Made by a program: the position numbers and the translations under genes | Part shown: one piece after another, positions 1 through 64,000 of the stretch | How positions within the stretch are numbered: the first letter of the stretch is position 1 | How the letters are laid out: each line of letters opens with the position of its first letter | Notes under the pieces: generated by a model | Database searches by the model: none | Seen by the model: the letters and a program-made list of their open reading frames with translations, nothing else | What the model was told of the DNA's origin: nothing | NCBI RefSeq assembly: GCF_001192835.1 | Contig: NZ_DF968182.1 | Span: 442,349 to 506,348 of the forward strand | Direction of reading: 5' to 3' | Length of the DNA: 64,000 nt | DNA from: Lentimicrobium saccharophilum | GTDB lineage: Bacteria > Bacteroidota > Bacteroidia > Bacteroidales > Lentimicrobiaceae

Positions 1-250
1 ATATCATAATCACTTCCATCGACGGATATAGTTTTTTAACCTGCTGCAGAATGTCGAGGCCGCTCATCCCCGGAAGCTTTATGTCCAGTATCATCAGGTC
101 ATAAGGTCTTCGCCTGAGGCTTTCGAACCCTTCGCCCGGGGTGTTTGCGGTATAAACTTCAAAATCGCGCAACTGAAGGAACTCTTTCAGCTCTTCTGCA
201 AAATCGGTTTCATCATCCAGTATAAGTACCCTTAGTTTCATTTTGCTCAT
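1..250 (-). CDS. Response regulator receiver protein, 3' end cut off by window edge
   Basis: The frame opens at an ATG at 250 and runs off the window at base 1, giving 83 visible residues. It begins MSKMKLRVLILDDE and continues to an LDIKLPGMSGLD motif. These are the acidic pair (DD) and the phospho-accepting Asp of a CheY-like receiver domain. What follows the receiver (DNA-binding output, sigma-54 AAA+ domain or nothing) lies outside the window. The gene sits 18 bp downstream of the histidine kinase at 269-2344 on the same strand, so the two are probably co-transcribed and may be a cognate pair. Receiver identity is clear; the output class is unknown. Confidence 0.85.
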   Translation of the reverse strand, partial: MSKMKLRVLILDDETDFAEELKEFLQLRDFEVYTANTPGEGFESLRRRPYDLMILDIKLPGMSGLDILQQVKKLYPSMEVIMI

Positions 251-268
251 AATCGTTAGGTTATCCAA

Positions 269-2344
269 TCATGATTTATTTTTAGTCTGATCTGGTATAG
301 CAGGCAGCTTCAGCGTTACTGTTGTGCCTGTTCCGGGCGTACTGCTGAAAATCATTTCACCTTTGTGTTCTTTCATGATACCGTATGAAATGGCGAGTCC
401 AAGGCCGGTACCTTTGCCGGGTTCCTTGGTGGTAAAGAAAGGTGCGGTGATGTGCTCCATGTGTTCAGCTTCAATCCCGCTTCCGTTATCCGTAACATGA
501 ATACAGATTTTCTGTCCTTCCCTGCCGGATGATATTTTTATCCGGGGGAGATAGCCGGCATCGCCCGGTTTTTGCATTTCCTCAATTGCATCACGGGCAT
601 TCGACAACAGATTTAAGATAACCTGCTCAATTTTATAAGTATTGCCCATGGCCGAAACCTCCTCTTCACCGGCCAGTTCCGTGACGATTTCGAATCCGCG
701 GCTCTTCAGTTGCTCGCTGATGAGTGAGAGTGCATTAAGGATGGCTTCATTCGCGCTGAATTTTGAATGAATAAAGTCATCGTTGTTTCTTGAGAAAGTG
801 CGGACATGGTCGATGATGGTTCGCATGCGGTGGATGCCTTCGAATATTTTTCTGGATTTTTCCCTGATATATTCTTCGCTGGCCTGATGGTTGCTTATGG
901 CATGCATGAGGTTATCAATACCAAAAGAGATGGTATTAAGAGGCTGGTTAATTTCATGTGCAATTCCGGTGGCCATTTCTCCAATACCAACCATGCGTTC
1001 CGTATGAATAAGGTGTTTCTCCATTTCACGGGCAGTGGTGATGTCGGTGCAGAAAATCAGGTAATTCTTATCGGGCAGCCTGGAACTTTCCGCTTTGATG
1101 ATCCGGGAAGTTTTGCCAGCTGTTATAAAAAATTCAGCCCTGCTGCCTTCTCCCGAGGTCAGCCCCTGAAAATCAGGAAAGTTTCCGGCAAGGGTTTCAG
1201 GATTCAATATCTTATTGATATCCTGTTGGATAAAGTTTTCCCGGTTGGTATTAAAAATCTTCCGGGCCGCCGGGTTCACTTCCGTGATCAACCCTTTTTT
1301 GTCGGCAACCAGTATTCCTTCAGGGGCGCTTTCAATATAACTCCTGTATTTTGATTCACTGGCCTCAAGTGCTGCCCTTGTTTTCGAACGTTCAAGCGCA
1401 TTGCCTGTTATTGTTCCGAACACCCCGAGGGCGCAGATATCCTGTTTCTCCCATTGATGCAGGTCAGTGCAATCGTTCAGTAAAATAACCCCTGTAAGTG
1501 TTTCGGCAACGTTAACCGGAATAGCTACACTGACTGCAGATGGTCCGGATGCCGAAATGGCGGCCGGACTGATCCATGGACCTGTAAGTCCGTTTTGACT
1601 GACCATTACGCGGCATACTTCTTCATTTCCGGCAAGGGCCTGGTAGATCGTATCTCTCTCGGGTTTACCGGGAGTTGTCCGGGTTATTCCGGATCCGGTA
1701 TTTCCGGTATGGCCTGTCAGATGCTCTTTCCGGTCAAAATAAGTGAATCCGGCAGAGGCTGCGCCGCAAAGTCTTTCCATATCGAGCAGCATGAAATCAA
1801 TGGAGCTGTCCGGGTCAAAATTGCCGGAGAAGCGCGCTGAAGCAAGGGAAACGGCCCGCTCGAACTGATACTTGAAAACAATGGTCTGTTCAGCTTTCTG
1901 ATACCTGTGCAGGCTTTCATTCAGTGCTTTGCTCTGCGCCTGCAATTCACGGTTTTGCTGATATAGTTTAAGGAATATCCTGACCTTGCTGATCAGAATC
2001 TCATTTTGAAAGGGTTTGGTCAGGTAATCAACTGCACCTGACTGATATCCCCTTGCGATGCTCTGCTGGTCATACATGATCGCAGAGATAAAAATAATAG
2101 GTGTAAGCCGGTTTTTTTCCTGATCCCGCAGTCTTTCGGCAACCTCAAAGCCGTTCATCCCGGGCATTGACACATCCAGTATGATCAGCGCAAAATCAAG
2201 GTCAGTGGCCATGTTGAGCGCGGTTTCTCCATTGGTGGCCTTGTGTATTTCTGCCTGCTCCTTCCTTAAAACAGTCTCCAGCAATATAAGGTTGACCTCA
2301 ACATCGTCAACGATCAGTATTTTAGGCTTATCTGAGAATGCCAT
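269..2344 (-). CDS. Histidine kinase with N-terminal receiver domain (REC-GAF-PAS-HisKA-HATPase)
   Basis: This 691-residue cytoplasmic sensor kinase has no signal peptide or membrane segment. Residues 8-125 form a receiver domain: acidic pair D13/D14, phospho-acceptor D57 in LDVSMPG, and K110 in DYLTKPF. A helical linker (125-165) leads to a GAF-like region (about 165-320), then a PAS domain (about 330-440, SAPEGILVADKKGLITEVN). The HisKA domain carries H463 in GIAHEINQPLN. The HATPase domain (about 560-685) has N-box NLLSNARDA, G1 DNGSGI and G2 GTGLGLAISYG. The order receiver first, kinase second fits a kinase that is itself controlled by an upstream phosphorelay. A response regulator follows after 18 bp. 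The input signal is not evident. Confidence 0.92.
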   Translation of the reverse strand: MAFSDKPKILIVDDVEVNLILLETVLRKEQAEIHKATNGETALNMATDLDFALIILDVSMPGMNGFEVAERLRDQEKNRLTPIIFISAIMYDQQSIARGYQSGAVDYLTKPFQNEILISKVRIFLKLYQQNRELQAQSKALNESLHRYQKAEQTIVFKYQFERAVSLASARFSGNFDPDSSIDFMLLDMERLCGAASAGFTYFDRKEHLTGHTGNTGSGITRTTPGKPERDTIYQALAGNEEVCRVMVSQNGLTGPWISPAAISASGPSAVSVAIPVNVAETLTGVILLNDCTDLHQWEKQDICALGVFGTITGNALERSKTRAALEASESKYRSYIESAPEGILVADKKGLITEVNPAARKIFNTNRENFIQQDINKILNPETLAGNFPDFQGLTSGEGSRAEFFITAGKTSRIIKAESSRLPDKNYLIFCTDITTAREMEKHLIHTERMVGIGEMATGIAHEINQPLNTISFGIDNLMHAISNHQASEEYIREKSRKIFEGIHRMRTIIDHVRTFSRNNDDFIHSKFSANEAILNALSLISEQLKSRGFEIVTELAGEEEVSAMGNTYKIEQVILNLLSNARDAIEEMQKPGDAGYLPRIKISSGREGQKICIHVTDNGSGIEAEHMEHITAPFFTTKEPGKGTGLGLAISYGIMKEHKGEMIFSSTPGTGTTVTLKLPAIPDQTKNKS

Positions 2345-2610
2345 TTATTGTCAGGAATTAAATCTGGTTATGTTGACAATTGCATTTTCCTGCAAAGAGT
2401 CATTTTTTTTCATCCATTGGTAAATCGCAAACTGAGATAGACCCGGAACATGTCTGACGTTTCCTGAATGAACGCGATTTAACAGGAAAAACATTCAATT
2501 TTTGCTTTATTTACTTGTTTTATCGCCAATCTGAGTAATTGTAACCCATGAAAAGCCAATAAAAAAGCCTGCTTCAGGGGCAGGCTTTTTTATTCAATCA
2601 GTTCTTCAGA
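2345..2610. other. Intergenic region between kinase and C25 peptidase genes
   Basis: It holds the leader of the kinase gene at 269-2344 (minus strand) and the terminator of the peptidase gene at 2611-6321. I see no additional reading frame, RNA gene or repeat, and no convincing TAnnTTTG box for the kinase. Confidence 0.5.
2561..2591 (-). terminator. Rho-independent terminator after the C25 peptidase gene
   Basis: AAAAAAGCCTG (2561-2571) and CAGGCTTTTTT (2581-2591) are perfectly complementary across a 9-nt loop. On the minus strand the hairpin ends in a T run, 20 bp past the stop codon of the gene at 2611-6321. The A/T symmetry could let it work in both directions, but no plus-strand gene enters it. 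Confidence 0.85.
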
Positions 2611-5600
2611 TTACCTGATAACAAGTTTCTGAATGGTTGTTCCGTTTGTTGTTTCAACTTTCAGGAAATATACGCCACTACCGGCATTCAGGCCGATATT
2701 CTGCCTGTATGACTGCTGACCGATAACAACCTGGTTTGAGTAAATAATTTCACCGGTTGTGGTAACGATGCTGATGGTTGATTTTCCGGGTTCGGCATTG
2801 CTGATCTCCAGGGTAAATTCACCCATATTGGGGTTCGGGAAAATACTGACCCTTGTGGCCGATGCATTCTCCTCAATACCTGCGCAGGCATCAACGGTTA
2901 CCATGATTGAAGCGGTTCCTGTACAGTTGTTTGCATCAGTTACTGTTACAGTATAGGTGGTTGCATTCAGGCCCTGGGCTTCTCCGTTAATCTGGATACT
3001 GCGTGTTTCCTGTCCGCTTGACCATGCATAGGCGGCAAACCCTTCTTCAGCTTCGATATTCAGCACATGCGTAATGCAGATGGTGGTATCATTGCCGAGT
3101 GTGGGCTCGGGTGAATGAATCAACACATTGTACCCGGTGGTGGCCGAGCAGGTCGTTAGCGTATTGGTCTCAACGAGGCTCAGGGTTCCCTGTCCATTGC
3201 CGCCCCAGTTAACAACGACTTCGTTGGCATCGGCACCTGAAACGATTTCACCGCCGGTAACTGTCCATTCGTAAGCGTTTCCTTCATTCAGCGGAGTGAT
3301 ATAGGCAACCTGTTCGCTGTTGGCGCATACCAGGGCGTTTCCGTCAATTGCAGGTGCGGGAGCGGGATTGATGGTAACAGCAAATTCGGTGGTATTTGAG
3401 CATCCGAATTCGTTTGTTTCAACCATGTGGAGGCTTCCGGTTCCCGGCTCATCCCAGGTAACGGTGACTGATCCGGTGTTCTGTCCTTCGGTGATGGTGC
3501 CACCCGAAATTTCCCATAAATACTGGTTGCCTTCGCCTTCAGCAGTATATACAAGCTCCGATTGATTCTGGCAGGCTGCATCCGGTCCGTTAACAACCGG
3601 GACGGGCAGTGCATGAATCATTACCTGGAGGTCCATGGTAACCGGTTCGCAGAGTTCATTCCAGGCTGAGAGTGTCAGCATGGCATTGCCTGCTTCGATA
3701 TCTTCGGCGCCGGGGATATACCGCGGATTCAATGATGAAGGATCATCGAAGGTGCCGGTACCCGTTGTTGTCCATTCAAGTTGTGTGTAATTTGCGGCAG
3801 TAGCATCCAGCGCAGAATAACCTTCTCCGGCGCAGATGTCAGCGGTATTACCGGCAAATACTACCGGAGCGAGGCTGAATGAAAGGGTAAGGTAGTCGGT
3901 TGAATCATTGGCAGCAGGATTTGAGGCTGTAAGCGAAAGGAGCACAGCACCCTGTGCGATGTCTTCAGCACTTGGAGAATAAATGGGGTCAAGAATGGTA
4001 GCATCGCTGAAAGTTCCGGTGCCGCTGGTTGCCCAAAGAAGGGAAGTGTAATTTACGGCAGCTCCGTTCAGCTGGGGCTCGGTACCTTCACAAATTGCCA
4101 TGTCTTCACCGGCAATTGCTGAAGTAACCATGGGAATAACATCCACCCATCCTTCATAACGGTTGCAATTGGGACGGGTAATGGTGACCTTGATACGGTC
4201 TCCGGCTGTCATAGGAGGTATTGTAATGGTGATGGTATTTACAAAACCGGTAACACCGGTTCCCAGGATCACACCGTCTGATGTAAGGCATACATTAGAG
4301 TTTGGTGAGGCTGTAATGGTGAATTCGGTTTCATTTTCAAAGATCGTAGGTTCGTAGGTAGCTGCAATCGTCTGGGGTACTTCAGTACAAACCCTGAGGA
4401 AAGCATCCCCGTGATGATGGAAAAGGTTGTAGGTTACTTCCTTGTTACCGGTATTGTAAGGCCAGTTGGACTGACGTAGGAAATATTTTCCGGCTGCGTT
4501 TCCGAATGCCGGTAAAACACCCCTTGATTCAGGGGTTGCACCATACTGAGGCATAAAGTTGGGCCACATATTGTCCATCATGCCCCACACATAGGTATCA
4601 TTCACGAATGAATAAGAAACTTCGGAAGCCGCGATGAGTCCGAGTGCTCCGGCGGGCTGTCCCATGTAAGTGTAACGGTGGAATTTTTCCGTAAAACTTT
4701 CGCTGCTCCAGTTATACTTTCCGGTAAGGCAGTTGATTGACAGGATAAAACACAGGTCGGTATTGGTGAGGTTGGAGATATTGCTGTTTGTATAGGAAGG
4801 TTCTCCCCAGCCGGTTTCCATACCGTGGTCGCGGTGCATCAGCATAAACGATCCTGAATTCAGGGCATTGTTGATCATGGTGGCGTTACCGCCGCTCCAC
4901 CCGCCCATACTGGACGGAGATGCAGGGATATAACCCAGTCCGTTGGGTCCGAAAACGCCAACAACGGTGCTGGTGTTTTGTGCCGATGACCATGAGTTGC
5001 CGGGTGTTCCCTGGTAGATCTCATTGATACGGACAGGCGTTTTGCCCAGCACATTTTTCCAGAAGCCGCCGACGGTTTCTGAGCAGATCTGGAACCAGCG
5101 CTCTGTTTGCCATCCTAATGCTGTAATGGGGTTGGCATAAAAAGAAGGATTGACCGGAGGTCTGCGCTCATAATTCAGGCCTCGTCCAATCATTGATTCA
5201 AGCTGTTCGGCATTCTGGGCTGTAATGCGGGCGAAAATAATGTCAGGCATATGATTTCCGGAAACATCGGCCAGGATATTGTCGGAAACACAATAGTTAT
5301 CGTAAATGGGGGAGGTAATCGAATTGTTGTTGGCGGTTGCCTGACCATAGTCGCCAAGCAACAGAATGGCTGCCGGAGGGGTATCCCATGTGTTGTAAGC
5401 ATTGTTGACATAAGTCTCAAGCATGGCGGCATTTACATTGGTGCCGATTTCGGAAAGTTTCACGATGCCGGTATAAATACCTTCTTCGGTGCGGAATTTC
5501 TTGATTGAATCAGCCCACTGATAGAAAATATCATCGTTCGGAACAATGATCAGGTATTCATAACCAGTACCGCGGGTTGATGCGGATGTCCGCTGATCGT

Positions 5601-6321
5601 AATCAATGACCGGCAGAGAACTGAAATTTATAATGGCATCTTCCATAATGGGATCCCACCAGCGGTTGCGGTATTTATCCTCTCCGAACTGACGGCTGCC
5701 GCCCTCAAAACGGACACTGATCTCCATATCGCGGTATACGATCAGTTCTTTGGTAACCGGATTGTACTGGAAGGGGGTTACCCCAAGCATTGCCACATCC
5801 ACGCCCCTAATCTGACTGTAATCACCCAGGGTGACAGGCTGAGCCGGATAGAAAGCATTGTTGTTATAAATGGCCGGATTTTTTTCAAATTGCAGCGGAC
5901 CCTGATCTGTATCAAGCGGGATGCGTGGAGCCGGAGCCATTTCAATATTCACAAAGCGTTCGGTGCGCATGTTGGTAATTTCAACAATGGCCGTTGCGCC
6001 TTCGGGGATGGCGATATAACGTCCGAAACCCGGAAGATCCGGTGAACCTTCTTCATTCTGGAGGAAAGATTCTGAAAACTCAATTCCGGTCATCACCTGA
6101 CCGTTGATCTCACGGTCGGTGAGACCAAATTCCCGGATAGAGAAATTGAGGCTGATCCCATCCGTGCCCTGACGGTTAAGGGTTAAACCTTGTTTGCCCC
6201 AACTGTCCGGGTACCGGTGATTACCTGCATCTGCACTAATGAAGGAAATGCTCAACACAACGGCCATCAGTAACGTGGTGATGCCATTGCCCGAAAAAAA
6301 CCTGCGTAAAGTTGTTTTCAT
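2611..6321 (-). CDS. Gingipain-like cysteine peptidase (family C25) with T9SS sorting domain
   Basis: This 1236-residue secreted protein starts with a signal peptide (about 1-32). A propeptide-like beta region (about 50-240) precedes the C25 catalytic domain (about 250-650). H499 (RDHGMETGWGE) and C531 (SINCLTGKY) match the gingipain catalytic pair in spacing and flanking residues. Two copies of an Ig-like repeat follow (about 735-905, motif TxGTGTFxD), then two PKD-like segments (about 910-1085). The C-terminal 75 residues are a T9SS type-A sorting domain (IFPNPNMGEF ... TIQKLVIR), so export across the outer membrane and cell-surface anchoring or release are expected. Substrate specificity (Arg, Lys or other) cannot be read from the sequence. 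The gene lies downstream of three other T9SS cargo genes but is separated by a terminator and has its own candidate promoter. Confidence 0.92.
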   Translation of the reverse strand: MKTTLRRFFSGNGITTLLMAVVLSISFISADAGNHRYPDSWGKQGLTLNRQGTDGISLNFSIREFGLTDREINGQVMTGIEFSESFLQNEEGSPDLPGFGRYIAIPEGATAIVEITNMRTERFVNIEMAPAPRIPLDTDQGPLQFEKNPAIYNNNAFYPAQPVTLGDYSQIRGVDVAMLGVTPFQYNPVTKELIVYRDMEISVRFEGGSRQFGEDKYRNRWWDPIMEDAIINFSSLPVIDYDQRTSASTRGTGYEYLIIVPNDDIFYQWADSIKKFRTEEGIYTGIVKLSEIGTNVNAAMLETYVNNAYNTWDTPPAAILLLGDYGQATANNNSITSPIYDNYCVSDNILADVSGNHMPDIIFARITAQNAEQLESMIGRGLNYERRPPVNPSFYANPITALGWQTERWFQICSETVGGFWKNVLGKTPVRINEIYQGTPGNSWSSAQNTSTVVGVFGPNGLGYIPASPSSMGGWSGGNATMINNALNSGSFMLMHRDHGMETGWGEPSYTNSNISNLTNTDLCFILSINCLTGKYNWSSESFTEKFHRYTYMGQPAGALGLIAASEVSYSFVNDTYVWGMMDNMWPNFMPQYGATPESRGVLPAFGNAAGKYFLRQSNWPYNTGNKEVTYNLFHHHGDAFLRVCTEVPQTIAATYEPTIFENETEFTITASPNSNVCLTSDGVILGTGVTGFVNTITITIPPMTAGDRIKVTITRPNCNRYEGWVDVIPMVTSAIAGEDMAICEGTEPQLNGAAVNYTSLLWATSGTGTFSDATILDPIYSPSAEDIAQGAVLLSLTASNPAANDSTDYLTLSFSLAPVVFAGNTADICAGEGYSALDATAANYTQLEWTTTGTGTFDDPSSLNPRYIPGAEDIEAGNAMLTLSAWNELCEPVTMDLQVMIHALPVPVVNGPDAACQNQSELVYTAEGEGNQYLWEISGGTITEGQNTGSVTVTWDEPGTGSLHMVETNEFGCSNTTEFAVTINPAPAPAIDGNALVCANSEQVAYITPLNEGNAYEWTVTGGEIVSGADANEVVVNWGGNGQGTLSLVETNTLTTCSATTGYNVLIHSPEPTLGNDTTICITHVLNIEAEEGFAAYAWSSGQETRSIQINGEAQGLNATTYTVTVTDANNCTGTASIMVTVDACAGIEENASATRVSIFPNPNMGEFTLEISNAEPGKSTISIVTTTGEIIYSNQVVIGQQSYRQNIGLNAGSGVYFLKVETTNGTTIQKLVIR

Positions 6322-6409
6322 GTGTTTGATTTGAAAAGTGTGTGTGAGTAAAAAATTTTACATCCCGGGCAGAATAATACCCTGAGAATGAATAAAATTA
6401 TTAGCATCG

Positions 6410-6442
6410 CAAAAATAAATAAAATTCAATAGGAAGTACAAA
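6410..6442 (-). promoter_or_regulatory. Candidate promoter of the C25 peptidase gene
   Basis: On the minus strand a TATTTTTG box (plus-strand 6410-6417) fits the Bacteroidota -7 consensus TAnnTTTG. TTTG lies 21 nt upstream (6439-6442), slightly longer than the usual 19. It lies about 90 bp before the ATG at 6321 and downstream of the terminator at 6486-6506. Confidence 0.45.
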
Positions 6443-6485
6443 CCCGGTAAATTTTATGACTATTTGTAATCATTAAAAATAAAAA

Positions 6486-6506
6486 GGGGGGCGTCAACTG
6501 CCCCCC
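6486..6506 (-). terminator. Rho-independent terminator after the Asp-box protein gene
   Basis: GGGGGGC (6486-6492) pairs with GCCCCCC (6500-6506) across a 7-nt loop. On the minus strand it is followed by TTTTTATTTTT. It lies 25 bp past the stop codon of the gene at 6531-10454 and separates that putative operon from the C25 peptidase gene. Confidence 0.9.
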
Positions 6507-6530
6507 TGTCAATGGAATTGGTATAATCCT

Positions 6531-9500
6531 TTATCTTTTTACGATCAGTTTCGCCGATAATGTTTTCTCTCTGTTTGAAAGTTTTACCAGATAGATACCG
6601 TTGTTAAGAATGCCGGAATCAAATACCTGTTTTTCATGACTTCCTATCAGTACGTCCGGTTTGCTGAAGACAGTTTTGTTTGATGCATCGGTTATTTCCA
6701 GATGATAAATCCCCGCATTTTCCTGACTGACTTGAATGCTGAAACGGCCGTCCGAAGGATTCGGAAAGACTGAAAAACTGCTGAATTCAACTTCAACCAG
6801 GCCCGTACATTCATTAAAAGTCAGGTTAACAGAAGCTTCGTTTACACAGCCATTTTCATCGGTTATCCTGGCTGTCCATGTACCGGTTCCGGCTCCGATA
6901 CCCGTTGTATCAACGATAATGCTCTGGGTAATGTAGCCGCCCGGCGTCCACAGGTATTGTACATTGCCGGAAGTAACAGCTGTCAGTGTTACCAGGTGGT
7001 TGACACATGCCATGGTATCAGCCGGAAGATACAGGTAAGGCAATTCATTTACTGTAATGTTGTATGTTCCCGATCCCGTTCCCTGACACTGGTTGGCATC
7101 AGTTACCGCGATAACCTGAACGATTTGGGTAGTATCGGGGGCAATGGTAATGTAGGCCGGAGATTGTTCAGCTGTAAATGTGCCATAATCCCCGATTTCT
7201 AATTGCCAGGGTGCTGTTCCGGTCAGCTGAACCTCAATCTGTAATTCCGAACCTGCGCAAATGGTTGTATCTCCGCTGATGACGGCTTCGGGAGCAGGCA
7301 GAATACTGAGTGTAATGACACCTGTTGCATCTGCACATGGTGCTGCAGAGAAAGCTGTAAGCGTAATGGTTGCAGATCCGGCACTGATATCAAGTGATCC
7401 CGGAACATAGGTCGTGTTCAATGATGCGGGATCGCTGAAAGTGCCATCACCGGTCGTACTCCACATAATCGATGTATAGTTCTCTGCCAGAGCTTCAATG
7501 TCAACACCGGTGCCTGCACATGCCGAAAGGGTTTCTGCTGTCTGAACCGAGGCAGGTGTGGAGATGTTCAGTAACATGTCATCTGTTCTCACTTCTCCTT
7601 CCGGACCGTTAACCGTCAGGGTAAGGACCACGTTCCCGTTAATAAGATCCTGGGTTCCGGGGGTATAGAATGTGTTGAGCTGATTTGCATCCTCAAAAGT
7701 ACCGTCTCCCGCAGTAGTCCATAATACTGACGTGTAATTGGTGGCGGTACCGTCAAGCATAACCGGACCCTGTTCGCAGGTGGATGCATCCTGCCCGGCA
7801 TAGGCAGTAGTTTGCATTGGAGCAGGAAAAACAATGTAGTCAACCCATGCACAATCGCTTCCGCCGGTAACATAAACATCTTTACTGTAGACCCAACGGA
7901 AAGTCTGCTGCCCCGGATTCACGGCAAATTTTACCTGCTGCCAGGGTACTTCTCCTGCCCACTGGCCCCTGAGTGTGTTGTTGACATAAAATTTCAGGTA
8001 GTCATAATCAGCTTCGGATGATACTTTCAGGTAGAATGAAATGGTGTCGGGGTTCATTACATTATAGCCGATTTTCATTTCGCTGCTGGCATTGTCGTTG
8101 ATTGCGCCTGATTTCGCACTGGTTTCACCTTCATAAACCTGGTCGGTAGCTATAGTCCATGGGGCGCTGCCGGCAAACTCCCAGTCGAAGCTTTCAAAAC
8201 CGCCGGTCTCCCAGTCTTCGAGGATTAAACCTACCGGTGTAAAGAAATTCTTCAGCGTTGAATGGTACAGGGAGTTTGCCGTGTAATTGAGTGCTACCTG
8301 GTGCCCGACCGGGGCTTCAGGTGAAACGGAGATCTCAAATTCAGCGGCTACTGCGTTCATCATGCCCGGATTAATGTTGCCAAGTTCAACCTGTGTATTG
8401 GTAATGGTTGCATAGGCACTGGCAGTGGTAAGCTGTGCCATTACCTCTTCAGCAGGATAATCACCCGGGTTGAAGGTGATGATGCTGAGTGTGGCGGTTT
8501 CACCGGGATCAAGGCGGCCGTTGATATTGCCGGACGCGTCGTTAATGCTCAGGTTGCCCGCCTGAATACCGGGTGCGTGCGCTTCGATGTTGAAGTTTGA
8601 AACAAATGTGCTGTCATTGGCATCAGTAACCGAGAGGGTGAAAGTGATCTTTTCACCGTCGGGAACGGCAGGTAAAACGGTGAAAGCAAAGGCGTCGGAA
8701 ATGGTTTTTACTTCGCCCACAGCAAAGTCTCCGAAATTTTCAGTATTGTCGGTAAATGTTATAAAAGCAGATTCTGTTGAAATCACTGCATTTACTGCTG
8801 CAGCAGGCTGATCGCCGATATTTTCAAGGGTAACGTTCAGCAGGGCATTTTCAGCATAATCGAGCAGGCCGTTGTTGTTACCGGCAGCATCATTCAGCAG
8901 GTGAGTCTGGTAAATCACCCAGGGTTGGTTGGGCGGCGGGCCGGACTGGAATGCTGAAACATAGGTCATTGCATAGCCGGTGCGGTTGTCGGTCCAAACC
9001 GGATATACCCAGCGGCTTTGGGCGTGAATACCCAGATAATCGCCGAAATATCCGGAAGCCAGGCCTGAAATGGGCTGAGGGGTAAAGGAGACATCGCTCA
9101 CTTTCAGGTCTTCCCAGGAATTGCCTCCGTCGATTGAGTTTGATACATATACCTCGGCCTGCGACCCTGATACGTTGCGGTCATCATAGTAAATAACACT
9201 CAGGTTGCCATTGGCCGGGTCGCAGGTAATCCAGGGAAAGTAATGCTGTTTTCCCAGTCCGGAAGGATCCTGGTTTACCCTGACAGGCGTTGACCAGGAG
9301 TTTCCCTGATCTGCCGAACGGATCATGTAGACATCCATATCGCTGCCGGTATTGGTTCCCGGTACCCCGATGTTGGGCCAAACCACATAGATCATGCCCC
9401 GGTTCGGACCGTTACTGATATCAACGGCCATCGATGGGAAAGCATTCACACGCATGTTCTTTGAAGTTGCAGTGTTCCGGATTCCCCTGATATTACTGAT

Positions 9501-10454
9501 TATCCGGGTTGCTGGTTGCCAGGTGGCGCCTCCGTCAAATGATCTGGCCATTCCGATTGAATTTTCATCGATCGGCCATGAATCATATATCGCCCAGATC
9601 GCATATACCTCCCCGTTGGGCCCTGTATGAATATTCACACCCTGGTTGTGGCTGCCGGCATTAATGGCAGAACTGATGTTGACCGGTGATGACCAGCTTA
9701 GCCCCTGGTCAGTTGAGCGGCTTAATTCTATTTCCGAATCATTGCTGCCGCCGAAATTTGTCCAGGCATCGTAGAGTTGCCCCTCATAGGGGCTGGTGGT
9801 GCTGTTGTCAATCCACATGTGATTTTTGTCCAGAAGGGAGCTAAAACCTGAAGGGGCAGGAGCCACCAGCACCGGTGTCCATGTATTGCCCTGGTCGGTG
9901 GAGTATGAGACGCCCTGGCCTCCTGATGAGTGGATATAACCCACATAATACCATCCGTTTAACCCGATGGCTGTGGTGGGATCACCGCTGTTTTCACCCC
10001 CGGCCCCCTGAACGTGTCCGCCCCAGGTACTCCCTGCATCGCTTGACCAGAAATCATTGGCTCCGTATACGGTGCTGGCTGGTCTGGGCGTGGAATTGTT
10101 CGAATTCAGCACAGACTGGGGATTATTGGGATCCGCAAAAATTGAGTTTTCACTTTGGGTAGAGTTAACGGTTGTTACGGGTACATCCGGAGAATCATCA
10201 GTCATCACGCTTCTGCCGGATAGCCGGCTTCCGGTATATTTTCCGAACGGGGCGGCATGATCAGGTTCAACAGGCACCAGTCCGAGCGAAGCCATCCGCC
10301 TCCAGTAGGCCATATTGTCAATGCGGGTATCGACTTTGTATTTGACCGGAACAGGATCGTCGGGCATATACATTTGTTTCTTTGGTTTCTGCGCATAAAG
10401 GGATGAAACAACCATCAAAATGGTTGCCAGCAGAAAGAGGGGTAGATTTTTCAC
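6531..10454 (-). CDS. Secreted Asp-box (BNR) beta-propeller protein with T9SS sorting domain
   Basis: This 1307-residue protein has a signal peptide (about 1-21, cleavage after YAQ). Six Asp-box motifs (SxDxGxTW type) lie near residues 137, 185, 247, 305, 380 and 440, for example STDQGNTW and SFDGGATW. They indicate a sialidase-fold propeller at about 130-510. Next come two CARDB-like beta domains (about 515-745), a jelly-roll/MAM-like segment (about 750-885), two Ig-like TxGDGTFxD repeats (about 890-1060), PKD-like segments, and a T9SS sorting domain (VFPNPSDGRF ... LSAKLIVKR). I see no FRIP/YRIP arginine motif of true sialidases, so glycosidase activity is unsupported; binding or a peptidase-accessory role is equally possible. 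The next gene upstream is 38 bp away, so co-transcription with 10493-16272 is likely. Confidence 0.85.
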   Translation of the reverse strand: MKNLPLFLLATILMVVSSLYAQKPKKQMYMPDDPVPVKYKVDTRIDNMAYWRRMASLGLVPVEPDHAAPFGKYTGSRLSGRSVMTDDSPDVPVTTVNSTQSENSIFADPNNPQSVLNSNNSTPRPASTVYGANDFWSSDAGSTWGGHVQGAGGENSGDPTTAIGLNGWYYVGYIHSSGGQGVSYSTDQGNTWTPVLVAPAPSGFSSLLDKNHMWIDNSTTSPYEGQLYDAWTNFGGSNDSEIELSRSTDQGLSWSSPVNISSAINAGSHNQGVNIHTGPNGEVYAIWAIYDSWPIDENSIGMARSFDGGATWQPATRIISNIRGIRNTATSKNMRVNAFPSMAVDISNGPNRGMIYVVWPNIGVPGTNTGSDMDVYMIRSADQGNSWSTPVRVNQDPSGLGKQHYFPWITCDPANGNLSVIYYDDRNVSGSQAEVYVSNSIDGGNSWEDLKVSDVSFTPQPISGLASGYFGDYLGIHAQSRWVYPVWTDNRTGYAMTYVSAFQSGPPPNQPWVIYQTHLLNDAAGNNNGLLDYAENALLNVTLENIGDQPAAAVNAVISTESAFITFTDNTENFGDFAVGEVKTISDAFAFTVLPAVPDGEKITFTLSVTDANDSTFVSNFNIEAHAPGIQAGNLSINDASGNINGRLDPGETATLSIITFNPGDYPAEEVMAQLTTASAYATITNTQVELGNINPGMMNAVAAEFEISVSPEAPVGHQVALNYTANSLYHSTLKNFFTPVGLILEDWETGGFESFDWEFAGSAPWTIATDQVYEGETSAKSGAINDNASSEMKIGYNVMNPDTISFYLKVSSEADYDYLKFYVNNTLRGQWAGEVPWQQVKFAVNPGQQTFRWVYSKDVYVTGGSDCAWVDYIVFPAPMQTTAYAGQDASTCEQGPVMLDGTATNYTSVLWTTAGDGTFEDANQLNTFYTPGTQDLINGNVVLTLTVNGPEGEVRTDDMLLNISTPASVQTAETLSACAGTGVDIEALAENYTSIMWSTTGDGTFSDPASLNTTYVPGSLDISAGSATITLTAFSAAPCADATGVITLSILPAPEAVISGDTTICAGSELQIEVQLTGTAPWQLEIGDYGTFTAEQSPAYITIAPDTTQIVQVIAVTDANQCQGTGSGTYNITVNELPYLYLPADTMACVNHLVTLTAVTSGNVQYLWTPGGYITQSIIVDTTGIGAGTGTWTARITDENGCVNEASVNLTFNECTGLVEVEFSSFSVFPNPSDGRFSIQVSQENAGIYHLEITDASNKTVFSKPDVLIGSHEKQVFDSGILNNGIYLVKLSNREKTLSAKLIVKR

Positions 10455-10492
10455 TGTGTTGATTTTCTGATGGATAATGATTGGATATTTGA

Positions 10493-13400
10493 TTATTTTA
10501 CAATCAGTTTCTTAACCTGAAGTGATTGATTATTTTGTAACCTGACAAGATACAGTCCGGCTTTTAGTCCGCTGAGGTCAAGTTTATAGTCACTTGCAGG
10601 CCGTAAGTTTGTTAAGTGCCTGACTTCCCTGCCGGCCAGATCGGTAAGGGTAAGCGTGGCGAAACCCGGGAATGCATTGCCGGTATTCAGAAAGGCACTG
10701 CCTGTGGCAGGATTCGGAAAGACAGACATCCCTGCATTAGTGTACAGTTGCTCATCAATCCCGACACTGGTATCTACAGGTGGGAAGATAATGTAATCGA
10801 GCCAGGCGGCATCCGCACCGGATGAAACATAAGCGTCTTTTATATATGACCATCTGAAAGCCTTACTTCCGGCGGTAACAGGGAAGGATACCCTGGTCCA
10901 GTCCTGTTCCCCTGACCACTCACCCAGCTTGATGTCATCCAGGTAAAATCGCAGGTAGTCGTATCCTGCCTCAGAAGATATCCTGAAATAGAATGATATA
11001 TCACCATCGGCCAATACTTCATAACTTACTGACAGGTCAGAATTCTGATTATGGCTGATCTGGCCGGAGCGGGCACTGAATGTTTCCTGATAGGCATTAG
11101 ACTGCGTAATTGTCCAGTTGCTGCTGCCTCCGTGCTGCCATGGATGCATCAGGAAGTTGCCGGATTCGAAATCTTCAATAACCTGCCCTACCGTGTAGGA
11201 ATATTCGCGTTGCAGGATAATCTCAGGAGGCGTATTTTTGGTAAGGGTCAGCAGGAAAGTTACCGGAGTGCCAACCGGTGTAGAAGTTGAAGCGGTGATA
11301 TTTTCAAAGACAATATCCAGATCAGATAACGCTTCAATAACAATAGGTCCGGCATTTCCCTGGGGAATGTCAATATAATTGCTGTTGCATGTAAGACTTG
11401 CCGAAACAGCCTGGCTCTGACTGTGTCCTGTGTTACTGACGGGGATTTCCAGATGAAAGGTTTCTCCCGGATCCGGATTGCCATTGTTGCCGTCGCTAAC
11501 CGTTGCATTGCCGGCTTCTATCACGGGAGCAAGGGCAGTAATCCGGAAGGTAGAAAGCCAGGTTTCACCCGACTGGACTGTAAGGGTGAATTCAATCTCA
11601 TAGTTATCAGGGACATTCTCACTTAGAGTAACCGTGAAAGCGTTCTCTGAACCGGCCTGTCCGCCGGCGGGAATATCGCCGTAATCTTCCGAATTATCCG
11701 AAATGGTGATATAGGGATCATAGGAGCTCAAAAGAGCTGTGACGTTCTGGGCATTCGCCTGTCCGACATTCTGCAGGGTAACATTCAGCCCCAGTGTTTC
11801 GCCGTAATCAGCCATACCGTTGTTGTTTCCCTGACTGTCATTGATGCTGTGCGAAGCATAAATCACATAAGGAGCGTTGCCCGGTGCGATGGTGACCGGG
11901 TAATATACCGGCAGGCAGTTATATCCTGAAACCACCAGCTGTGCTTCTCCGGGAGAGGTTACCGGAGGGTCAATCACAACTGTGGCATTTCCATCGGTGC
12001 CGGTGGTTCCTTTGCCGATCAACATACCGTTCACCAGGAAAGCCGCAGTTAATCCCTTAACCGGTTGGCCTCCCGAGGTAACGGTAATATCAAACTGGGG
12101 CGTACCTGTAATAATGGAGGCCGGGTATTGGGTGGCTATGGGAAGTACTTCGTCGGTCCAGATGCCCATTACTGGATCTCCGAGTACATTGCAGTCGTAG
12201 AAACACCAGCGCAGTGCCCCTTCTTCCCATTGCCCCGGGGCATTTACCCACGGAGCCGTGGCTATCTTCGATTCCGTGTGGGCCCTTCCGATCCTGTGCA
12301 GGCTGTCGGAAAACAGCGCATCGGTAAATTCACGGTGAAGATGTGCCGACGGACCTTCGGTTTGTCCTTCGTTGAACCAGCCATAGCGGGAGTTCCCTAC
12401 AAATGCGGCGGCAAAGTTCTCAATCCCTGTCATCTTTTCGGCAATACAATCGTTCACATCAAAAGCACCGCATATACAACCATGGGTATATACTACCGGA
12501 AAGTTGTGAAGAATCCCGTTGACCCCGGAGAAATTGGCATTCGTGATATCCCATGAGTTCAGTTTCATAACATAGGAATCATTGGCATGTCCCGAATGGT
12601 GCACAAAATTACGCCCGCTGTTGATGGCGTTAATCAGGGTGTTTTTATCCCAGACGGCATCTTCGTCATACAATGTCTGGATATTTTGCGCTACAGGAAT
12701 ACCCGTTGTGGTGTATCCGTTTTCGCTGTGGGTGCCCACCAGGAGGTTCAGGTAGTCGGATCCCCAGGTATCGGGGTTGTAATAAAGATTCTCTCCTGCC
12801 AGCAAGGGATTGCGCAACTCGCCCTGTACGGGCTGGTTTTGATACATTATGGTTTTATTGAGCATGGCTGCCAGTTCGGTGGTGTTGCTGAACGACATCC
12901 GGCCTACGGATAATTCCGGCAGCAGGTCGTCTTCGCCGATTTCACCCCAACGGCTGTTGCCATTGGTATTCCAGTTGCCGTCCAGTGCGGCATAGTATAG
13001 GTCCGCGGGGATATTATCATCCTCATAGGCGCTGGATGATTGTACGTGGCAGTAAAACCCACGGTGCGGTACGTGCTCCACATCGCCGGCCAGCACTACA
13101 TGTTCAATGCTGTGCTGCTGGTACTCCTGAATGATGTAGTTTCTGATTTTTTCGGGCAGGTCAGTTCCCATAGTGCCTGACTGAATCGATTCAACGGTGG
13201 CTATCTGGGTTTTCATTCCGCGGGGAAGATAAAGCTGGGCCAGAGGCTCCAGGTTAGCTGAAAAGGCGGCCGGGGTAATGATCAGGATCTGATAATCAGC
13301 AGTGCTTTTGCTGCGTGTGGAATATTCTGCTGCAACAGATGGATTCTGAGCATGTTTCAGGATAGTGTTTTTGATGACGGGCGAAGCAGAGAGGTTGTTC

Positions 13401-13936
13401 AACGCATTCCGGCCACGCGCCGTTTCCCGCGTTTCGATTCGTACCACAGCCCTGCGGTAGTAACTTATTTCGCCTGTTGCCGGAGTGTATTTTAAAGGGG
13501 TTATCACTGTTTGGGCAAAACCAAAACCATTCATGTAGTGTGTGCTGAGGTTGCCGTTTGCTTTTACAGGATAAGGTTCTGCTGATTGATAAACAGATTC
13601 GTTTTTTTCAAAAAGTGATATTCCGGGAATGGAAAGCGGTCGGGAAAATTGTGCAGGGGCGAGCCGGAACGAGCCCTCCAGGGGTATTTCATCGAAAAAC
13701 TCAACACGCACACGGGTTGCCTCATGGCCTGGAGGCAACAGCAGGCTGACAGCCTTGTAAGGAAGCAGGGGCTCCCCGGGATTGCCGTGTAATTGGGTGT
13801 TGCTGAATGAGATTACCTGATGCTGCCCGAAAATCTCTATCACCGGTTCCGTGAATGAGTAGGTGTGTACAATGGTTTGCGAATGCAGGAATCCAACTGA
13901 GAGAAAGCAAAGAAGGATAATCAGATGTTTTTTCAT
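10493..13936 (-). CDS. Second gingipain-like C25 peptidase with T9SS sorting domain
   Basis: I place the start at the ATG at 13936, because it begins a typical signal peptide (MKKHLIILLCFLSVGFLHSQ), giving 1147 residues. The frame is also open to an ATG at 14011 that overlaps the upstream stop codon as TGATG. That start would add 25 residues without signal-peptide character. After a pro-region comes the C25 domain: H450 in HHSGHANDSY and C487 in YTHGCICGAF, the His/Cys pair with the C-x-x-G-x-F context. CARDB-like domains and a jelly-roll/MAM-like domain follow, closely resembling those of the neighbour at 6531-10454. The C-terminus is a T9SS sorting domain (VFPNPATGSA ... QVKKLIVK). Peptidase identity is firm; specificity is unknown. 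Confidence 0.9.
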   Translation of the reverse strand: MKKHLIILLCFLSVGFLHSQTIVHTYSFTEPVIEIFGQHQVISFSNTQLHGNPGEPLLPYKAVSLLLPPGHEATRVRVEFFDEIPLEGSFRLAPAQFSRPLSIPGISLFEKNESVYQSAEPYPVKANGNLSTHYMNGFGFAQTVITPLKYTPATGEISYYRRAVVRIETRETARGRNALNNLSASPVIKNTILKHAQNPSVAAEYSTRSKSTADYQILIITPAAFSANLEPLAQLYLPRGMKTQIATVESIQSGTMGTDLPEKIRNYIIQEYQQHSIEHVVLAGDVEHVPHRGFYCHVQSSSAYEDDNIPADLYYAALDGNWNTNGNSRWGEIGEDDLLPELSVGRMSFSNTTELAAMLNKTIMYQNQPVQGELRNPLLAGENLYYNPDTWGSDYLNLLVGTHSENGYTTTGIPVAQNIQTLYDEDAVWDKNTLINAINSGRNFVHHSGHANDSYVMKLNSWDITNANFSGVNGILHNFPVVYTHGCICGAFDVNDCIAEKMTGIENFAAAFVGNSRYGWFNEGQTEGPSAHLHREFTDALFSDSLHRIGRAHTESKIATAPWVNAPGQWEEGALRWCFYDCNVLGDPVMGIWTDEVLPIATQYPASIITGTPQFDITVTSGGQPVKGLTAAFLVNGMLIGKGTTGTDGNATVVIDPPVTSPGEAQLVVSGYNCLPVYYPVTIAPGNAPYVIYASHSINDSQGNNNGMADYGETLGLNVTLQNVGQANAQNVTALLSSYDPYITISDNSEDYGDIPAGGQAGSENAFTVTLSENVPDNYEIEFTLTVQSGETWLSTFRITALAPVIEAGNATVSDGNNGNPDPGETFHLEIPVSNTGHSQSQAVSASLTCNSNYIDIPQGNAGPIVIEALSDLDIVFENITASTSTPVGTPVTFLLTLTKNTPPEIILQREYSYTVGQVIEDFESGNFLMHPWQHGGSSNWTITQSNAYQETFSARSGQISHNQNSDLSVSYEVLADGDISFYFRISSEAGYDYLRFYLDDIKLGEWSGEQDWTRVSFPVTAGSKAFRWSYIKDAYVSSGADAAWLDYIIFPPVDTSVGIDEQLYTNAGMSVFPNPATGSAFLNTGNAFPGFATLTLTDLAGREVRHLTNLRPASDYKLDLSGLKAGLYLVRLQNNQSLQVKKLIVK

Positions 13937-14010
13937 GGTGTTAAAGAATGTGACTCGGCTGAAAAGATTTAGGGATATTTTGTTTTTATCTGGAAATGGA
14001 ACAAAGTTCA

Positions 14011-16272
14011 TCAGAGAACCAACAGTTTCTGACTTTTCCGGGTTCCGTCACGAAAATCAACATTCAGAAAGTAAAGTCCTGAATTAAAACCGGTTAAATC
14101 GAGCATATAAACGTTTCCGGCTGGGATATGATCCTGCAAAAGCACGCGACCGGACAGATCAGAGATGATGAGTTCTGCACTCTTTACAGCTTCTCCGAAG
14201 CTTATCAGCATGTTTTCACGGGCAGGATTCGGTGACAGTTTAAAGTAATTTTCTGCTTTCCGCAGGGACGTATTTTCCATCAGTTGCAGGTAAATATCGT
14301 GGATGGTCGTATCTCCGGGATTCACGATAACACTGTCGCAATCAAACAGAAATTGTGCAGGGTATTCAGCACATATTATCACCAGTTGTCCTGTGTCGGC
14401 AAGAACGGTAAATCCGCCCTCAGGGCCGGTAAGGGTGGATTGTGAACCTGTATATACCGTGGCTCCCTGCAATGGTTCACCATCAAGAGGGGAAAAAACA
14501 GTGCCGCTGATCCATCCTGTTGAATCGGGCAGTGGCATTCTGATGATTCCTTCGATGGCATCAAGGTCGAATCCCGCGTTGTTTACCTGGGATTGTCCGT
14601 CCCCGTCATCAGTGATTTTGAAATACCTGGCTTCGGATAAAGCGGCATTTGCCAGGTTGAAGCCGGTGGTTCCGTTGCCGGTTCCCAGTGGCACCCAGGG
14701 TCCGTCCATTGAAACACCTGCATAGAACTGGAAGCCTTCGGGAGTAGCATCATTTTCATGAACGATCACATCGTTGCCTTCCCCGTCGACTACCGGAGTT
14801 CCCATATCATAAACTGCCCAGCCAAACCTGCCGGTGGAATATTGTATGCTGTCAGGCGGACCCACCGCGGCATGGGTGAAACCCTCGTCCAGAGGATTAT
14901 TATTGGGAATCTGGCTGCTGATGATCCGGGTAGCAAATTGTTTTGCAAGGGGCTGAAGCGTGATGCTGATTTCAGTCGCTTCCTGCTCATTCACAACCAC
15001 CCCGCTGATCATTTGTGGTTCATAGCCGTTGGCGGTAACTTTTACCTGATACACACCGGGAACCAGGAATTTATGAAAGTCGCCCGTAGAAGGATCGTTT
15101 GAAACCGGGAAGAAATCATTTATAAATATGGTTGCAGCTACCGGTTGACCACTGTCAGCATCCGTTACCATACCCCTGATTCCATAACCTGCATATTCCG
15201 TCATGGCAAGCATTGCTGGTTTGTTTTTGAGGTAATAGGGCACAATCTGTGCGGCCGGTGGTTGTTTGCTGAGCGAAATTTCAACCGACCAGCTGATGGC
15301 TCCCATCGCACCATATCCAAAATCCTTGGTACTTCCGTTGATGGCATACATTCCTGAAAAGCCCGGGCCAAAAGGGATATTTGTGTATCCCGAAGTGCTT
15401 GCATATAAGCCGGCCAGAAAATTATGCTGGGCATGATCAGGGGTGAGGTCCTCACGGTAACTCCATGGAAAACTGATAAATTCGGTGCCGCTGTGATAAC
15501 TGCAATGAATCGCAAACTGGTTCTCGGAAAGCACTTTGCGCAGGGCTTTTGTTTCAGGCTGCGAAAAAGCTGCAGGACTGTTGCCTTCTCCGTTCCACAT
15601 GTATCCGCAATCGCGGTTGATGTCGATCCCGGCCTGGTTGTACCGGGTCATATTATTTCTGCCATAGGGGTTCAGGCAATAGATAATCCATATTTCCCGG
15701 TTGTTGACAAGGTCTGTAATGTAGGGATCGTAGTTATATTGCAGGCACAGGTCCCTGGCAAACCGGATCATATTCTCCGGGCCTCCGACTTCATCGCCAT
15801 GGATGCCCCCGTCGAAGAGGATTTCCGGTTCATCTTCGTCTTCCGCTGAATTATCGCTGATTTTCAGTGCGTAAATTACATTGAATCCTGATCCGATTCC
15901 AATGGAATGCATGGTGCAGATATCCGGAAAATTATCGGATAGACTATCTGCGATTTGATCAAGCTGCGCAACGGTGTAGTAACCGTTGGGTACACCGGCT
16001 GGACCGAAAGAGGCCGACCATTCGTTGAGATTGCCGATTTCCGTTTCTGTGCGAATTCCGGAAGCGTTCAGTTTTGCCAGCTCCTCCGGGATTAGATATG
16101 CCCGGATAAACCCGTCGCAAAAATCCACATTCAGGCTGGCCTGCCTGATATATTCAAGTTCAGTCCTGTCAGTGGCATAAATCCTTACCTGCATTTCGCC
16201 CTCACGCCAGGGCTTTTGGGCATTGCTTATGGTATTCAGAATAAGAAGAACAGTCAGTAATAACCATTTCAT
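14011..16272 (-). CDS. Secreted zinc carboxypeptidase (family M14) with T9SS sorting domain
   Basis: This 753-residue protein has a signal peptide (about 1-18). The M14 domain covers about 100-350. Zinc ligands H158 and E161 (GGIHGDEVGG) and H260 (YHSGTEFISFPW) are present, with the substrate-site region NPYGRNNMTR near 201-210 and the probable general base E331 (WSVEISLSK). A carboxypeptidase regulatory-like beta domain follows (about 360-435), then a discoidin-like segment and a second regulatory-like domain (about 585-665). A T9SS sorting domain closes the protein (LSPNPARENM ... KSQKLLVL). It is probably the first gene of a minus-strand unit with the C25 and Asp-box genes. Removing C-terminal residues from peptides made by the C25 enzymes would be a sensible role, but this is inference. 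Confidence 0.9.
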   Translation of the reverse strand: MKWLLLTVLLILNTISNAQKPWREGEMQVRIYATDRTELEYIRQASLNVDFCDGFIRAYLIPEELAKLNASGIRTETEIGNLNEWSASFGPAGVPNGYYTVAQLDQIADSLSDNFPDICTMHSIGIGSGFNVIYALKISDNSAEDEDEPEILFDGGIHGDEVGGPENMIRFARDLCLQYNYDPYITDLVNNREIWIIYCLNPYGRNNMTRYNQAGIDINRDCGYMWNGEGNSPAAFSQPETKALRKVLSENQFAIHCSYHSGTEFISFPWSYREDLTPDHAQHNFLAGLYASTSGYTNIPFGPGFSGMYAINGSTKDFGYGAMGAISWSVEISLSKQPPAAQIVPYYLKNKPAMLAMTEYAGYGIRGMVTDADSGQPVAATIFINDFFPVSNDPSTGDFHKFLVPGVYQVKVTANGYEPQMISGVVVNEQEATEISITLQPLAKQFATRIISSQIPNNNPLDEGFTHAAVGPPDSIQYSTGRFGWAVYDMGTPVVDGEGNDVIVHENDATPEGFQFYAGVSMDGPWVPLGTGNGTTGFNLANAALSEARYFKITDDGDGQSQVNNAGFDLDAIEGIIRMPLPDSTGWISGTVFSPLDGEPLQGATVYTGSQSTLTGPEGGFTVLADTGQLVIICAEYPAQFLFDCDSVIVNPGDTTIHDIYLQLMENTSLRKAENYFKLSPNPARENMLISFGEAVKSAELIISDLSGRVLLQDHIPAGNVYMLDLTGFNSGLYFLNVDFRDGTRKSQKLLVL

Positions 16273-16406
16273 GGTTTTCTGGAATTAAAATGGAAGACTT
16301 GCATTAGCGGACGTAAACGTATAAAAAATATTAATCAGATATTGAGATCAGCCCGATTTTTAAAAGTTATTTTAAGGAAAGGAAGCGCTGCTTTCCCATG
16401 AAAATT

Positions 16407-16414
16407 TAATTTTG
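16407..16414 (+). promoter_or_regulatory. Candidate -7 box for the orphan membrane protein gene
   Basis: TAATTTTG matches TAnnTTTG and lies 26 bp before the ATG at 16441. I see no clear TTTG at the expected upstream distance. Confidence 0.45.
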
Positions 16415-16440
16415 CTGAACAACAGATATAGAGCAGAAGT

Positions 16441-17346
16441 ATGTTTATCAGATCAGGGTTAAAACTACTGGTGATTTTTTCAATGCTGTTCTGTATTTCG
16501 TGGCAGTTGACGGCGCAGGAGACAAAGTATGTTGATTCAACTGCAAAGGTACAGTCGCGGAAGGCCCTGAAACAAAGAGAGAAAAATAAAGTAAAGGTGG
16601 TTCCTGCCCCAGATCTTTCAGATCCGGCCTTTATCGATTATCTTCCTGCCACCCTGTATATGACTTCTGACGACAGCATCAATTCAAATGCTTTTATACG
16701 GCAAAACTTCACGGATCAGTTTGTTTCGTTATGGGAACACCCCGGCAGGGTTTATCCGGCAAGCAGGGTATTTGCCTTCAGACAGAACGGAAAATATTAC
16801 CGGGCTTGCAGGATGGATGCGCGGAATTCTGTTTTCGGTGAGCTTGCGGTGAAAGGCAAAATGAACCTGTATTACACCCGCAGGCTGCCTCAGGAAGCGG
16901 GATTGGTTGAATTTGTTACCTCCGACCCGAATAGCGGCGGCTACAGAAATTTCATGATTGTTCAGTATCAGGACCGGAAAAGATTTGAGGCTGATTATTA
17001 CTATTTCGTAACCTTTGAGGATGACAGTCTTCAATGTATTCCGGTAAATGATTATGCTGAATTTGCCGGACGCTACCTTAAGGATACTCCGGATGCTTAT
17101 AGGATGATGATGGAATTCGCAGTCAGAAGGGGCGGTGTGGCAAAGGTGGTTGCGCCGCTGATTGCAGCGGGCGTGGTCGCTGCTAGCATGCTTACCACTT
17201 CCCTTCAGGCCGGATTATTGGTATCCGCCCCTTTTATTGCCGGAGGGATGGGTTATTCTATATGGCGGAAGAAAAAGGGTTATGCAAAACCTGGTCCTGA
17301 AGAGATGGCCGGCGTGATCAGGGCGTATAATTCGGGGTATGAATAA
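16441..17346 (+). CDS. Exported or membrane protein of unknown function
   Basis: I do not recognise this 301-residue family. A signal peptide or N-terminal anchor (about 1-25, LLVIFSMLFCISWQLTAQ) is followed by a basic, coiled-coil-like stretch (about 35-55, QSRKALKQREKNKVK). A soluble domain of about 150 residues rich in Tyr and Phe comes next. Two adjacent hydrophobic segments (about 235-255 and 260-275) then form a probable hairpin, followed by a basic IWRRKKGYAKP motif. The gene stands alone on the plus strand between two minus-strand groups and ends at a bidirectional terminator. Nothing in the neighbourhood suggests a role. Confidence 0.75.
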   Translation: MFIRSGLKLLVIFSMLFCISWQLTAQETKYVDSTAKVQSRKALKQREKNKVKVVPAPDLSDPAFIDYLPATLYMTSDDSINSNAFIRQNFTDQFVSLWEHPGRVYPASRVFAFRQNGKYYRACRMDARNSVFGELAVKGKMNLYYTRRLPQEAGLVEFVTSDPNSGGYRNFMIVQYQDRKRFEADYYYFVTFEDDSLQCIPVNDYAEFAGRYLKDTPDAYRMMMEFAVRRGGVAKVVAPLIAAGVVAASMLTTSLQAGLLVSAPFIAGGMGYSIWRKKKGYAKPGPEEMAGVIRAYNSGYE

Positions 17347-17356
17347 TTGGGAAAAA

Positions 17357-17381
17357 ATCCCGGCAGGACGACTGCCGGGAT
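17357..17381. terminator. Bidirectional terminator between convergent genes
   Basis: ATCCCGGCAG (17357-17366) pairs perfectly with CTGCCGGGAT (17372-17381) around GACGA. A T-rich tail follows on the plus strand (CTTTTT) and a T run on the minus strand (TTTTTTCCC). It serves the plus-strand gene ending at 17346 and the minus-strand gene ending at 17405. Confidence 0.9.
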
Positions 17382-17404
17382 GTAACTTTTTGGGTTTACC
17401 CGAA

Positions 17405-18511
17405 TCAGGGGTTGCCCAGTTTGGATAAAGCGAAGGCATAAGCGCCGATGCTTACAGCCCTTGAGGTTCCCAGCCGGCTGACCCCGACTCCGATTCTTTT
17501 CATGGGATCGTATTTGATCCGGTTTGTACTGAAAGGAATCTTGATTTCGCGTGTATCGCCTTCATAGAACCGCTGAAATTCTCCTTCATCCTCAAGGTTA
17601 AAAGCTTTGATTTCCATGCGGTCGAGTGCAGTACCAACCATGGTTGTCAGGTTAGTGTTCATTTCATCCACCAGGCGCTGCATGAAGAGGGGATAGGCAC
17701 CTGCCAGTCCGCCACCAATTACAACCAGTCCGTCGATCAGCGTAATCGCATTGGCAATGGCATCGCCGGCCACTTCAGCCATGCGGTGGAAAGCCAGTAT
17801 GGCAGCCTCCTTATTTCCTTCGCGCAGGCCCATACCGATTTCAAAAATAGTGCGGGGCTCCGGGCAGGTGTCATAGGTCAGGCCGGTTTCACGGCAATAA
17901 ATGCGTTTTACGCCACGGATACTGACATTTTCTTCAACGCTGGCGTTGGTATGCAGTTTGTTCCGCATACGGTTAATCTCGCCCTGGGCCGAGTTGTCGC
18001 CAAGGAAGAGCTGGCCGCGACTGACAATCCCCCCGCCAAATCCGGTTCCGAACGTCACCCCGAGCAGGTTCTGGTATGTTTTCGGACTGTTGCTGCTGCC
18101 GATGCGTTGATTGATTTCTGGCAGTAATCCCGCAATGGCTTCGCCAAAAGCGAAAAGGTCACCGTCGTTGTTGATAAATACAGGTATGCCGAATTTCTCC
18201 TCAAGCATAGGCCCCAAAGCAACTCCACCCCTGAAGGTAGGCAGGTTCTCAAGGTCTCCGATAATCCCGAGCTCATATTCGGCAGGGCCAGGAAAACAAA
18301 AGCTGATGGCTACCGGCTGAACATTCAGTTTGGCTTTTACCTCGCTGAAGCCCTGAATAATCTTATTCAGCACAATTTCGAGTGTATTCCCGTCGGCGGG
18401 AATACTGATGGGGTCGATGATCTCCTGCTCGGCCTGAACGGCGCTGAAGACAAAATTGGTACCCCCGGCATCCAGGGTCATTACCACACGTTTATCGTTG
18501 TTATACCGCAT
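17405..18511 (-). CDS. ROK-family sugar kinase-like protein
   Basis: This 368-residue cytoplasmic protein has the ROK/actin-like ATPase fold. The N-terminal phosphate-1 motif is LDAGGTNFVF (about 12-21). The probable catalytic Asp lies in INNDGDLFAFGEA (about 115-127), the glycine-rich ROK signature is GVTFGTGFGGGIVSRG (about 152-167), and the adenosine motif is VVIGGGLAGAYP (about 270). The usual ROK zinc site (a CxCGxxGCxE cluster with an upstream His) is absent. Its place is taken by a region with only scattered cysteines (YCRETGL, TCPEPR). There is no helix-turn-helix, so it is a kinase rather than a repressor. The substrate (glucose, N-acetylglucosamine, mannose or other) cannot be told. 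The gene stands alone with no sugar-pathway neighbour except the distant GH92 enzyme. Confidence 0.85.
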   Translation of the reverse strand: MRYNNDKRVVMTLDAGGTNFVFSAVQAEQEIIDPISIPADGNTLEIVLNKIIQGFSEVKAKLNVQPVAISFCFPGPAEYELGIIGDLENLPTFRGGVALGPMLEEKFGIPVFINNDGDLFAFGEAIAGLLPEINQRIGSSNSPKTYQNLLGVTFGTGFGGGIVSRGQLFLGDNSAQGEINRMRNKLHTNASVEENVSIRGVKRIYCRETGLTYDTCPEPRTIFEIGMGLREGNKEAAILAFHRMAEVAGDAIANAITLIDGLVVIGGGLAGAYPLFMQRLVDEMNTNLTTMVGTALDRMEIKAFNLEDEGEFQRFYEGDTREIKIPFSTNRIKYDPMKRIGVGVSRLGTSRAVSIGAYAFALSKLGNP

Positions 18512-18673
18512 ATTGTTGAAAATGTTTTGATTTCCGGTTCTCCAGAATGAGATGATTGTAAGTGTATTTCTTACACAAACTTTTACTGCTGCGAATGTAC
18601 AATAAGGAGTGTTATTTTCAAAATTTAAAATTGCCTCCCGGACATCCGCAGGCAGGATTTTTACAGTTTTACT

Positions 18674-19288
18674 TCAGCTAATACAAATGGTGCCGCTTTT
18701 TTGGCTTCGGCAGGCTTTTTCCAGTTGGTTTTTGTATGTTTTGACCAATGAGTCGCTGATTTTTTGAAGGGTTGCGATACATTGATCAAATTTGCCAAGG
18801 TTACGGTAAAGTTCGGCTTTTCTGATCAGGCTTTCACTGTCCGGGCCGTTGAGCAGGGCAATCAGAGCTTCGGCATTTTTATGGTATCCGGGATCATCCG
18901 GAGCCGGCACAGGTTCTTCATTTTTCCACGGATGTCTGTTCATTTTCTGCCAGAGGCTGATGCGGAGGAGTTTTTCATCGCCAGCATCCTCAAACACTCC
19001 GCTGTCGAGCGCTTCTTCAATGTCTTCACGCGAAAGATGCTCCACTTCAGGCAGGTCCTGCGCCTCATCAAAACCTGCGGCTTCTTCACTTTCAGCTTTG
19101 AGGCTATTGAAGATCTGACTACATTGAGCGCAGCGGGTAAATACGGGCAGATCGGGCAGCATTGGGGCAATGTAACTCCCGTCGCTCCAGAAAATACCCC
19201 CGAAGGTATTGCCGGAAGCCAGATTCATTTTTTGGTGTTTTTGACCGCATTTAGGACAATGAACAATCATGGGATTGCTGATAATCAT
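18674..19288 (-). CDS. Zinc-ribbon protein with C-terminal helical repeat, function unknown
   Basis: This 204-residue soluble protein has four cysteines in two CxxC pairs (C11/C14 in HCPKCGQKH and C53/C56 in TRCAQCSQIF), which should form a zinc ribbon. An acidic linker follows (about 65-105, many Glu and Asp). The C-terminal third (about 140-195, LIRKAELYRNLGKFDQC) resembles a single TPR-like helix pair. Starts at 19288 or at the next ATG (19270, MIVHCPKCG) both keep the ribbon. It has no operon partner. A role in protein or nucleic-acid binding is possible but unsupported. Confidence 0.7.
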   Translation of the reverse strand: MIISNPMIVHCPKCGQKHQKMNLASGNTFGGIFWSDGSYIAPMLPDLPVFTRCAQCSQIFNSLKAESEEAAGFDEAQDLPEVEHLSREDIEEALDSGVFEDAGDEKLLRISLWQKMNRHPWKNEEPVPAPDDPGYHKNAEALIALLNGPDSESLIRKAELYRNLGKFDQCIATLQKISDSLVKTYKNQLEKACRSQKSGTICIS

Positions 19289-19380
19289 GGGCAGGTAATT
19301 TTGAGTTTACGGGGTAAATTTAGGGAATTGAGGTGAGGGATCTTCAGTTTTCCTGGTTTTTCCGGCAGGTTAAACAGAAA

Positions 19381-19408
19381 ATGCCCGGCCTTAATCCCGG
19401 CCGGGCAT
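19381..19408 (-). terminator. Rho-independent terminator after the coiled-coil protein gene
   Basis: ATGCCCGGCC (19381-19390) and GGCCGGGCAT (19399-19408) are perfectly complementary with an 8-nt loop. On the minus strand the hairpin is followed by TTTTCTGTTT. It lies 37 bp past the stop codon at 19446. Confidence 0.85.
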
Positions 19409-19445
19409 ATTTCTTAATGTTTTTAACTAAATGATTATGAGTTAA

Positions 19446-20336
19446 TTAATATCCCTGTATGGTCCTGACTTTATTCTGATACTGAGAAACAATCATTTTC
19501 TGTTCGTTAATCCTTACACTCATCTGATCCTGTGAACCCAGGTTAAGGTCAATGGTATTTTTGGTATCCCTGATCCTGTCTTTGGCTTTAGCAATCTTAT
19601 TTTCCGAACTGTTGATGGCTTTCAGCTGGCTCTTTTTCTTTTTCTGAGCAGTTTTCATTTCCGACTGCCACGATTTTTTGGCTTCTGCATCCTGTGTTTC
19701 GCTCAGCCTGGAAGAGATATGGTCAATCTGTTCATCCGAAACGGTCAATTGCTTGCGGAGTGAAGAGATTTTATCATTCTCTGCGGCAATGGTATTGTTC
19801 GATGACTGAACAGTTTTTTCCATCTTTGCTTTGCCTTTGCGGGTTTTTGAAAGCTCTTTTTCCATTTCCTTCAGCTTTTTTTCCTCAGCAGCAAGTTGAT
19901 CTTCAGCCACTTTCAGGTATTCTGATTTGGCAAAGTCTTTAAGATAGGCTTTGAGCCTGTCGTATTCATGGGTGCCTTTTTCCGCAAACTCTCCCCGGCG
20001 GAGTTCGACTCCGGCAAAAAGCAACACCAGGCTGTCCTGGTTCTTTATCCGGCTTTCAATGTTTACCGGGCCCTCGTAAACATCTTTAATCAGGGCGCCA
20101 AAAAGGGAAGCATCCATTCCATTTACCGAGACTTTTGACTTAGTCCCTTTTTGAATGGCTTTTTGCCAGTTTTTCATTACAGTTTCAGCATTGGCTTCAG
20201 GAATGCTGACCCAGATGCCGGGGAAATCAACATTTCCGAATACCTGGCTGTCATCATTAAAGGTGATAGGTTTCTGGGCATTGGCAAATGACATCAGCAG
20301 ACTTAAAATAATCAGCGGGTAGAATAGCTTTTTCAT
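19446..20336 (-). CDS. Exported coiled-coil protein of unknown function
   Basis: The ATG at 20336 begins a good signal peptide (MKKLFYPLIILSLLMSFANAQ), giving 296 residues. The frame is open further to 20408, but those 24 residues have no signal-peptide character. The mature protein has a short N-terminal domain (about 22-120) and then a long, highly charged coiled coil (about 125-270) with heptad-like Lys/Glu/Leu runs such as AAEEKKLKEMEKELSK. It is expected in the periplasm. I do not recognise a family. It has a strong promoter (20450-20480) and its own terminator, so it is a single-gene unit. Confidence 0.8.
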   Translation of the reverse strand: MKKLFYPLIILSLLMSFANAQKPITFNDDSQVFGNVDFPGIWVSIPEANAETVMKNWQKAIQKGTKSKVSVNGMDASLFGALIKDVYEGPVNIESRIKNQDSLVLLFAGVELRRGEFAEKGTHEYDRLKAYLKDFAKSEYLKVAEDQLAAEEKKLKEMEKELSKTRKGKAKMEKTVQSSNNTIAAENDKISSLRKQLTVSDEQIDHISSRLSETQDAEAKKSWQSEMKTAQKKKKSQLKAINSSENKIAKAKDRIRDTKNTIDLNLGSQDQMSVRINEQKMIVSQYQNKVRTIQGY

Positions 20337-20449
20337 GGTATAAGATTTTAAAAAGATTTTCATGGGTGAATCCGTAATCAGACAACCGGGAGGGTGAAAT
20401 TCAGGCATCCTGGGTCAAAGGTGCTCTTCCGGGACTTAACGCCTGATTA

Positions 20450-20480
20450 CAAATATAATGCTAAATTTTGATCCGGCAAA
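20450..20480 (-). promoter_or_regulatory. Bacteroidota-type promoter of the coiled-coil protein gene
   Basis: On the minus strand TTTG (20477-20480), exactly 19 nt, then TATATTTG (20450-20457). This is a full match to the TTTG-N19-TAnnTTTG consensus. Transcription should start near 20443, about 107 nt before the ATG at 20336. Confidence 0.75.
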
Positions 20481-20656
20481 GGTTCAGTCCGGTATTTCTG
20501 ATAAATGGAACATGTCAGCCGCCCGGTATTAGCCGGGTTCACGCTGCGCAATTATTGCTCAGCATAAAGTCTCAAAGGAGAAAGGGAACAGCGCTGCTGC
20601 ATGCACATACAGCATTGCCTGCGAAAGGTTTAAATACGCTGTCAGCTATTTAAAAG

Positions 20657-22972
20657 TCAGAAACTTCTGCCGGGCAAATCGCTTTCCGGAACTTTTATTT
20701 TTGCAGGTTTGCTGCTCATTTCGAACACCATCTCTCCCCCTGCCATGATGTCTTCGTGTCTGATAAAGAGCCCGGACCAGGGTTTGCCGTTCAGGGTGAT
20801 TTTTTTAACGAAGATATTTTTTTCGCTCAACCCTTTCGCTTGAATGGCGAAGGTTTTGCCGTTTTCAAGACGGATCTCGGCACGGCTTACCGAGGGGCTT
20901 CCCAGCACGTATTCATTGCTGCCGGGACACACAGGGTAAAAGCCCAGGGCGCTGAAAATATACCAGGCCGACATCTGCCCGCAGTCGTCGTTGCCGGGCA
21001 GTCCTCCGGGCGTGGGCTGATACAGCGCATCCATAATCTGGTGCACCCGCTCCTGTGTTTTGGCCGGGGCGCCGGCAAAGCTGTAAAGATAGGGTACATG
21101 ATGGCTGGGCTCGTTGCCGTGCACATAATTGCCGATGATGCCACGTTTGTCAATATCTTCCGAATCTTCTATGTGTTTTTCATCCAGTTTCATGGTAAAC
21201 AGACTGTCGAGATGACGGACAAAGGGCATACTGCCACCCGCCCAGGCGATCAGTTGTGCCGGGTCATGAGGAACGTATAATGAATAATTCCAGGCATTGC
21301 CTTCGATAAAGCCCTGTCCTTCGGTTTTCAACGGATCAAATTCTTTCTGCCAGGATCCGTCCGACAGGCGGGGCCGCATAAAGCCGGTGGAGCGGTCATA
21401 AATATTCTCAAACGAGCGGGCCCTGCGGTGGTAAATCCCTGTAAGCCCCCTTTGCCCTGCTTTTTCGGCTGTACGGGCAATGCACCAGTCGTCATAAGCA
21501 TACTCCAGGGTTTTGGTTGCGGAGTTGCCGGTAAGATCAGCCGGCGCATAGCCATATTGCATATATTCCCCGATTCCGTCGTATCCGGCATACGTGGCGC
21601 TGGCATCCATGGCTTCCAGCGCTTCTGCAGCATCAAAACCGCCGATCCCTTTCAAATAGGCATCAGCAATGACCGGTATGGCATGATAGCCCGTCATACA
21701 CCAGTTTTCATTCGCGTGGTGCGACCACACCGGAAGGATGCCGTGCACACTTTGCTTCCGGTGTGCCAGCATGGAACGGATCATGGAAGATGTCCTCTCC
21801 TGTTGCACGAGTGTAAAAAGCGGATGCAGCGCCCTGTAGGTATCCCACAATGAGAAGGTAGAGTAATTGGTAAAACCTTCCGCCTGATGGATGTTCTGGT
21901 CAAGTCCGCGGTACTTGCCGTCAACATCCATGTAGATGGTTGGTGATAGAAATGTGTGGTAAAGGCTGGTGTAGAAATTTTGTTTTACTTTAAGTGATCC
22001 CTCTACCTGAATCCGGCTTAATTCTTCATTCCACCGTTCATGTGCCTGAAGCCTTACCAGATCGAAATCGGGACGGGGCGCTTCTGTTTGCAGGTTATTC
22101 AGTGCGCCCGCGGTGCTGACCGGAGATAACGCTACCCTTACGGTAAGCTGCTCGCCGGCCTGCATCCGGAATCTGAACCACGCTGTAATGTCTTTCCCTG
22201 CCATTTCCGGAAAATCCTCTTTTTCATTGAATTTCCTGTAAAATCCCCGGTAAATGATCTCTTCCCCGTTTTCATGGCCGTAATGTACCAGCGGTTTGGA
22301 AAATGCCATGGCAAAGTACATGGTCCGGGTGCGCGCCCAGCCGCGTGTCTGCCGGTATCCGGTAACGAGGGTGTCGTTTTCAACACGGATAAACTGCCAG
22401 GTATTTTTGCCCGGATAGTTGTAGATACCGGCCGACATATCAAGGATAAGATTTATATCGTCCTGGTTATGGGAAGTATAACGGTGAACCCCAACCCTTT
22501 CGGTAGTCGTGAGTTCTGCCAGGATTCCATAATCATCCAGCATCACCGAATAATATCCCGGTGAAGCGGATTCCCGTTCATGCGAAAAGCGGCTGCGGTA
22601 TCCTGAATCCGGGTTGTCTTTTGTTCCCGGATTAAGTTTGAGCGGCCCGGTAGTCGGGATCAACAGAAAATCGCCCAGGTCGCTGTGCCCGGTTCCGCTG
22701 AAATGGGTATGGCTGAACCCGCAGATGGTATTATCGCTGTACTGGTATCCGGCGCAATAGGCATATACTTCCTTCTTGTATCCCGCCCCAGTTGAGTAGG
22801 GAACCGTATCCGTATCGGGGCTGAGCTGAACCATGCCAAATGGAACGGTGGCGCCGGGATAGGTATGGCCCATATGATCAGTTCCCGTAAAGGGATTTAC
22901 ATAGTCTGCGACAGATTGTGAAAATGCCGTTAAACAGAGGGAAAACATAATTGCCGGAAGAAGTTTTTTCAT
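20657..22972 (-). CDS. GH92-family alpha-mannosidase, exported
   Basis: This 771-residue protein has a signal peptide (about 1-18, MKKLLPAIMFSLCLTAFS). The N-terminal beta-sandwich opens with YVNPFTGTDHMGHTYPGAT, a hallmark of GH92 exo-acting, calcium-dependent alpha-mannosidases, followed by GFSHTHFSGTGHSD. The (alpha/alpha)6 barrel carries further family motifs: FSLWDTYRALHPL (about 373), GNEPSHHVPYLY (about 625) and GNDDCGQMSAW, with D662/D663 in the region of the catalytic base. Length agrees with the family. The enzyme removes alpha-linked mannose (often alpha-1,2) from N-glycans or mannans. No SusC/SusD pair or other glycoside hydrolase is adjacent, so it is not in an obvious polysaccharide utilisation locus here. 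Confidence 0.93.
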   Translation of the reverse strand: MKKLLPAIMFSLCLTAFSQSVADYVNPFTGTDHMGHTYPGATVPFGMVQLSPDTDTVPYSTGAGYKKEVYAYCAGYQYSDNTICGFSHTHFSGTGHSDLGDFLLIPTTGPLKLNPGTKDNPDSGYRSRFSHERESASPGYYSVMLDDYGILAELTTTERVGVHRYTSHNQDDINLILDMSAGIYNYPGKNTWQFIRVENDTLVTGYRQTRGWARTRTMYFAMAFSKPLVHYGHENGEEIIYRGFYRKFNEKEDFPEMAGKDITAWFRFRMQAGEQLTVRVALSPVSTAGALNNLQTEAPRPDFDLVRLQAHERWNEELSRIQVEGSLKVKQNFYTSLYHTFLSPTIYMDVDGKYRGLDQNIHQAEGFTNYSTFSLWDTYRALHPLFTLVQQERTSSMIRSMLAHRKQSVHGILPVWSHHANENWCMTGYHAIPVIADAYLKGIGGFDAAEALEAMDASATYAGYDGIGEYMQYGYAPADLTGNSATKTLEYAYDDWCIARTAEKAGQRGLTGIYHRRARSFENIYDRSTGFMRPRLSDGSWQKEFDPLKTEGQGFIEGNAWNYSLYVPHDPAQLIAWAGGSMPFVRHLDSLFTMKLDEKHIEDSEDIDKRGIIGNYVHGNEPSHHVPYLYSFAGAPAKTQERVHQIMDALYQPTPGGLPGNDDCGQMSAWYIFSALGFYPVCPGSNEYVLGSPSVSRAEIRLENGKTFAIQAKGLSEKNIFVKKITLNGKPWSGLFIRHEDIMAGGEMVFEMSSKPAKIKVPESDLPGRSF

Positions 22973-22991
22973 GACTGCATTTTTGAACAGG

Positions 22992-22999
22992 CAAACTTA
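22992..22999 (-). promoter_or_regulatory. Candidate -7 box for the GH92 gene
   Basis: On the minus strand TAAGTTTG matches TAnnTTTG and lies 20 bp before the ATG at 22972. There is no TTTG at 19 nt upstream; the nearest TTG is at 23 nt. Confidence 0.4.
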
Positions 23000-23135
23000 C
23001 CGATTTTGTCAGTGCTATAAGCCAATGATGTGATGAGTCAAAATACGGTTGACAGTGCCATGATTATTTTAATGATTGCAGACACGCTGTTGTCTAATTG
23101 TTGTCGAATACTAATTACGGGTTTCATGATATTTT

Positions 23136-23182
23136 CCGGATAAAATCAATAAATTTATTGAGCAGGCTCAACCGGATAAAAT
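23136..23182 (+). promoter_or_regulatory. Palindrome and direct-repeat array upstream of the SQR-like gene
   Basis: Two 11-bp direct copies of CCGGATAAAAT (23136-23146 and 23172-23182, 36 bp apart) flank a perfect 16-bp palindrome TCAATAAATTTATTGA (23146-23161). A second interrupted palindrome, TTGAGC-AG-GCTCAA (23158-23171), overlaps its right end. The array ends 21 bp before the -7 box at 23204. The arrangement looks like binding sites for one or more dimeric regulators. Which regulator is unknown. Confidence 0.5.
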
Positions 23183-23203
23183 TTTACGTAAATTTAAACC
23201 GTA

Positions 23204-23211
23204 TACATTTG
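23204..23211 (+). promoter_or_regulatory. -7 box for the SQR-like gene
   Basis: TACATTTG matches TAnnTTTG. A TTTT at 23182-23185 lies 18 nt upstream in the -33 position and overlaps the second CCGGATAAAAT copy. The ATG at 23260 is 48 bp downstream. Confidence 0.5.
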
Positions 23212-23259
23212 TGTGTCAGAAGTAATGATTTGTTACTTTTCAAACCCTAATTTCTAACT

Positions 23260-24717
23260 ATGGCCAGAGTTGTTGTATTGGGCGCCGGTATCGCAGGGCA
23301 TACCGCGGCTGCTTTTCTGCGCAAAAAGCTCAGTAAAAATCATCAGGTTATTGTTGTTGCCCCTTCCGCTTATTACCAGTGGATTCCTTCCAATATCTGG
23401 GTAGGAGTCGGGAGGATGACCATTGATCAGGTTCGTTTCAGGCTCGCACCTTTGTATAAAAGGTGGGGGATTGATTTCAGACAAGCGAAAGCGGTGAGTA
23501 TTCATCCGGAAGGTGAAGGCCAGGATGCCGGCCCTTTTGTTTCAATTGAGTATACTTCAGATGAGAAAAGAGGGATCAATGAGCGTGTGGCTTACGATTA
23601 TCTTGTAAATGCAACGGGGCCAAGGCTGAATTTTGAAGCAACGCCAGGCTTAGGCCCCGGAAAAAATACGGTTTCGGTATGTTCTTATGATCACGCCAGT
23701 CACGCGTGGAAGGAACTTCATGAGTCTCTTGCCAAAATGGAGAAGGGGGAGAAACAGCGGTTTGTAATCGGCACCGGACATCCTACCGCTACCTGTCAGG
23801 GCGCAGCTTTTGAATATATTCTGAATGTAGCTTTTGAGATCAGAAAAAGGAAACTGGAGCACCTGGCGGAAATCACCTGGCTGACCAATGAATACGAACT
23901 TGGTGATTTCGGAATGGGTGGGGCTTATATCAAACGTGGAGGTTATATCACCTCCACCCGCGTTTTTGCCGAGTCTTTTCTTGGAGAGAATAACATCAAA
24001 TGGATCAAACGGGCCGGTGTTACAAAAGTAGAGCCTGGATTGATTCATTATGAAACACTTGATGGAGAGGAATTGCAGATTGGTTTTGATTTTTCCATGC
24101 TGATTCCTGGTTTTGCCGGTGCAGGTTTGCAGGCTTTCGACAAAAATGGCGGAAATATAACCAGTGAGCTTTTTGCTCCGAATGGTTTCATGAAAGTAGA
24201 TGCTGATTATTCCCCGAAGCCATATGAGGAATGGAAAGCTTCTGACTGGCCCGAAACCTATCAAAGTCCGGCTTTTCCGAATATTTATGCTCCCGGTATT
24301 GCATTTGCCCCGCCTCATGCTATTTCAAAACCCATGACCAGCAAAAAGGGATTAGCAATTTATCCCGCTCCACCCCGAACAGGGATGCCGTCAGGTGTAA
24401 TGGGGAAAGTTGTTGCCCTGAACCTGATCAATGAGATTACTTCAGGCAGGCAGGAATTTAAGCACAAAGCCAGCATGGGCCGGATGGGAGCAGCCTGCAT
24501 TGTATCGGCCGGATACGGAATGCGCCGGGGCGCAGCGGCGACCATGACGGTTTTTCCTATCGTACCCGACTGGGAAAAATATCCCGAATTCGGAAGAAGC
24601 ATTGGTTATACAATGGGGGAAGCCGGTCTGGCAGGTCATTGGATGAAATGGTTTATGCACTACATGTTCCTGCATAAAGCCAAAGGTTATCCCTTTTGGT
24701 GGTTGTTGCCCGAGTAA
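23260..24717 (+). CDS. Sulfide:quinone oxidoreductase-like FAD-dependent oxidoreductase
   Basis: This 485-residue protein opens with a dinucleotide-binding motif (VVVLGAGIAGHTAA, residues 4-17). The second FAD motif is near YLVNATGPRLNF (about 114-124). It contains exactly three cysteines (C141 in VSVCSYDHA, C179 in TATCQGAAF, C413 in GAACIVSAG), spaced like the redox cysteines of sulfide:quinone oxidoreductases. The C-terminus is aromatic and amphipathic (GHWMKWFMHYMFLHKAKGYPFWW), suited to monotopic membrane attachment. By family it would oxidise sulfide and pass electrons to quinone. A related NADH dehydrogenase or flavocytochrome-like role cannot be excluded. A small frame of 52 residues follows after 29 bp. 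The upstream region is dense in palindromes, suggesting regulated expression. Confidence 0.8.
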   Translation: MARVVVLGAGIAGHTAAAFLRKKLSKNHQVIVVAPSAYYQWIPSNIWVGVGRMTIDQVRFRLAPLYKRWGIDFRQAKAVSIHPEGEGQDAGPFVSIEYTSDEKRGINERVAYDYLVNATGPRLNFEATPGLGPGKNTVSVCSYDHASHAWKELHESLAKMEKGEKQRFVIGTGHPTATCQGAAFEYILNVAFEIRKRKLEHLAEITWLTNEYELGDFGMGGAYIKRGGYITSTRVFAESFLGENNIKWIKRAGVTKVEPGLIHYETLDGEELQIGFDFSMLIPGFAGAGLQAFDKNGGNITSELFAPNGFMKVDADYSPKPYEEWKASDWPETYQSPAFPNIYAPGIAFAPPHAISKPMTSKKGLAIYPAPPRTGMPSGVMGKVVALNLINEITSGRQEFKHKASMGRMGAACIVSAGYGMRRGAAATMTVFPIVPDWEKYPEFGRSIGYTMGEAGLAGHWMKWFMHYMFLHKAKGYPFWWLLPE

Positions 24718-24746
24718 AAAAGTTCAATTCTTAAATCTCTAATAAA

Positions 24747-24905
24747 ATGAAAAACAAGAATATAGAAGCCTACACAGATGAATCCTATCCTCCGTTTCCG
24801 ACCAAAGGTACCTTGTTCTGGAGACGCTTTATCCCCTGGCAAATCATCAGGTTTTTTGTGCTGAACCTGAAGATCATGAAGATCGTGGTCGGAGGGCATT
24901 CCTGA
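24747..24905 (+). CDS. Small 52-residue protein downstream of the SQR-like gene
   Basis: ATG at 24747, stop TGA at 24903-24905, 29 bp after the oxidoreductase stop. The sequence starts MKNKNIEAYTDESYPPFPTK and continues with an aromatic, basic, hydrophobic half (GTLFWRRFIPWQIIRFF, then VLNLKIMKIVVGGHS). The second half could form an amphipathic membrane-surface helix. It is on the same strand, close to the partner gene, and has sensible codons throughout, so I think it is real and co-transcribed. It may help anchor or complex the flavoprotein at the membrane. No family is recognised. Confidence 0.6.
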   Translation: MKNKNIEAYTDESYPPFPTKGTLFWRRFIPWQIIRFFVLNLKIMKIVVGGHS

Positions 24906-24969
24906 TTAATTGCGCGGTTCATAGCATAAAGAGAATCAGGATTCAAAAGCAAATATCCGGTTTTACTTT

Positions 24970-27750
24970 TTAGTGCGCTTCCAGCCAGTTGCTGCCGGTG
25001 CTCATCTCCACTTCGACCGGTATGCTGAGTTCTATGGCCGATTTCATCAGGCGTTCAATCACCGGTTTTACCGTTTCCACTTCATCCTGATGCACATCGA
25101 ATACCAGTTCGTCGTGCACCTGCATAATCATGCGCGATTTCAGTTTCAGGCGCTCAAATTCCCGCTGTATGCTGATCATGGCAATTTTGATCATGTCTGC
25201 CGACGATCCCTGAATAGGTGCATTGATGGCATTCCGCTCGGCGAATCCCCTTACGATTGCATTGCCTGAATTAATGTCGCGCAGGTAGCGCCGCCGTTTT
25301 TTAATGGTTTCCACATAACCATGCTCCCGTGCAAAGGTGATGATTTCATCCATATAACGCTTGATCCCCGCGAAACGCTCAAAGTATTGACTGATGATTT
25401 CGGCAGCTTCCCTGCGGGGGATGTTGAGGCGTTCCGACAAACCGAAAGCTGAAATGCCGTAAATAATGCCGAAGTTTACCGTTTTTGCATTTCGGCGCAT
25501 CTCTTTGGTCACTTCACTGATATCAATATTATATATCCTGGCCGCTGTAGCTGTATGGATGTCAATACCATGGCGGAATGCTTCCTGCATGGCTTCATCG
25601 CCGCTGATGTGGGCGATCAGGCGTAACTCAATCTGCGAATAGTCGGCCGAAAGCAGCACAAATTTATCATTCCTGGGAACAAATGCCTTTCTGATCTCAC
25701 GGCCCCGTTCTGTACGAATCGGAATATTCTGCAGGTTGGGATTGTTGGAACTCAGCCGGCCTGTGGAAGCCACTGCCTGATTGTATGAGGTGTGTATCCT
25801 GCCGGTTCTGGGATTAACAAGCAGAGGAAGGGTGTCAACGTAAGTAGATTTAAGCTTTGTCAGCGAACGGTAATCAAGAATCTGTTGCACAATGGGATGC
25901 TTGTTTATCAGCTTCTGAAGCACATCTTCGCTGGTGGAATGCTGCTTGGTTTTGGTCTGTTTGGGATTGTCCGACAGTTGCATCTTGTCGAAAATGATCT
26001 CACCGAGTTGTTTGGGAGACGCGATGTTAAATTCTTCTCCGGCAAGGAGGTAAATCTCTTTTTCCACTTCGGCAATTTCCTTCTCAAGTTGTTCCGAAAA
26101 CTGGTTCAGGTTTCCGGAGTCAATTTTCACCCCCTCGGCTTCCATGGCAGCCAGCACCTTCACCAGCGGCATTTCTATTTCGTCGAACAGCGCTCTCGTA
26201 TCAGTTTCAGCTAACTGAGGTTCAAGGGCAATCCGCAGTTGAAGAGTAATATCGGCGTCCTCACAGGCATACTCTTTCAGTTTTTCGGGATCCACCGAGC
26301 GCATACTTAACTGATTTTTGCCCTTTTTTCCGATCAGTGATTCAATCGAAACAGGCTCATAATTCAGATAGGTGCGTGCCAGAAAGTCCATATTGTGCCG
26401 CATGTCCGGCTCAATCAGGTAGTGGGCGATCATGGTATCGAAAAGCGACCCGTTCACATTGATCTCATACCATTTCAGCACGGAAATGTCGTATTTCATG
26501 TTTTGCCCTGTTTTGCCGATGGTTTCATCGGCAAATACCCCTGCAAACTCCTTTACTATCTCAACGGCTTCAGAATAGCGGTCGGGTACCGGAACAAACC
26601 AGGCTTCTCCTGGTCTGGTGGCAAACGACATGCCGACAAGCTCCACATTGTTGGCATCCAGCCCTGTTGTTTCCGTATCAAAGCAAAACATGCCTGATTT
26701 TCCGAGGTGAGTTACCAGCACTTTCCTTTTTTCAGGAGTATCAGCCAGGTGATATACATGAGGCACCTGATCGATGTTGCTCAGGGTTGCTATGGTTTCG
26801 AGGGGTTCTCCGGCAGCAGCGAAAAGATCGGCGGCTTGCTTGCCGGCGGGCGGACTTCCCTTTTCCAGATCGGTAAATACCCGTTTGGCGAAGGTCCTGA
26901 ACTCAATCTCCTCGAAAAGGGTTTGTAGTTTATTGATATCCGGAGGCGTCAGTTTCAGCGCATCCTCCTCAAAAGTTAAGGGAACATCCAGGATGATGGT
27001 AGCCAGCTGCTTCGACATCAGCGCCTGTTGTCCGAATGTCTTTACCTTTTCGCGAAGCCCGGCTTTATCAATTTTCTCAGCGTTCTCAATCAGGTTTTCC
27101 ACATTGTCAAAGTCTTTCAGCAGGTTTCTGGCGGTTACTTCTCCTACGCCCGGAATACCGGGGATGTTGTCGGAAGCATCGCCCCAGAGGCCCAGCATAT
27201 CTATTACCTGATCAGGGCGTTTAACCCCGAATTTTTCGCAAACCTCTTTCACCCCCATAATTACAGGATCTTCGCCTGGTTTTCCGGGCTTATACTGTAG
27301 GATATTGTCACTCACAAGCTGGCCAAAATCCTTGTCGGGCGTCATCATGTAAACGGTAAATCCCTTGTTTTCGGCCTGTTTGGCCAGGGTGCCAATCACG
27401 TCGTCGGCTTCATACCCGTCAACAGCGAGGATGGGAATATTGAAGCCCCTGATGAGTTGCATGATGTAGGGGATGGCTGTGGAGATATCTTCAGGCATGG
27501 CTTCGCGGTTAGCCTTGTATGCTGAAAAGTCTTCGTGCCTGACGGTGGGGGCGTGGGTGTCGAAGGCAACCCCGATGTGGGTGGGCTTTTCATTTCTGAT
27601 TACATCATACAGCGCGTTGGCAAAGCCCAGAATGGCCGAGGTGTTTAATCCTTTTGAGGTGATGCGCGGGTTTTTGTTCAGGGCGTAATAAGCCCTGTAG
27701 ATCAGCGCCATGGCATCCAGTAGAAAAAGTTTCCTGCCTTCCTGTGACAT
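24970..27750 (-). CDS. polA: DNA polymerase I
   Basis: The preferred start is the ATG at 27750 (MSQEGRKLFLLDAM), giving 926 residues. The frame is open to 27792, but a -7 box at 27806-27813 would put transcription start almost at that codon. The N-terminal 5'-3' exonuclease/FEN domain (about 1-290) has LLDAMALIYRAYYAL and DGYEADDVIGTLA. The 3'-5' exonuclease domain (about 340-530) keeps its DEDD residues (CFDTETTGLD, QNMKYDISVLK, YACEDADITLQL), so proofreading should be active. The polymerase domain has motif A LSADYSQIELR, motif B RRNAKTVNFGIIYG and motif C MQVHDELVFDV. It fills gaps in repair and lagging-strand synthesis. Confidence 0.97.
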   Translation of the reverse strand: MSQEGRKLFLLDAMALIYRAYYALNKNPRITSKGLNTSAILGFANALYDVIRNEKPTHIGVAFDTHAPTVRHEDFSAYKANREAMPEDISTAIPYIMQLIRGFNIPILAVDGYEADDVIGTLAKQAENKGFTVYMMTPDKDFGQLVSDNILQYKPGKPGEDPVIMGVKEVCEKFGVKRPDQVIDMLGLWGDASDNIPGIPGVGEVTARNLLKDFDNVENLIENAEKIDKAGLREKVKTFGQQALMSKQLATIILDVPLTFEEDALKLTPPDINKLQTLFEEIEFRTFAKRVFTDLEKGSPPAGKQAADLFAAAGEPLETIATLSNIDQVPHVYHLADTPEKRKVLVTHLGKSGMFCFDTETTGLDANNVELVGMSFATRPGEAWFVPVPDRYSEAVEIVKEFAGVFADETIGKTGQNMKYDISVLKWYEINVNGSLFDTMIAHYLIEPDMRHNMDFLARTYLNYEPVSIESLIGKKGKNQLSMRSVDPEKLKEYACEDADITLQLRIALEPQLAETDTRALFDEIEMPLVKVLAAMEAEGVKIDSGNLNQFSEQLEKEIAEVEKEIYLLAGEEFNIASPKQLGEIIFDKMQLSDNPKQTKTKQHSTSEDVLQKLINKHPIVQQILDYRSLTKLKSTYVDTLPLLVNPRTGRIHTSYNQAVASTGRLSSNNPNLQNIPIRTERGREIRKAFVPRNDKFVLLSADYSQIELRLIAHISGDEAMQEAFRHGIDIHTATAARIYNIDISEVTKEMRRNAKTVNFGIIYGISAFGLSERLNIPRREAAEIISQYFERFAGIKRYMDEIITFAREHGYVETIKKRRRYLRDINSGNAIVRGFAERNAINAPIQGSSADMIKIAMISIQREFERLKLKSRMIMQVHDELVFDVHQDEVETVKPVIERLMKSAIELSIPVEVEMSTGSNWLEAH

Positions 27751-27805
27751 ATTCGGGAGATTTTGGTTGTGATGCAATCGTCCGGGATTCAATTACCCCG
27801 TCAGG

Positions 27806-27813
27806 CAAAGATA
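27806..27813 (-). promoter_or_regulatory. Candidate -7 box for polA
   Basis: On the minus strand TATCTTTG matches TAnnTTTG, 55 bp before the chosen polA start at 27750. There is no clear -33 TTTG. Confidence 0.45.
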
Positions 27814-27870
27814 AGAAACCAACAGCAATCCCCTGAGCCATCTTTTGGGTTAAACCCTATTTTATAAATT

Positions 27871-27998
27871 GGTAGCCCTGAAGGGCTGAACTATTGATTC
27901 TATGAGGGTAATCCCGGTTTAGTGCTTGTTCAGCGCAAAACTGATTGTACTGATTACAAACACTTAATCGTTTATACTATGTCAAATGCCCAATCCGG
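27871..27998 (+). repeat. Intergenic dispersed repeat, copy A
   Basis: A roughly 127-bp intergenic element, running from GTAGCCCTGAAGGGCTGAAC to AATCCGG. It recurs in the same orientation at 60451-60577. Hand alignment without gaps gives about 95 of 127 identical positions. Both copies open with a small inverted repeat: here AGCCCT-GA-AGGGCT. It lies between the polA promoter and the aminotransferase promoter and has no reading frame shared between the copies. Confidence 0.7.
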
Positions 27999-28042
27999 GC
28001 TAAATGAATTTTACAGTTTCGCGCACGGCGTTCATATTTTAT

Positions 28043-28050
28043 TATATTTG
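28043..28050 (+). promoter_or_regulatory. -7 box for the aminotransferase gene
   Basis: TATATTTG matches TAnnTTTG, 22 bp before the ATG at 28073. The nearest -33 candidate (TTTC at 28017-28020) is 22 nt upstream. Confidence 0.45.
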
Positions 28051-28072
28051 CCTGTGATCAATTTTATGAATT

Positions 28073-29230
28073 ATGGAAAATTATACCGGCAGCCTGATCT
28101 CCAAGCTGCCGTTTACCGGCACCAGCATTTTTGCTGTGATGTCGGCATTGGCAAAAGAGCACAACGCCATTAACCTTTCGCAGGGGTTCCCCGATTTCCC
28201 TGTTTCGGAAGAGCTGATCAAGCTCGTGAACAGCTATATGAAGAAGGGATTGAACCAGTATGCACCCATGCCCGGCATACTTCCGCTGCGCGAAGGGATA
28301 TCGGAAATGTTTGAAACCAGATACGGCGTCAAATACCATCCTGAAACGGAGGTGACCATCACCGCGGGAGCAACCCAGGGTCTGTTCTCCATTATATCGG
28401 CATTTATCCGGCCGGGTGATGAAGTGGTTGTACTCGAACCAGCCTACGACAGTTATGCCCCGGCCGTAATGCTGCAGGGAGGCATGGTGAAATACGCCCG
28501 GCTTCAGGCGCCGGATTATTCCATCAACTGGGATACTTTCCCGGCACTGATCAGCGGCCGGACCCGCATGATCATCATCAATTCTCCGCACAACCCCACC
28601 GGCACCATTATCAAAGCCAAAGACCTGAAAAAACTTGACACGCTGCTGAAGAACAGGGATATCCTTGTACTCAGTGACGAGGTTTATGAACACCTGATTT
28701 TCGACGGGCACACCCATGAAAGCATTTGCCGGTATCCCGGGCTTGCTTCGAGAAGTCTGTTGGTAGGCTCCTTTGGAAAAACATTTCATGCAACCGGCTG
28801 GAAGTGCGGGTTTGTATTGGCTCCGCCTCAGCTTACCGCCGAATTCCGTAAAGTGCACCAGTTTGTGGTTTTTGCAGTGAATACACCGGTGCAGCATGCC
28901 ATTGCAGAGTATCTGCGCAATCCTGAACATTATAAGCACCTGGGCCGTTTTTACCAGGAAAAGCGCGATTTATTCCTCAACCTCATAAAAGGGTCGAGGT
29001 TTAAAGCGGTGCCGGCTTCAGGGACTTATTTTCAGCTGCTCAACTACAGCAAAATAAGTGATGAAAAGGAAACTGCCTTTGCCGAACGGCTGACCCGGGA
29101 GTTTAAGATCGCTTCCGTTCCGGTATCACCCTTCTACCACAACCAGGAAGATAACAAAGTGCTCAGGTTCTGCTTTGCCAAAACCACGGAAACACTTGAA
29201 AAGGCCGCTGAAATTCTCTGCAGGATATAA
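28073..29230 (+). CDS. PLP-dependent aminotransferase, YbdL / glutamine transaminase K-like
   Basis: This 385-residue fold-type I class I/II aminotransferase has N174 in SPHNPTG, D202 and Y205 in SDEVYEHL, and the Schiff-base K236 in GSFGKTFHATGWK. The N-terminal motif NLSQGFPDFP is typical of the methionine aminotransferase / kynurenine aminotransferase (KAT) group. It probably transaminates methionine, aromatic amino acids or glutamine with 2-oxo acids such as 4-methylthio-2-oxobutanoate. The next gene (41 bp downstream) encodes an omega-amidase-like nitrilase. That pairing is well known for glutamine transaminase K activity, since the amidase removes 2-oxoglutaramate and drives the reaction. 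Family assignment is strong; the in vivo substrate is inferred. Confidence 0.9.
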   Translation: MENYTGSLISKLPFTGTSIFAVMSALAKEHNAINLSQGFPDFPVSEELIKLVNSYMKKGLNQYAPMPGILPLREGISEMFETRYGVKYHPETEVTITAGATQGLFSIISAFIRPGDEVVVLEPAYDSYAPAVMLQGGMVKYARLQAPDYSINWDTFPALISGRTRMIIINSPHNPTGTIIKAKDLKKLDTLLKNRDILVLSDEVYEHLIFDGHTHESICRYPGLASRSLLVGSFGKTFHATGWKCGFVLAPPQLTAEFRKVHQFVVFAVNTPVQHAIAEYLRNPEHYKHLGRFYQEKRDLFLNLIKGSRFKAVPASGTYFQLLNYSKISDEKETAFAERLTREFKIASVPVSPFYHNQEDNKVLRFCFAKTTETLEKAAEILCRI

Positions 29231-29271
29231 TTCCTGCATTAAAAGATGGATGTTCACTAATCTTTAAATAT

Positions 29272-30072
29272 ATGAAACCAACAGGATATTTGCGCGTTTC
29301 AATCATTCAGGCTTCGCTGGTCTGGGCAGATAAGTTGAAAAATCTGGAGTATTTTGACAGGGAGATTGCTCAACTGGGCGGGCAAACAGATCTGATCGTG
29401 CTTCCGGAAATGTTTGCCACAGGCTTTGTGATGGATGCAAGCAAGGTGGCCGAGCCGATGAATGGGGTTATTATGCAGTGGATGGCCAATCACGCCTCAA
29501 AACTTGATTGTGTGATTACCGGCAGCGTTGCCATTAAAGAGAAGGGAAAATTCTACAACCGGCTGATCTGGATGCGCCCCGACGGCAGTTTCGAATATAC
29601 CGATAAACGGCATCTTTTCAGGATGGGGAATGAGCAGGAATACTTTACGGCCGGCGAAAAGCCCCTGGTGGTTACCCTGAAAGGCTGGAAGGTACGCCCG
29701 TTGATCTGCTACGATCTCCGTTTTCCCGTTTGGAGCAAAAACCGCCTGATCGACGGCCAATACGAATACGATCTGTTGATTTATGTGGCCAACTGGCCGG
29801 CCAGCCGCAGCTATGTGTGGAAATCGCTGCTCACCGCACGCGCCATCGAAAACCAGGCATATTGCATCGGGGTGAACCGCATCGGCAAAGACGGGAAAGG
29901 CATTCCCCACAGCGGTAACTCAATGGTGCTTGATTTTAAAGGCCGTTTTCAGGTGAACGCACCGGCAAATAAAAGCTATACGGAAACCGCACTGCTCGAT
30001 TATACAGAACTGACTTCCTTCAGGCAACGGTTTGCCGTAGGCCTTGACTGGGACAGTTTCACGATACACTAA
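29272..30072 (+). CDS. Nitrilase-superfamily amidohydrolase, omega-amidase (YafV-like)
   Basis: This 266-residue cytoplasmic protein has the full nitrilase triad: E46 (LPEMFATGF), K112 (YTDKRHLFRMG) and C146 (PLICYDLRFPVW). Length and motifs match the omega-amidase/YafV branch. That branch hydrolyses the terminal amide of 2-oxoglutaramate or 2-oxosuccinamate to give 2-oxoglutarate or oxaloacetate plus ammonia. It lies 41 bp behind the aminotransferase gene on the same strand and is probably co-transcribed. Together they would recycle the 2-oxo acid of methionine or repair wrongly transaminated glutamine. Confidence 0.9.
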   Translation: MKPTGYLRVSIIQASLVWADKLKNLEYFDREIAQLGGQTDLIVLPEMFATGFVMDASKVAEPMNGVIMQWMANHASKLDCVITGSVAIKEKGKFYNRLIWMRPDGSFEYTDKRHLFRMGNEQEYFTAGEKPLVVTLKGWKVRPLICYDLRFPVWSKNRLIDGQYEYDLLIYVANWPASRSYVWKSLLTARAIENQAYCIGVNRIGKDGKGIPHSGNSMVLDFKGRFQVNAPANKSYTETALLDYTELTSFRQRFAVGLDWDSFTIH

Positions 30073-30159
30073 AGTTGACGGTTGCGCCTTACCTGCTCCG
30101 CGATTTTAAAACCCTGAGCGGCATGTGATCGTCAGTGCCACTTCACTATAGTTGATTTT

Positions 30160-31392
30160 ATGAAATTTGAAGATTCAAATTTTGAACCGGTTATAAAGAA
30201 AAACCTGGCTACGGCAGGTTTTACCCGCCCTACCGATATACAGTTCAGGGCTATTCCTCCTGTGCTGCGCGGTGAGGATGTGCTGGCCATTGCCCAGACC
30301 GGAACGGGTAAAACCGCAGCCTTCGTCATCCCGGTTCTGAACATACTGTTGCGCAACAAGCGACATGAAGCGGGGATCCGGTGCCTGGTAATGGTTCCCA
30401 CCCGCGAACTGGCCCGGCAGATTACCTCGGTGTTCAATACCCTGGGCAAGGGCAGTGGAATCAAAACACTCTCTGTTTTCGGAGGAGTGGAGCAGGAACC
30501 ACAGATTGAAAGGCTCAACCAGGGGGTTGATATTCTGGTTGCCACACCCGGCCGCATGTTTGACCTGGCCAGCCAGGGATACCTCTCTGTGGACCATGTG
30601 CAGATACTGGTGCTGGATGAAGCCGATCATATGCTCGATCTGGGATTCATCAACGACATCCGGCAATTGGTAACTAAACTTCCTGCCCGGAGGCAAACCC
30701 TCTTCTTCTCGGCTACCATCAATCCTGAAATTAAAAAACTGGCCTATTCCCTGGTGAAAAATGCCATCCGCATTCAGATTTCACCCAAAGATCCGGTATC
30801 CAGGAATGTTGACCACAGCGTGGCCTTTATCGGCATGGACGACAAGCGCTTCTTTCTCGAACGCATGATCAATGATCATCCTGAAAGTAAAATTCTGGTT
30901 TTTGTGCGTACAAAGGTCAGGGCAGAGAGGGTCTGTGCCGCCCTTGAAAGGGTGGGTATCCAAAGCCGGGTTATGCATGGTGATGTGGAACAGAAAAAAC
31001 GGTTTGCCACCCTGAGCCAGTTCAGGGAAGGATTATTCAAAGTGTTGATTGCTACGGATGTAACAGCCAGAGGCATTGATATTCCGGATGTGGAATACGT
31101 GGTGAATTACGACCTGCCAGAAAAGGCTGAGAACTACGTGCACCGTGTGGGCCGCACCGGTCGCGGCAACCGGCGGGGTACGGCGGTTTCTTTCTGCAGT
31201 AATGAAGAAAAGCCCCTCCTTGAGGCCATCGAAGCCTTTATGGAGAAGGAGATACAGGTACTCAGTATCGACTGTACGGATTATGAAGCCATCGTTGACC
31301 TGGCCGTCGAAAGCCCCAAAGACTGGCGCTCACTGATTGAACAGGCGGAGAAGGACGAAGAAAAACACCGCAAGGGGAAACGGAAGAAATAG
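30160..31392 (+). CDS. DEAD-box ATP-dependent RNA helicase (RhlE/SrmB-like)
   Basis: This 410-residue protein has all core motifs: Q-motif F21 and Q28 (FTRPTDIQFRAI), motif I AQTGTGKT (K51), Ia PTRELARQI, II D153-D156 (VLDEADHMLD), III FFSAT, motif IV region ILVFVRTK, V DVTARGIDIPDV and VI HRVGRTGRG. The C-terminal extension is short and basic (EKHRKGKRKK), a likely RNA-binding tail. It unwinds short RNA duplexes, with probable roles in ribosome assembly or RNA decay. It lies 87 bp after the amidase gene on the same strand; whether it shares the transcript is uncertain. Confidence 0.94.
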   Translation: MKFEDSNFEPVIKKNLATAGFTRPTDIQFRAIPPVLRGEDVLAIAQTGTGKTAAFVIPVLNILLRNKRHEAGIRCLVMVPTRELARQITSVFNTLGKGSGIKTLSVFGGVEQEPQIERLNQGVDILVATPGRMFDLASQGYLSVDHVQILVLDEADHMLDLGFINDIRQLVTKLPARRQTLFFSATINPEIKKLAYSLVKNAIRIQISPKDPVSRNVDHSVAFIGMDDKRFFLERMINDHPESKILVFVRTKVRAERVCAALERVGIQSRVMHGDVEQKKRFATLSQFREGLFKVLIATDVTARGIDIPDVEYVVNYDLPEKAENYVHRVGRTGRGNRRGTAVSFCSNEEKPLLEAIEAFMEKEIQVLSIDCTDYEAIVDLAVESPKDWRSLIEQAEKDEEKHRKGKRKK

Positions 31393-31596
31393 GTTTCCGG
31401 GAAACCCGGGCAGTTGGAAATTGACCCATCAGACCTTAACACTCCTGCTTTCCTCTTTTTCTATATCGCTGAGCCTGATCAACCGGTATATTCCGTATTA
31501 ATGCAACAAGCATTGCAGCATATGGAAACGGTATTCCGGAATTCCGGCGCTCTGCCGGGCGTTTCAGTAATATCCTGATATAACGCACATTTTAAC

Positions 31597-31604
31597 TAAC
31601 TTTG
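31597..31604 (+). promoter_or_regulatory. -7 box for mfd
   Basis: TAACTTTG matches TAnnTTTG, 25 bp before the GTG start at 31630. No TTTG is seen 19 nt upstream. Confidence 0.45.
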
Positions 31605-31629
31605 CAGCCTTCATTTAATCCGGCAAGCC

Positions 31630-34600
31630 GTGAAAGCTTCCCAACTGACTGAACACTACCGCAACAACGAGGCTGTTGCGGCTTTGGGTGTTTTATGCAA
31701 TTCAAAAGAAACTTTCAGGATGCACCTGAAAGGAATGGCAGGCTCTGCCGCTGCCGTGGTGGCTTCCGCGGTGTTTGCCAATTCAGGCCCGCTTCATCTG
31801 ATTATTCTTCCCGAAAAGGAAGAAGCCGCTTATTTTTTCAACGATCTTGAAAATCTGATGGGAGAACAGGAGGTGCCTTTCCACAAAAAGAAGGTGCTTT
31901 TCTTCCCCACCACCTACCGCCGGCCCTACGAAATTGATAAGACCGACAACATCAATGTTTTGTCACGCACCGAAGTGATGAAACGCATCGGTACACGCGA
32001 GGGAGGCAGCCTGGTGGTTACCTATCCCGAAGCGCTGGCCGAAAAGGTGGTCAGTAAAGCATATCTGAAGAAAAATACCCTCAGAATGGGACTGGGCGAA
32101 AGCCTCTCCATTGATTTTGTCATTGACCTTCTGGCTGAATACGGTTTTGAGCGGGTCGATTTTGTTGTTGAACCGGGGGAGTATGCGCTGCGCGGCGGGA
32201 TCATCGACGTGTTTTCCTATACCAACGACCGGCCTTACCGGATCGAGTTTTTCGGAGATGACGTGGAGTCCATCCGTACCTTCGATCCAGCAACGCAATT
32301 ATCCATTGACCGGCTCGATCACATCACCATTACGCCCAACGTGCAGGACAGGGCCCTGCGGGAAAAACGGGAGCCTTTCCTTTCCTATATCGGCCGGAAT
32401 GCCGTGGTTTGGGTGCGCGACCTTGCGTTTGCCACCGACCGTATTGCAAAAGAGTTTGAGAAAGCTGAAAAAGCTTTCGCAGAGCTCTCTCCCGATATCC
32501 GGCACCTGGAGCCCGGTGAGCTTTTCGTAAATGCAGAAAGTTTTAAGAGTGACATTCTTTCCCACCCATTGATCGAGATTGGCAGTCATTTCCTGATTAA
32601 AGAAAGCGGGCAGATTGAGTTCAGCATGCAGCCACAGCCTTCCTTCAACAAGAATTTTGACCTGCTGCTGCAGAACCTTGATGAAAACAGCCGGGATGGG
32701 ATCACTAACCTTATTCTGGCTGACAACCCAAAGCAGACTGAGCGGATTCAGACCATCTTCAGTGACCTGAAAGCCAACCGGGGAATGGCCGAAGTCGGAC
32801 TTAACTATGACCTGGTCAATCTTTCACTGCATGAAGGCTTTATCGACCGGGGGAATAAGCTGGCCTGTTACACCGACCACCAGATTTTCGACAGATATCA
32901 TAAATACCGCATTCGCGATGGATATGCCGGCAAGCAGGCCATCACCATGAAAGAGATTTATGACCTGCAGCCCGGTGATTATGTGACGCATATCGACCAT
33001 GGGGTGGGGAGGTTCGATGGTCTGGAGAAGATAGAAAACAATGGCAGGCAACAGGAGGCCATCCGGCTGATTTATCAGAACAACGATATTCTTTATGTGA
33101 GCATTCATTCGCTGCACCGCATCTCGAAATATGTCGGCAAGGAAGGTACGGTACCATCGCTCAACAAACTGGGATCCAATGCCTGGAACAAACTGAAAAG
33201 CAAAACCAAGCAAAGGGTAAAAGATATCGCCAAAGATCTGATCAAACTCTACGCCGAACGGAAGGCTGCGGATGGCTTTAACTTCAATCCGGATACCTAC
33301 ATGCAGCATGAGTTGGAGGCATCATTTATCTACGAGGATACCCCCGATCAGGTAAAGTCGACGGCGGATGTCAAGCGCGATATGGAGAAGTCTTATCCCA
33401 TGGACCGCCTGGTATGCGGGGATGTGGGTTTCGGGAAAACCGAAATTGCGGTGCGCGCGGCATTCAAGGCGGTAGCCGACAGCAAGCAGGTGGCAGTGCT
33501 GGTGCCAACAACCATTCTGGCTTTGCAGCATTTCCGTACCTTCAGCGAACGCCTGAAAGAGTTTCCGTGCAGGGTGGATTACATCAACCGGTTCAAGAGC
33601 ACCAAACAGCAAAACAGCACATTGAAAGATCTGGAAGCAGGGAAAATTGATATCCTGATCGGGACGCACCGGCTGGTAAGCCAGGATGTGAAGTTCAAAG
33701 ACCTCGGCCTGATGATCATTGACGAAGAGCAGAAATTTGGCGTGGCAACGAAAGAAAAGCTGAAAAAACTAAAGGTGAATGTCGATACCCTGACCCTGAC
33801 GGCTACGCCCATTCCGAGGACACTGCAGTTTTCACTGATGGGGGCGCGCGACCTGAGCGTGATCAATACACCTCCTCCCAACCGCTATCCGGTTCAGACC
33901 GAATTGCATGCCTTTAATGAGGAAATCATCAGGGATGCCATTCATTTTGAGCTTTCACGGAGCGGACAGGTGTTCTTTGTGCACAACAGGGTAAATAACA
34001 TCATCGAGGTGGCGGGCATGATTCAGCGGCTGGTGCCGGATGCCAAAATCGCCATCGGGCACGGGCAGATGGAAGGTCATAAGCTGGAAAAGATCATGCT
34101 CGATTTTGTGGAAGGATATTATGATATCCTGATAGCGACAACCATCATCGAATCGGGGCTTGATATCCCCAATGTAAATACCATTATCATCAATGAAGCC
34201 CAGAATTACGGGCTGAGCGACCTCCATCAGCTCAGGGGAAGAGTGGGGCGGACCAATAAAAAGGCATTCTGTTATCTGCTGGCCCCACCGCTTTCGGCAC
34301 TCACCGATGAAGCCCGTAAAAGGCTGAAAGCCATTGAGGAATTCTCTGAGTTGGGCAGCGGGTTCAACATCGCCATGCGCGACCTCGACATTCGCGGCGC
34401 CGGGAATATCCTCGGAGCGGAACAAAGTGGTTTTATCTCCGAAATCGGGTTCGAAATGTATCAGCGCATTCTCGACGAAGCAATTCTCGAGCTTAAAGAA
34501 ACCGACTTTAAGGAGCTTTACCACGATGAAATTCCTGTGCAAAAAGAGTTTGTCAGGGAATGCCTGATCGAAACCGATCTCGAAATCATGCTCCCTGACA

Positions 34601-35034
34601 GTTATGTTACCAACATCACCGAAAGGCTGAGCCTGTATAAAGAGCTTGACGGTCTTGAAGCAGAGGAAGACCTGATGAAATTCCAGGAAAAACTGATTGA
34701 CAGGTTTGGGCCGGTGCCCGCGCAAACCCAGGAACTGCTCAATACCATCAGGCTGCGCCGCATGGCCCGCAAACTGGGATTTGAGAAAATCAGCCTTCGC
34801 AATGGATTCCTGTCGGCCACTTTTATCTCAAATCAGGAATCTCCTTTTTACCAGAGCAATATTTTCTCCACGGTATTGCAGTTTATACAGTCCGATCACC
34901 GCAAGGTACGCATGAAGGAGAACAACAATAAACTCAGCCTGAGCTTCAGGGAGGTACAGTCGGTTTCGCAGGCGATTCTTGCTCTGGAGCCCCTGGCAGA
35001 AATGGTCGAAAGCAACCGTTTTGCTGCTACATAA
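31630..35034 (+). CDS. mfd: Transcription-repair coupling factor Mfd
   Basis: This 1134-residue protein starts at a GTG codon at 31630. No in-frame ATG lies upstream near the promoter, and the first residues match the family. The N-terminal UvrB-homology region contains YRRPYEIDKTDN and the GEYALRGGIIDVF motif (about 180). The RNA-polymerase interaction domain begins near LQPGDYVTHIDHGVGRF (about 450). The helicase core has Walker A GDVGFGKTE (D598 to E605), DEEQ box D698-Q701 and TATPIPRTLQFS. The translocation and RecG-like motif LRGRVGRTNKKAFCYL follows, and the C-terminal D7 domain covers about 985-1134. The protein displaces stalled RNA polymerase and recruits UvrA for strand-specific repair. 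Confidence 0.97.
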   Translation: MKASQLTEHYRNNEAVAALGVLCNSKETFRMHLKGMAGSAAAVVASAVFANSGPLHLIILPEKEEAAYFFNDLENLMGEQEVPFHKKKVLFFPTTYRRPYEIDKTDNINVLSRTEVMKRIGTREGGSLVVTYPEALAEKVVSKAYLKKNTLRMGLGESLSIDFVIDLLAEYGFERVDFVVEPGEYALRGGIIDVFSYTNDRPYRIEFFGDDVESIRTFDPATQLSIDRLDHITITPNVQDRALREKREPFLSYIGRNAVVWVRDLAFATDRIAKEFEKAEKAFAELSPDIRHLEPGELFVNAESFKSDILSHPLIEIGSHFLIKESGQIEFSMQPQPSFNKNFDLLLQNLDENSRDGITNLILADNPKQTERIQTIFSDLKANRGMAEVGLNYDLVNLSLHEGFIDRGNKLACYTDHQIFDRYHKYRIRDGYAGKQAITMKEIYDLQPGDYVTHIDHGVGRFDGLEKIENNGRQQEAIRLIYQNNDILYVSIHSLHRISKYVGKEGTVPSLNKLGSNAWNKLKSKTKQRVKDIAKDLIKLYAERKAADGFNFNPDTYMQHELEASFIYEDTPDQVKSTADVKRDMEKSYPMDRLVCGDVGFGKTEIAVRAAFKAVADSKQVAVLVPTTILALQHFRTFSERLKEFPCRVDYINRFKSTKQQNSTLKDLEAGKIDILIGTHRLVSQDVKFKDLGLMIIDEEQKFGVATKEKLKKLKVNVDTLTLTATPIPRTLQFSLMGARDLSVINTPPPNRYPVQTELHAFNEEIIRDAIHFELSRSGQVFFVHNRVNNIIEVAGMIQRLVPDAKIAIGHGQMEGHKLEKIMLDFVEGYYDILIATTIIESGLDIPNVNTIIINEAQNYGLSDLHQLRGRVGRTNKKAFCYLLAPPLSALTDEARKRLKAIEEFSELGSGFNIAMRDLDIRGAGNILGAEQSGFISEIGFEMYQRILDEAILELKETDFKELYHDEIPVQKEFVRECLIETDLEIMLPDSYVTNITERLSLYKELDGLEAEEDLMKFQEKLIDRFGPVPAQTQELLNTIRLRRMARKLGFEKISLRNGFLSATFISNQESPFYQSNIFSTVLQFIQSDHRKVRMKENNNKLSLSFREVQSVSQAILALEPLAEMVESNRFAAT

Positions 35035-35066
35035 AAAATAAGCTGCCATTGCTGACAGCTTATTTT
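35035..35066. terminator. Bidirectional terminator between mfd and the DUF5689 lipoprotein gene
   Basis: AAAATAAGCTG (35035-35045) pairs with CAGCTTATTTT (35056-35066) across a 10-nt loop. T-rich flanks in both directions suit the convergent genes ending at 35034 (plus) and 35085 (minus). Confidence 0.8.
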
Positions 35067-35084
35067 ATAGTATTGAACCTGATA

Positions 35085-36827
35085 TCAGTCGTTAGCTACT
35101 TTTACCTTTTTGATTTCCCAGGTTGCCGATTCGTTGTCGGAACACAGGTATTTGAAAGCAATCCTAACATTTTGCTGACCGAGGTAAGATGCAGGTACTG
35201 TAGCTTTTCCGGAATTCACAAAGACCCAGTTATTTCCTGCCGGGTATACGGGAATGGTTAGTTGCTCCCAGGTAGCGGTGGAAGGTGTATCACCGTTGTA
35301 GTTTGTTGATATCCAGAGGGTGTGATTCGACTGCAGATTGGCCATTTCGCCCTTGTTGATGGTGTGGTCGAAAGTGATGTAGGCGGCTGTCGCTCCGGTA
35401 AGATCAATTGAAGGAGAAATAAGCCAGTCTTCATTCTGGTGACTTGAGCCGTCCTGATATCCCGACATCTTCATATATTTATAGGAAGCATCGTGATTCC
35501 ACTGCTGGGTTCCCAAAACATTGTAGGCTGAAAAGTTGCCAATACCTGTTTCGAATGGTTCGTCCAGGTAAACAGTTCCCGGAGGAGGCGTTACACCGCC
35601 TTCAAGTTCGAAGTCGCCTTCCTGACCGGGGCAATCGCGCAGTCCGGCTATGCCGAAATAGGTGCGAAGTGTTCCAAGAACTTTCAGCTCTTTCTTCAGG
35701 TTTTCGGGATTATCCAAAAGATTGACAGCCGTGCGCAGGGGACTACCGGCGGGAAGATTTACAATGATGCAGTTGTTGTAATCGGTTTCATCCTTGCTTG
35801 AAGCAAGAAGAACGTTGGTAGCAGAGCTGAAGGGCGCAGCAAAGTCGAAATCGGATGCAGAGGTAACCGAAGTTACGCCTGATTTGACCGAGCCGATGAT
35901 AAAGCCCTTAACCCAACCGGAAATGTCCTGACCCTGAAGGTTACGGGCTTTGGGAACATCGTACGGATCTTCTTTTGTGCCGGTTCCGCTTCCCGGAGGA
36001 GGCGGGGCTACACCACCAAATTCTTTTAAGTCGTCGATGCTGCGGAGGGTGAACTGCCATGTTGATCCGAAGGCAGTCAGGATTCCAACGGCTGTTCCGT
36101 AACCGCCCGGTAAAGTATCACCGGCAAAGTTACAGTACTTGCTGGTCCTTACGGTGATGCTTTTTCCTCCCTGGTCGATCAGGGTACGGTTGGTATTGTC
36201 AACATCCTGAGGGGCAAACAGTTCACCAACTTCAACAAAGCGTACATTTTCAATTTTAACCAGGGTGCTCATGCGGGCATCTTTGATAATCTCAGCCGAC
36301 TGGGTGGGCAGAGATGCCAGGTTCAGCGTTGCCGGTTCAGGCACGGCTCCTGGCAAACCATCCCGGTAAAGGTGGGCGCCTATATAAATTTCGGGTAAAC
36401 GGCCTATGCTTCCGTTGTAGATATACCCCAGCTGGATCAGGTTGTTGTAATCGCCGACATACATGCCTTTACATTTGATGAAAATCCGCTGTCCAAGCTT
36501 GTACTCGTTGTAGAGTGAAGTTTTGTCAAGTGAAAGTTCAATGGCGGCGGTCTCATCCTGGATTACCATTTTCTTGTAGAGGTTGCCGCTTTCGTCATTG
36601 GCTACCACAATTCCGCTGATGATTATGTCTTCTTCGATCAGGGTAAGTGTACGGCTGAGGGTATCGAGATAATAACTCTTGAGTTGCTGGATGCTGCGGT
36701 TTGCTTCAAATTCAACGGTGGGAACGATAATAGGCGGTTCTTCAAAATCTCCGTCCACACAGGAGGTAAGGTTAACAGAAGCCAGGATAATGAATAATCC
36801 TGCGAAAATTTGCCAGATTCTTTTCAT
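35085..36827 (-). CDS. DUF5689-type outer-membrane lipoprotein with OB-fold and choice-of-anchor domains
   Basis: This 580-residue protein has a lipoprotein signal (lipobox LTSC, Cys at about 23) followed by DGDFEEPP. The acidic residues after Cys fit Bacteroidota surface-export signals. Residues about 40-260 resemble DUF5689 (DIIISGIVVANDESGNLYKK, an OB-like fold). A linker rich in Pro and Gly (APPPPGSGTGTKEDPYDV) leads to a second OB-like domain (about 285-425). A C-terminal choice-of-anchor J / carbohydrate-binding-like beta-sandwich ends the protein (about 430-580, EDWLISPSIDLTG). It lies 30 bp downstream of the TonB receptor and is surely co-transcribed. In such pairs the lipoprotein is likely a surface substrate-binding partner. 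The ligand is unknown; nucleic acid or phosphorylated compounds are a guess from the neighbouring nuclease. Confidence 0.85.
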   Translation of the reverse strand: MKRIWQIFAGLFIILASVNLTSCVDGDFEEPPIIVPTVEFEANRSIQQLKSYYLDTLSRTLTLIEEDIIISGIVVANDESGNLYKKMVIQDETAAIELSLDKTSLYNEYKLGQRIFIKCKGMYVGDYNNLIQLGYIYNGSIGRLPEIYIGAHLYRDGLPGAVPEPATLNLASLPTQSAEIIKDARMSTLVKIENVRFVEVGELFAPQDVDNTNRTLIDQGGKSITVRTSKYCNFAGDTLPGGYGTAVGILTAFGSTWQFTLRSIDDLKEFGGVAPPPPGSGTGTKEDPYDVPKARNLQGQDISGWVKGFIIGSVKSGVTSVTSASDFDFAAPFSSATNVLLASSKDETDYNNCIIVNLPAGSPLRTAVNLLDNPENLKKELKVLGTLRTYFGIAGLRDCPGQEGDFELEGGVTPPPGTVYLDEPFETGIGNFSAYNVLGTQQWNHDASYKYMKMSGYQDGSSHQNEDWLISPSIDLTGATAAYITFDHTINKGEMANLQSNHTLWISTNYNGDTPSTATWEQLTIPVYPAGNNWVFVNSGKATVPASYLGQQNVRIAFKYLCSDNESATWEIKKVKVAND

Positions 36828-36857
36828 ATGATTTTTTTGTTTTTGCTTGTTGGGAAA

Positions 36858-39581
36858 TTAGAAACGGAAGCCGATATTCAGGAAGAATGTCCTGCCATAA
36901 TAGTAGTAATATCTTGACGGAAACTTGTTGATGTTTTTGTTTTCAAAATCGAAACGCATCTGCTCATATCCGCCGGTAGCAATTTCCTGATTGTCGAGAA
37001 TATTGCTTACGCTGAAATTCAGGTTAAGGTAGTACTGGCTCCGGATGCGGAACGATTTGCCGATTGAGGCGTCCAGGGTCATGCCGCTGGGTAGCTTCTC
37101 CTGGCTGATAATCCCTGAAATCCTTTCATCGCCCGGTTCCATACCGGCGAGCGCAGTGGAAGTACGGCGTTCCGGGTTGAAATCCAGGTAGATATTGTCG
37201 TAATAGTTTACATTCACATCAATATACAGGAATCCGGGCCCGGCATATTTCAGTCCCAAAGAACCGGCAGTCTGGGGTGTCCCGGATACATAGAAGTACT
37301 TGCTGTAAATAGATTTTGTGATGTCGGGACGCGAACCGTTTTCAACGGTAATCATTGCGTCCGGCCTGTTGGTGTATCGGTAATTGCCCAGGTTTACTGC
37401 ACCGACTGCAGAAAAAGCAGAGGTAATTTTAACTTCGGCGCCAGCCTCTATTCCCTGGTGGACCTTGTTGATATTGTACATTGCATGATTTACAAATGTA
37501 CGCAGGGAGTCGTGATAGAAACTGTTGATCTCGTTCTGGTTTTTGAAAAGCGTGTGATAAACGGTAATCCTTGCCTTCACCAAAGGCGCGCGCAGGTGAT
37601 AGCTGAGTTCACCGCTGGCAATATTTTCGCTGCTCAGGTCAGGCACTACCGCATCACGCACCCTGGAAGAGATAAACGAATTCCTGATATATGGAGCGCG
37701 GGTCATTACTGTGGCATTCCCTTCAATAAAGTGACGGCCCGTAACTTTATAAGTTGCCCCGGCTTTGACCGCATAGTCGAAGAAATTGTATTTTTCTCCG
37801 TCCCCGAACGAATTGTCAGGGTAACGGCCATTGCGCATAAGCCCTTCGCGCCAGAAAGTAGTGCTTGTCAATTGAAGCCCGGCATAATAATCCACCTTTT
37901 GGGATGAAAAGTTTGCAACACCCCAAATATTGGCACTACGCTGGTGGAGTTTAAAATCATATCCGAATTTGTCCCCTACCTTGATAACACGGTCCGGGTT
38001 ATTCAGGTCGTTTTGCAAAATGGTATCATTACCCGAAAAATCGCGCTCGGCGAACTGGTCCACATCAATCCAGAATTCTCCGCCGAGCAGGTCGTGGAGG
38101 GTTTTATAGAAAGAGCCGGTATTGCGGTTGTATTCTACTCCTCCGTCAATCCTGATTTTATCATTTACCTCATGGTTGATAAAGGAGGTGAAGTTAACCT
38201 GTTTTTGATCGTTGTGGCGGTTTTCGATTATGTAACGGGCCTGCTTTCCTTCCAGGTTGGCGAGGTAGTTGGTCTGGTAGAGTTTATCCCAGTTTACCTG
38301 GCGGACATTAACATCATTTTTCCATCGGTCGGCGTACGCAGCAGCAATAGCAGGGTCGTATGGTTCGGGGCCTGTCGACGGATAATAACTGGGCAGATAA
38401 CGGTAATAATCGGGCCTGGGGTCGGACGAGTTGTACCAGTTAAGCGCTGTGGTGCCGGTTTCTCCGAAAAGATAGGAAACGGAACTGGTAATCTGTGTTT
38501 TTTCCGAAGGTTTCCAGTAGTGGTTGAGAAGAAAAACCGGCTGATTCATAATGCGTTCGCGTGCATTGCGTACCTTGCCGTCCTGATAACCCCAGTTGGG
38601 ATTGTAGTAATTGGTCCCGCTCAGGTCATAGGCTTCCTGGGTGGAGCCGCCCTGCATTCCGCGGCGTACAGGGGCAACAAATGCTGTAAAGGCCAGGCTG
38701 TGCTGCTCGTTCAATCTGCGCTCCACGCCGATAAATCCGGCCCAGGCGTCGTAATAAGTGCCTTCAATATAACCGCCGTTTCCCCAGCGCCTGGATCCGC
38801 TTACGGTAACGGCCCAGTTGTTGTCCATCATCCCTGTAGAGTGGGTAAACATCAGGCGGTTGGTATAGGTGCGGTTGGTTAGGCTGTAGGTAAGTTTGGT
38901 CTGCGCCCGGTGCTGCGAAGCGCGGGTAATGATATTGGTAACTCCGCCCAGATTCCCGAAGGAAAAATCAGACGGCGCCAGCCCGTTAACGGAAACCTTA
39001 TTCCGGGTGGCATCGTTTAAACCGCCCCACAATGCCCAGGTGGTACGGCCGGTTTCCACATCGCTGATGGGTGTGTTGCCGATATAAGTGCTGCCAAGAT
39101 CGTTGTCATAACCACGCATCCTGAAATAAGCCGGGCCGAATGTATAGGCAGCTGTAGACACGAATACATCATTTGAAGAACTGAGCAGCCCTGAAATGTT
39201 CTGACCTTTTGAATCGTCGTCTGAATCGGAGGAAGAAATGCTGATCTCTGCCAACCCTCCGCTTAAAATGTCGGCGATAAACGTTGGGGTCATTTTTATG
39301 GTACCCAGGTTTGTTGTCTCACCCACAGTGACCCGTTGGATAATATCCTCGTAGCCCTGCAATGAAAATTCAACAATGGCCTCACCGGCAGCGATGCCGC
39401 CCAGGCTGAAAATTCCATCAGCATCGGTAAAGGCTTGCTGGGTGCCTGTCTTGACGGTAACCGAAGGCAGCGGTTTGCCGCTTTCCTTATCGGCTACCCT
39501 CCCCGTCACCAGGCCGGTTTGGGCATATAAACCCGGCAACAGGCTGAGGGCCAGCAGTAAAGTCAATAATTTTTTGGTCAT
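36858..39581 (-). CDS. TonB-dependent outer-membrane receptor
   Basis: This 907-residue protein has a signal peptide (about 1-20). A carboxypeptidase-regulatory-like domain follows (about 22-95, GRVADKESGKPLPSVTVKTG). The plug domain spans about 110-230 (RMRGYDNDLGSTYIGNTPI). The rest (about 240-907) has the alternating aromatic pattern of a 22-strand barrel and ends in Phe (FFLNIGFRF), the usual signal for outer-membrane insertion. It imports an unknown nutrient using TonB energy. It is first in a two-gene unit with the DUF5689 lipoprotein, and faces an exported nuclease/phosphatase gene across a 209-bp divergent promoter region. Confidence 0.93.
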   Translation of the reverse strand: MTKKLLTLLLALSLLPGLYAQTGLVTGRVADKESGKPLPSVTVKTGTQQAFTDADGIFSLGGIAAGEAIVEFSLQGYEDIIQRVTVGETTNLGTIKMTPTFIADILSGGLAEISISSSDSDDDSKGQNISGLLSSSNDVFVSTAAYTFGPAYFRMRGYDNDLGSTYIGNTPISDVETGRTTWALWGGLNDATRNKVSVNGLAPSDFSFGNLGGVTNIITRASQHRAQTKLTYSLTNRTYTNRLMFTHSTGMMDNNWAVTVSGSRRWGNGGYIEGTYYDAWAGFIGVERRLNEQHSLAFTAFVAPVRRGMQGGSTQEAYDLSGTNYYNPNWGYQDGKVRNARERIMNQPVFLLNHYWKPSEKTQITSSVSYLFGETGTTALNWYNSSDPRPDYYRYLPSYYPSTGPEPYDPAIAAAYADRWKNDVNVRQVNWDKLYQTNYLANLEGKQARYIIENRHNDQKQVNFTSFINHEVNDKIRIDGGVEYNRNTGSFYKTLHDLLGGEFWIDVDQFAERDFSGNDTILQNDLNNPDRVIKVGDKFGYDFKLHQRSANIWGVANFSSQKVDYYAGLQLTSTTFWREGLMRNGRYPDNSFGDGEKYNFFDYAVKAGATYKVTGRHFIEGNATVMTRAPYIRNSFISSRVRDAVVPDLSSENIASGELSYHLRAPLVKARITVYHTLFKNQNEINSFYHDSLRTFVNHAMYNINKVHQGIEAGAEVKITSAFSAVGAVNLGNYRYTNRPDAMITVENGSRPDITKSIYSKYFYVSGTPQTAGSLGLKYAGPGFLYIDVNVNYYDNIYLDFNPERRTSTALAGMEPGDERISGIISQEKLPSGMTLDASIGKSFRIRSQYYLNLNFSVSNILDNQEIATGGYEQMRFDFENKNINKFPSRYYYYYGRTFFLNIGFRF

Positions 39582-39639
39582 TGGAATCTGTTTAAGAAAA
39601 TGTTTTGATGTAGTTTGCTCTTTTTTAGGGACAACAATC

Positions 39640-39670
39640 CCAAATTATTAATTTTCTGCAAATGAACAAA
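39640..39670 (-). promoter_or_regulatory. Promoter of the TonB receptor operon
   Basis: On the minus strand TTTG (39667-39670), exactly 19 nt, then TAATTTGG (39640-39647), which has one mismatch to TAnnTTTG. It lies 58 bp before the ATG at 39581. Confidence 0.55.
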
Positions 39671-39736
39671 AATTTATGTTAGCTTAGCCCGGTTGAACGG
39701 ATTTTGTATTTCTTTTTGGTTTCTGCATTGTGCTTA

Positions 39737-39767
39737 TTTAGCATCAACCGGATATTCAATATCTTTG
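39737..39767 (+). promoter_or_regulatory. Promoter of the exported nuclease/phosphatase gene
   Basis: TTTA (39737-39740), 19 nt, then TATCTTTG (39760-39767), a full -7 match with one change in the -33 box. It lies 23 bp before the ATG at 39791 and is back to back with the TonB receptor promoter about 70 bp away. Confidence 0.6.
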
Positions 39768-39790
39768 CCGCAGTTTAAACTGCATTTATA

Positions 39791-40831
39791 ATGAATCTAC
39801 AGCCCCTTCGTGTCAGTCTGGCTCTGGGAATCCTGATGTCCGGACTCCTTTTTGTCATTCAGGCTTGTGCCCAGGATAAAAAGTTTCTGGCTACATCCAT
39901 CGCATTTTATAATGTTGAGAATCTTTTTGATACCATAGATGATCCTAACACAAATGATGCGGAGTTTCTTCCAGCCGGTATCAACCGTTGGACCAGCCAA
40001 CGCTATCAGGCAAAACTTTCGAATATGGCCAGGGTAATAGCCGGCATCGGAAGTGAACTGGTGGCAGGAGGCCCGGCTATCATAGGCCTTTCCGAAATTG
40101 AGAATCGGCTCGTAATGGAAGACCTGATCAAAACACCTCCCTTAAAGGAGCTGGGATATGAAATTGTGCATTTTGATTCTCCTGACAGGCGGGGAATAGA
40201 TGTAGGACTTCTTTACAAGCCTTCTGTATTCAAGGTTATTCATGCCACCTCCAACCGTCTTTTTATGCCGGGTCGTCCCGATTTTTTCAGCCGCGACCAG
40301 CTGGTGGTAACAGGTGAACTTCATGGCGATCTGATCAGTGTAATTGTCAATCACTGGCCATCACGCCGCAGCGGCCCCGAATATCGCGAAGAAGCTGCAA
40401 GACTCAGCAGGCAGCTGACCGACTCCCTGATGAAACAGCACCGGCAAGCCAAAATCTTTGTGATGGGCGATCTGAATGATGACCCGACCGACCGTAGTGT
40501 AGCCAAAGTCCTCGGCGCCAAAGGCAAAGCGGAAGATGTCAGAAAGGGAGATCTTTTCAATCCTATGTGGCAGCTTTTCCGTGATGGTATCGGTTCACTG
40601 GCATACCGTGATGCGTGGAACCTGTTCGACCAGATTATCATTTCCGAAGCTGTGCTCAATGCCAATAAAGGGTGGAAATTTTATAAGGCAAAGATTTATA
40701 ATGAAAAATTTCTGATCCAGAAAGAAGGCCCTTATGCCGGTTACCCATTCCGCACTTTTGCGGGCGGGGCCTATGCCGGAGGATACAGCGACCATTTTCC
40801 TGTTTATCTTTTCCTTTTAAAGGAAAAGTAA
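39791..40831 (+). CDS. Exported endonuclease/exonuclease/phosphatase-family protein
   Basis: This 346-residue protein has a signal sequence ending VIQACAQDKK. The cysteine could be lipidated (lipobox IQAC) or the site may be a normal cleavage after ACA. The EEP fold is shown by FYNVENLFD (about 39-47), the metal-binding Glu in GLSEIENR (about 101), NHWPSRRSGPE (about 192), GDLNDDPTD (about 225) and the catalytic SDHFPV near the C-terminus. The enzyme cleaves phosphodiester or phosphomonoester bonds outside the cytoplasm. It is transcribed divergently from a TonB receptor/DUF5689 operon, so release of phosphate or nucleosides from extracellular nucleic acid and uptake of the product is a reasonable but unproved idea. 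Confidence 0.88.
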   Translation: MNLQPLRVSLALGILMSGLLFVIQACAQDKKFLATSIAFYNVENLFDTIDDPNTNDAEFLPAGINRWTSQRYQAKLSNMARVIAGIGSELVAGGPAIIGLSEIENRLVMEDLIKTPPLKELGYEIVHFDSPDRRGIDVGLLYKPSVFKVIHATSNRLFMPGRPDFFSRDQLVVTGELHGDLISVIVNHWPSRRSGPEYREEAARLSRQLTDSLMKQHRQAKIFVMGDLNDDPTDRSVAKVLGAKGKAEDVRKGDLFNPMWQLFRDGIGSLAYRDAWNLFDQIIISEAVLNANKGWKFYKAKIYNEKFLIQKEGPYAGYPFRTFAGGAYAGGYSDHFPVYLFLLKEK

Positions 40832-40857
40832 GTGCAGCGGGTTAACATAATTTAAGT

Positions 40858-40887
40858 TTTGTAATAATATATTTTACCGTAATTTCG
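40858..40887 (+). promoter_or_regulatory. Candidate promoter of the glycosyltransferase gene
   Basis: TTTG (40858-40861), 18 nt, then TAATTTCG (40880-40887), one mismatch to TAnnTTTG. The GTG start at 40907 is 19 bp downstream. Confidence 0.5.
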
Positions 40888-40906
40888 TTCGTTTAAAAAC
40901 ATTCCC

Positions 40907-41638
40907 GTGAAAGACAGTCTGGTTGTTATCCCCACTTACAATGAAAAGGAAAACATCGAACGCATCATCCGTAAGGTGTTTTCACTTGAAAAGGAATTTG
41001 ATGTACTGATTGTTGAGGACAATTCTCCTGATGGTACTGCTGAAATCGTCCGCAGGCTGATGCAGGAATATCCCGGCCGGCTCCATATGGAAGAGCGCAA
41101 AGGTAAGCTGGGCCTTGGCACGGCATACATTCACGGGTTTAAATGGGCACTGCAGCGCGAATATGAGTTTATTTTCGAAATGGATGCCGATTTTTCGCAC
41201 AATCCCGACGACCTGCTTCGTTTATATGATGCCTGTGCCAACCAGGGGGCCGATGTGGCGATCGGATCAAGGTATATCAAGGGCGTCAATGTGGTGAACT
41301 GGCCGATGGGCCGGGTATTGATGTCATACTTCGCCTCCTATTATGTACGCATGGTCACCAGGATGAAAATCATGGATACCACTGCCGGTTTCAAGTGTTA
41401 CAGGCGCCGCCTGCTGCAAACCATCGATTTCAGTAAGATTAAATTCACCGGTTATGCATTTCAGATTGAAATGAAATATACTGCCTGGAAGCTTGGATTT
41501 AAAATTATTGAGGTTCCCATCATTTTCACCGACCGCACCGAAGGTCAGTCAAAAATGAGTCGTGGTATTTTCAGGGAGGCCATTCTGGGCGTTATACAAC
41601 TCAGATTCAAGCGCATCCGGCCTGTAAAAGCTGCCTGA
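40907..41638 (+). CDS. Polyprenol-phosphate mannosyltransferase-like GT2 glycosyltransferase
   Basis: This 243-residue protein begins at GTG (40907), placed by the promoter directly upstream and by the family N-terminus LVVIPTYNEKENI. GT-A/GT2 features are VEDNSPDGT (about 36-44), the metal-binding DxD in FEMDADFSH (about 93-97) and MDTTAGFKCYRR (about 158-169). There is no C-terminal membrane region, as in soluble DPM1-type enzymes. It transfers a sugar (mannose in the best-known members) from a nucleotide donor to polyprenyl phosphate on the inner face of the membrane. In Bacteroidota it is common near pyrC but the acceptor pathway is not shown here. Confidence 0.9.
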   Translation: MKDSLVVIPTYNEKENIERIIRKVFSLEKEFDVLIVEDNSPDGTAEIVRRLMQEYPGRLHMEERKGKLGLGTAYIHGFKWALQREYEFIFEMDADFSHNPDDLLRLYDACANQGADVAIGSRYIKGVNVVNWPMGRVLMSYFASYYVRMVTRMKIMDTTAGFKCYRRRLLQTIDFSKIKFTGYAFQIEMKYTAWKLGFKIIEVPIIFTDRTEGQSKMSRGIFREAILGVIQLRFKRIRPVKAA

Positions 41639-41667
41639 CCCCTGGTTCATTCCCCCTCTTTTATTTG

Positions 41668-41675
41668 TACCTTTG
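41668..41675 (+). promoter_or_regulatory. -7 box for dihydroorotase
   Basis: TACCTTTG matches TAnnTTTG. Transcription should start near 41682. This favours the ATG at 41718 over in-frame starts at 41673 (TTG) and 41685 (ATG) that would be in or at the promoter. Confidence 0.55.
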
Positions 41676-41717
41676 CACAACAGTATGCATGCAGCATGCT
41701 TGGATCAAGATTTCAGC

Positions 41718-43073
41718 ATGGACAAAAAATACCTGATTACCGGAGCAACCCTGATTAATGAAGGGCGGTCTTATAAAGGAAGTGTGCTGATTGCCGGCGG
41801 AATGATCAACAGAGTAACAGACGATGAGAAATCTGTGATTTTAGAAGGCGATACGGATGTAGAGCTGATTGACGGCGGCGGCAAGTGGTTGATTCCCGGT
41901 GTGATTGACGATCAGGTGCATTTCCGCGATCCGGGCCTTACCCACAAGGCCGATCTGTACACCGAAAGCCGGGCAGCCGTGGCCGGAGGTGTTACTTCGT
42001 TCATGGAAATGCCCAACACGGTTCCCAATACACTCACCCAGGAACTGCTGGAGAAGAAATACCGCATGGCTTCTGAAAAGTCGCTGGCAAATTACTCTTT
42101 TTATATGGGAGCTTCCAACGACAACCTTGCAGAGATTGTAAAAACAGATCCCCGCACCGTATGCGGTATCAAGGTATTTATGGGTGCTTCAACCGGAAAT
42201 ATGCTGGTTGATAAAGCCGAAACCCTGGAAGGGATATTCAGGGACGCACCGGTGCTCGTTGCTGTCCATTGCGAGGATGAGGCAACAATCAGGAATAATA
42301 CCGCGCTGATGCGGGAAAGATTTGGGGATGAAATACTCCTTGAGCTTCATCCGCTGATCCGCAGCCGTGAAGCCTGTTACAAATCCAGTTCATTTGCAGT
42401 CGATCTTGCCCGAAAATTCAATACCCGGCTGCACCTCCTGCACCTTTCCACCGCTGAAGAGATGCAACTGCTTTCAGATGCTCCGGCCGATGGCAATAAG
42501 CGCATTACCGCCGAGGTCTGCGTCCACCATCTCTGGTTTTCCGATCAGGATTATGCCCGCCTGGGCGCACGCATCAAATGGAACCCGGCCATCAAATCAG
42601 CCGCCGACAGGGAGGCCCTGATGCAGGCACTGCTGGATGGCAGAATAGATGTAGTGGCTACCGACCATGCCCCGCATACCTTGCAGGAGAAGTCAAACTC
42701 TTATTTTTCCTGCCCCTCGGGAGGCCCTTTGGTGCAGCATTCGCTGGTGGCAATGCTCGAGCTGAGCCGTGCAGGAAAAATATCGCCCGAATTGGTGGTG
42801 GAAAAAATGTGTCATGCTCCGGCACGCATCTTTGGTATTGACCGCAGAGGTTATATCCGCGAAGGATATCATGCCGACCTCGTGCTGATTGATCCTGATG
42901 CACCCTGGGAAGTCAGACCGGATAATATCCATTATAAATGCGGATGGTCTCCGCTTGAAGGGGAGATCTTTCATTCAGGAATAACCCATACCTTTGTCGG
43001 TGGTCATCTGGCCTGGCATAACGGCAGTTTTGACAACAGCAAGCCGGGAAGCAGGCTGCTTTTTAACAGATAA
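41718..43073 (+). CDS. pyrC: Dihydroorotase
   Basis: The ATG at 41718 (MDKKYLITGATL) gives 451 residues. It is an amidohydrolase-superfamily dihydroorotase (third step of pyrimidine synthesis, carbamoyl-aspartate to dihydroorotate). Features are the N-terminal metal motif DDQVHFRDPGLTHKA (65-79), K152 in GIKVFMGASTG, H184 (AVHCEDE), H242 (LLHLST), and D316 in VATDHAPH. The first His of the usual HxH pair is Gln here (Q66-V-H68). I recall similar sequences annotated as dihydroorotase in Bacteroidota, so it is likely a lineage feature rather than a loss of activity. Allantoinase is the main alternative but no purine genes are nearby. A small lipoprotein gene follows after 23 bp. Confidence 0.9.
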   Translation: MDKKYLITGATLINEGRSYKGSVLIAGGMINRVTDDEKSVILEGDTDVELIDGGGKWLIPGVIDDQVHFRDPGLTHKADLYTESRAAVAGGVTSFMEMPNTVPNTLTQELLEKKYRMASEKSLANYSFYMGASNDNLAEIVKTDPRTVCGIKVFMGASTGNMLVDKAETLEGIFRDAPVLVAVHCEDEATIRNNTALMRERFGDEILLELHPLIRSREACYKSSSFAVDLARKFNTRLHLLHLSTAEEMQLLSDAPADGNKRITAEVCVHHLWFSDQDYARLGARIKWNPAIKSAADREALMQALLDGRIDVVATDHAPHTLQEKSNSYFSCPSGGPLVQHSLVAMLELSRAGKISPELVVEKMCHAPARIFGIDRRGYIREGYHADLVLIDPDAPWEVRPDNIHYKCGWSPLEGEIFHSGITHTFVGGHLAWHNGSFDNSKPGSRLLFNR

Positions 43074-43096
43074 TAACCATAACTCTATCTTACTGA

Positions 43097-43534
43097 ATGA
43101 AACAATTCTTGTTTTTTTTCGCTGCATTCTTGCTGCTTACTTCGTGTAACAAACCATATGTTAAAAAGGAACTGTTTGAGGACGGTTCCGTGAAATCGGA
43201 GAAAACCTTTAAAAAGACCGATGGTAAAGAGGAACTTTTAAAAGAGGTGGTTTTCCATCAGAACGGAAAAAAATACATTGAAGGAAATTATAAGAATGGC
43301 CTGAGGGAGGGTTACTGGGCTTCATGGTATGACGACGGCACCCTCTGGAGCGAAGGTGAATTCAGGGATGGTGAAAGCCATGGAAAGCGCAGCGTTTTTC
43401 ATCCCAACGGAACCCTGTATTATGAAGGCCGTTTTGATATGGGTAAAAGGGTCGGCGTATGGAAGTTTTATGATGAAAATGGCGGCCTGGTGAATGAAAT
43501 TGATTACGACAAGGCCCCTGAAATGCGCAATTAG
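43097..43534 (+). CDS. MORN/YwqK-repeat lipoprotein
   Basis: This 145-residue protein has a lipoprotein signal (FLLLTSCNKP, lipobox LTSC, Cys at about 17). The mature part consists of MORN-like repeats of about 23 residues (YIEGNYKNGLREGYWASWY, LWSEGEFRDGESHGKRSVF, YYEGRFDMGKRVGVWKFY), the pattern called YwqK. Automatic annotation often names this family a toxin-antitoxin antitoxin, but there is no toxin partner here and the protein is exported, so that name is not justified. It lies 23 bp behind pyrC and is probably co-transcribed. The role is unknown. Confidence 0.85.
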   Translation: MKQFLFFFAAFLLLTSCNKPYVKKELFEDGSVKSEKTFKKTDGKEELLKEVVFHQNGKKYIEGNYKNGLREGYWASWYDDGTLWSEGEFRDGESHGKRSVFHPNGTLYYEGRFDMGKRVGVWKFYDENGGLVNEIDYDKAPEMRN

Positions 43535-43595
43535 GCAGTCAGTGAGGTAGCTGGTTTTCTGAATGCTGCTTTTTTAAAGTTGAATTCCGGCAGTT

Positions 43596-44327
43596 TTACT
43601 GTTTCAGTGCAGCTTTTGAGAATATATATTCCGGAATCTGCTGGTCGAAGCTGATACGGGTGATGGTGAACTCCGTGCCTTCGCCCTGTTTGAGCATATC
43701 CTTGTATTTTACCGTTGTCGGAAACCACCGGCCCTGCACCTTGATTACATCCTTCATTTCCATAAGCTTCAGCATTTTACCGCTTTTGGCATAGAGCTCC
43801 TGTTTCAGCGGAACAAACCTTTCGGCATCAACCCATAATTTCTGTTTATAATAGGCGATATCAGGCACCCTGGCCGTTAATTCAAGCACATAAACCCGGC
43901 GGTCTCCGATCATCGCCTCTCCGGTAACCCTGGCATTATAGACCTCACTGAGTTTCCGGTCGTCCATCATATCCTCATAGGAAAGATCGCTGCCCATCAC
44001 CGATTGTCTGAGCATATGGCCGGAAATCTGAATCGTCCGGTCGGTGGAGGGTGAATAAATCCACAATTGCTTGTCCAGTTTCAGCATTTTAGTGCCTTTT
44101 TCCGAAGCCGGAGAAAGGTACTCGGTAAATGACTGTCTGCTGCCTTCCGAATAACTCTTTGAAGTGATGGTCCGGCTGCTTCTTTTGCCGTGAATGGTCA
44201 TGCTGGACTCAAATACACGGTTTTCTGATGACATATTGGCATCAATTTTTTCAAGGATGGTGTTTGCATCCTGAGCCTGCAAAATATTGAACAGCAGGGT
44301 CAGCGCGATGAGCAATATTGATTTCAT
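43596..44327 (-). CDS. LolA-like outer-membrane lipoprotein-sorting family protein
   Basis: This 243-residue protein has a signal peptide (about 1-18, LIALTLLFNILQAQ). The mature part has the half-open beta-barrel pattern of LolA/LolB-like proteins: SSMTIHGKRSSR, a LWIYSPSTDRTIQISGHM stretch, and the typical QKLWVDAERFVPLKQELY motif (about 163-180). It should be a periplasmic carrier for a lipidic or hydrophobic cargo. It is the last gene of a minus-strand series with two FtsX-type permeases and an ABC ATPase, the same partner types as LolCDE-LolA. The gap to the permease is 115 bp with no terminator seen. It is not the canonical LolA by context. Confidence 0.85.
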   Translation of the reverse strand: MKSILLIALTLLFNILQAQDANTILEKIDANMSSENRVFESSMTIHGKRSSRTITSKSYSEGSRQSFTEYLSPASEKGTKMLKLDKQLWIYSPSTDRTIQISGHMLRQSVMGSDLSYEDMMDDRKLSEVYNARVTGEAMIGDRRVYVLELTARVPDIAYYKQKLWVDAERFVPLKQELYAKSGKMLKLMEMKDVIKVQGRWFPTTVKYKDMLKQGEGTEFTITRISFDQQIPEYIFSKAALKQ

Positions 44328-44442
44328 ATAGCCGGTTGAATTTTTGAGTTTGAACTGTTTGTTGGCATTCTGTTAAAAAGTGTACCCATGAATTATCATT
44401 GCCTGTTCACGTCAGGCATCCCGGGAGTTTGCAACCGGGCAT

Positions 44443-45717
44443 TCAGGCTTCAAGTTCTTTGAAAAGTCTTGCTGTTTGCCGCCTGTAAATGCCGATTCCT
44501 GAAAGCATTGTTCCCAGCACAGTTGAAATCAGTCCGGGAATAAACCCGATGTAAAAGTCGGGAGGAGTAATCCGGGCCCTGATGGTATCGGGGAACATCA
44601 CCGAAGCGCCCCGCATCATCCCTGAAATGTTGATACCATAAGTCTGTATCAGCCAGGCGAAAAAGAGTCCCAGGGCTGTGCCAAGGACAGAACCGGCAAG
44701 CCCGATGATCACCGATTCCCAGATCATGCTCCGGTAAACATGGCCTTTCTCTTCACCCATGGCCAGCCGTATGCCAACTTCACCGTAGCGGCGCAGGCCG
44801 CCAAGCAGGCCTGCATTCCAAAGCACCAGCGACATGGCAAAAATAAAGATCAGTGAAACGTACATTGACCAGATTTCCGACATTGCTACATACTGCCCCA
44901 TGTTCCCTTGCTGGCTTAGGCTTTTCATTACCGGGGCGAATTCGTCGGCATCCGTTGTGTACTTCTTATTAAAATCTCCGGCCATTTCATTGGCCTTTGT
45001 ATTGTCGTAGAAACCTGTATTCATGAATCCCAGGATTTCTCCGGCGGCATCCGGCATATCGAGGGCCATGCGTACGTCCCTGATATCGGCAATGATGGTC
45101 CCTCTGTCCATGATTTCAACGCCGAAAGCGATGGTACCGGCAACTATAAAGTTGTACATGGTCATGCTTCCGTTCATGGAGGAACCGATCAGGGTAACTG
45201 TATCACCCGGGGTTACTTTCAGTTTCAGGGCGAAGGCATCGCTCAGGAGGATTTCACCCGGGCCTGACGGCATTTTTCCCTGCCTGAGGGCTTTCTCCAG
45301 GTTCAGGCGTTGGGTTTCTCTGCTTTGTGCCGATAACAGATCAATGCCGAAGCCCATAGCCGGCCCCTGTGATCGCGTTTCTCCCTGTGAATCCGGAGCA
45401 TCGATCAGACCTCCGAACTTTATTCGGGCGGCCCATTCAGTATCAGGATATTCGTGGCTGAGTGTTGTAAGCAGTTCCTCCACATTCATCAGTGCCAGGT
45501 CAACCGGCATCTGATCCATGTTTTCGGCATAAGCTGCTGACATAACTTTTATGTGGCCGTTTGTGAACCGGGCATTCATTTCGATGGTATCGCCCATGAA
45601 ACCGGTGATATAGGCGTGCATTAGCACCGTGAGCGTAACGCCGATGGTTACCACGATGATTGGCAGCCGGCTGCGGCTTTTATCACGCCACAGACCTATG
45701 ATCAGAAATTTTATCAT
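44443..45717 (-). CDS. FtsX/LolC-like ABC transporter permease (second)
   Basis: This 424-residue membrane protein has an N-terminal helix (about 18-38, LPIIVVTIGVTLTVLMHAYI), then a large periplasmic MacB-PCD-like domain (about 40-270). Three C-terminal helices follow (about 275-300, 325-352 and 380-405), with FtsX motifs such as GEVGIRLAMGEEKGHVYR. It overlaps the upstream permease gene by 4 bp (ATGA), so translation is coupled. The topology is that of mechanotransmission-type exporters (LolCE, MacB) rather than of importers. The cargo is unknown. Confidence 0.9.
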   Translation of the reverse strand: MIKFLIIGLWRDKSRSRLPIIVVTIGVTLTVLMHAYITGFMGDTIEMNARFTNGHIKVMSAAYAENMDQMPVDLALMNVEELLTTLSHEYPDTEWAARIKFGGLIDAPDSQGETRSQGPAMGFGIDLLSAQSRETQRLNLEKALRQGKMPSGPGEILLSDAFALKLKVTPGDTVTLIGSSMNGSMTMYNFIVAGTIAFGVEIMDRGTIIADIRDVRMALDMPDAAGEILGFMNTGFYDNTKANEMAGDFNKKYTTDADEFAPVMKSLSQQGNMGQYVAMSEIWSMYVSLIFIFAMSLVLWNAGLLGGLRRYGEVGIRLAMGEEKGHVYRSMIWESVIIGLAGSVLGTALGLFFAWLIQTYGINISGMMRGASVMFPDTIRARITPPDFYIGFIPGLISTVLGTMLSGIGIYRRQTARLFKELEA

Positions 45718-46889
45718 TGTAGTTTCCCCCTTAAAGCATCGGTTGGATTCATTTTGGCAATTTTCCGCGATGGCAGATAACTCACGATGGTGGTGGTGAT
45801 GGTAACAATCACGATGGTGGTGATGACAAGGCCGAGGCTGTAGACAGGGTAAAGGGTCTGGGCGATGGCCATGCCGAATTCGCTGGTGTCAACGGGCATG
45901 GTCCAGCCCGCTTTGGCCTGCCAGGCCAGGAAAGGCAGACCATAGGCCGCCGCAACAAATGCCGCCAATACGGCATGCATACTTCCCTCAACGGTAAAAA
46001 GCCCGACCACCTGCTGTCGCGTATAGCCCAGCGCTATATAGGTTCCGATTTCTTTCTGCCGCCTGAATATGGAGAGCACCTGGGTGTCGAAAATGGCCAG
46101 CATGGCCAGCAGGAGCAGGATGCCATAAAGTATGGACTGGGCGGCCGATTTGGTTTTGATCATTTCATCCACCTGCCGGGTAAGCTGCTCCCTGGTTTTC
46201 AGCACCCATCCGGCCGCTTCCTGCCGGGGAACATCACTGCTGCGAAAGGTAACCATGGTCGCTTCACCCGGTAGCAACATCATTTCCTGAAGTTTATCCA
46301 GGGCAATATAAACCTGTCCGGCATCAATAGCCGGCACACTGGCAGTGAAAATACCGCAGATCAGGATGTCAGTGGCATCAAAGGTGCCATTGGCATCGCG
46401 CCAGCGAAGGGTAACATAATCGCCTGTTTTTAACCGGCTGGTTTTGGCCATCATTGAGCCGATAATGGCCGGAATGGCATCGGTGGCTGAATCAAGCACC
46501 CGGGTCGGCAATTGAAAAATTGACTGTTCAGGGTTGATTCCCCTGACAATCACCTGCATCATGCGTCCTTCGGGAAAAATGCTGCCCTGTGTAATCAATA
46601 CCGGCTCCATTTCACCGGCGGTGATTTCGGGCAGGAATTCGACCGGCAATGGAGCATGACTTTCGGTAAGGGTAAAGGGATCGTATGGATCGTAGGCTTC
46701 ATGCCAGTATTGCCCTCCGCCGATTTCCCAGTTGGTCATGTCGGTTTTTGCCTGGTGGTCCCAACCCGTCATTACACCTTTCAGCCAGATAATGACGACA
46801 AATGAGAACGACAGCACAATCACATTGAGCCAGGTTCTCAGTCCGGCGCCGATCAGGTTGCGGTATGCCAGTTTGATAGCTAATTTCAT
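45714..46889 (-). CDS. FtsX/LolE-like ABC transporter permease (first)
   Basis: This 391-residue protein has an N-terminal helix (about 18-40), a periplasmic domain (about 45-250) and three C-terminal helices (about 255-275, 305-330 and 350-375). The coupling motif FRRQKEIGTYIALGYTRQQV (about 277-296) is typical of the FtsX family. Its start is 12 bp after the ATPase stop and its stop overlaps the second permease gene. The two permeases differ in sequence, so they probably form a heterodimer as LolC and LolE do. Confidence 0.9.
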   Translation of the reverse strand: MKLAIKLAYRNLIGAGLRTWLNVIVLSFSFVVIIWLKGVMTGWDHQAKTDMTNWEIGGGQYWHEAYDPYDPFTLTESHAPLPVEFLPEITAGEMEPVLITQGSIFPEGRMMQVIVRGINPEQSIFQLPTRVLDSATDAIPAIIGSMMAKTSRLKTGDYVTLRWRDANGTFDATDILICGIFTASVPAIDAGQVYIALDKLQEMMLLPGEATMVTFRSSDVPRQEAAGWVLKTREQLTRQVDEMIKTKSAAQSILYGILLLLAMLAIFDTQVLSIFRRQKEIGTYIALGYTRQQVVGLFTVEGSMHAVLAAFVAAAYGLPFLAWQAKAGWTMPVDTSEFGMAIAQTLYPVYSLGLVITTIVIVTITTTIVSYLPSRKIAKMNPTDALRGKLQ

Positions 46890-46901
46890 GGCTTATAGGG
46901 A

Positions 46902-47603
46902 TTAATTTGATCTGATGATTTCATCTTTGTCAACCCGGCCGTCGAGCAGGAATATTTTCCGGTGAAGGTAACTGATCACCTTGTCGTCATGGGTGGCGAA
47001 AATAAAAGTGGTTTTCAGTTCCCGGTTGAGGGTTTCCATGGTTTGCAGGATATGGTGCGAATTGTCGGCATCAAGATTGGCCGTAGGTTCATCGGCCAGT
47101 ACCAGGGATGGCTTTTTCACCATGGCCCTGGCAATGGCAACCCGCTGGCATTGTCCTCCGGAGAGCTGGGGCGGCTTTGATTTTGCTTTATCGGTCAGCC
47201 CTACCCATTCCAGGGCTTCCATGGTCATCCGGTGCCTTTCGGCGGACGGCAGGTTGAGCAAAAGCAACGGAAATTCAACGTTTTCGTAAACAGTATGTAC
47301 GGCCAGGAGATTGTAGCTTTGAAAGATAAACCCAATGTTCTCCTTTCGCAGGCGCGCTGCCTGCTTGGCGTTGAGTTTTCCGATAGACCTGCCAAGTACC
47401 AGTGCTTCCCCTTCGGAGGGCACATCCAGCGAACCCAGGATGTTGAGCAGGGTGGTCTTGCCTGATCCGCTCGGGCCGATTAGTCCGGCAAATTCACCGT
47501 TGCCGAAGTTCAGGCTGATGCCGCGCAGGGCCGTGAACTCCTCTTTCCCCATGGGGAAACGTTTTACAAGGTTGTTAATGCTGATAACGCTGTTGTTTTC
47601 CAT
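46902..47603 (-). CDS. LolD/MacB-type ABC transporter ATP-binding protein
   Basis: This 233-residue ATPase has Walker A GPSGSGKT (43-50), Q-loop Q95 (FIFQSYNLL), signature LSGGQ (147-151), Walker B LVLADEPTANLD (168-179), and the H-loop in FATHDDKV (about 205). The residue after LSGGQ is Cys (C152) instead of the usual Gln, an unusual but peripheral change. Length and motifs are those of LolD/FtsE/MacB-type ATPases that work with FtsX-fold permeases. It sits between the beta-barrel gene (16 bp) and the first permease gene (12 bp). Confidence 0.95.
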   Translation of the reverse strand: MENNSVISINNLVKRFPMGKEEFTALRGISLNFGNGEFAGLIGPSGSGKTTLLNILGSLDVPSEGEALVLGRSIGKLNAKQAARLRKENIGFIFQSYNLLAVHTVYENVEFPLLLLNLPSAERHRMTMEALEWVGLTDKAKSKPPQLSGGQCQRVAIARAMVKKPSLVLADEPTANLDADNSHHILQTMETLNRELKTTFIFATHDDKVISYLHRKIFLLDGRVDKDEIIRSN

Positions 47604-47619
47604 GAACGATCGCCTTTGT

Positions 47620-48756
47620 TTAATGCGTGTAAACCATCATGATTTGTATGCCTTTTCCGGCAAAGTAATTGTTTGCTGAACCCTGTGAAGGGATCAGGTA
47701 AGTTTCGGGATTGTAATATGCCATAAGATAAAACTGAAAAGCACCGATCAGCTTTTTATAGTTGACAAAACTATAGGCATTCCGGTTTCCCCAGTCAAAG
47801 TAAACAATGGAACTGATATTGCCGGTGATACTGAGGGGGTAGGAGAGTGATACTCCGGTAAAAACGAGAGAGTTCTTATACCGGAAGACTTTTTCTCCTG
47901 TTGCGGCAATCAGGTTTTCGGCAATAACATTCAAGCCATTACCGATGCCAAAAGTATAATCCGTTCCCAGGGTGAGCAGATCCTGATGAGTCAGGTTGCC
48001 GAAATCCTGCAAGCCGGTATGGGTGGCTTCGAACCACAGGCCGGCGCCGGCATCCCATCTGCCATCTATGCCAAAGCGGTTCTCCGGCATTCTGGCGACT
48101 TGCGCAAGCCCTGCCGGGTTTTCGCGGGTGTCGGTGATCCGGTGATGGTAGCTCAGCCCGATTTCTCCTGAGAAAACAGGCAGTTGCACCCGCCCGCCCG
48201 CTTCAGGGATTTTTGCGTTGGTTCTGGTGATTTCCCAGGTTTTGGGTTTATCCGAAGGGTAAAGCGCCCAGAGCCAGATATTGGCATTGTTAAGAAAGTA
48301 GTATCTGCCCAGCAATCCCCAGACACCATCTGTAAGCTGCAAGGGATCGCGGGGATCCACCTGATCAAACCACATCAGCGGCCTCAGCATCTGCGCCGAT
48401 CCGAAGTTGATTTTCTGCATTCCAAGGCGTAACTCAAACTGCTTGCCGGAGTAACGCAACCAGGCGCGGTAGGGTTTCAGGTTGCCGTCTAAACCCAGCG
48501 AATCAAACGGCCTTATGCCCGCGTGGCCCTGTATATTGAAGGACAGTTCAAAGTCCAGAAGGCTGCCCGGCCTGCCTGTTTCATAGTTAAGGCGCGGAAT
48601 ATAGCGGATTCCGGGCATGAGTGAAACATCCTGTCCGGGATTGTAATTCAGCCAGGCGGAAGCCTGACCCCCGAAATACAGCGAATCGCGGTGTTGGGCA
48701 GCCGCTCCTTTGATAAGGAAAACAGTCAGTATCGTTATGAATGCCAGCCGGTACAT
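47620..48756 (-). CDS. Probable outer-membrane beta-barrel protein of the ABC operon
   Basis: This 378-residue protein has a signal peptide (about 1-20, MYRLAFITILTVFLIKGAAAQ). The rest alternates hydrophobic and polar residues with many Tyr, Trp and Phe (RAWLRYSGKQFELRLGMQKI, ANIWLWALYPSDK), as in porin-like barrels of about 14-16 strands. The family is not recognised. It begins 2 bp after the TetR gene and ends 16 bp before the ABC ATPase gene, so it is part of the same operon. An outer-membrane acceptor or channel for whatever the LolCDE-like transporter handles would fit. Confidence 0.75.
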   Translation of the reverse strand: MYRLAFITILTVFLIKGAAAQHRDSLYFGGQASAWLNYNPGQDVSLMPGIRYIPRLNYETGRPGSLLDFELSFNIQGHAGIRPFDSLGLDGNLKPYRAWLRYSGKQFELRLGMQKINFGSAQMLRPLMWFDQVDPRDPLQLTDGVWGLLGRYYFLNNANIWLWALYPSDKPKTWEITRTNAKIPEAGGRVQLPVFSGEIGLSYHHRITDTRENPAGLAQVARMPENRFGIDGRWDAGAGLWFEATHTGLQDFGNLTHQDLLTLGTDYTFGIGNGLNVIAENLIAATGEKVFRYKNSLVFTGVSLSYPLSITGNISSIVYFDWGNRNAYSFVNYKKLIGAFQFYLMAYYNPETYLIPSQGSANNYFAGKGIQIMMVYTH

Positions 48757-48758
48757 CT

Positions 48759-49364
48759 CTATTGGTTTTCAGGTACAAAGGGGTCCGGGGATATTCCGTA
48801 GGTGAATAAACGGGCCAGCTCCATGATTACCCCTGCAGGACCTCCACAGAGACCGGTCAGGTAAGGATCGTTGAAAAGGTCCGTTACCTTTTGCGAAATG
48901 TACAGTAGTATCTCAGGCTTCATGTCTTTCCGGAATTCCCCCCGCTGCTGCGCCTGCCTGTATACATCCAGAATGGTTTCCCACGATGATGCGGTCTTTT
49001 GTTCAATGTGCGCTTTCAGCCCGCTTTCGTTGTCTGAATAGAAATCACGGATAAAATCACCGCTTATGTTCTTTACAGATTCTGATTTCATCTGCAATAT
49101 GTGCTTCATTTTTTCAGGAACAGATATTCCGGATTGCATGATCTTCCGGAACTGCTCCATACTCTTTTCCAATTCGTTGTCAAAAATTTTCTTTGCCAGG
49201 GTTGCTTTATCATTAAAATAGCGGTAAAAGGTCATTTTGCTGACACCGGCTGCTTTACATATCTCATCAACCGAAACTTTCCGGAAGCCATACTTCCAGA
49301 AAAGTTCGCGCCCCGCTTCCAGTATGGCAGCCTCTTTTTTACTTTCAGGCTTTACGACAAACAT
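48759..49364 (-). CDS. TetR/AcrR-family transcriptional regulator
   Basis: I take the ATG at 49364 (MFVVKPESKKEAAILEAG), giving 201 residues. The in-frame TTG at 49388 overlaps the -7 box. The helix-turn-helix lies at about 12-58 (GFRKVSVDEICKAAGVSKMTFYRYFNDK), a clear TetR pattern. The C-terminal ligand-binding and dimerisation domain (about 70-200) is helical and not assignable. It heads the operon with the beta-barrel protein, ABC ATPase, two permeases and LolA-like protein. It probably represses this operon from the palindromes at 49420-49480. Confidence 0.92.
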   Translation of the reverse strand: MFVVKPESKKEAAILEAGRELFWKYGFRKVSVDEICKAAGVSKMTFYRYFNDKATLAKKIFDNELEKSMEQFRKIMQSGISVPEKMKHILQMKSESVKNISGDFIRDFYSDNESGLKAHIEQKTASSWETILDVYRQAQQRGEFRKDMKPEILLYISQKVTDLFNDPYLTGLCGGPAGVIMELARLFTYGISPDPFVPENQ

Positions 49365-49385
49365 AATAATGTTACTAAAACAGTA

Positions 49386-49416
49386 CAAAAATACAATTAT
49401 AGTATAGTTTTGTCAA
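49386..49416 (-). promoter_or_regulatory. Promoter of the TetR-headed operon
   Basis: On the minus strand TTG (49414-49416), 20 nt, then TATTTTTG (49386-49393), a full TAnnTTTG match. It lies 21 bp before the ATG at 49364. The inverted repeat at 49420-49444 begins 3 bp upstream of the -33 box. Confidence 0.55.
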
Positions 49417-49419
49417 GTT

Positions 49420-49444
49420 TTTCCGTAAATATTTTTTACGGAAA
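49420..49444 (-). promoter_or_regulatory. 10-bp-arm inverted repeat, probable TetR operator
   Basis: TTTCCGTAAA (49420-49429) and TTTACGGAAA (49435-49444) are perfect complements around TATTT. The 25-bp span and position touching the -33 region fit a TetR-type operator controlling the operon below. Confidence 0.55.
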
Positions 49445-49461
49445 TTCGACTAAAATTGTAA

Positions 49462-49480
49462 TATATTGTTATTCAATATA
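49462..49480 (-). promoter_or_regulatory. Second inverted repeat upstream of the TetR gene
   Basis: TATATTG (49462-49468) and CAATATA (49474-49480) surround TTATT. The centre-to-centre distance to the first repeat is about 39 bp. Its sequence differs from the first repeat, so it may serve another protein or be AT-rich background. Confidence 0.3.
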
Positions 49481-49612
49481 CTATATGGAAAAACATGTCA
49501 ATTGTAAGGTTTGAATGGGATAAGAAGTAAAGAGTTGCCTGTGCATGACCAATGGGGCACCTCCTGCGGACGCCATAGTGGTAAGCAGTTTGAAGGGCCA
49601 CTTCAGGATTCT

Positions 49613-49628
49613 TTCCTGATTTCAGGAA
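49613..49628. repeat. Short palindrome in the fumarase downstream region
   Basis: TTCCTGA (49613-49619) and TCAGGAA (49622-49628) with a 2-nt centre. It is too tight for a good hairpin and has no T run. It is the only structured element I see in 49500-49764. Confidence 0.25.
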
Positions 49629-49764
49629 TCGGCTTCGGTTCTTTCTTTAACCTTATAAAGGACAACCGGAAAAGATGATCCCGGAAAGGATGAAATTGCT
49701 GCAAAGCAATGCAGACGTTTCAAAGGTAGTCTGTTTAATTCAATAAAGAACTCCTGACAAAGTT

Positions 49765-51369
49765 TCAGAGTTGTTCAAAAAAGTCATTTCCTTTATCGTC
49801 GACAATAATAAAGGCCGGGAAGTTTTCAACTTTGATTTTCCGGACAGCCTCCATCCCCAATTCTTCAAAATCAATGACTTCAACGGACTTAATGTTGGAT
49901 TTGGCCAGGATGGCGGCAGGACCTCCGATGGAACCGAGGTAGAATCCGCCGTTTTGTTTGCAGGCTTCTGTAACGGCTTTACTGCGGTTTCCCTTGGCAA
50001 GCATAATCAGGGAACCGCCCATTTTCTGGAATTGATCCACGTAAACGTCCATCCGTCCGGCAGTGGTAGGGCCGAAACTTCCCGAGGCCATTCCTTTGGG
50101 AGTTTTGGCCGGGCCCGCATAATAGACAGGGTGGTTCTTAAAATAGTCGGGCATGGGTTTGCCCTCATCGATCATTTGTTTGATGCGGGCATGGGCAATG
50201 TCGCGGGCTACCACCAGTGTGCCGTTAAGACTCAGCCTGGTTTTTACGGGGTATTTCGACAACTCGTCCAGAACTTCCTCCATCGGCCGGTCGAGGTTGA
50301 TCTCAACGGCAGGTTTCATCCCGGGGGCTGAAGCCGGGACATACTTCGCAGGATTTTTTTCCAGTTCTTCCAGAAAGATACCCTCTTCGGTGATCTTTGC
50401 CCTGATATTCCGGTCGGCACTGCAACTGACCCCTATGCCTACGGGACAGGAAGCAGCATGCCGCGGCAAACGGATCACCCTGACATCATGCACAAAATAT
50501 TTGCCGCCAAACTGCGCCCCAATGCCGACTTCCTGACAGATACGGGTAATTTTTTCTTCCCATTCGAGGTCGCGGAATGCCTGACCACCTTCGTTACCAC
50601 TGGTGGGCAGGTGATCGTAATAACCTGCAGAGGCCTTTTTTACGGCTGTAAGCGTGGCTTCCGCCGAAGTGCCCCCGATGACCACGGCCAGGTGGTATGG
50701 CGGACAGGCGGAAGTACCCAGGTCCATGATCTTTTCGCGGATGAATTTTTTCAGCGATTCCTCGTTAAGTAAAGATTTGGTTTGCTGATACAGAAATGAT
50801 TTGTTCGCGGAACCGCCGCCTTTGGTAATAAACAGAAATTCATATTTGTTTCCGGGCTCAGTGTAAAGATCAATCTGGGCGGGCAGATTGGTTCCGGTAT
50901 TTTTTTCTTCTGTCATGGTAAACGGAACCACCATGGAATAGCGGAGATTGCGGTCGCGGTAGGTTTCAAAAATGCCTTTCGAAAGATATTCGGCATCATC
51001 CGCTCCGGTATAAACATTTTCGCCCTTTTTACCGATCACGATGGCCGTTCCGGTATCCTGGCAGGTGGGCAGTTCACCCTCTGCCGATACCACCTGATTC
51101 ATCAGCATGGTGTGGGCCACAAACCGGTCGTTGTCAGTAGCTTCGGGATCCGAAAGGATGTCGGCCAGCTTCTGCAGATGCCCGGGTCTCAGATAAAAGG
51201 ATACGTCAGAAATGGCTTCACGGGCCAGCAGAGATAGTCCCTCAGGTGCGACTTTCAGAATTTTCCGCCCGTCGGTCTCAACGGTTGAAACAAATTCAGT
51301 GGTCAGTAACTTATAAGGCGTAAGGTCCTTCGTTACCGGGAATGGTTTCTGGTATCTGAAATCAGCCAT
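49765..51369 (-). CDS. Class I (iron-sulfur) fumarate hydratase
   Basis: This 534-residue cytoplasmic enzyme has both class I domains in one chain. C103 (PTCQDTG), C222 (GTSACPPYH) and C316 (GVSCSADR) match in spacing the three cluster ligands of E. coli FumA (105, 224, 318). The C-terminal domain has the [11 protein letters not shown] and GSIGGPAA motifs. It interconverts fumarate and malate, in the oxidative TCA cycle or in the reductive branch leading to fumarate respiration and succinate. The [4Fe-4S] cluster is oxygen-sensitive, which agrees with anaerobic or low-oxygen growth. It is a single-gene unit with no cycle genes nearby. Confidence 0.96.
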
Positions 51370-51405
51370 AATGGTATTGTTTTAATATGTTATTGTATAT
51401 CAGTT

Positions 51406-51424
51406 AAAATCCGAAGAGGATTTT
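51406..51424 (-). promoter_or_regulatory. Hairpin in the fumarase leader region
   Basis: AAAATCC (51406-51412) and GGATTTT (51418-51424) are perfect complements around GAAGA, 37 bp before the fumarase ATG. It may be an operator half-site pair or a leader hairpin. With only two G-C pairs per arm it is a weak terminator. Confidence 0.3.
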
Positions 51425-51831
51425 GTATTTTATTGTCATGATAAAGATAAGAATAAACAAGGCTGCCTTTACTGATTTTCAACACCTGCTTAAGCAATCA
51501 GCTATGAATTGGCTACTACTGTATTCTTAAACAATTCAATTACAGTTGAATGCTAAATGATATTAATTTTATACCGGCAGCAATATTCAGTCAAAAAATC
51601 CGGGAACAGGTAGTTATTACCGGTGCATTTTCCCGGTCTGACAAAATCCGGATGCAGAGCCGGAAAAAGAATGAAAATTTTGATATTTATTTTGTCGTAT
51701 TAATAAATATGTCAGATGGTTGGATGATATTGTTATTCACAGCACCCGGAACTATTTGCTTTGTTCTTGGTTTTACTGGTCATTCTGAGAATATTTTCTC
51801 ATCGTGATGATCAAAAAGAATTTTTATGTGT

Positions 51832-51839
51832 TAATTTTG
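51832..51839 (+). promoter_or_regulatory. -7 box for the small T9SS protein gene
   Basis: TAATTTTG matches TAnnTTTG, 22 bp before the ATG at 51862. The 5' leader would be short and would contain a GAGGAGG Shine-Dalgarno (51851-51857). Confidence 0.5.
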
Positions 51840-51861
51840 TATTGTTAAAAGAGGAGGTTGC

Positions 51862-52818
51862 ATGAAAAAAATTACACTATTATTCCTGTTTGTTTCAGCT
51901 GTGGGCATTTTGTTTGCTCAACAGGTGCGTCATTATAACTTCGAGAATTCATTGAATGAAGTTGGCGGGCTGAGTCCGGCGCTGACGGTATTGGGAGAGC
52001 AGGGCAGTTTTGTGCTTGATACGCTGAATGAGGTAAACCAGGACACCAAGATTGTTTACCGTTTTGTCAGAAACAGCGGCTTGCAGTTCGACAATGTTGC
52101 CGCCGGCAATTTTCTGGGTGACAATTATACCATTGAAATATACTTTGTTTTTGATGAATTGAGCAGCTGGAAACGGGTGGTTGACTGGAAAAACAGGAAA
52201 ACGGACTGGGGAGCCTATGTTTATTACGGAGAGTTGAATTTTTATAATATTCTCTATAGTCAGGAGGCTCCTGTTGAAGCCGGGGAATATACCTATTATG
52301 TGATTACCCGAACGGCGGCCTCGGGGCAGGTGTTGATATATACCGACGCCGAAGTGAAAATTGATTTTATTGATAACGGAGGTCATGCATTAATAGACCA
52401 GGACGGGGTGCTTAACTTTTTCCACGATGATCTTATTGTGCCCAACGAAGCCTCAGCCGGTGCGGTAGCCATGATAAAACTGTATGATTATCCTTTAACT
52501 GACACCGAGATATCCCGGAACTGGGAAAGCCTCGGAAGTCAGGTATTTGGAATCAACCGGCCGGTTGAGCGGGTGACTGCCCCGGTTTATCCGAATCCGG
52601 CACTGAATGCCTTCACCGCAGATTTATCCCGTTTCAGGCAGGAAAAGCCTGTAGCGTTAAGCTTATTTAATCAGGAGGGGAGATTGGTATACACGACGAC
52701 CTCTGCGGCAGGTGCAGGCAGGGTTGAAATAGGTACAGGAATCCTGTCTCCGGGTCTTTACCTTTTAAAGGCTACTCAGGATAATCTGGAGGCTGTCAGC
52801 CGGGTTATTGTCCGGTAG
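51862..52818 (+). CDS. Secreted LamG-like protein with T9SS sorting domain
   Basis: This 318-residue protein has a signal peptide (about 1-19, MKKITLLFLFVSAVGILFA). A laminin-G/concanavalin-like beta-sandwich covers about 25-225. The family-typical opening is RHYNFENSLNEVGG, with NYTIEIYFVFDELSSWKRV in the middle and AMIKLYDYPLTDTEI at the end. The T9SS sorting domain closes the protein (VYPNPALNAF ... AVSRVIVR). It is the smallest T9SS cargo in the window and has no catalytic domain, so it is likely a surface adhesin or carbohydrate-binding protein. A GAGGAGG sequence 4 bp before the ATG is a strong ribosome-binding site, unusual for this phylum. Confidence 0.85.
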   Translation: MKKITLLFLFVSAVGILFAQQVRHYNFENSLNEVGGLSPALTVLGEQGSFVLDTLNEVNQDTKIVYRFVRNSGLQFDNVAAGNFLGDNYTIEIYFVFDELSSWKRVVDWKNRKTDWGAYVYYGELNFYNILYSQEAPVEAGEYTYYVITRTAASGQVLIYTDAEVKIDFIDNGGHALIDQDGVLNFFHDDLIVPNEASAGAVAMIKLYDYPLTDTEISRNWESLGSQVFGINRPVERVTAPVYPNPALNAFTADLSRFRQEKPVALSLFNQEGRLVYTTTSAAGAGRVEIGTGILSPGLYLLKATQDNLEAVSRVIVR

Positions 52819-52891
52819 TCTTTCCTGTCTGTATAGGGAATCAGATGGTTTCTCCGGAAGTTTTTTTACTCCGGGATTGAAATCTGAATTT

Positions 52892-55800
52892 TTATTCTTC
52901 CGGTCCGGGCCAGTTGATCAGGCTTTGCAAAAGGCTGAAAAGGTCCTTGCCGTGAAATGGTTTGGCGATATAGTCATCACAGCCGGCCTCCAGGCATTTC
53001 TCACGGTCTTGCACACTTCCGTAAGCTGTTACCGCGACTATCTTTATACCGGGTTTGTACATCCGGATCTGCCTCACCGCTTCAGTTCCGTCCATGCCGG
53101 GCATTTTTATATCCATCAGGATTATATCAATCTTGCTTTCGCCTTTTACCAGCGCGATGGCTTCGGGCCCGCCTGATGCCGTAAATATACGGCAGTCATG
53201 CTTACTGAGCAGTTTCTTGATAAAGAGCCTGTTGATGGCTTCGTCTTCAACGATCAGGATAGCCGGCCTGTAGCCGCTGATACTGACAGTCTCCGGTTTG
53301 GCGGATTCATTCTGGGTTTCTTTGCCGGGAATTCTTACCGGAAAGGTCAGGTTTATAGAAGTGCCTGTTCCCTTCACAGAGGATACTTTGATTTCACCTC
53401 CAAGCAATACAGTTGAACCCTGAACAATTGAAAGACCCAGCCCTGTGCTGTTTTTTATCCTTGTTGAATACACATTTTCCTGCATAAAAGGTTCAAATAT
53501 CAGTGGAAGGTATTCTTCGGATATGCCGATTCCTGTGTCAGTTACTTCGATATTAATTGCATTTTCCGTGATTGTGTATTTTATTTTTACTTCACCTTTT
53601 TCAGTGAATTTTACGGCATTATCCGTTATTTCTTCCAGTATTCTTTTGAGAATTACTTTATCGGTAATTACCAGCGAGGCATTCTCACTGCCGTTCATTA
53701 CAAGGTTTAATTCAATTCCTTTATGCTGGGCAACAGGTTTAAAATGGTGGTACACTTCCTTTAGCAGGTCTGTAAACCGGAAAACGCCCTCATTCTTAAC
53801 CATATTTCCTGACATCAGCAGTGAAATCTCCATGATGTTATCAATGGTTTTGGTCAGCCTGGTGACACTCTTGTCCAGGAAACTTATAAATTCCTGGTTT
53901 TCTTTTTCGGTGTATTCCCCTGACCCGATCAGTTGCGCGAATCCGAATATCCCGTTCAGAGGGGTGCGAATCTCGTGAGAGATATTTTTCATGAAGGTGG
54001 TTTTAAGCCGGTTGCTGGCTTCCGCTTTTTCTTTGGCCCTGATCAGTTCATGCTGTATTTCTATCAATTCGGTAATGTCCGTAATGGTGCCGATAAAACC
54101 TTTCACCTGTCCGTCAACCACCTCGGGGACTGCCTGGCCCTGTACCCAGATTATGCTGCCGTTGGGCCTGACAAAACGGTATTCCGAAATCACGGGAATC
54201 TTTTGTTTTACAGCTTTTTTCCATTCACACATCCGCTCATTTCTGTCATCAGGATGTATTGCGGCAAGGTATTTATCCTGCAGGGCCTCATCGAACGAAA
54301 GGCCTGAAAGGGCAGACCACTTTGGATTGACAAAGGTAGTTTTACCTTCGGCATCGGTTCTGAATATTCCGACAGGTGCCATTCGTGTAAGGGCTTCAAA
54401 CAAGCGGCGGCTTTCGCTCAGCGCTTCTTCGGTTTTTTTTCGTTTGGTGATATCCGAAAAAGTAGCTACCATTTTTCCGGGGGCGGTTTGAAAGGCCTTC
54501 ACTTCAAATGCTCCGGAAATCTTATTATCGGTATAATCAAGCTGCTCGGCAATCCATGCCCTGTTGTTGATAGCGGCATTCTTGTAAAACTCGGCTATAT
54601 CCGTGCCTTTCAGATTGGGAAAGGCTTTCCCGATTTCCATTCCGATGTACCGGGAGTTGTCGAGCCCGAGAATCCGGTCAGCGGCGGGATTGGCTCTCGT
54701 AAAGATCAGCCGGCCGTCACCGTCCAGTTCGTAAAAATGCATGCCAATGGGTGCATTTTCAATCATTTGCCGGTACAGGTTTTCACTTCGTTGAAGTGCC
54801 TCCACTGCTTCAAGCCGATTTGAAACGTTTTGACCACTTGTTCTGATACCAATGAGATTACCATTATTATCCAGGATCTGCGTCCAGGAAATTGAAAGCC
54901 AAAAGCATGACCCATCTTTTCTCCTGCATCTGATTACACTCTCTTTGCCGGTCTTTTCCCTGAGGCCATCCTCTAGAATTCTCCTTGCACTTTCACGGTC
55001 TTGTTCTGTGATTAGTACTTCAATCACATCAGGCATTGCAATAATCTCTTCCGGAGTATAACCGGTAAACCGCTCTGCTGCGGGATTGGTCCATACAATT
55101 TTCCCTTTCTCATTGAAAAGAGATTCCCAGTTAGCGGTATAATTGGCAATATTCCTGAATTTCTGCTCACTCTCTCTGAGTGCCAGTTCGGCCATTTTGC
55201 GTTCAGTTATATCGTTGGAGACCGATAATATGCCCCGTTCTCCGCCGGGAAGCCGGACAAGTGACTCTGTGAGCAACGAATAATAGTAGGAGCCGTCTTT
55301 GCGCCTGCTGGTTACTTCGTGCTCAAGTAACTGGCCATTCAGGATCTTTTTTATATTATGATTTACCATGCCGGCGCTTTCAGGAAGTGCCAGCACGCTT
55401 ACATGGCTGCCAATCAACTCATCTCTTGTATAGTTGGTTGATCTGCAGGAAGACTGATTGACATCGATGATAATCCCATCTTCATTCAGTAACAGAATCC
55501 CGGAAGGGGATGTTTCGAAAAGAGTCTGATATAAGTCCCGGTGTGCTGTTTTATCGCTTTTGTACAAGGTTTGCAACGATTCCGGTTTTGCCGGTTGCGT
55601 CAGCTCAATAGCTGTCCAGATCCATCCATTCGCTGTTTGATGATCAGCAAATCCGGATATCGAAATATTGAACCATCCGTTTAATTGCTCGCTCCAGATT
55701 TCTTTGAAATCATATTTTTGTTTCACGGCATTTCCGGCACGTGGAATTTTGGCTTTCCAGAAAACAGATTTGCCTTTAAGAGGTAATAATTCCGATCCGG

Positions 55801-55930
55801 CCCTTTTACAGAGAGCTGAATTCGCATGGACGATTTTCTTCTTACCGTTTGTGATACACACATATACATTCATTGCATCAAAAATCCCGTAAGGTCCTGA
55901 TGCTGATTTTATGTTTTCCTGTGTTTTCAT
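52892..55930 (-). CDS. Hybrid histidine kinase with multiple PAS domains and C-terminal receiver
   Basis: I choose the ATG at 55930 (MKTQENIKSASG), which has AAAGGCGGG upstream, giving 1012 residues. The frame also opens from a GTG at 55963 that overlaps the preceding kinase gene by 8 bp. About five PAS domains fill residues 15-625 (for example SGILLLNEDGIIIDVNQSS and GIFRTDAEGKTTFVNP). The HisKA domain carries H652 (NISHEIRTPLNG). The HATPase domain has DNAVKFTEKGE and DTGIGIS, and GLGLSIV. The C-terminal receiver has phospho-acceptor D940 (LMDIKMPGMDG) and AKPF. No membrane segments are seen, so it senses cytoplasmic or redox/ligand signals. The next phosphorelay partner (an HPt protein) is not encoded nearby. 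Confidence 0.92.
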   Translation of the reverse strand: MKTQENIKSASGPYGIFDAMNVYVCITNGKKKIVHANSALCKRAGSELLPLKGKSVFWKAKIPRAGNAVKQKYDFKEIWSEQLNGWFNISISGFADHQTANGWIWTAIELTQPAKPESLQTLYKSDKTAHRDLYQTLFETSPSGILLLNEDGIIIDVNQSSCRSTNYTRDELIGSHVSVLALPESAGMVNHNIKKILNGQLLEHEVTSRRKDGSYYYSLLTESLVRLPGGERGILSVSNDITERKMAELALRESEQKFRNIANYTANWESLFNEKGKIVWTNPAAERFTGYTPEEIIAMPDVIEVLITEQDRESARRILEDGLREKTGKESVIRCRRKDGSCFWLSISWTQILDNNGNLIGIRTSGQNVSNRLEAVEALQRSENLYRQMIENAPIGMHFYELDGDGRLIFTRANPAADRILGLDNSRYIGMEIGKAFPNLKGTDIAEFYKNAAINNRAWIAEQLDYTDNKISGAFEVKAFQTAPGKMVATFSDITKRKKTEEALSESRRLFEALTRMAPVGIFRTDAEGKTTFVNPKWSALSGLSFDEALQDKYLAAIHPDDRNERMCEWKKAVKQKIPVISEYRFVRPNGSIIWVQGQAVPEVVDGQVKGFIGTITDITELIEIQHELIRAKEKAEASNRLKTTFMKNISHEIRTPLNGIFGFAQLIGSGEYTEKENQEFISFLDKSVTRLTKTIDNIMEISLLMSGNMVKNEGVFRFTDLLKEVYHHFKPVAQHKGIELNLVMNGSENASLVITDKVILKRILEEITDNAVKFTEKGEVKIKYTITENAINIEVTDTGIGISEEYLPLIFEPFMQENVYSTRIKNSTGLGLSIVQGSTVLLGGEIKVSSVKGTGTSINLTFPVRIPGKETQNESAKPETVSISGYRPAILIVEDEAINRLFIKKLLSKHDCRIFTASGGPEAIALVKGESKIDIILMDIKMPGMDGTEAVRQIRMYKPGIKIVAVTAYGSVQDREKCLEAGCDDYIAKPFHGKDLFSLLQSLINWPGPEE

Positions 55931-55955
55931 GAATTCCCGCCTTTCATGTTTTCTT

Positions 55956-58274
55956 TTAACCACGAGGAAGTGTAAAATAAAAACAGCTTCCTTTCCCTAC
56001 AGTACTTTTCACACCGATTTTGCCCCCGTTTTTTTCGACAAACTCTTTGCAAAGCAACAGACCCAGGCCGGTACTCGGTTCACCGGAAGTGCCGGGCCGG
56101 TTGTGTTTACCGGAAATATTGAAAATCGTTCCGATCATGGTTTCCGGGATGCCAATGCCGGAATCATTTATTTTTATTTCGATATTTCCGTTAAGCGTCT
56201 CTCCGGCCGAAATCGTTACACTGCCCCCTTTAGCCGTAAACTTGACAGCATTGGAAAAAAGGTTTCTGAAAATGGTATCAAGCATTGGCTTGTCCACCAT
56301 TACTGTAATTGCTTCGGGTATATCCAGCGTTACCCTGATTTGTTTGCTTGTGGCGGCTTCCCGCAACGTTTCAGTACTTTGACGGGCGACAGACCGGAGG
56401 TTGATTTTTTGCGGGCTGAAGGGTTTCATATTTCTCTGAACCATTGACCATTCCAGAAGATTCTCCAGCAGATTATAAAGGTTGGAAGCCGATTTTTTTA
56501 ATTCGTTGGCTATAAAGCGGACCTCCTCCCTGGGCATGGAATCTATCTCTTCGGCCATCAGTTCGGTTAAACCAAGAAAAGAAGTGAACGGACTCCTCAG
56601 GTCATGGGCAATAATGGAGAAGAACTTGTCTTTTTCCAGATTGATTTTTCTGAGGGCCTCGTTTTGTCTGTTGATTTCTTCTTCTGCCCGCTTTCGCTCG
56701 GTAATATCATGATAAATCGACTGATAAGTGCCATCGGGCAGAATGTGTGTATGCATTTCAACCTGCAGCAGCCGGTTATCCGCGGTAATAATAGTTCTTT
56801 CGCTGGTTACTGTCTTACCCTGCTTCAGCAGGTCAAACCTGAAAGGAAAAGCCTTCAGGCTTTCTTCTGTAAAAATACTTTCGCTGATGTGCTTCCCAAT
56901 CAGAAATTCGGGTGCAAAGCCGGTCATTTCGGCAAATGTTGAATTCACCTGTATGATGACTCCCTCCTGCGATCCGATCAATATTCCGCCGGCCGAAGAG
57001 TTGAAAAGTTCTTTGTAACGTTCTTCACTTTTTCGCAGGGCGACTTCAATGGCCTTGATATGGGTTATATCCCGCAAATGCTCAATCACCAACCTGATCT
57101 CTCCTTCATTATCAAGGATTGGATATGACCGGATGTCGAGCCAGAGTTGCTTTTCAGGGAAGTAGCGCTCTATATGTGCAGGTTTCTTTGTTCTGTAGCT
57201 GATAGAAGTGGCGCAAAGTTCACATTCCTGGTCCCTGTCAATCAGGTGAAAACATTTTTTCCCCCTGATCTCTTCCGGGGAAGTATTCAGAAACTCATAC
57301 CCTGCTTTGTTATACCTGATAATCTGATGCTTATTGTCCTGTATCCCGATAACATCCGGAATACTGTTGATCAGGTTTTCAAGGAATCCGGAGCTTTCCC
57401 TGTTTTCTTTCAAAGCCGTTTCCAGTTCACTGATCAGATTTTTCTGATGGGTGACATCCCGTGCATTGATTACCGCTTTATTGATGATGCCTGATGCATC
57501 AGCTACCGGATGAACAGCATATTCAAACCACCTGTCATGAAAAAATGATTCTGACTCAAGGGCTTTCCCTTTTTCAAAAACGACTTTTAGCAATTCCTCC
57601 CGGTTGGGTTTATATGAGGAAGGGAAAAAATCAAAAAGGTTCTTCCCCCTGATTGATTCGGTCGAAAATCCGTAAAATTTTGCATTCGCTTCATTGCTGT
57701 CGATTATAGTTCCGTCTTTGTTAATAAGTAACAGACCGTCGGATATTGAGTCCATGATCGCCCGCTGGTTCAGATTGCTTTCAATCAATGCCTCTCCGGT
57801 AAGTTTATTACCTGTAACATCACGAACAATAGCAAGGACCTCATCCGGTCCGTTGGGTACGAGCCGGGCTTCATAGGAACATAAGCCTTTTAAAGGGATA
57901 GGAAGCTGATATTCAAAATATTGCATTTCACCTGTATCGAGGGTAAGTTTAATTTTAGCGTCAATTAAATCTGCAAAGTCGGGGGGGGTAATCTCCCTGT
58001 TGTTCTTTCCGATGATGGAATCTGCCTGGTGAAAAAGATCGCTGCCTGCTGCTTTGTAATCCAGGTAAATACCTTCACGGTTAATCCTGAAGATCAGGTC
58101 GGGAATGGCTTCTGTAAGGGCCTGAATTTTAATTTCGCTCAGGCGGAGCAGGTTCTCAGCCCTTTTGCGTTCGTTCTGCTCTTTCTTATAATCATTTCCC
58201 AGCGCGCCCATGCCGGGATTCTGCATCTTTTTACTGCTGTTTTTATCTCCGGTAATTCCCCCTTCTGAAATCAT
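55956..58274 (-). CDS. Multi-PAS sensor histidine kinase
   Basis: This 772-residue soluble kinase has four PAS domains (about 45-155, 165-275, 295-405 and 410-525). The third has a cysteine cluster (KKCFHLIDRDQECELC, C-x11-CxxC), a pattern found in a subset of PAS domains. H557 lies in SIIAHDLRSPFTSF, the HisKA class common in Bacteroidota. The HATPase has NLFSNAVKFT, NDSGIGIP and GLGLLLCKEFV. There is no receiver or membrane segment. The 3' end is directly followed by a second kinase gene (overlap of 8 bp or spacing of 25 bp depending on start), so they are co-expressed and may act in one relay. The gene is transcribed divergently from the SulP transporter. Confidence 0.92.
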   Translation of the reverse strand: MISEGGITGDKNSSKKMQNPGMGALGNDYKKEQNERKRAENLLRLSEIKIQALTEAIPDLIFRINREGIYLDYKAAGSDLFHQADSIIGKNNREITPPDFADLIDAKIKLTLDTGEMQYFEYQLPIPLKGLCSYEARLVPNGPDEVLAIVRDVTGNKLTGEALIESNLNQRAIMDSISDGLLLINKDGTIIDSNEANAKFYGFSTESIRGKNLFDFFPSSYKPNREELLKVVFEKGKALESESFFHDRWFEYAVHPVADASGIINKAVINARDVTHQKNLISELETALKENRESSGFLENLINSIPDVIGIQDNKHQIIRYNKAGYEFLNTSPEEIRGKKCFHLIDRDQECELCATSISYRTKKPAHIERYFPEKQLWLDIRSYPILDNEGEIRLVIEHLRDITHIKAIEVALRKSEERYKELFNSSAGGILIGSQEGVIIQVNSTFAEMTGFAPEFLIGKHISESIFTEESLKAFPFRFDLLKQGKTVTSERTIITADNRLLQVEMHTHILPDGTYQSIYHDITERKRAEEEINRQNEALRKINLEKDKFFSIIAHDLRSPFTSFLGLTELMAEEIDSMPREEVRFIANELKKSASNLYNLLENLLEWSMVQRNMKPFSPQKINLRSVARQSTETLREAATSKQIRVTLDIPEAITVMVDKPMLDTIFRNLFSNAVKFTAKGGSVTISAGETLNGNIEIKINDSGIGIPETMIGTIFNISGKHNRPGTSGEPSTGLGLLLCKEFVEKNGGKIGVKSTVGKGSCFYFTLPRG

Positions 58275-58332
58275 AGCTTTACAATATTTAGATGCTCGCC
58301 GGATTCATGGTTATGCCTGAAGAACACTGTAA

Positions 58333-58353
58333 ATTATTTTTACAAAAAATAAT
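58333..58353. repeat. AT-rich inverted repeat upstream of the kinase operon
   Basis: ATTATTTTT (58333-58341) and AAAAATAAT (58345-58353) are perfect complements around a 3-nt centre, about 60 bp upstream of the kinase ATG at 58274. Low complexity makes chance occurrence likely. Confidence 0.25.
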
Positions 58354-58695
58354 CCCCTTAAGCCAGATTCACCGGTAAGGCCCCATCCCGGTAAAAATTC
58401 CGGTACTGAATTGGTTAATCAGTCTTTTGCGAAAAAAGTAACTATCCGGTTGATTCTGTTTATGCCATTTTCTGCTAATATAGTCAATTATTGAATTTCT
58501 GACAAGCCTTGCTGAAATTTCTTACGTCACATGTAAAATTATTTCTTCATAAATCGGGTGTTATTAAATTCCAAATGTAAATTAATAATTTTCTTTCATC
58601 CTGCAAACATTTGATATACAGTCATTTCATATTTATTTGCATCTCTGGGGATATGTTATCTATTTGCGGTGAAGTCATGCTAAGCTCCTATTTTA

Positions 58696-58703
58696 TACTT
58701 TTG
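58696..58703 (+). promoter_or_regulatory. -7 box for the SulP transporter gene
   Basis: TACTTTTG matches TAnnTTTG, 25 bp before the ATG at 58729. A TTTG lies further upstream (29 nt), too far for the usual -33 element. Confidence 0.4.
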
Positions 58704-58728
58704 CAGCTTCTTTTTAATAGCTTTTAAC

Positions 58729-60450
58729 ATGTCTGAGTTCTTATTGAACACGTTTTCAAAGATTTATCATCCCAAACTGTTTACTACTCTAAAGGAATAC
58801 AATCTCAAAACCTTTACCTCCGATCTTATTGCCGGAATTATTGTAGGAGTGGTAGCGCTCCCGCTGGCCATCGCTTTTGGGATTGCTTCCGGGGTATCCC
58901 CGGAGCGGGGCCTGATTACCGCTGTAATTGCCGGTTTCCTAATTTCCGCGTTTGGAGGAAGCAGGGTGCAGATAGGCGGGCCTACAGGTGCTTTTATAGT
59001 GATTGTCTATGGAATTGTTGAAAAATTCGGCGTTGAGGGGCTGATCATTGCCACCATTCTTGCCGGTTTTATGCTGATTGGTATGGGGTTGCTGCAACTG
59101 GGAACCATCATCAAATTTATGCCTTACCCGATTGTGGTGGGTTTTACTTCAGGAATAGCACTGGTAATTTTTTCATCTCAGGTAAAGGATTTCTTCGGAC
59201 TTGAGGTAACCCAGGCAGTGCCGGCTGATTTCATTGAAAAGTGGAAATACTATTTTATTCATTTTGACGCGGTTAACCTTTATGCACTCGGGATAGGCTT
59301 GTTTACTGTCCTGATTTCGGTTCTTTGGCCCAAAATCAACAGAAAAGTGCCGGGAACCCTGATTGCACTATTGGTGACCACCGCGGCTGCCAGCATTTTT
59401 CAAATGCCTGTGGAAACGATCGGAAGCCGTTTCGGGGAGATCAAAGCAACCATTCCCCGGCCTTTTATCCCTTCGATAAGTTGGGAAACATTCAGATTGT
59501 TGCTGGCGCCTGCTTTTACCATTGCCATGCTTGGCGCGATTGAATCGCTGCTTTCGGCTATGGTGGCCGACGGCGCAACCGGAAGCAAACACCGCTCCAA
59601 TACAGAACTTATAGGGCAGGGGATAGCCAATATTGTTACGCCTGTATTCGGTGGGATACCTGCAACCGGCGCCATCGCACGTACCATGACCAATATCAAG
59701 AATGGTGGAAAGACGCCGGTGGCCGGGATCGTTCATGCAATGGTACTTTTACTGATCCTGCTGTTCTTTGGTAAATGGGCCCGGCTGATCCCGATGAGCT
59801 GTCTTGCAGGAATCCTGGTTATTGTTGCCTACAATATGAGTGAATGGCGTTCATTCAAAGGTCTTTTCCGTAATTCGAAGAGCGAAGTTGCCGTGTTGCT
59901 GACCACCTTCCTGCTCACAGTGATTATTGACCTTACGATTGCTATCCAGTTCGGACTGCTTATGGCCGTGCTCCTTTTCCTCAAGCGTGTTATTGATACT
60001 TCAGGGGTGGAGGTGCTTAACATGGCAGTGGATGATGAGCGGGCCGAGGAGCCGGAAACGGCACCCAAGCTGATTATCCCTGATAAAGTGGAAGTTTTTG
60101 AGGTTAACGGACCCTTCTTTTTTGGAATTGCCAACAAATTTGATGAAGCAGAAAAACAAGTCACTGCCAAGCCGTTGATCAGAATTATCCGGTTATACCG
60201 GGTGCCGTTTATCGATGCAACGGGCGTGAGTAACCTGAAAAGCTTTATCAGAAGGACCCAGGCAACCGGGATTACCGTTGTGATATCGGGACCGGTTAAG
60301 TCAGTTTATGATACGCTTGAAAAAAATTATGTGTTTGAAATAGTTGGCAGGGATAATGTATGTGCCGATATTAACCTGGCTCTTGAAAGGGCCGGCAAAC
60401 TGCTCGAGGAGAAGCCCCACTCAGGAATGCACCAGGAACATAAGTCCTGA
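58729..60450 (+). CDS. SulP-family anion transporter with STAS domain
   Basis: This 573-residue inner-membrane protein has about 12-14 hydrophobic segments in residues 25-430 in the SLC26/SulP pattern. The signature region includes GIIVGVVALPLAIAFGIASG (about 36-55) and GGSRVQIGGPTGAFIVIV (about 77-94). The cytoplasmic STAS domain covers about 445-555 (VEVFEVNGPFFFGIANKF, and RLYRVPFIDATGVSNL in place of the common DSSG). It carries sulfate, bicarbonate or another anion, driven by Na+ or H+ in related proteins. No sulfate-assimilation or carbonic-anhydrase gene is adjacent, so the substrate is open. The intergenic repeat copy B starts immediately after its stop codon. Confidence 0.93.
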   Translation: MSEFLLNTFSKIYHPKLFTTLKEYNLKTFTSDLIAGIIVGVVALPLAIAFGIASGVSPERGLITAVIAGFLISAFGGSRVQIGGPTGAFIVIVYGIVEKFGVEGLIIATILAGFMLIGMGLLQLGTIIKFMPYPIVVGFTSGIALVIFSSQVKDFFGLEVTQAVPADFIEKWKYYFIHFDAVNLYALGIGLFTVLISVLWPKINRKVPGTLIALLVTTAAASIFQMPVETIGSRFGEIKATIPRPFIPSISWETFRLLLAPAFTIAMLGAIESLLSAMVADGATGSKHRSNTELIGQGIANIVTPVFGGIPATGAIARTMTNIKNGGKTPVAGIVHAMVLLLILLFFGKWARLIPMSCLAGILVIVAYNMSEWRSFKGLFRNSKSEVAVLLTTFLLTVIIDLTIAIQFGLLMAVLLFLKRVIDTSGVEVLNMAVDDERAEEPETAPKLIIPDKVEVFEVNGPFFFGIANKFDEAEKQVTAKPLIRIIRLYRVPFIDATGVSNLKSFIRRTQATGITVVISGPVKSVYDTLEKNYVFEIVGRDNVCADINLALERAGKLLEEKPHSGMHQEHKS

Positions 60451-60577
60451 GTAGCCCGAAAGGGCTGAACAATTGATTCTGCAAGGGTGATGCCGATTTA
60501 GTATTTGTTCAACGCAATTACTGTTGTGCTAACTCCAAACGCTTTATCGTTTAAGCATTATCAAATGCTGTATCCGG
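60451..60577 (+). repeat. Intergenic dispersed repeat, copy B
   Basis: It matches copy A (27871-27998) in the same orientation at about 75% of 127 positions by hand alignment. Best preserved are AGGGCTGAAC, ATTGATTCT, TTTAGT, TTGTTC, TATCGTTTA and TCAAATGC. The leading hairpin is AGCCC-GAAA-GGGCT here versus AGCCCT-GA-AGGGCT in copy A, so pairing is kept although bases differ. It fills the space between the sulP stop codon and the shared terminator. Confidence 0.7.
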
Positions 60578-60580
60578 AAA

Positions 60581-60618
60581 AAAGAGCGGCAGCATTTTCT
60601 CGAATGCTGCCGCTCTTT
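60581..60618. terminator. Bidirectional terminator between sulP and the M3 peptidase gene
   Basis: AAAGAGCGGCAGCATT (60581-60596) pairs with AATGCTGCCGCTCTTT (60603-60618) across TTCTCG: a 16-bp perfect stem with T-rich 3' flanks on both strands. It serves the convergent genes ending at 60450 and 60637. Confidence 0.92.
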
Positions 60619-60636
60619 TCTTTTCTGCCGGTCAGG

Positions 60637-62757
60637 TTATTTTAACCCGCGTTTTTTCAGCAGTGGTTCCTGCGATGGATCCTGTCCCCTGAATTTTCTG
60701 TACTGCTCCATGCCTTCATCATTTCCGTTCTCGGCCAGGCAGTGTTTCCTGAATGCAGCTGCCAGTTCCTTGTTAAAGATATCACCCGATTGCCTGAAAT
60801 AATCAAACGCATCGGAATCGAGTACCGCAGCCCAGAGGTACACATAATATCCGGCAGCATAGCCCCCGTCGAAAATATGCGAGAAGTAGGTGGTGCGGTA
60901 ACGCGGGAGAATTTCCGGGATAAGGCCGATCCGGTCCATGGCTTCTTTTTCAAATGCATTTACATCCTCAACCATTGCAGGAGATTTAAGTTTATGATAA
61001 TCAAGATCAAGGATCGAAGCGGCAATGTATTCAACAGTGGTAAATCCCTGGTTGAAATGACTGGAGTTGGTAAGCTTCTCAATCAGCGCGTCGGGGATGA
61101 TTTCACCGGTTTCGTAATGCCGGGCATACATGCGGAGCACCTCGGGTTCCCCTGCCCAGTTTTCCATGATCTGTGAAGGCAGTTCAACAAAGTCCCTTGC
61201 GACATTTCCTGCGGTTCTGGTGTATTTGCCTTCTGTAAAGAGACCATGCAGTGCATGTCCGAATTCATGAAAGAGGGTGGTGGTTTCATCCCAACTCAGA
61301 AGGGCCGGTGCATTTCCCGATGGCGGTGTAAAATTGCATACAATGGAAACGATGGGATCAACTTTTTTGCCGTTTTCCCATCCTGCCGACTGAAATCCTG
61401 TACACCAGGCACCTCCGCTCTTTTCGGCACGGGGGAAGTAGTCGAGATAGAGAATTCCAAGATGGGAACCATCAGCCTCCTTAACTTCAAATGTTTCAAC
61501 ATCTTTCTGATAAACAGGCAGATTTGTTAGTTTAGTAAATGTAATGCCATACAGCTTATTGGCAACCTCAAACATTCCATCCCTCACGTTTTCAAGCTTC
61601 AGGTAAGGTTTGATCTGTGTTTCATCCAGATCATATTTCTGTTTGCGAAGTTTTTCGGCATAATACCACCAATCCCATGATTCGAGTTTAAAACTGTTAC
61701 CTTCCTTATTGGCAATTTTCTGCATTTCGGCAAGATCATTTTTGGCTACGGGCAGGGCTGAGCTGAAAAGATTGCTCAGGAATTTGTCTACATTATCCGT
61801 GGTTTTAGCCATATTCTCATCAATAACATAGGCGGCAAAGTTGTCGAACCCGAGCAGCCTGGCTTTTTCGGCCCTCAGTCTTACAATGTCTTTCACAATC
61901 TGTTTGTTGTCGCTGGCATTGTCGTTGTTACCCCTCATAAAATAACCCCGGTAAAGTTTTTCCCTGAGGCTGCGGTTATCGGCATACTGTAAAAATGGAA
62001 TCAGGCTGGGTTTTGCCAGGGTGAATACCCATTTTCCTTCGTCTCCGGTGCTCTTGGCGGTTTCAGCAGCGGCTGCAATCACCCCTTCGGGTAATCCTGC
62101 CAGGTCCTCCTGCTTATCAATGACCAGTTTGAAATTTTTATTGATTTCTGCCAGTTGGTTTTCCCCGAATTTTACCTGCAACATGGCCAGCTCTTCATTG
62201 ATTTTCCTGAGCGTTTCCTGCTGACCGGCAGGGAGATTCGCCCCCTGGCGTTCAAAATCCCGGTAATACTTCTCAACAACCCTGATTTGTTGATCATCGA
62301 GACCTGATTCATGCCGCTTTTCATATACTGCTTTAATCCGGCTGAAAAGCTCCGGATTCATCGAAATATCATCCTGGTGCTTCGACATCAGCGGGGAAAT
62401 CTTCCGGGCAATCTCCTGCATCTGATCATTGGTGTGGGCGCCGTTGAGATTGTAGAAGACGTTACTGACCCTGGTAAGCAGCTTCCCTGATTTATCATAG
62501 GCAAGGATGGTGTTTTCAAAATCAGGCGTTTCAGGGTTTCCTGTAATGGCTGCAATTTCTTCAGCCTGTTGCCTGATTCCTTCAATGAAGGCAGGCAGGT
62601 AATGCGATGTGTCAATTTTGTCGAACGGAGGTACCTGGAACGGTGTGGTGTACTCCGAAAAGAATGGATTCTCCGGTTCTGTGGCTGTTTGCTTTTGCTG
62701 ACATCCGGTAATGGTGAGGATGGCCATAGTGAGTAGTGGAAGCAGGAAGTTTTTCAT
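60637..62757 (-). CDS. Peptidyl-dipeptidase Dcp-like metallopeptidase (family M3), lipoprotein
   Basis: This 706-residue protein has a lipoprotein signal (MAILTITGCQQKQ, Cys at about 19), so it is attached to a membrane facing the periplasm or surface. The zinc motif is H497-E498-F499-G500-H501 (LFHEFGHALHG). The third ligand lies downstream in the FVELPSQIMENWA region (about 523-535), as in Dcp. The length agrees with Dcp and oligopeptidase A. Dcp enzymes remove C-terminal dipeptides from oligopeptides. It could complete the digestion begun by the secreted C25 and M14 enzymes, though it is encoded elsewhere in the window and regulated by its own promoter. Confidence 0.93.
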   Translation of the reverse strand: MKNFLLPLLTMAILTITGCQQKQTATEPENPFFSEYTTPFQVPPFDKIDTSHYLPAFIEGIRQQAEEIAAITGNPETPDFENTILAYDKSGKLLTRVSNVFYNLNGAHTNDQMQEIARKISPLMSKHQDDISMNPELFSRIKAVYEKRHESGLDDQQIRVVEKYYRDFERQGANLPAGQQETLRKINEELAMLQVKFGENQLAEINKNFKLVIDKQEDLAGLPEGVIAAAAETAKSTGDEGKWVFTLAKPSLIPFLQYADNRSLREKLYRGYFMRGNNDNASDNKQIVKDIVRLRAEKARLLGFDNFAAYVIDENMAKTTDNVDKFLSNLFSSALPVAKNDLAEMQKIANKEGNSFKLESWDWWYYAEKLRKQKYDLDETQIKPYLKLENVRDGMFEVANKLYGITFTKLTNLPVYQKDVETFEVKEADGSHLGILYLDYFPRAEKSGGAWCTGFQSAGWENGKKVDPIVSIVCNFTPPSGNAPALLSWDETTTLFHEFGHALHGLFTEGKYTRTAGNVARDFVELPSQIMENWAGEPEVLRMYARHYETGEIIPDALIEKLTNSSHFNQGFTTVEYIAASILDLDYHKLKSPAMVEDVNAFEKEAMDRIGLIPEILPRYRTTYFSHIFDGGYAAGYYVYLWAAVLDSDAFDYFRQSGDIFNKELAAAFRKHCLAENGNDEGMEQYRKFRGQDPSQEPLLKKRGLK

Positions 62758-62799
62758 GAATGATTTAGTTTAATGGGAAATGTTTAATTGAAAACGGTG

Positions 62800-62829
62800 C
62801 AAATGTATTGGGTAAATTTCTAATTACAA
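62800..62829 (-). promoter_or_regulatory. Promoter of the M3 peptidase gene
   Basis: On the minus strand TTG (62827-62829), 19 nt, then TACATTTG (62800-62807). It lies 42 bp before the ATG at 62757. Confidence 0.6.
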
Positions 62830-62890
62830 GAGGGAGACGGAATTTAATTCTGACCTGAAACGGTCTGCTTATCCTGCTGAAGCATAGGAA

Positions 62891-63535
62891 CTACCACTCC
62901 CGGGCCGGAGTTTTGGGTATAAAGATACCTCTGGCGGTATTTCCGATGATATTGGTGAATGCTGCATCAAATGCGCCGCCTATCAGACCGCCGGCCAGGG
63001 GAACCGCTTTCCCGAGATTAATGATTCCTTTTCCGCCGCTTTTTGAGAGCAGGTTGATCCCGACTTTTTGATTAATGGCCTGAATGGCGCTCCCGGAAAT
63101 ACGGCTGATCAACAGGGATGTTAAATTTTTTCCCAGTAAAATGCCGGTTTCCTGCAGGATATCTTTTGCTGCGTTACCGGCGAGGCAGAGGTAAACCAGT
63201 GTTTTCACCCGGTCGTCGCGCAGGTCGTACCCGCCCATATAAGCGATGGCAGCCACCATTCTTATCTGAATGTATAAAACGCTTACAAGATTTGAAGGGA
63301 TGGCTGCCGGCAGGGTAATGATCCCTCCAAGCCCCGTGAGAAATCCACTGGAGCCGGCTTTAATGTTCTGCATGCGGATTAAGGCGTCGACCTGCTTGCG
63401 CAATGTGCCTTCCTGCCGCAGGTATGATTCTCCCAGCCCTGATGCGGTGTCAGTGCCCGGAAGTCCTGTGACCGCTTTTTCATAGATCAGGTCAAGAATC
63501 TGAAGCAATGATTCCCGGTTTGGCTTTTTACGCAT
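62891..63535 (-). CDS. EcsC-family protein
   Basis: This 214-residue protein resembles the EcsC family: an N-terminal helical part (about 1-55), then hydrophobic glycine-rich segments (FLTGLGGIITLPAAIPSNLVS at about 65-84, and AVPLAGGLIGGAFDAAFTNI at about 178-197) and the GYDLRDDRVKTLVYLCLAG stretch (about 101-119). Known members lie beside ABC transporters in Firmicutes, but the biochemical role is not established. There is no signal peptide; weak membrane association is likely. It is downstream of the MFS gene on the same strand (69 bp), which may mean co-transcription. Confidence 0.8.
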   Translation of the reverse strand: MRKKPNRESLLQILDLIYEKAVTGLPGTDTASGLGESYLRQEGTLRKQVDALIRMQNIKAGSSGFLTGLGGIITLPAAIPSNLVSVLYIQIRMVAAIAYMGGYDLRDDRVKTLVYLCLAGNAAKDILQETGILLGKNLTSLLISRISGSAIQAINQKVGINLLSKSGGKGIINLGKAVPLAGGLIGGAFDAAFTNIIGNTARGIFIPKTPAREW

Positions 63536-63604
63536 TCTTATATCTGCAAAATTTTTAAACAGGGCAGCAAAAATCAGGGTGGGATGATAACTTATAATAC
63601 AGGC

Positions 63605-64000
63605 TTAGTTTATTCCTGCCATGCGGCTGTTTTGCTTCACCACCCTCAATGTCAGCAGCAGAAAAACTGTCCCGATGATAAAGAACGAAGCAATGGCCAG
63701 CACGGAATACCGCATACTTCCTGTAATCGCCTCTATGATGCCAAAACTGAACGTGCCGGCAACCGTGGCCAGTTTTTCCATCACGTCGTAAAAACTGAAA
63801 TAACTGGTGTGATCCGTGGTTTCTTCAGGCAGCATCTTACTGTAGGTCGATCTGGCCAGAGCCTGCGACCCGCCCATCACAATACCGATAAAAAACGCAG
63901 CAATCATAAACTGCACGGAATTGCTGATGTAATAGGCGCCCACGCAGATTAAAATCCAGGCAAATACAGAGATCATCAGCGCAGGCAGGTTGCCGAAACG
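63605..64000 (-). CDS. UMF1-type major facilitator superfamily transporter, 5' end outside window
   Basis: The frame is open from the window edge to the stop at 63605, giving 132 visible C-terminal residues that begin RFGNLPALMISVFAW. Three to four membrane helices are visible. The motif GIVMGGSQALARSTYSKMLP followed by EETTDHTSYFSFYDVMEKLA is characteristic of the UMF1 / Atg22-like MFS branch. The substrate is unknown. The Met at 63976 is internal, not the start. Confidence 0.85.
   Translation of the reverse strand, partial: RFGNLPALMISVFAWILICVGAYYISNSVQFMIAAFFIGIVMGGSQALARSTYSKMLPEETTDHTSYFSFYDVMEKLATVAGTFSFGIIEAITGSMRYSVLAIASFFIIGTVFLLLTLRVVKQNSRMAGIN

Follow-up and report, generated by a model that had tools for sequence, protein, structure and literature searches.

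A TetR-associated operon of Lol-like genes with its own outer-membrane barrel in Lentimicrobium saccharophilum: a candidate carrier pathway for non-protein cargo

By what route small lipids and other hydrophobic compounds pass through the periplasm to the outer membrane is a question in many bacteria, including Bacteroidota. A six-gene locus of Lentimicrobium saccharophilum, in which parts similar to those of the lipoprotein-sorting (Lol) machine stand beside a regulator and a beta-barrel protein, raises the question of whether such parts serve lipoproteins here or some other cargo. We analysed this locus within a window of 64,000 nucleotides (contig NZ_DF968182.1, positions 442,349 to 506,348), to which all coordinates below refer, and in related genomes. 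The operon is similar to the lipoprotein-sorting machine yet separate from it, and seems to represent a type of exporter already known, here powered by ATP.

Operon layout and putative TetR control

Six contiguous ORFs, all on the minus strand, encode a TetR-family regulator as the first gene (48759–49364; TetR_N, 58.5 bits; ATG start, with a longer frame in the ORF call beginning at an alternative TTG at 49388), an outer-membrane beta-barrel of 378 aa with a signal peptide-like start and 18 predicted strands (47620–48756), an ABC ATPase of the LolD/MacB/FtsE group (46902–47603; ABC_tran, 115.6 bits), two permeases with the FtsX fold, PermA (45714–46889; FtsX, 52.1 bits) and PermB (44443–45717; FtsX, 61.5 bits), and a periplasmic LolA-like carrier (43596–44327; LolA_like PF17131, 200.7 bits). 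The Pfam matches of TetR, the ATPase, PermA, PermB and the carrier all exceed the family cut-offs. The intergenic gaps given by the ORF coordinates are 2, 16, 12, −4 and 115 bp from TetR onwards; the gene order and spacing claimed in an earlier, sequence-only reading of this DNA were thus reproduced by the ORF coordinates and the Pfam matches. A defence system was rejected, as PADLOC matched the ATPase only, through generic ATPase models.

A perfect 25-bp palindrome (10-bp arms, 5-bp spacer) lies upstream of tetR at 49420–49444 and is a candidate TetR operator of the operon. No perfect palindrome of this kind is expected by chance in the window, and a genome scan yielded no second match with fewer than three mismatches. 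A wider TetR regulon was discarded, the scan having returned one further site, with three mismatches, and the reversed-pattern control likewise one. In 12 of the 18 regions upstream of TetR orthologues (2.1 expected), a scan over all 5- to 7-mers, which left out the TetR of locus L065 (35 bits), found the half-site TACGAA, which differs from the arms of the palindrome in the window. The TetR regulation proposed in the earlier reading is therefore backed, at the level of sequence, by a unique palindrome and by the enrichment of TACGAA upstream of orthologues. TAnnTTTG (49386–49393, minus strand), located between tetR and the palindrome and preceded by TTGACA, is a candidate for the Bacteroidota −7 promoter motif; it occurs six times in 6.3 kb, so that a single match is weak evidence. 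Of 42 fully flanked loci, 31 have a TetR adjoining the barrel; TetR was undetected in the other 11, in 6 of 24 related loci and in 6 of 11 loci from other orders, suggesting that TetR regulation is not universal or that TetR diverges rapidly.

Transport components and separate Lol genes

The ATPase scored 226.3 bits against the LolD model, below the cut-off of 307.75, and PermA and PermB gave partial matches of 43.0 and 48.9 bits to the LolC/E model TIGR02212, for which the cut-off of 362.45 was not reached. The profile of PermB matched LolF, MacB and LolE. In the structure model of PermA (pLDDT 84.4), the fold is that of LolC/LolE: the nine best alignments with LolCDE had Z values of 22.4–25.4 over 352–370 residues (rmsd 4.3–7.5), and further LolC/LolE structures gave Z values of 14–20 and MacB 17–19. 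LolC recruits LolA through its Hook, residues 167–179 (PMC10865981). Five of these residues (171–175) are absent from PermA in the profile alignment, and the PermA model has a shortened hairpin (strands 158–164 and 170–181) at the Hook position.

Judged by its profile, the carrier is homologous to four solved proteins of the LolA superfamily (3BUU, 9TP6, 3BK5 and 4Z48, all at E ≤ 7.6e-20). Its best score against the NCBIfam LolA models was 18.2 bits, and the cut-off of 100 was not reached. Its earlier designation as LolA-like holds in the sense of the LolA_like family PF17131, but not in that of the LolA family PF03548. The single PF03548 match in the genome lies outside the operon. Elsewhere the genome also encodes two LolC/E-like permeases of full length (210 and 179 bits, below the curated 362.45-bit cut-off), an ATPase with a higher LolD score than that of the operon (264 bits, also below the cut-off, versus 226) and a LolA1_Flavo match (198.9 bits, cut-off 100). 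The LolA and LolC/E-like genes among them show that the operon does not stand alone as a Lol system in this genome, and a separate housekeeping set, the presence of which had been left as a check, was found.

The barrel had no family match in Pfam or NCBIfam, and its sequence found a single chance-level match in the PDB, an antibody (E 1.9), which was rejected; the profile search found none. Its AlphaFold2 model (pLDDT 86.5) is an 18-stranded channel, like OprD, AlgE and Wzi. VIA-align gave Z values of 23 with OccK/OprD and 21–22 with AlgE, and the best Foldseek matches by E-value were ordinary 16-stranded porins, such as OmpC. The loop 115–144 contains 12 of the 41 invariant columns (3.5 expected, p 2e-5, in a test made post hoc on a loop picked once the alignment was visible), and this concentration suggests that the modelled loop may form a conserved constriction. 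None of the 23 members of the barrel alignment A1, which omits the truncated L074 as well as L054, where a stop splits the barrel, matched DUF1302 (PF06980) at E ≤ 0.1. Profile comparison with DUF1302 by hhalign gave 92% and 66%, and 1–61% for single sequences of the barrels of the sister layouts II and III described below. The real alignments reached 58.6 and 44.6, versus at most 33.0 for 14 reversed or block-shuffled controls; the corresponding values were 20.6 for the carrier alignment, 25.5 for the PermA alignment, at most 22.4 for four flanking ORFs judged by eye to be outer-membrane proteins, and 21.9–41.6 for the single sequences of barrels II and III. The barrel thus appears to be a remote relative of the DUF1302 barrels, and the statement that it belongs to no family stands for Pfam but not for this distant kinship.

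Linkage among relatives and sister layouts

In 149 genomes of the order, barrel and transporter occurred together in 23, one without the other in three, all of them at contig ends, and neither in 123 (Fisher p 1.1e-23, a value that ignores the relatedness of the genomes). The co-occurrence on which the earlier reading had staked its proposal is therefore almost without exception. All five structural genes were present in 19 of 24 related loci, the other five being cut by contig ends, and in 56 of 80 named loci, with 22 of the remaining 24 cut by sequence ends; in the loci from other orders, the four transport genes lay beside the barrel in all 11. ABC genes stood beside the barrel in 19/24, 11/11 and 42/42 loci, the last count omitting the 38 of the 80 named loci that are too short at one side. 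A carrier orthologue was likewise present in 42/42 fully flanked loci. The genome sample and the named loci overlap (4 of the 24 genomes) and are therefore not independent. A barrel match of genome G062 (20 bits, in a 611-aa frame), the locus of which (L075) is without operon genes, was left out, and no operon genes were found at the contig-end locus L110, which gave genome G390 its second match (34 bits). Gene order is mostly constant; in L063, L099 and L239, the carrier gene precedes those for TetR and the barrel. Cultivable species with the operon include Rhodocytophaga aerolata and Maribellus maritimus (loci L190 and L222). A chance neighbourhood is ruled out by the linkage in 19/24, 11/11 and 56/80 loci.

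No biosynthetic or other gene was constantly linked among flanking ORFs of at least 100 aa, and a nearby cargo gene was rejected within the same size limit; the commonest flanking cluster was present in 10 of the 80 loci at scattered positions. A divergent TetR/OEP/HlyD/ABC-2 cluster is found directly upstream in 4/80 loci (L206, L212, L219 and L241; Pfam-scanned in L219 only).

The same genome carries a sister operon (layout II) with mirrored gene order and its own barrel, which matched DUF1302 at E ≤ 0.01 in 6 of 15 cases. In layout III of relatives, an MMPL/RND pump replaces the ABC transporter, and the PF17131 carrier family and a barrel are kept (alignment A6 comprises 10 of the layout III barrels, L253 and L267 being left out). 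Layout III is similar to AmeABCD of Castellaniella, described below. Layouts II and III therefore both retain carrier and barrel, with a change of gene order in the former and of motor in the latter.

Proposed pathway and its rivals

We think it rather probable that the operon encodes a TetR-repressed, ATP-driven carrier pathway across the envelope, whose cargo would be a small hydrophobic or amphiphilic molecule other than a protein, possibly a lipid of the envelope, a pigment, a terpenoid or a toxic hydrophobe. A ligand would free TetR from the palindrome at 49420–49444 and induce the operon; the ATPase and PermA/PermB would then use the LolCDE/MacB mechanism to pull the compound out of the inner membrane. 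The short hairpin of PermA at the LolC Hook position would dock the LolA-like carrier, which would accept the compound and hand it to the 18-stranded barrel, a stand-in for LolB, for passage into or through the outer membrane. The complete path from inner to outer membrane with a non-lipoprotein cargo, as first proposed from the letters of the DNA, is supported by the linkage, the folds and the separate Lol genes; its export direction and the nature of its cargo are inferred, as are induction, docking and the hand-over to the barrel. Layouts II and III, the lack of a constantly linked gene among ORFs of at least 100 aa, the palindrome with the enriched TACGAA and the studied analogue AmeABCD also speak for this reading. 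Against it weigh the loci in which TetR was undetected, the remoteness of the kinship with DUF1302, the 16-stranded porins at the head of the Foldseek matches and the difference between TACGAA and the palindrome arms.

The LolC/LolE fold of PermA and the LolA-superfamily carrier would fit lipoproteins equally well, and Bacteroidota are thought to specialise duplicated LolA and LolB proteins, for example LolA1–3 of Flavobacterium johnsoniae (PMC11885536). The operon might thus be a second, specialised Lol pathway moving a subset of lipoproteins, with the barrel helping to place or flip them to the surface. We regard this as unlikely given the absence from the PermA alignment of five LolC Hook residues, a PF17131 carrier whose best LolA model score, 18 bits, falls short of the cut-off (100), the lack of a constantly linked gene among ORFs of at least 100 aa, and the pairing of the same carrier family with an MMPL/RND pump in layout III.

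The other two rivals concern the cargo and the direction. Efflux pumps are often under TetR-type control, and this regulation, the structural matches to MacB (Z 17–19) and the TetR/OEP/HlyD/ABC-2 cluster directly upstream in 4/80 loci would suit drug efflux, in which ABC transporter, carrier and barrel detoxify foreign compounds and which differs from the favoured reading chiefly in cargo. The suggested role of AmeD in dye efflux (PMC6394551) points the same way. We consider drug efflux quite unlikely, as the six contiguous genes of the operon include neither an HlyD adaptor nor TolC. Uptake, in which the barrel would take in a scarce hydrophobic nutrient such as a tetrapyrrole, the carrier ferry it inward and the ABC transporter receive it, could be read from the best VIA-align matches of the barrel, which are substrate-specific uptake channels (OprD/Occ); nearly equal scores, however, were obtained for AlgE and Wzi, which serve in export and in assembly at the surface. 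MacB-fold (type VII) ABC proteins act in export or mechanotransmission, which also argues against import. A shortage of iron or hemin strongly induces operons similar to layout III in P. gingivalis and P. intermedia (PMC10434189, PMC10470040), in keeping with uptake at times of scarcity, but on balance an importer is very unlikely.

Relationships to known systems

The operon shares with canonical Lol (LolCDE, LolA and LolB) a LolD-like ATPase, two LolC/LolE-type permeases and a LolA-superfamily carrier. It differs in lacking LolB, in having its own barrel and TetR, a carrier of a different Pfam family and a short hairpin at the Hook position of PermA, and in the presence of separate Lol genes in the genome. 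With MacAB-TolC it shares an ABC transporter with a MacB-fold permease; however, the ATPase and the two permeases are separate proteins, and a soluble carrier takes the place of a membrane-fusion adaptor and TolC, no HlyD/MacA adaptor or TolC having been found by Pfam among the six contiguous genes of the operon.

AmeABCD of Castellaniella defragrans comprises an HAE3 RND exporter, a DUF1302 barrel, a DUF1329 protein of the LolA superfamily and AmeC; a monoterpene induces it, and insertional disruption of ameB lowered growth on monoterpenes (PMC6394551). Like our operon, it unites in one cassette a dedicated barrel, a LolA-superfamily periplasmic protein and an inner-membrane motor, and it is inducible and associated with hydrophobic compounds, as is proposed for ours. 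Unlike AmeABCD, the operon has a LolCDE-like ABC motor rather than an HAE3 RND pump, a PF17131 carrier rather than the longer DUF1329 protein (451 aa), and a barrel without a DUF1302 match rather than a DUF1302 member of 605 aa; AmeABCD also has AmeC, and no TetR is mentioned in the accessible part of PMC6394551. In the flexirubin locus of F. johnsoniae, LolA2/LolB2 are proposed to transport a pigment to the outer membrane (PMC11885536, available part), another case of a LolA-type protein proposed for non-lipoprotein transport in Bacteroidota; unlike our genes, they sit in a pigment biosynthesis locus, and that part mentions no barrel or ABC transporter of their own. No description of the ABC layouts was found in a literature search that covered few subscription papers, in part only, and no preprints.

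Within the same phylum, the operons PG1178–PG1181 of Porphyromonas gingivalis and of Prevotella relatives encode, besides TetR and a carrier of the LolA-like kind, one more protein, which in layout III loci is a barrel. Unlike our operon they have an MMPL/RND motor, and they are induced at low iron or hemin (PMC10434189, PMC10470040). PG1178–PG1181 probably resembles layout III, and the hypothetical protein PG1178 would then be its barrel. We suggest, as a possibility on the doubtful side of even, that PF17131 carriers form a general outer-membrane delivery route of Bacteroidota with interchangeable motors, ABC in layout I (the operon studied here) and layout II or MMPL/RND in layout III, in which a barrel replaces LolB and non-protein lipids or hydrophobes move by a Lol-type shuttle. 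As a compact six-gene pathway uniting regulator, motor, carrier and outer-membrane end, the operon is a tractable system. It suggests that Lol-like parts have been recruited for non-lipoprotein cargo, in which case the annotation of PF17131 proteins as 'outer membrane lipoprotein-sorting protein' may mislead.

Conservation and linkage of the operon

The minus-strand genes at 43596–49364 of the window encode a TetR regulator, a barrel, an ABC ATPase, two FtsX-fold permeases (PermA and PermB) and a LolA-like carrier, and the window coordinates bear out the order and gaps of all six genes in the sequence-only reading. Matches above the Pfam cut-offs were obtained for TetR_N, ABC_tran, FtsX (two permeases) and LolA_like (PF17131). 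TetR is likely to start at the ATG at 49364, with an alternative TTG frame from 49388.

The operon is real, conserved and self-contained. In 149 sampled genomes of the order, the barrel gene was matched in 26, or 25 after one match (G062, 20 bits) was dropped as not credible. PermB matches in 115/149 genomes had bimodal scores: 24 genomes reached at least 424 bits (47–100% identity) and the remainder 61 bits or less. Barrel and PermB orthologues were both present in 23 genomes and both absent from 123, the barrel occurring alone in two (G084 and G014) and PermB in one (G042) (Fisher p 1.1e-23, a statistic that ignores relatedness). In two genomes counted as having both (G058 and G131), the genes lie on separate contigs, each breaking within the operon. 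The three exceptions are at contig ends (the contig start cuts PermA in G042, PermA reaches the contig end in G084 and the barrel runs off the contig in G014), so they cannot count as separation of barrel and transporter; the missing operon part was not found elsewhere in these assemblies. The proposed barrel was thus found to co-occur with the transporter in relatives. All five structural genes (barrel, ATPase, PermA, PermB and carrier) were present at 19 of the 24 related loci, and each of the other five is truncated by the end of its contig. TetR was detected at 18/24. The barrel was found in 12/395 genomes of a phylum sample and, in the 11 besides the window's own, it lay beside the four transport genes in 11/11, and TetR was detected in 5/11.

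A scan of public genome contigs yielded at least 542 relatives, the best 80 of which were examined, sharing at least four cases with the 149-genome sample. All five structural genes were found in 56 of these 80 loci, and 22 of the other 24 were cut by the sequence end. The two that remain are L207, in which the ATPase gene (4139–4846) is broken into two pieces, and L239, with the order carrier-TetR-barrel and no ATPase in the 890 bases past the barrel. Where flanks were long on both sides (42 of the best 80), the ATPase, PermA, PermB and carrier were present in 42/42 loci and TetR in 31/42. The closest relative among the matches listed was a Lentimicrobium MAG locus (L170, 84% identity).

No further gene was constantly linked among ORFs of at least 100 aa around related loci. 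Four of the best 80 loci have, on their upstream side, a divergently oriented efflux cluster of TetR/OEP/HlyD/ABC-2 type (Pfam scan in L219). A MORN_2-repeat protein gene convergent to the window operon (43097–43534) had no counterpart among neighbours shared by related loci. The barrel gene of one relative (G116; L054 9987–11120) is interrupted by a single in-frame stop, and two loci carry two PermA copies per operon (L065 4235–7984 and L102 9869–12381). ORFs of the PF05635 type (23S rRNA intervening-sequence protein family) lie between operon genes, at varying junctions, in four relatives: one each in L061 (12212–12574), L063 (13659–14024) and L066 (5366–5725), and three within one operon in L065 (3797–4159, 6260–6688 and 8033–8404). 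Another lies in an operon of the MMPL/RND type, layout III below (L259 5225–5575). All five ORFs scanned, of these seven, passed the PF05635 cut-off, and the set resembles a small mobile ORF that becomes inserted between co-transcribed genes.

Regulation and separate Lol genes

A perfect 25-bp palindrome between the fumarase gene and tetR (49420–49444) is a candidate operator, with TTGACA and TAnnTTTG elements downstream; the number of such palindromes that chance would give in the window is zero. No second match with fewer than three mismatches was found in the 4.5-Mb genome, a result that fits a local autoregulator. In an exploratory comparison, TACGAA or its complement was found upstream of 12/18 tetR genes (those of 17 relatives plus the window's own) versus 2.1 expected.

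The sequence-only reading called for a check on separate housekeeping Lol genes, and Lol-type genes are present outside the operon. The single genome match to LolA (PF03548; C1:1187899) also matches LolA1_Flavo (198.9 bits, cut-off 100). Two full-length LolC/E-like permeases (L082 5096–6337 and L083 5239–6459) scored 210 and 179 bits on TIGR02212, below its 362-bit cut-off, the operon permeases scoring 43 and 49 bits. The best LolD-like ATPase of the genome (264 bits) was below the model cut-off, which was passed in 1/14 control genomes.

Structure of the barrel, permease and carrier

The barrel was described as belonging to no recognised family, and it indeed has no Pfam or NCBIfam match; a remote DUF1302 vicinity has now been found by profile comparison, although none of 23 family members matched DUF1302 itself. 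A sequence search of the PDB gave no relative, barring a single chance-level antibody match. The AlphaFold2 model (23 sequences; pLDDT 86.5, pTM 0.78) begins with a signal-like helix and has 18 strands. Foldseek placed general porins (OmpC) at the top, with TM-scores of about 0.5, and the top rank in VIA-align on the Foldseek candidates went to OprD/Occ channels (for 4FSP, Z 23.1 with 289 residues aligned at rmsd 3.1), above AlgE (Z 21–22), Wzi (20.2) and maltoporin (about 20). Barrel folds are easily shared, so these matches give the kind of barrel and not its function. Loop 115–144 holds 12/41 invariant columns, versus 3.5 expected, and may form a constriction in the barrel lumen.

The best structural matches of the PermA model (pLDDT 84.4) were LolCDE subunits (nine matches, Z 22.4–25.4); further type VII ABC proteins came next, among them HrtB, which exports heme (Z 20), and MacB (Z 17–19). 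The LolC Hook (residues 167–179) is described as having a role in LolA recruitment (PMC10865981). In a profile alignment, E. coli LolC residues 171–175 of the Hook (numbers back-counted from the end of the printed alignment) had no PermA counterpart; in the rest of the loop, W163, R164, G168, F170, D171 and A172 are invariant in 25 sequences. The PermA model has a two-stranded hairpin here (158–164 and 170–181), which we read as a putative shorter Hook that has become adapted to the PF17131 carrier. Among LolA-superfamily proteins of solved structure, four are matched by the profile of this carrier (3BUU, 9TP6, 3BK5 and 4Z48; E 2.5e-25 to 7.6e-20).

Related layouts and known exporters

A second PF17131 locus of the genome (about C2:50185–55714) has the mirrored order carrier, PermB', PermA', ATPase' and its own barrel (barrel II); no adjacent TetR gene was found. 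Barrel II was matched in 54/119 genomes of the order, some matches being weak. In 14 fetched relatives, this layout II order was complete in 10, partial in two and absent from two, and preceded by TetR in five. In one genome (G348; L101 176–9313, L277 392–1123), the window-type layout I continues directly into layout II as one directional array, TetR-barrel-ATPase-PermA-PermB-carrier-carrier'-PermB'-PermA'-ATPase', followed by the contig end, which suggests that the two layouts can serve one response. Within another layout II operon, a PDDEXK_3 ORF lies between carrier and PermB' (L125 2881–3267), in a position resembling that of the inserted PF05635 ORFs. One barrel II gene instead adjoins an ABC ATPase and an apparent MlaE permease, identified by eye from sequence, without the usual partners (L129 135–3363, genome G016).

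Twenty further PF17131 loci, selected mostly outside layouts I and II, comprised 17 with a 611–932-aa protein beside the carrier (separated from it by a small ORF in 3/17), two of layout II and one cut. All four large proteins scanned were MMPL/RND transporters, and DUF1302 was over the cut-off in four of six neighbouring barrels scanned. Barrels like those of this layout III were found in 36/247 sampled genomes of the phylum, some matches being weak, and had no match in the window's genome. By profile comparison, the window barrel family matched barrel II at 92% (score 58.6) and layout III barrels at 66% (score 44.6), the 14 reversed or shuffled controls scoring 33.0 or less; barrels II and III are clearly related to each other (97.8%).

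AmeABCD is described as consisting of a barrel of the DUF1302 family, a LolA-superfamily protein of the DUF1329 family, AmeC and an HAE3 RND pump, and as being up-regulated on a monoterpene; a strain with an ameB insertion grew less on monoterpenes, and AmeD has been suggested to contribute to dye efflux (PMC6394551). We read the window system as an ABC-driven counterpart of Ame-type exporters: transport would be export, the carrier would hand over to the barrel, and the cargo is presumably hydrophobic and non-protein. The sequence-only reading, of a TetR-controlled LolCDE/LolA-like operon with its own barrel and, probably, a cargo other than that of general lipoprotein transport, stands, the barrel now being set near DUF1302.

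No description of the ABC layouts (I and II) was found in the searched literature. Iron depletion induced the P. gingivalis genes PG1175–PG1181, which are reported to include TetR and an 'outer membrane lipoprotein-sorting protein' alongside an MMPL transporter, by 13- to 136-fold; in P. intermedia, operons of similar make-up rose roughly 40- to 220-fold (PMC10434189). Such genes are also reported at the top of a P-value list under limited hemin (log2 changes 7.4–8.1; PMC10470040), and as up in hmuS (PMC13227078) and PG_0686 (PMC10101095) mutants. These iron- and hemin-responsive operons are layout III-like and distinct from the window operon. One fetched locus (L255 1077–10291) carries TetR, a 781-aa protein, the carrier, a barrel matching the layout III profile and then two ABC-type proteins (572 and 583 aa), a gene set much like that described for PG1175–PG1181.
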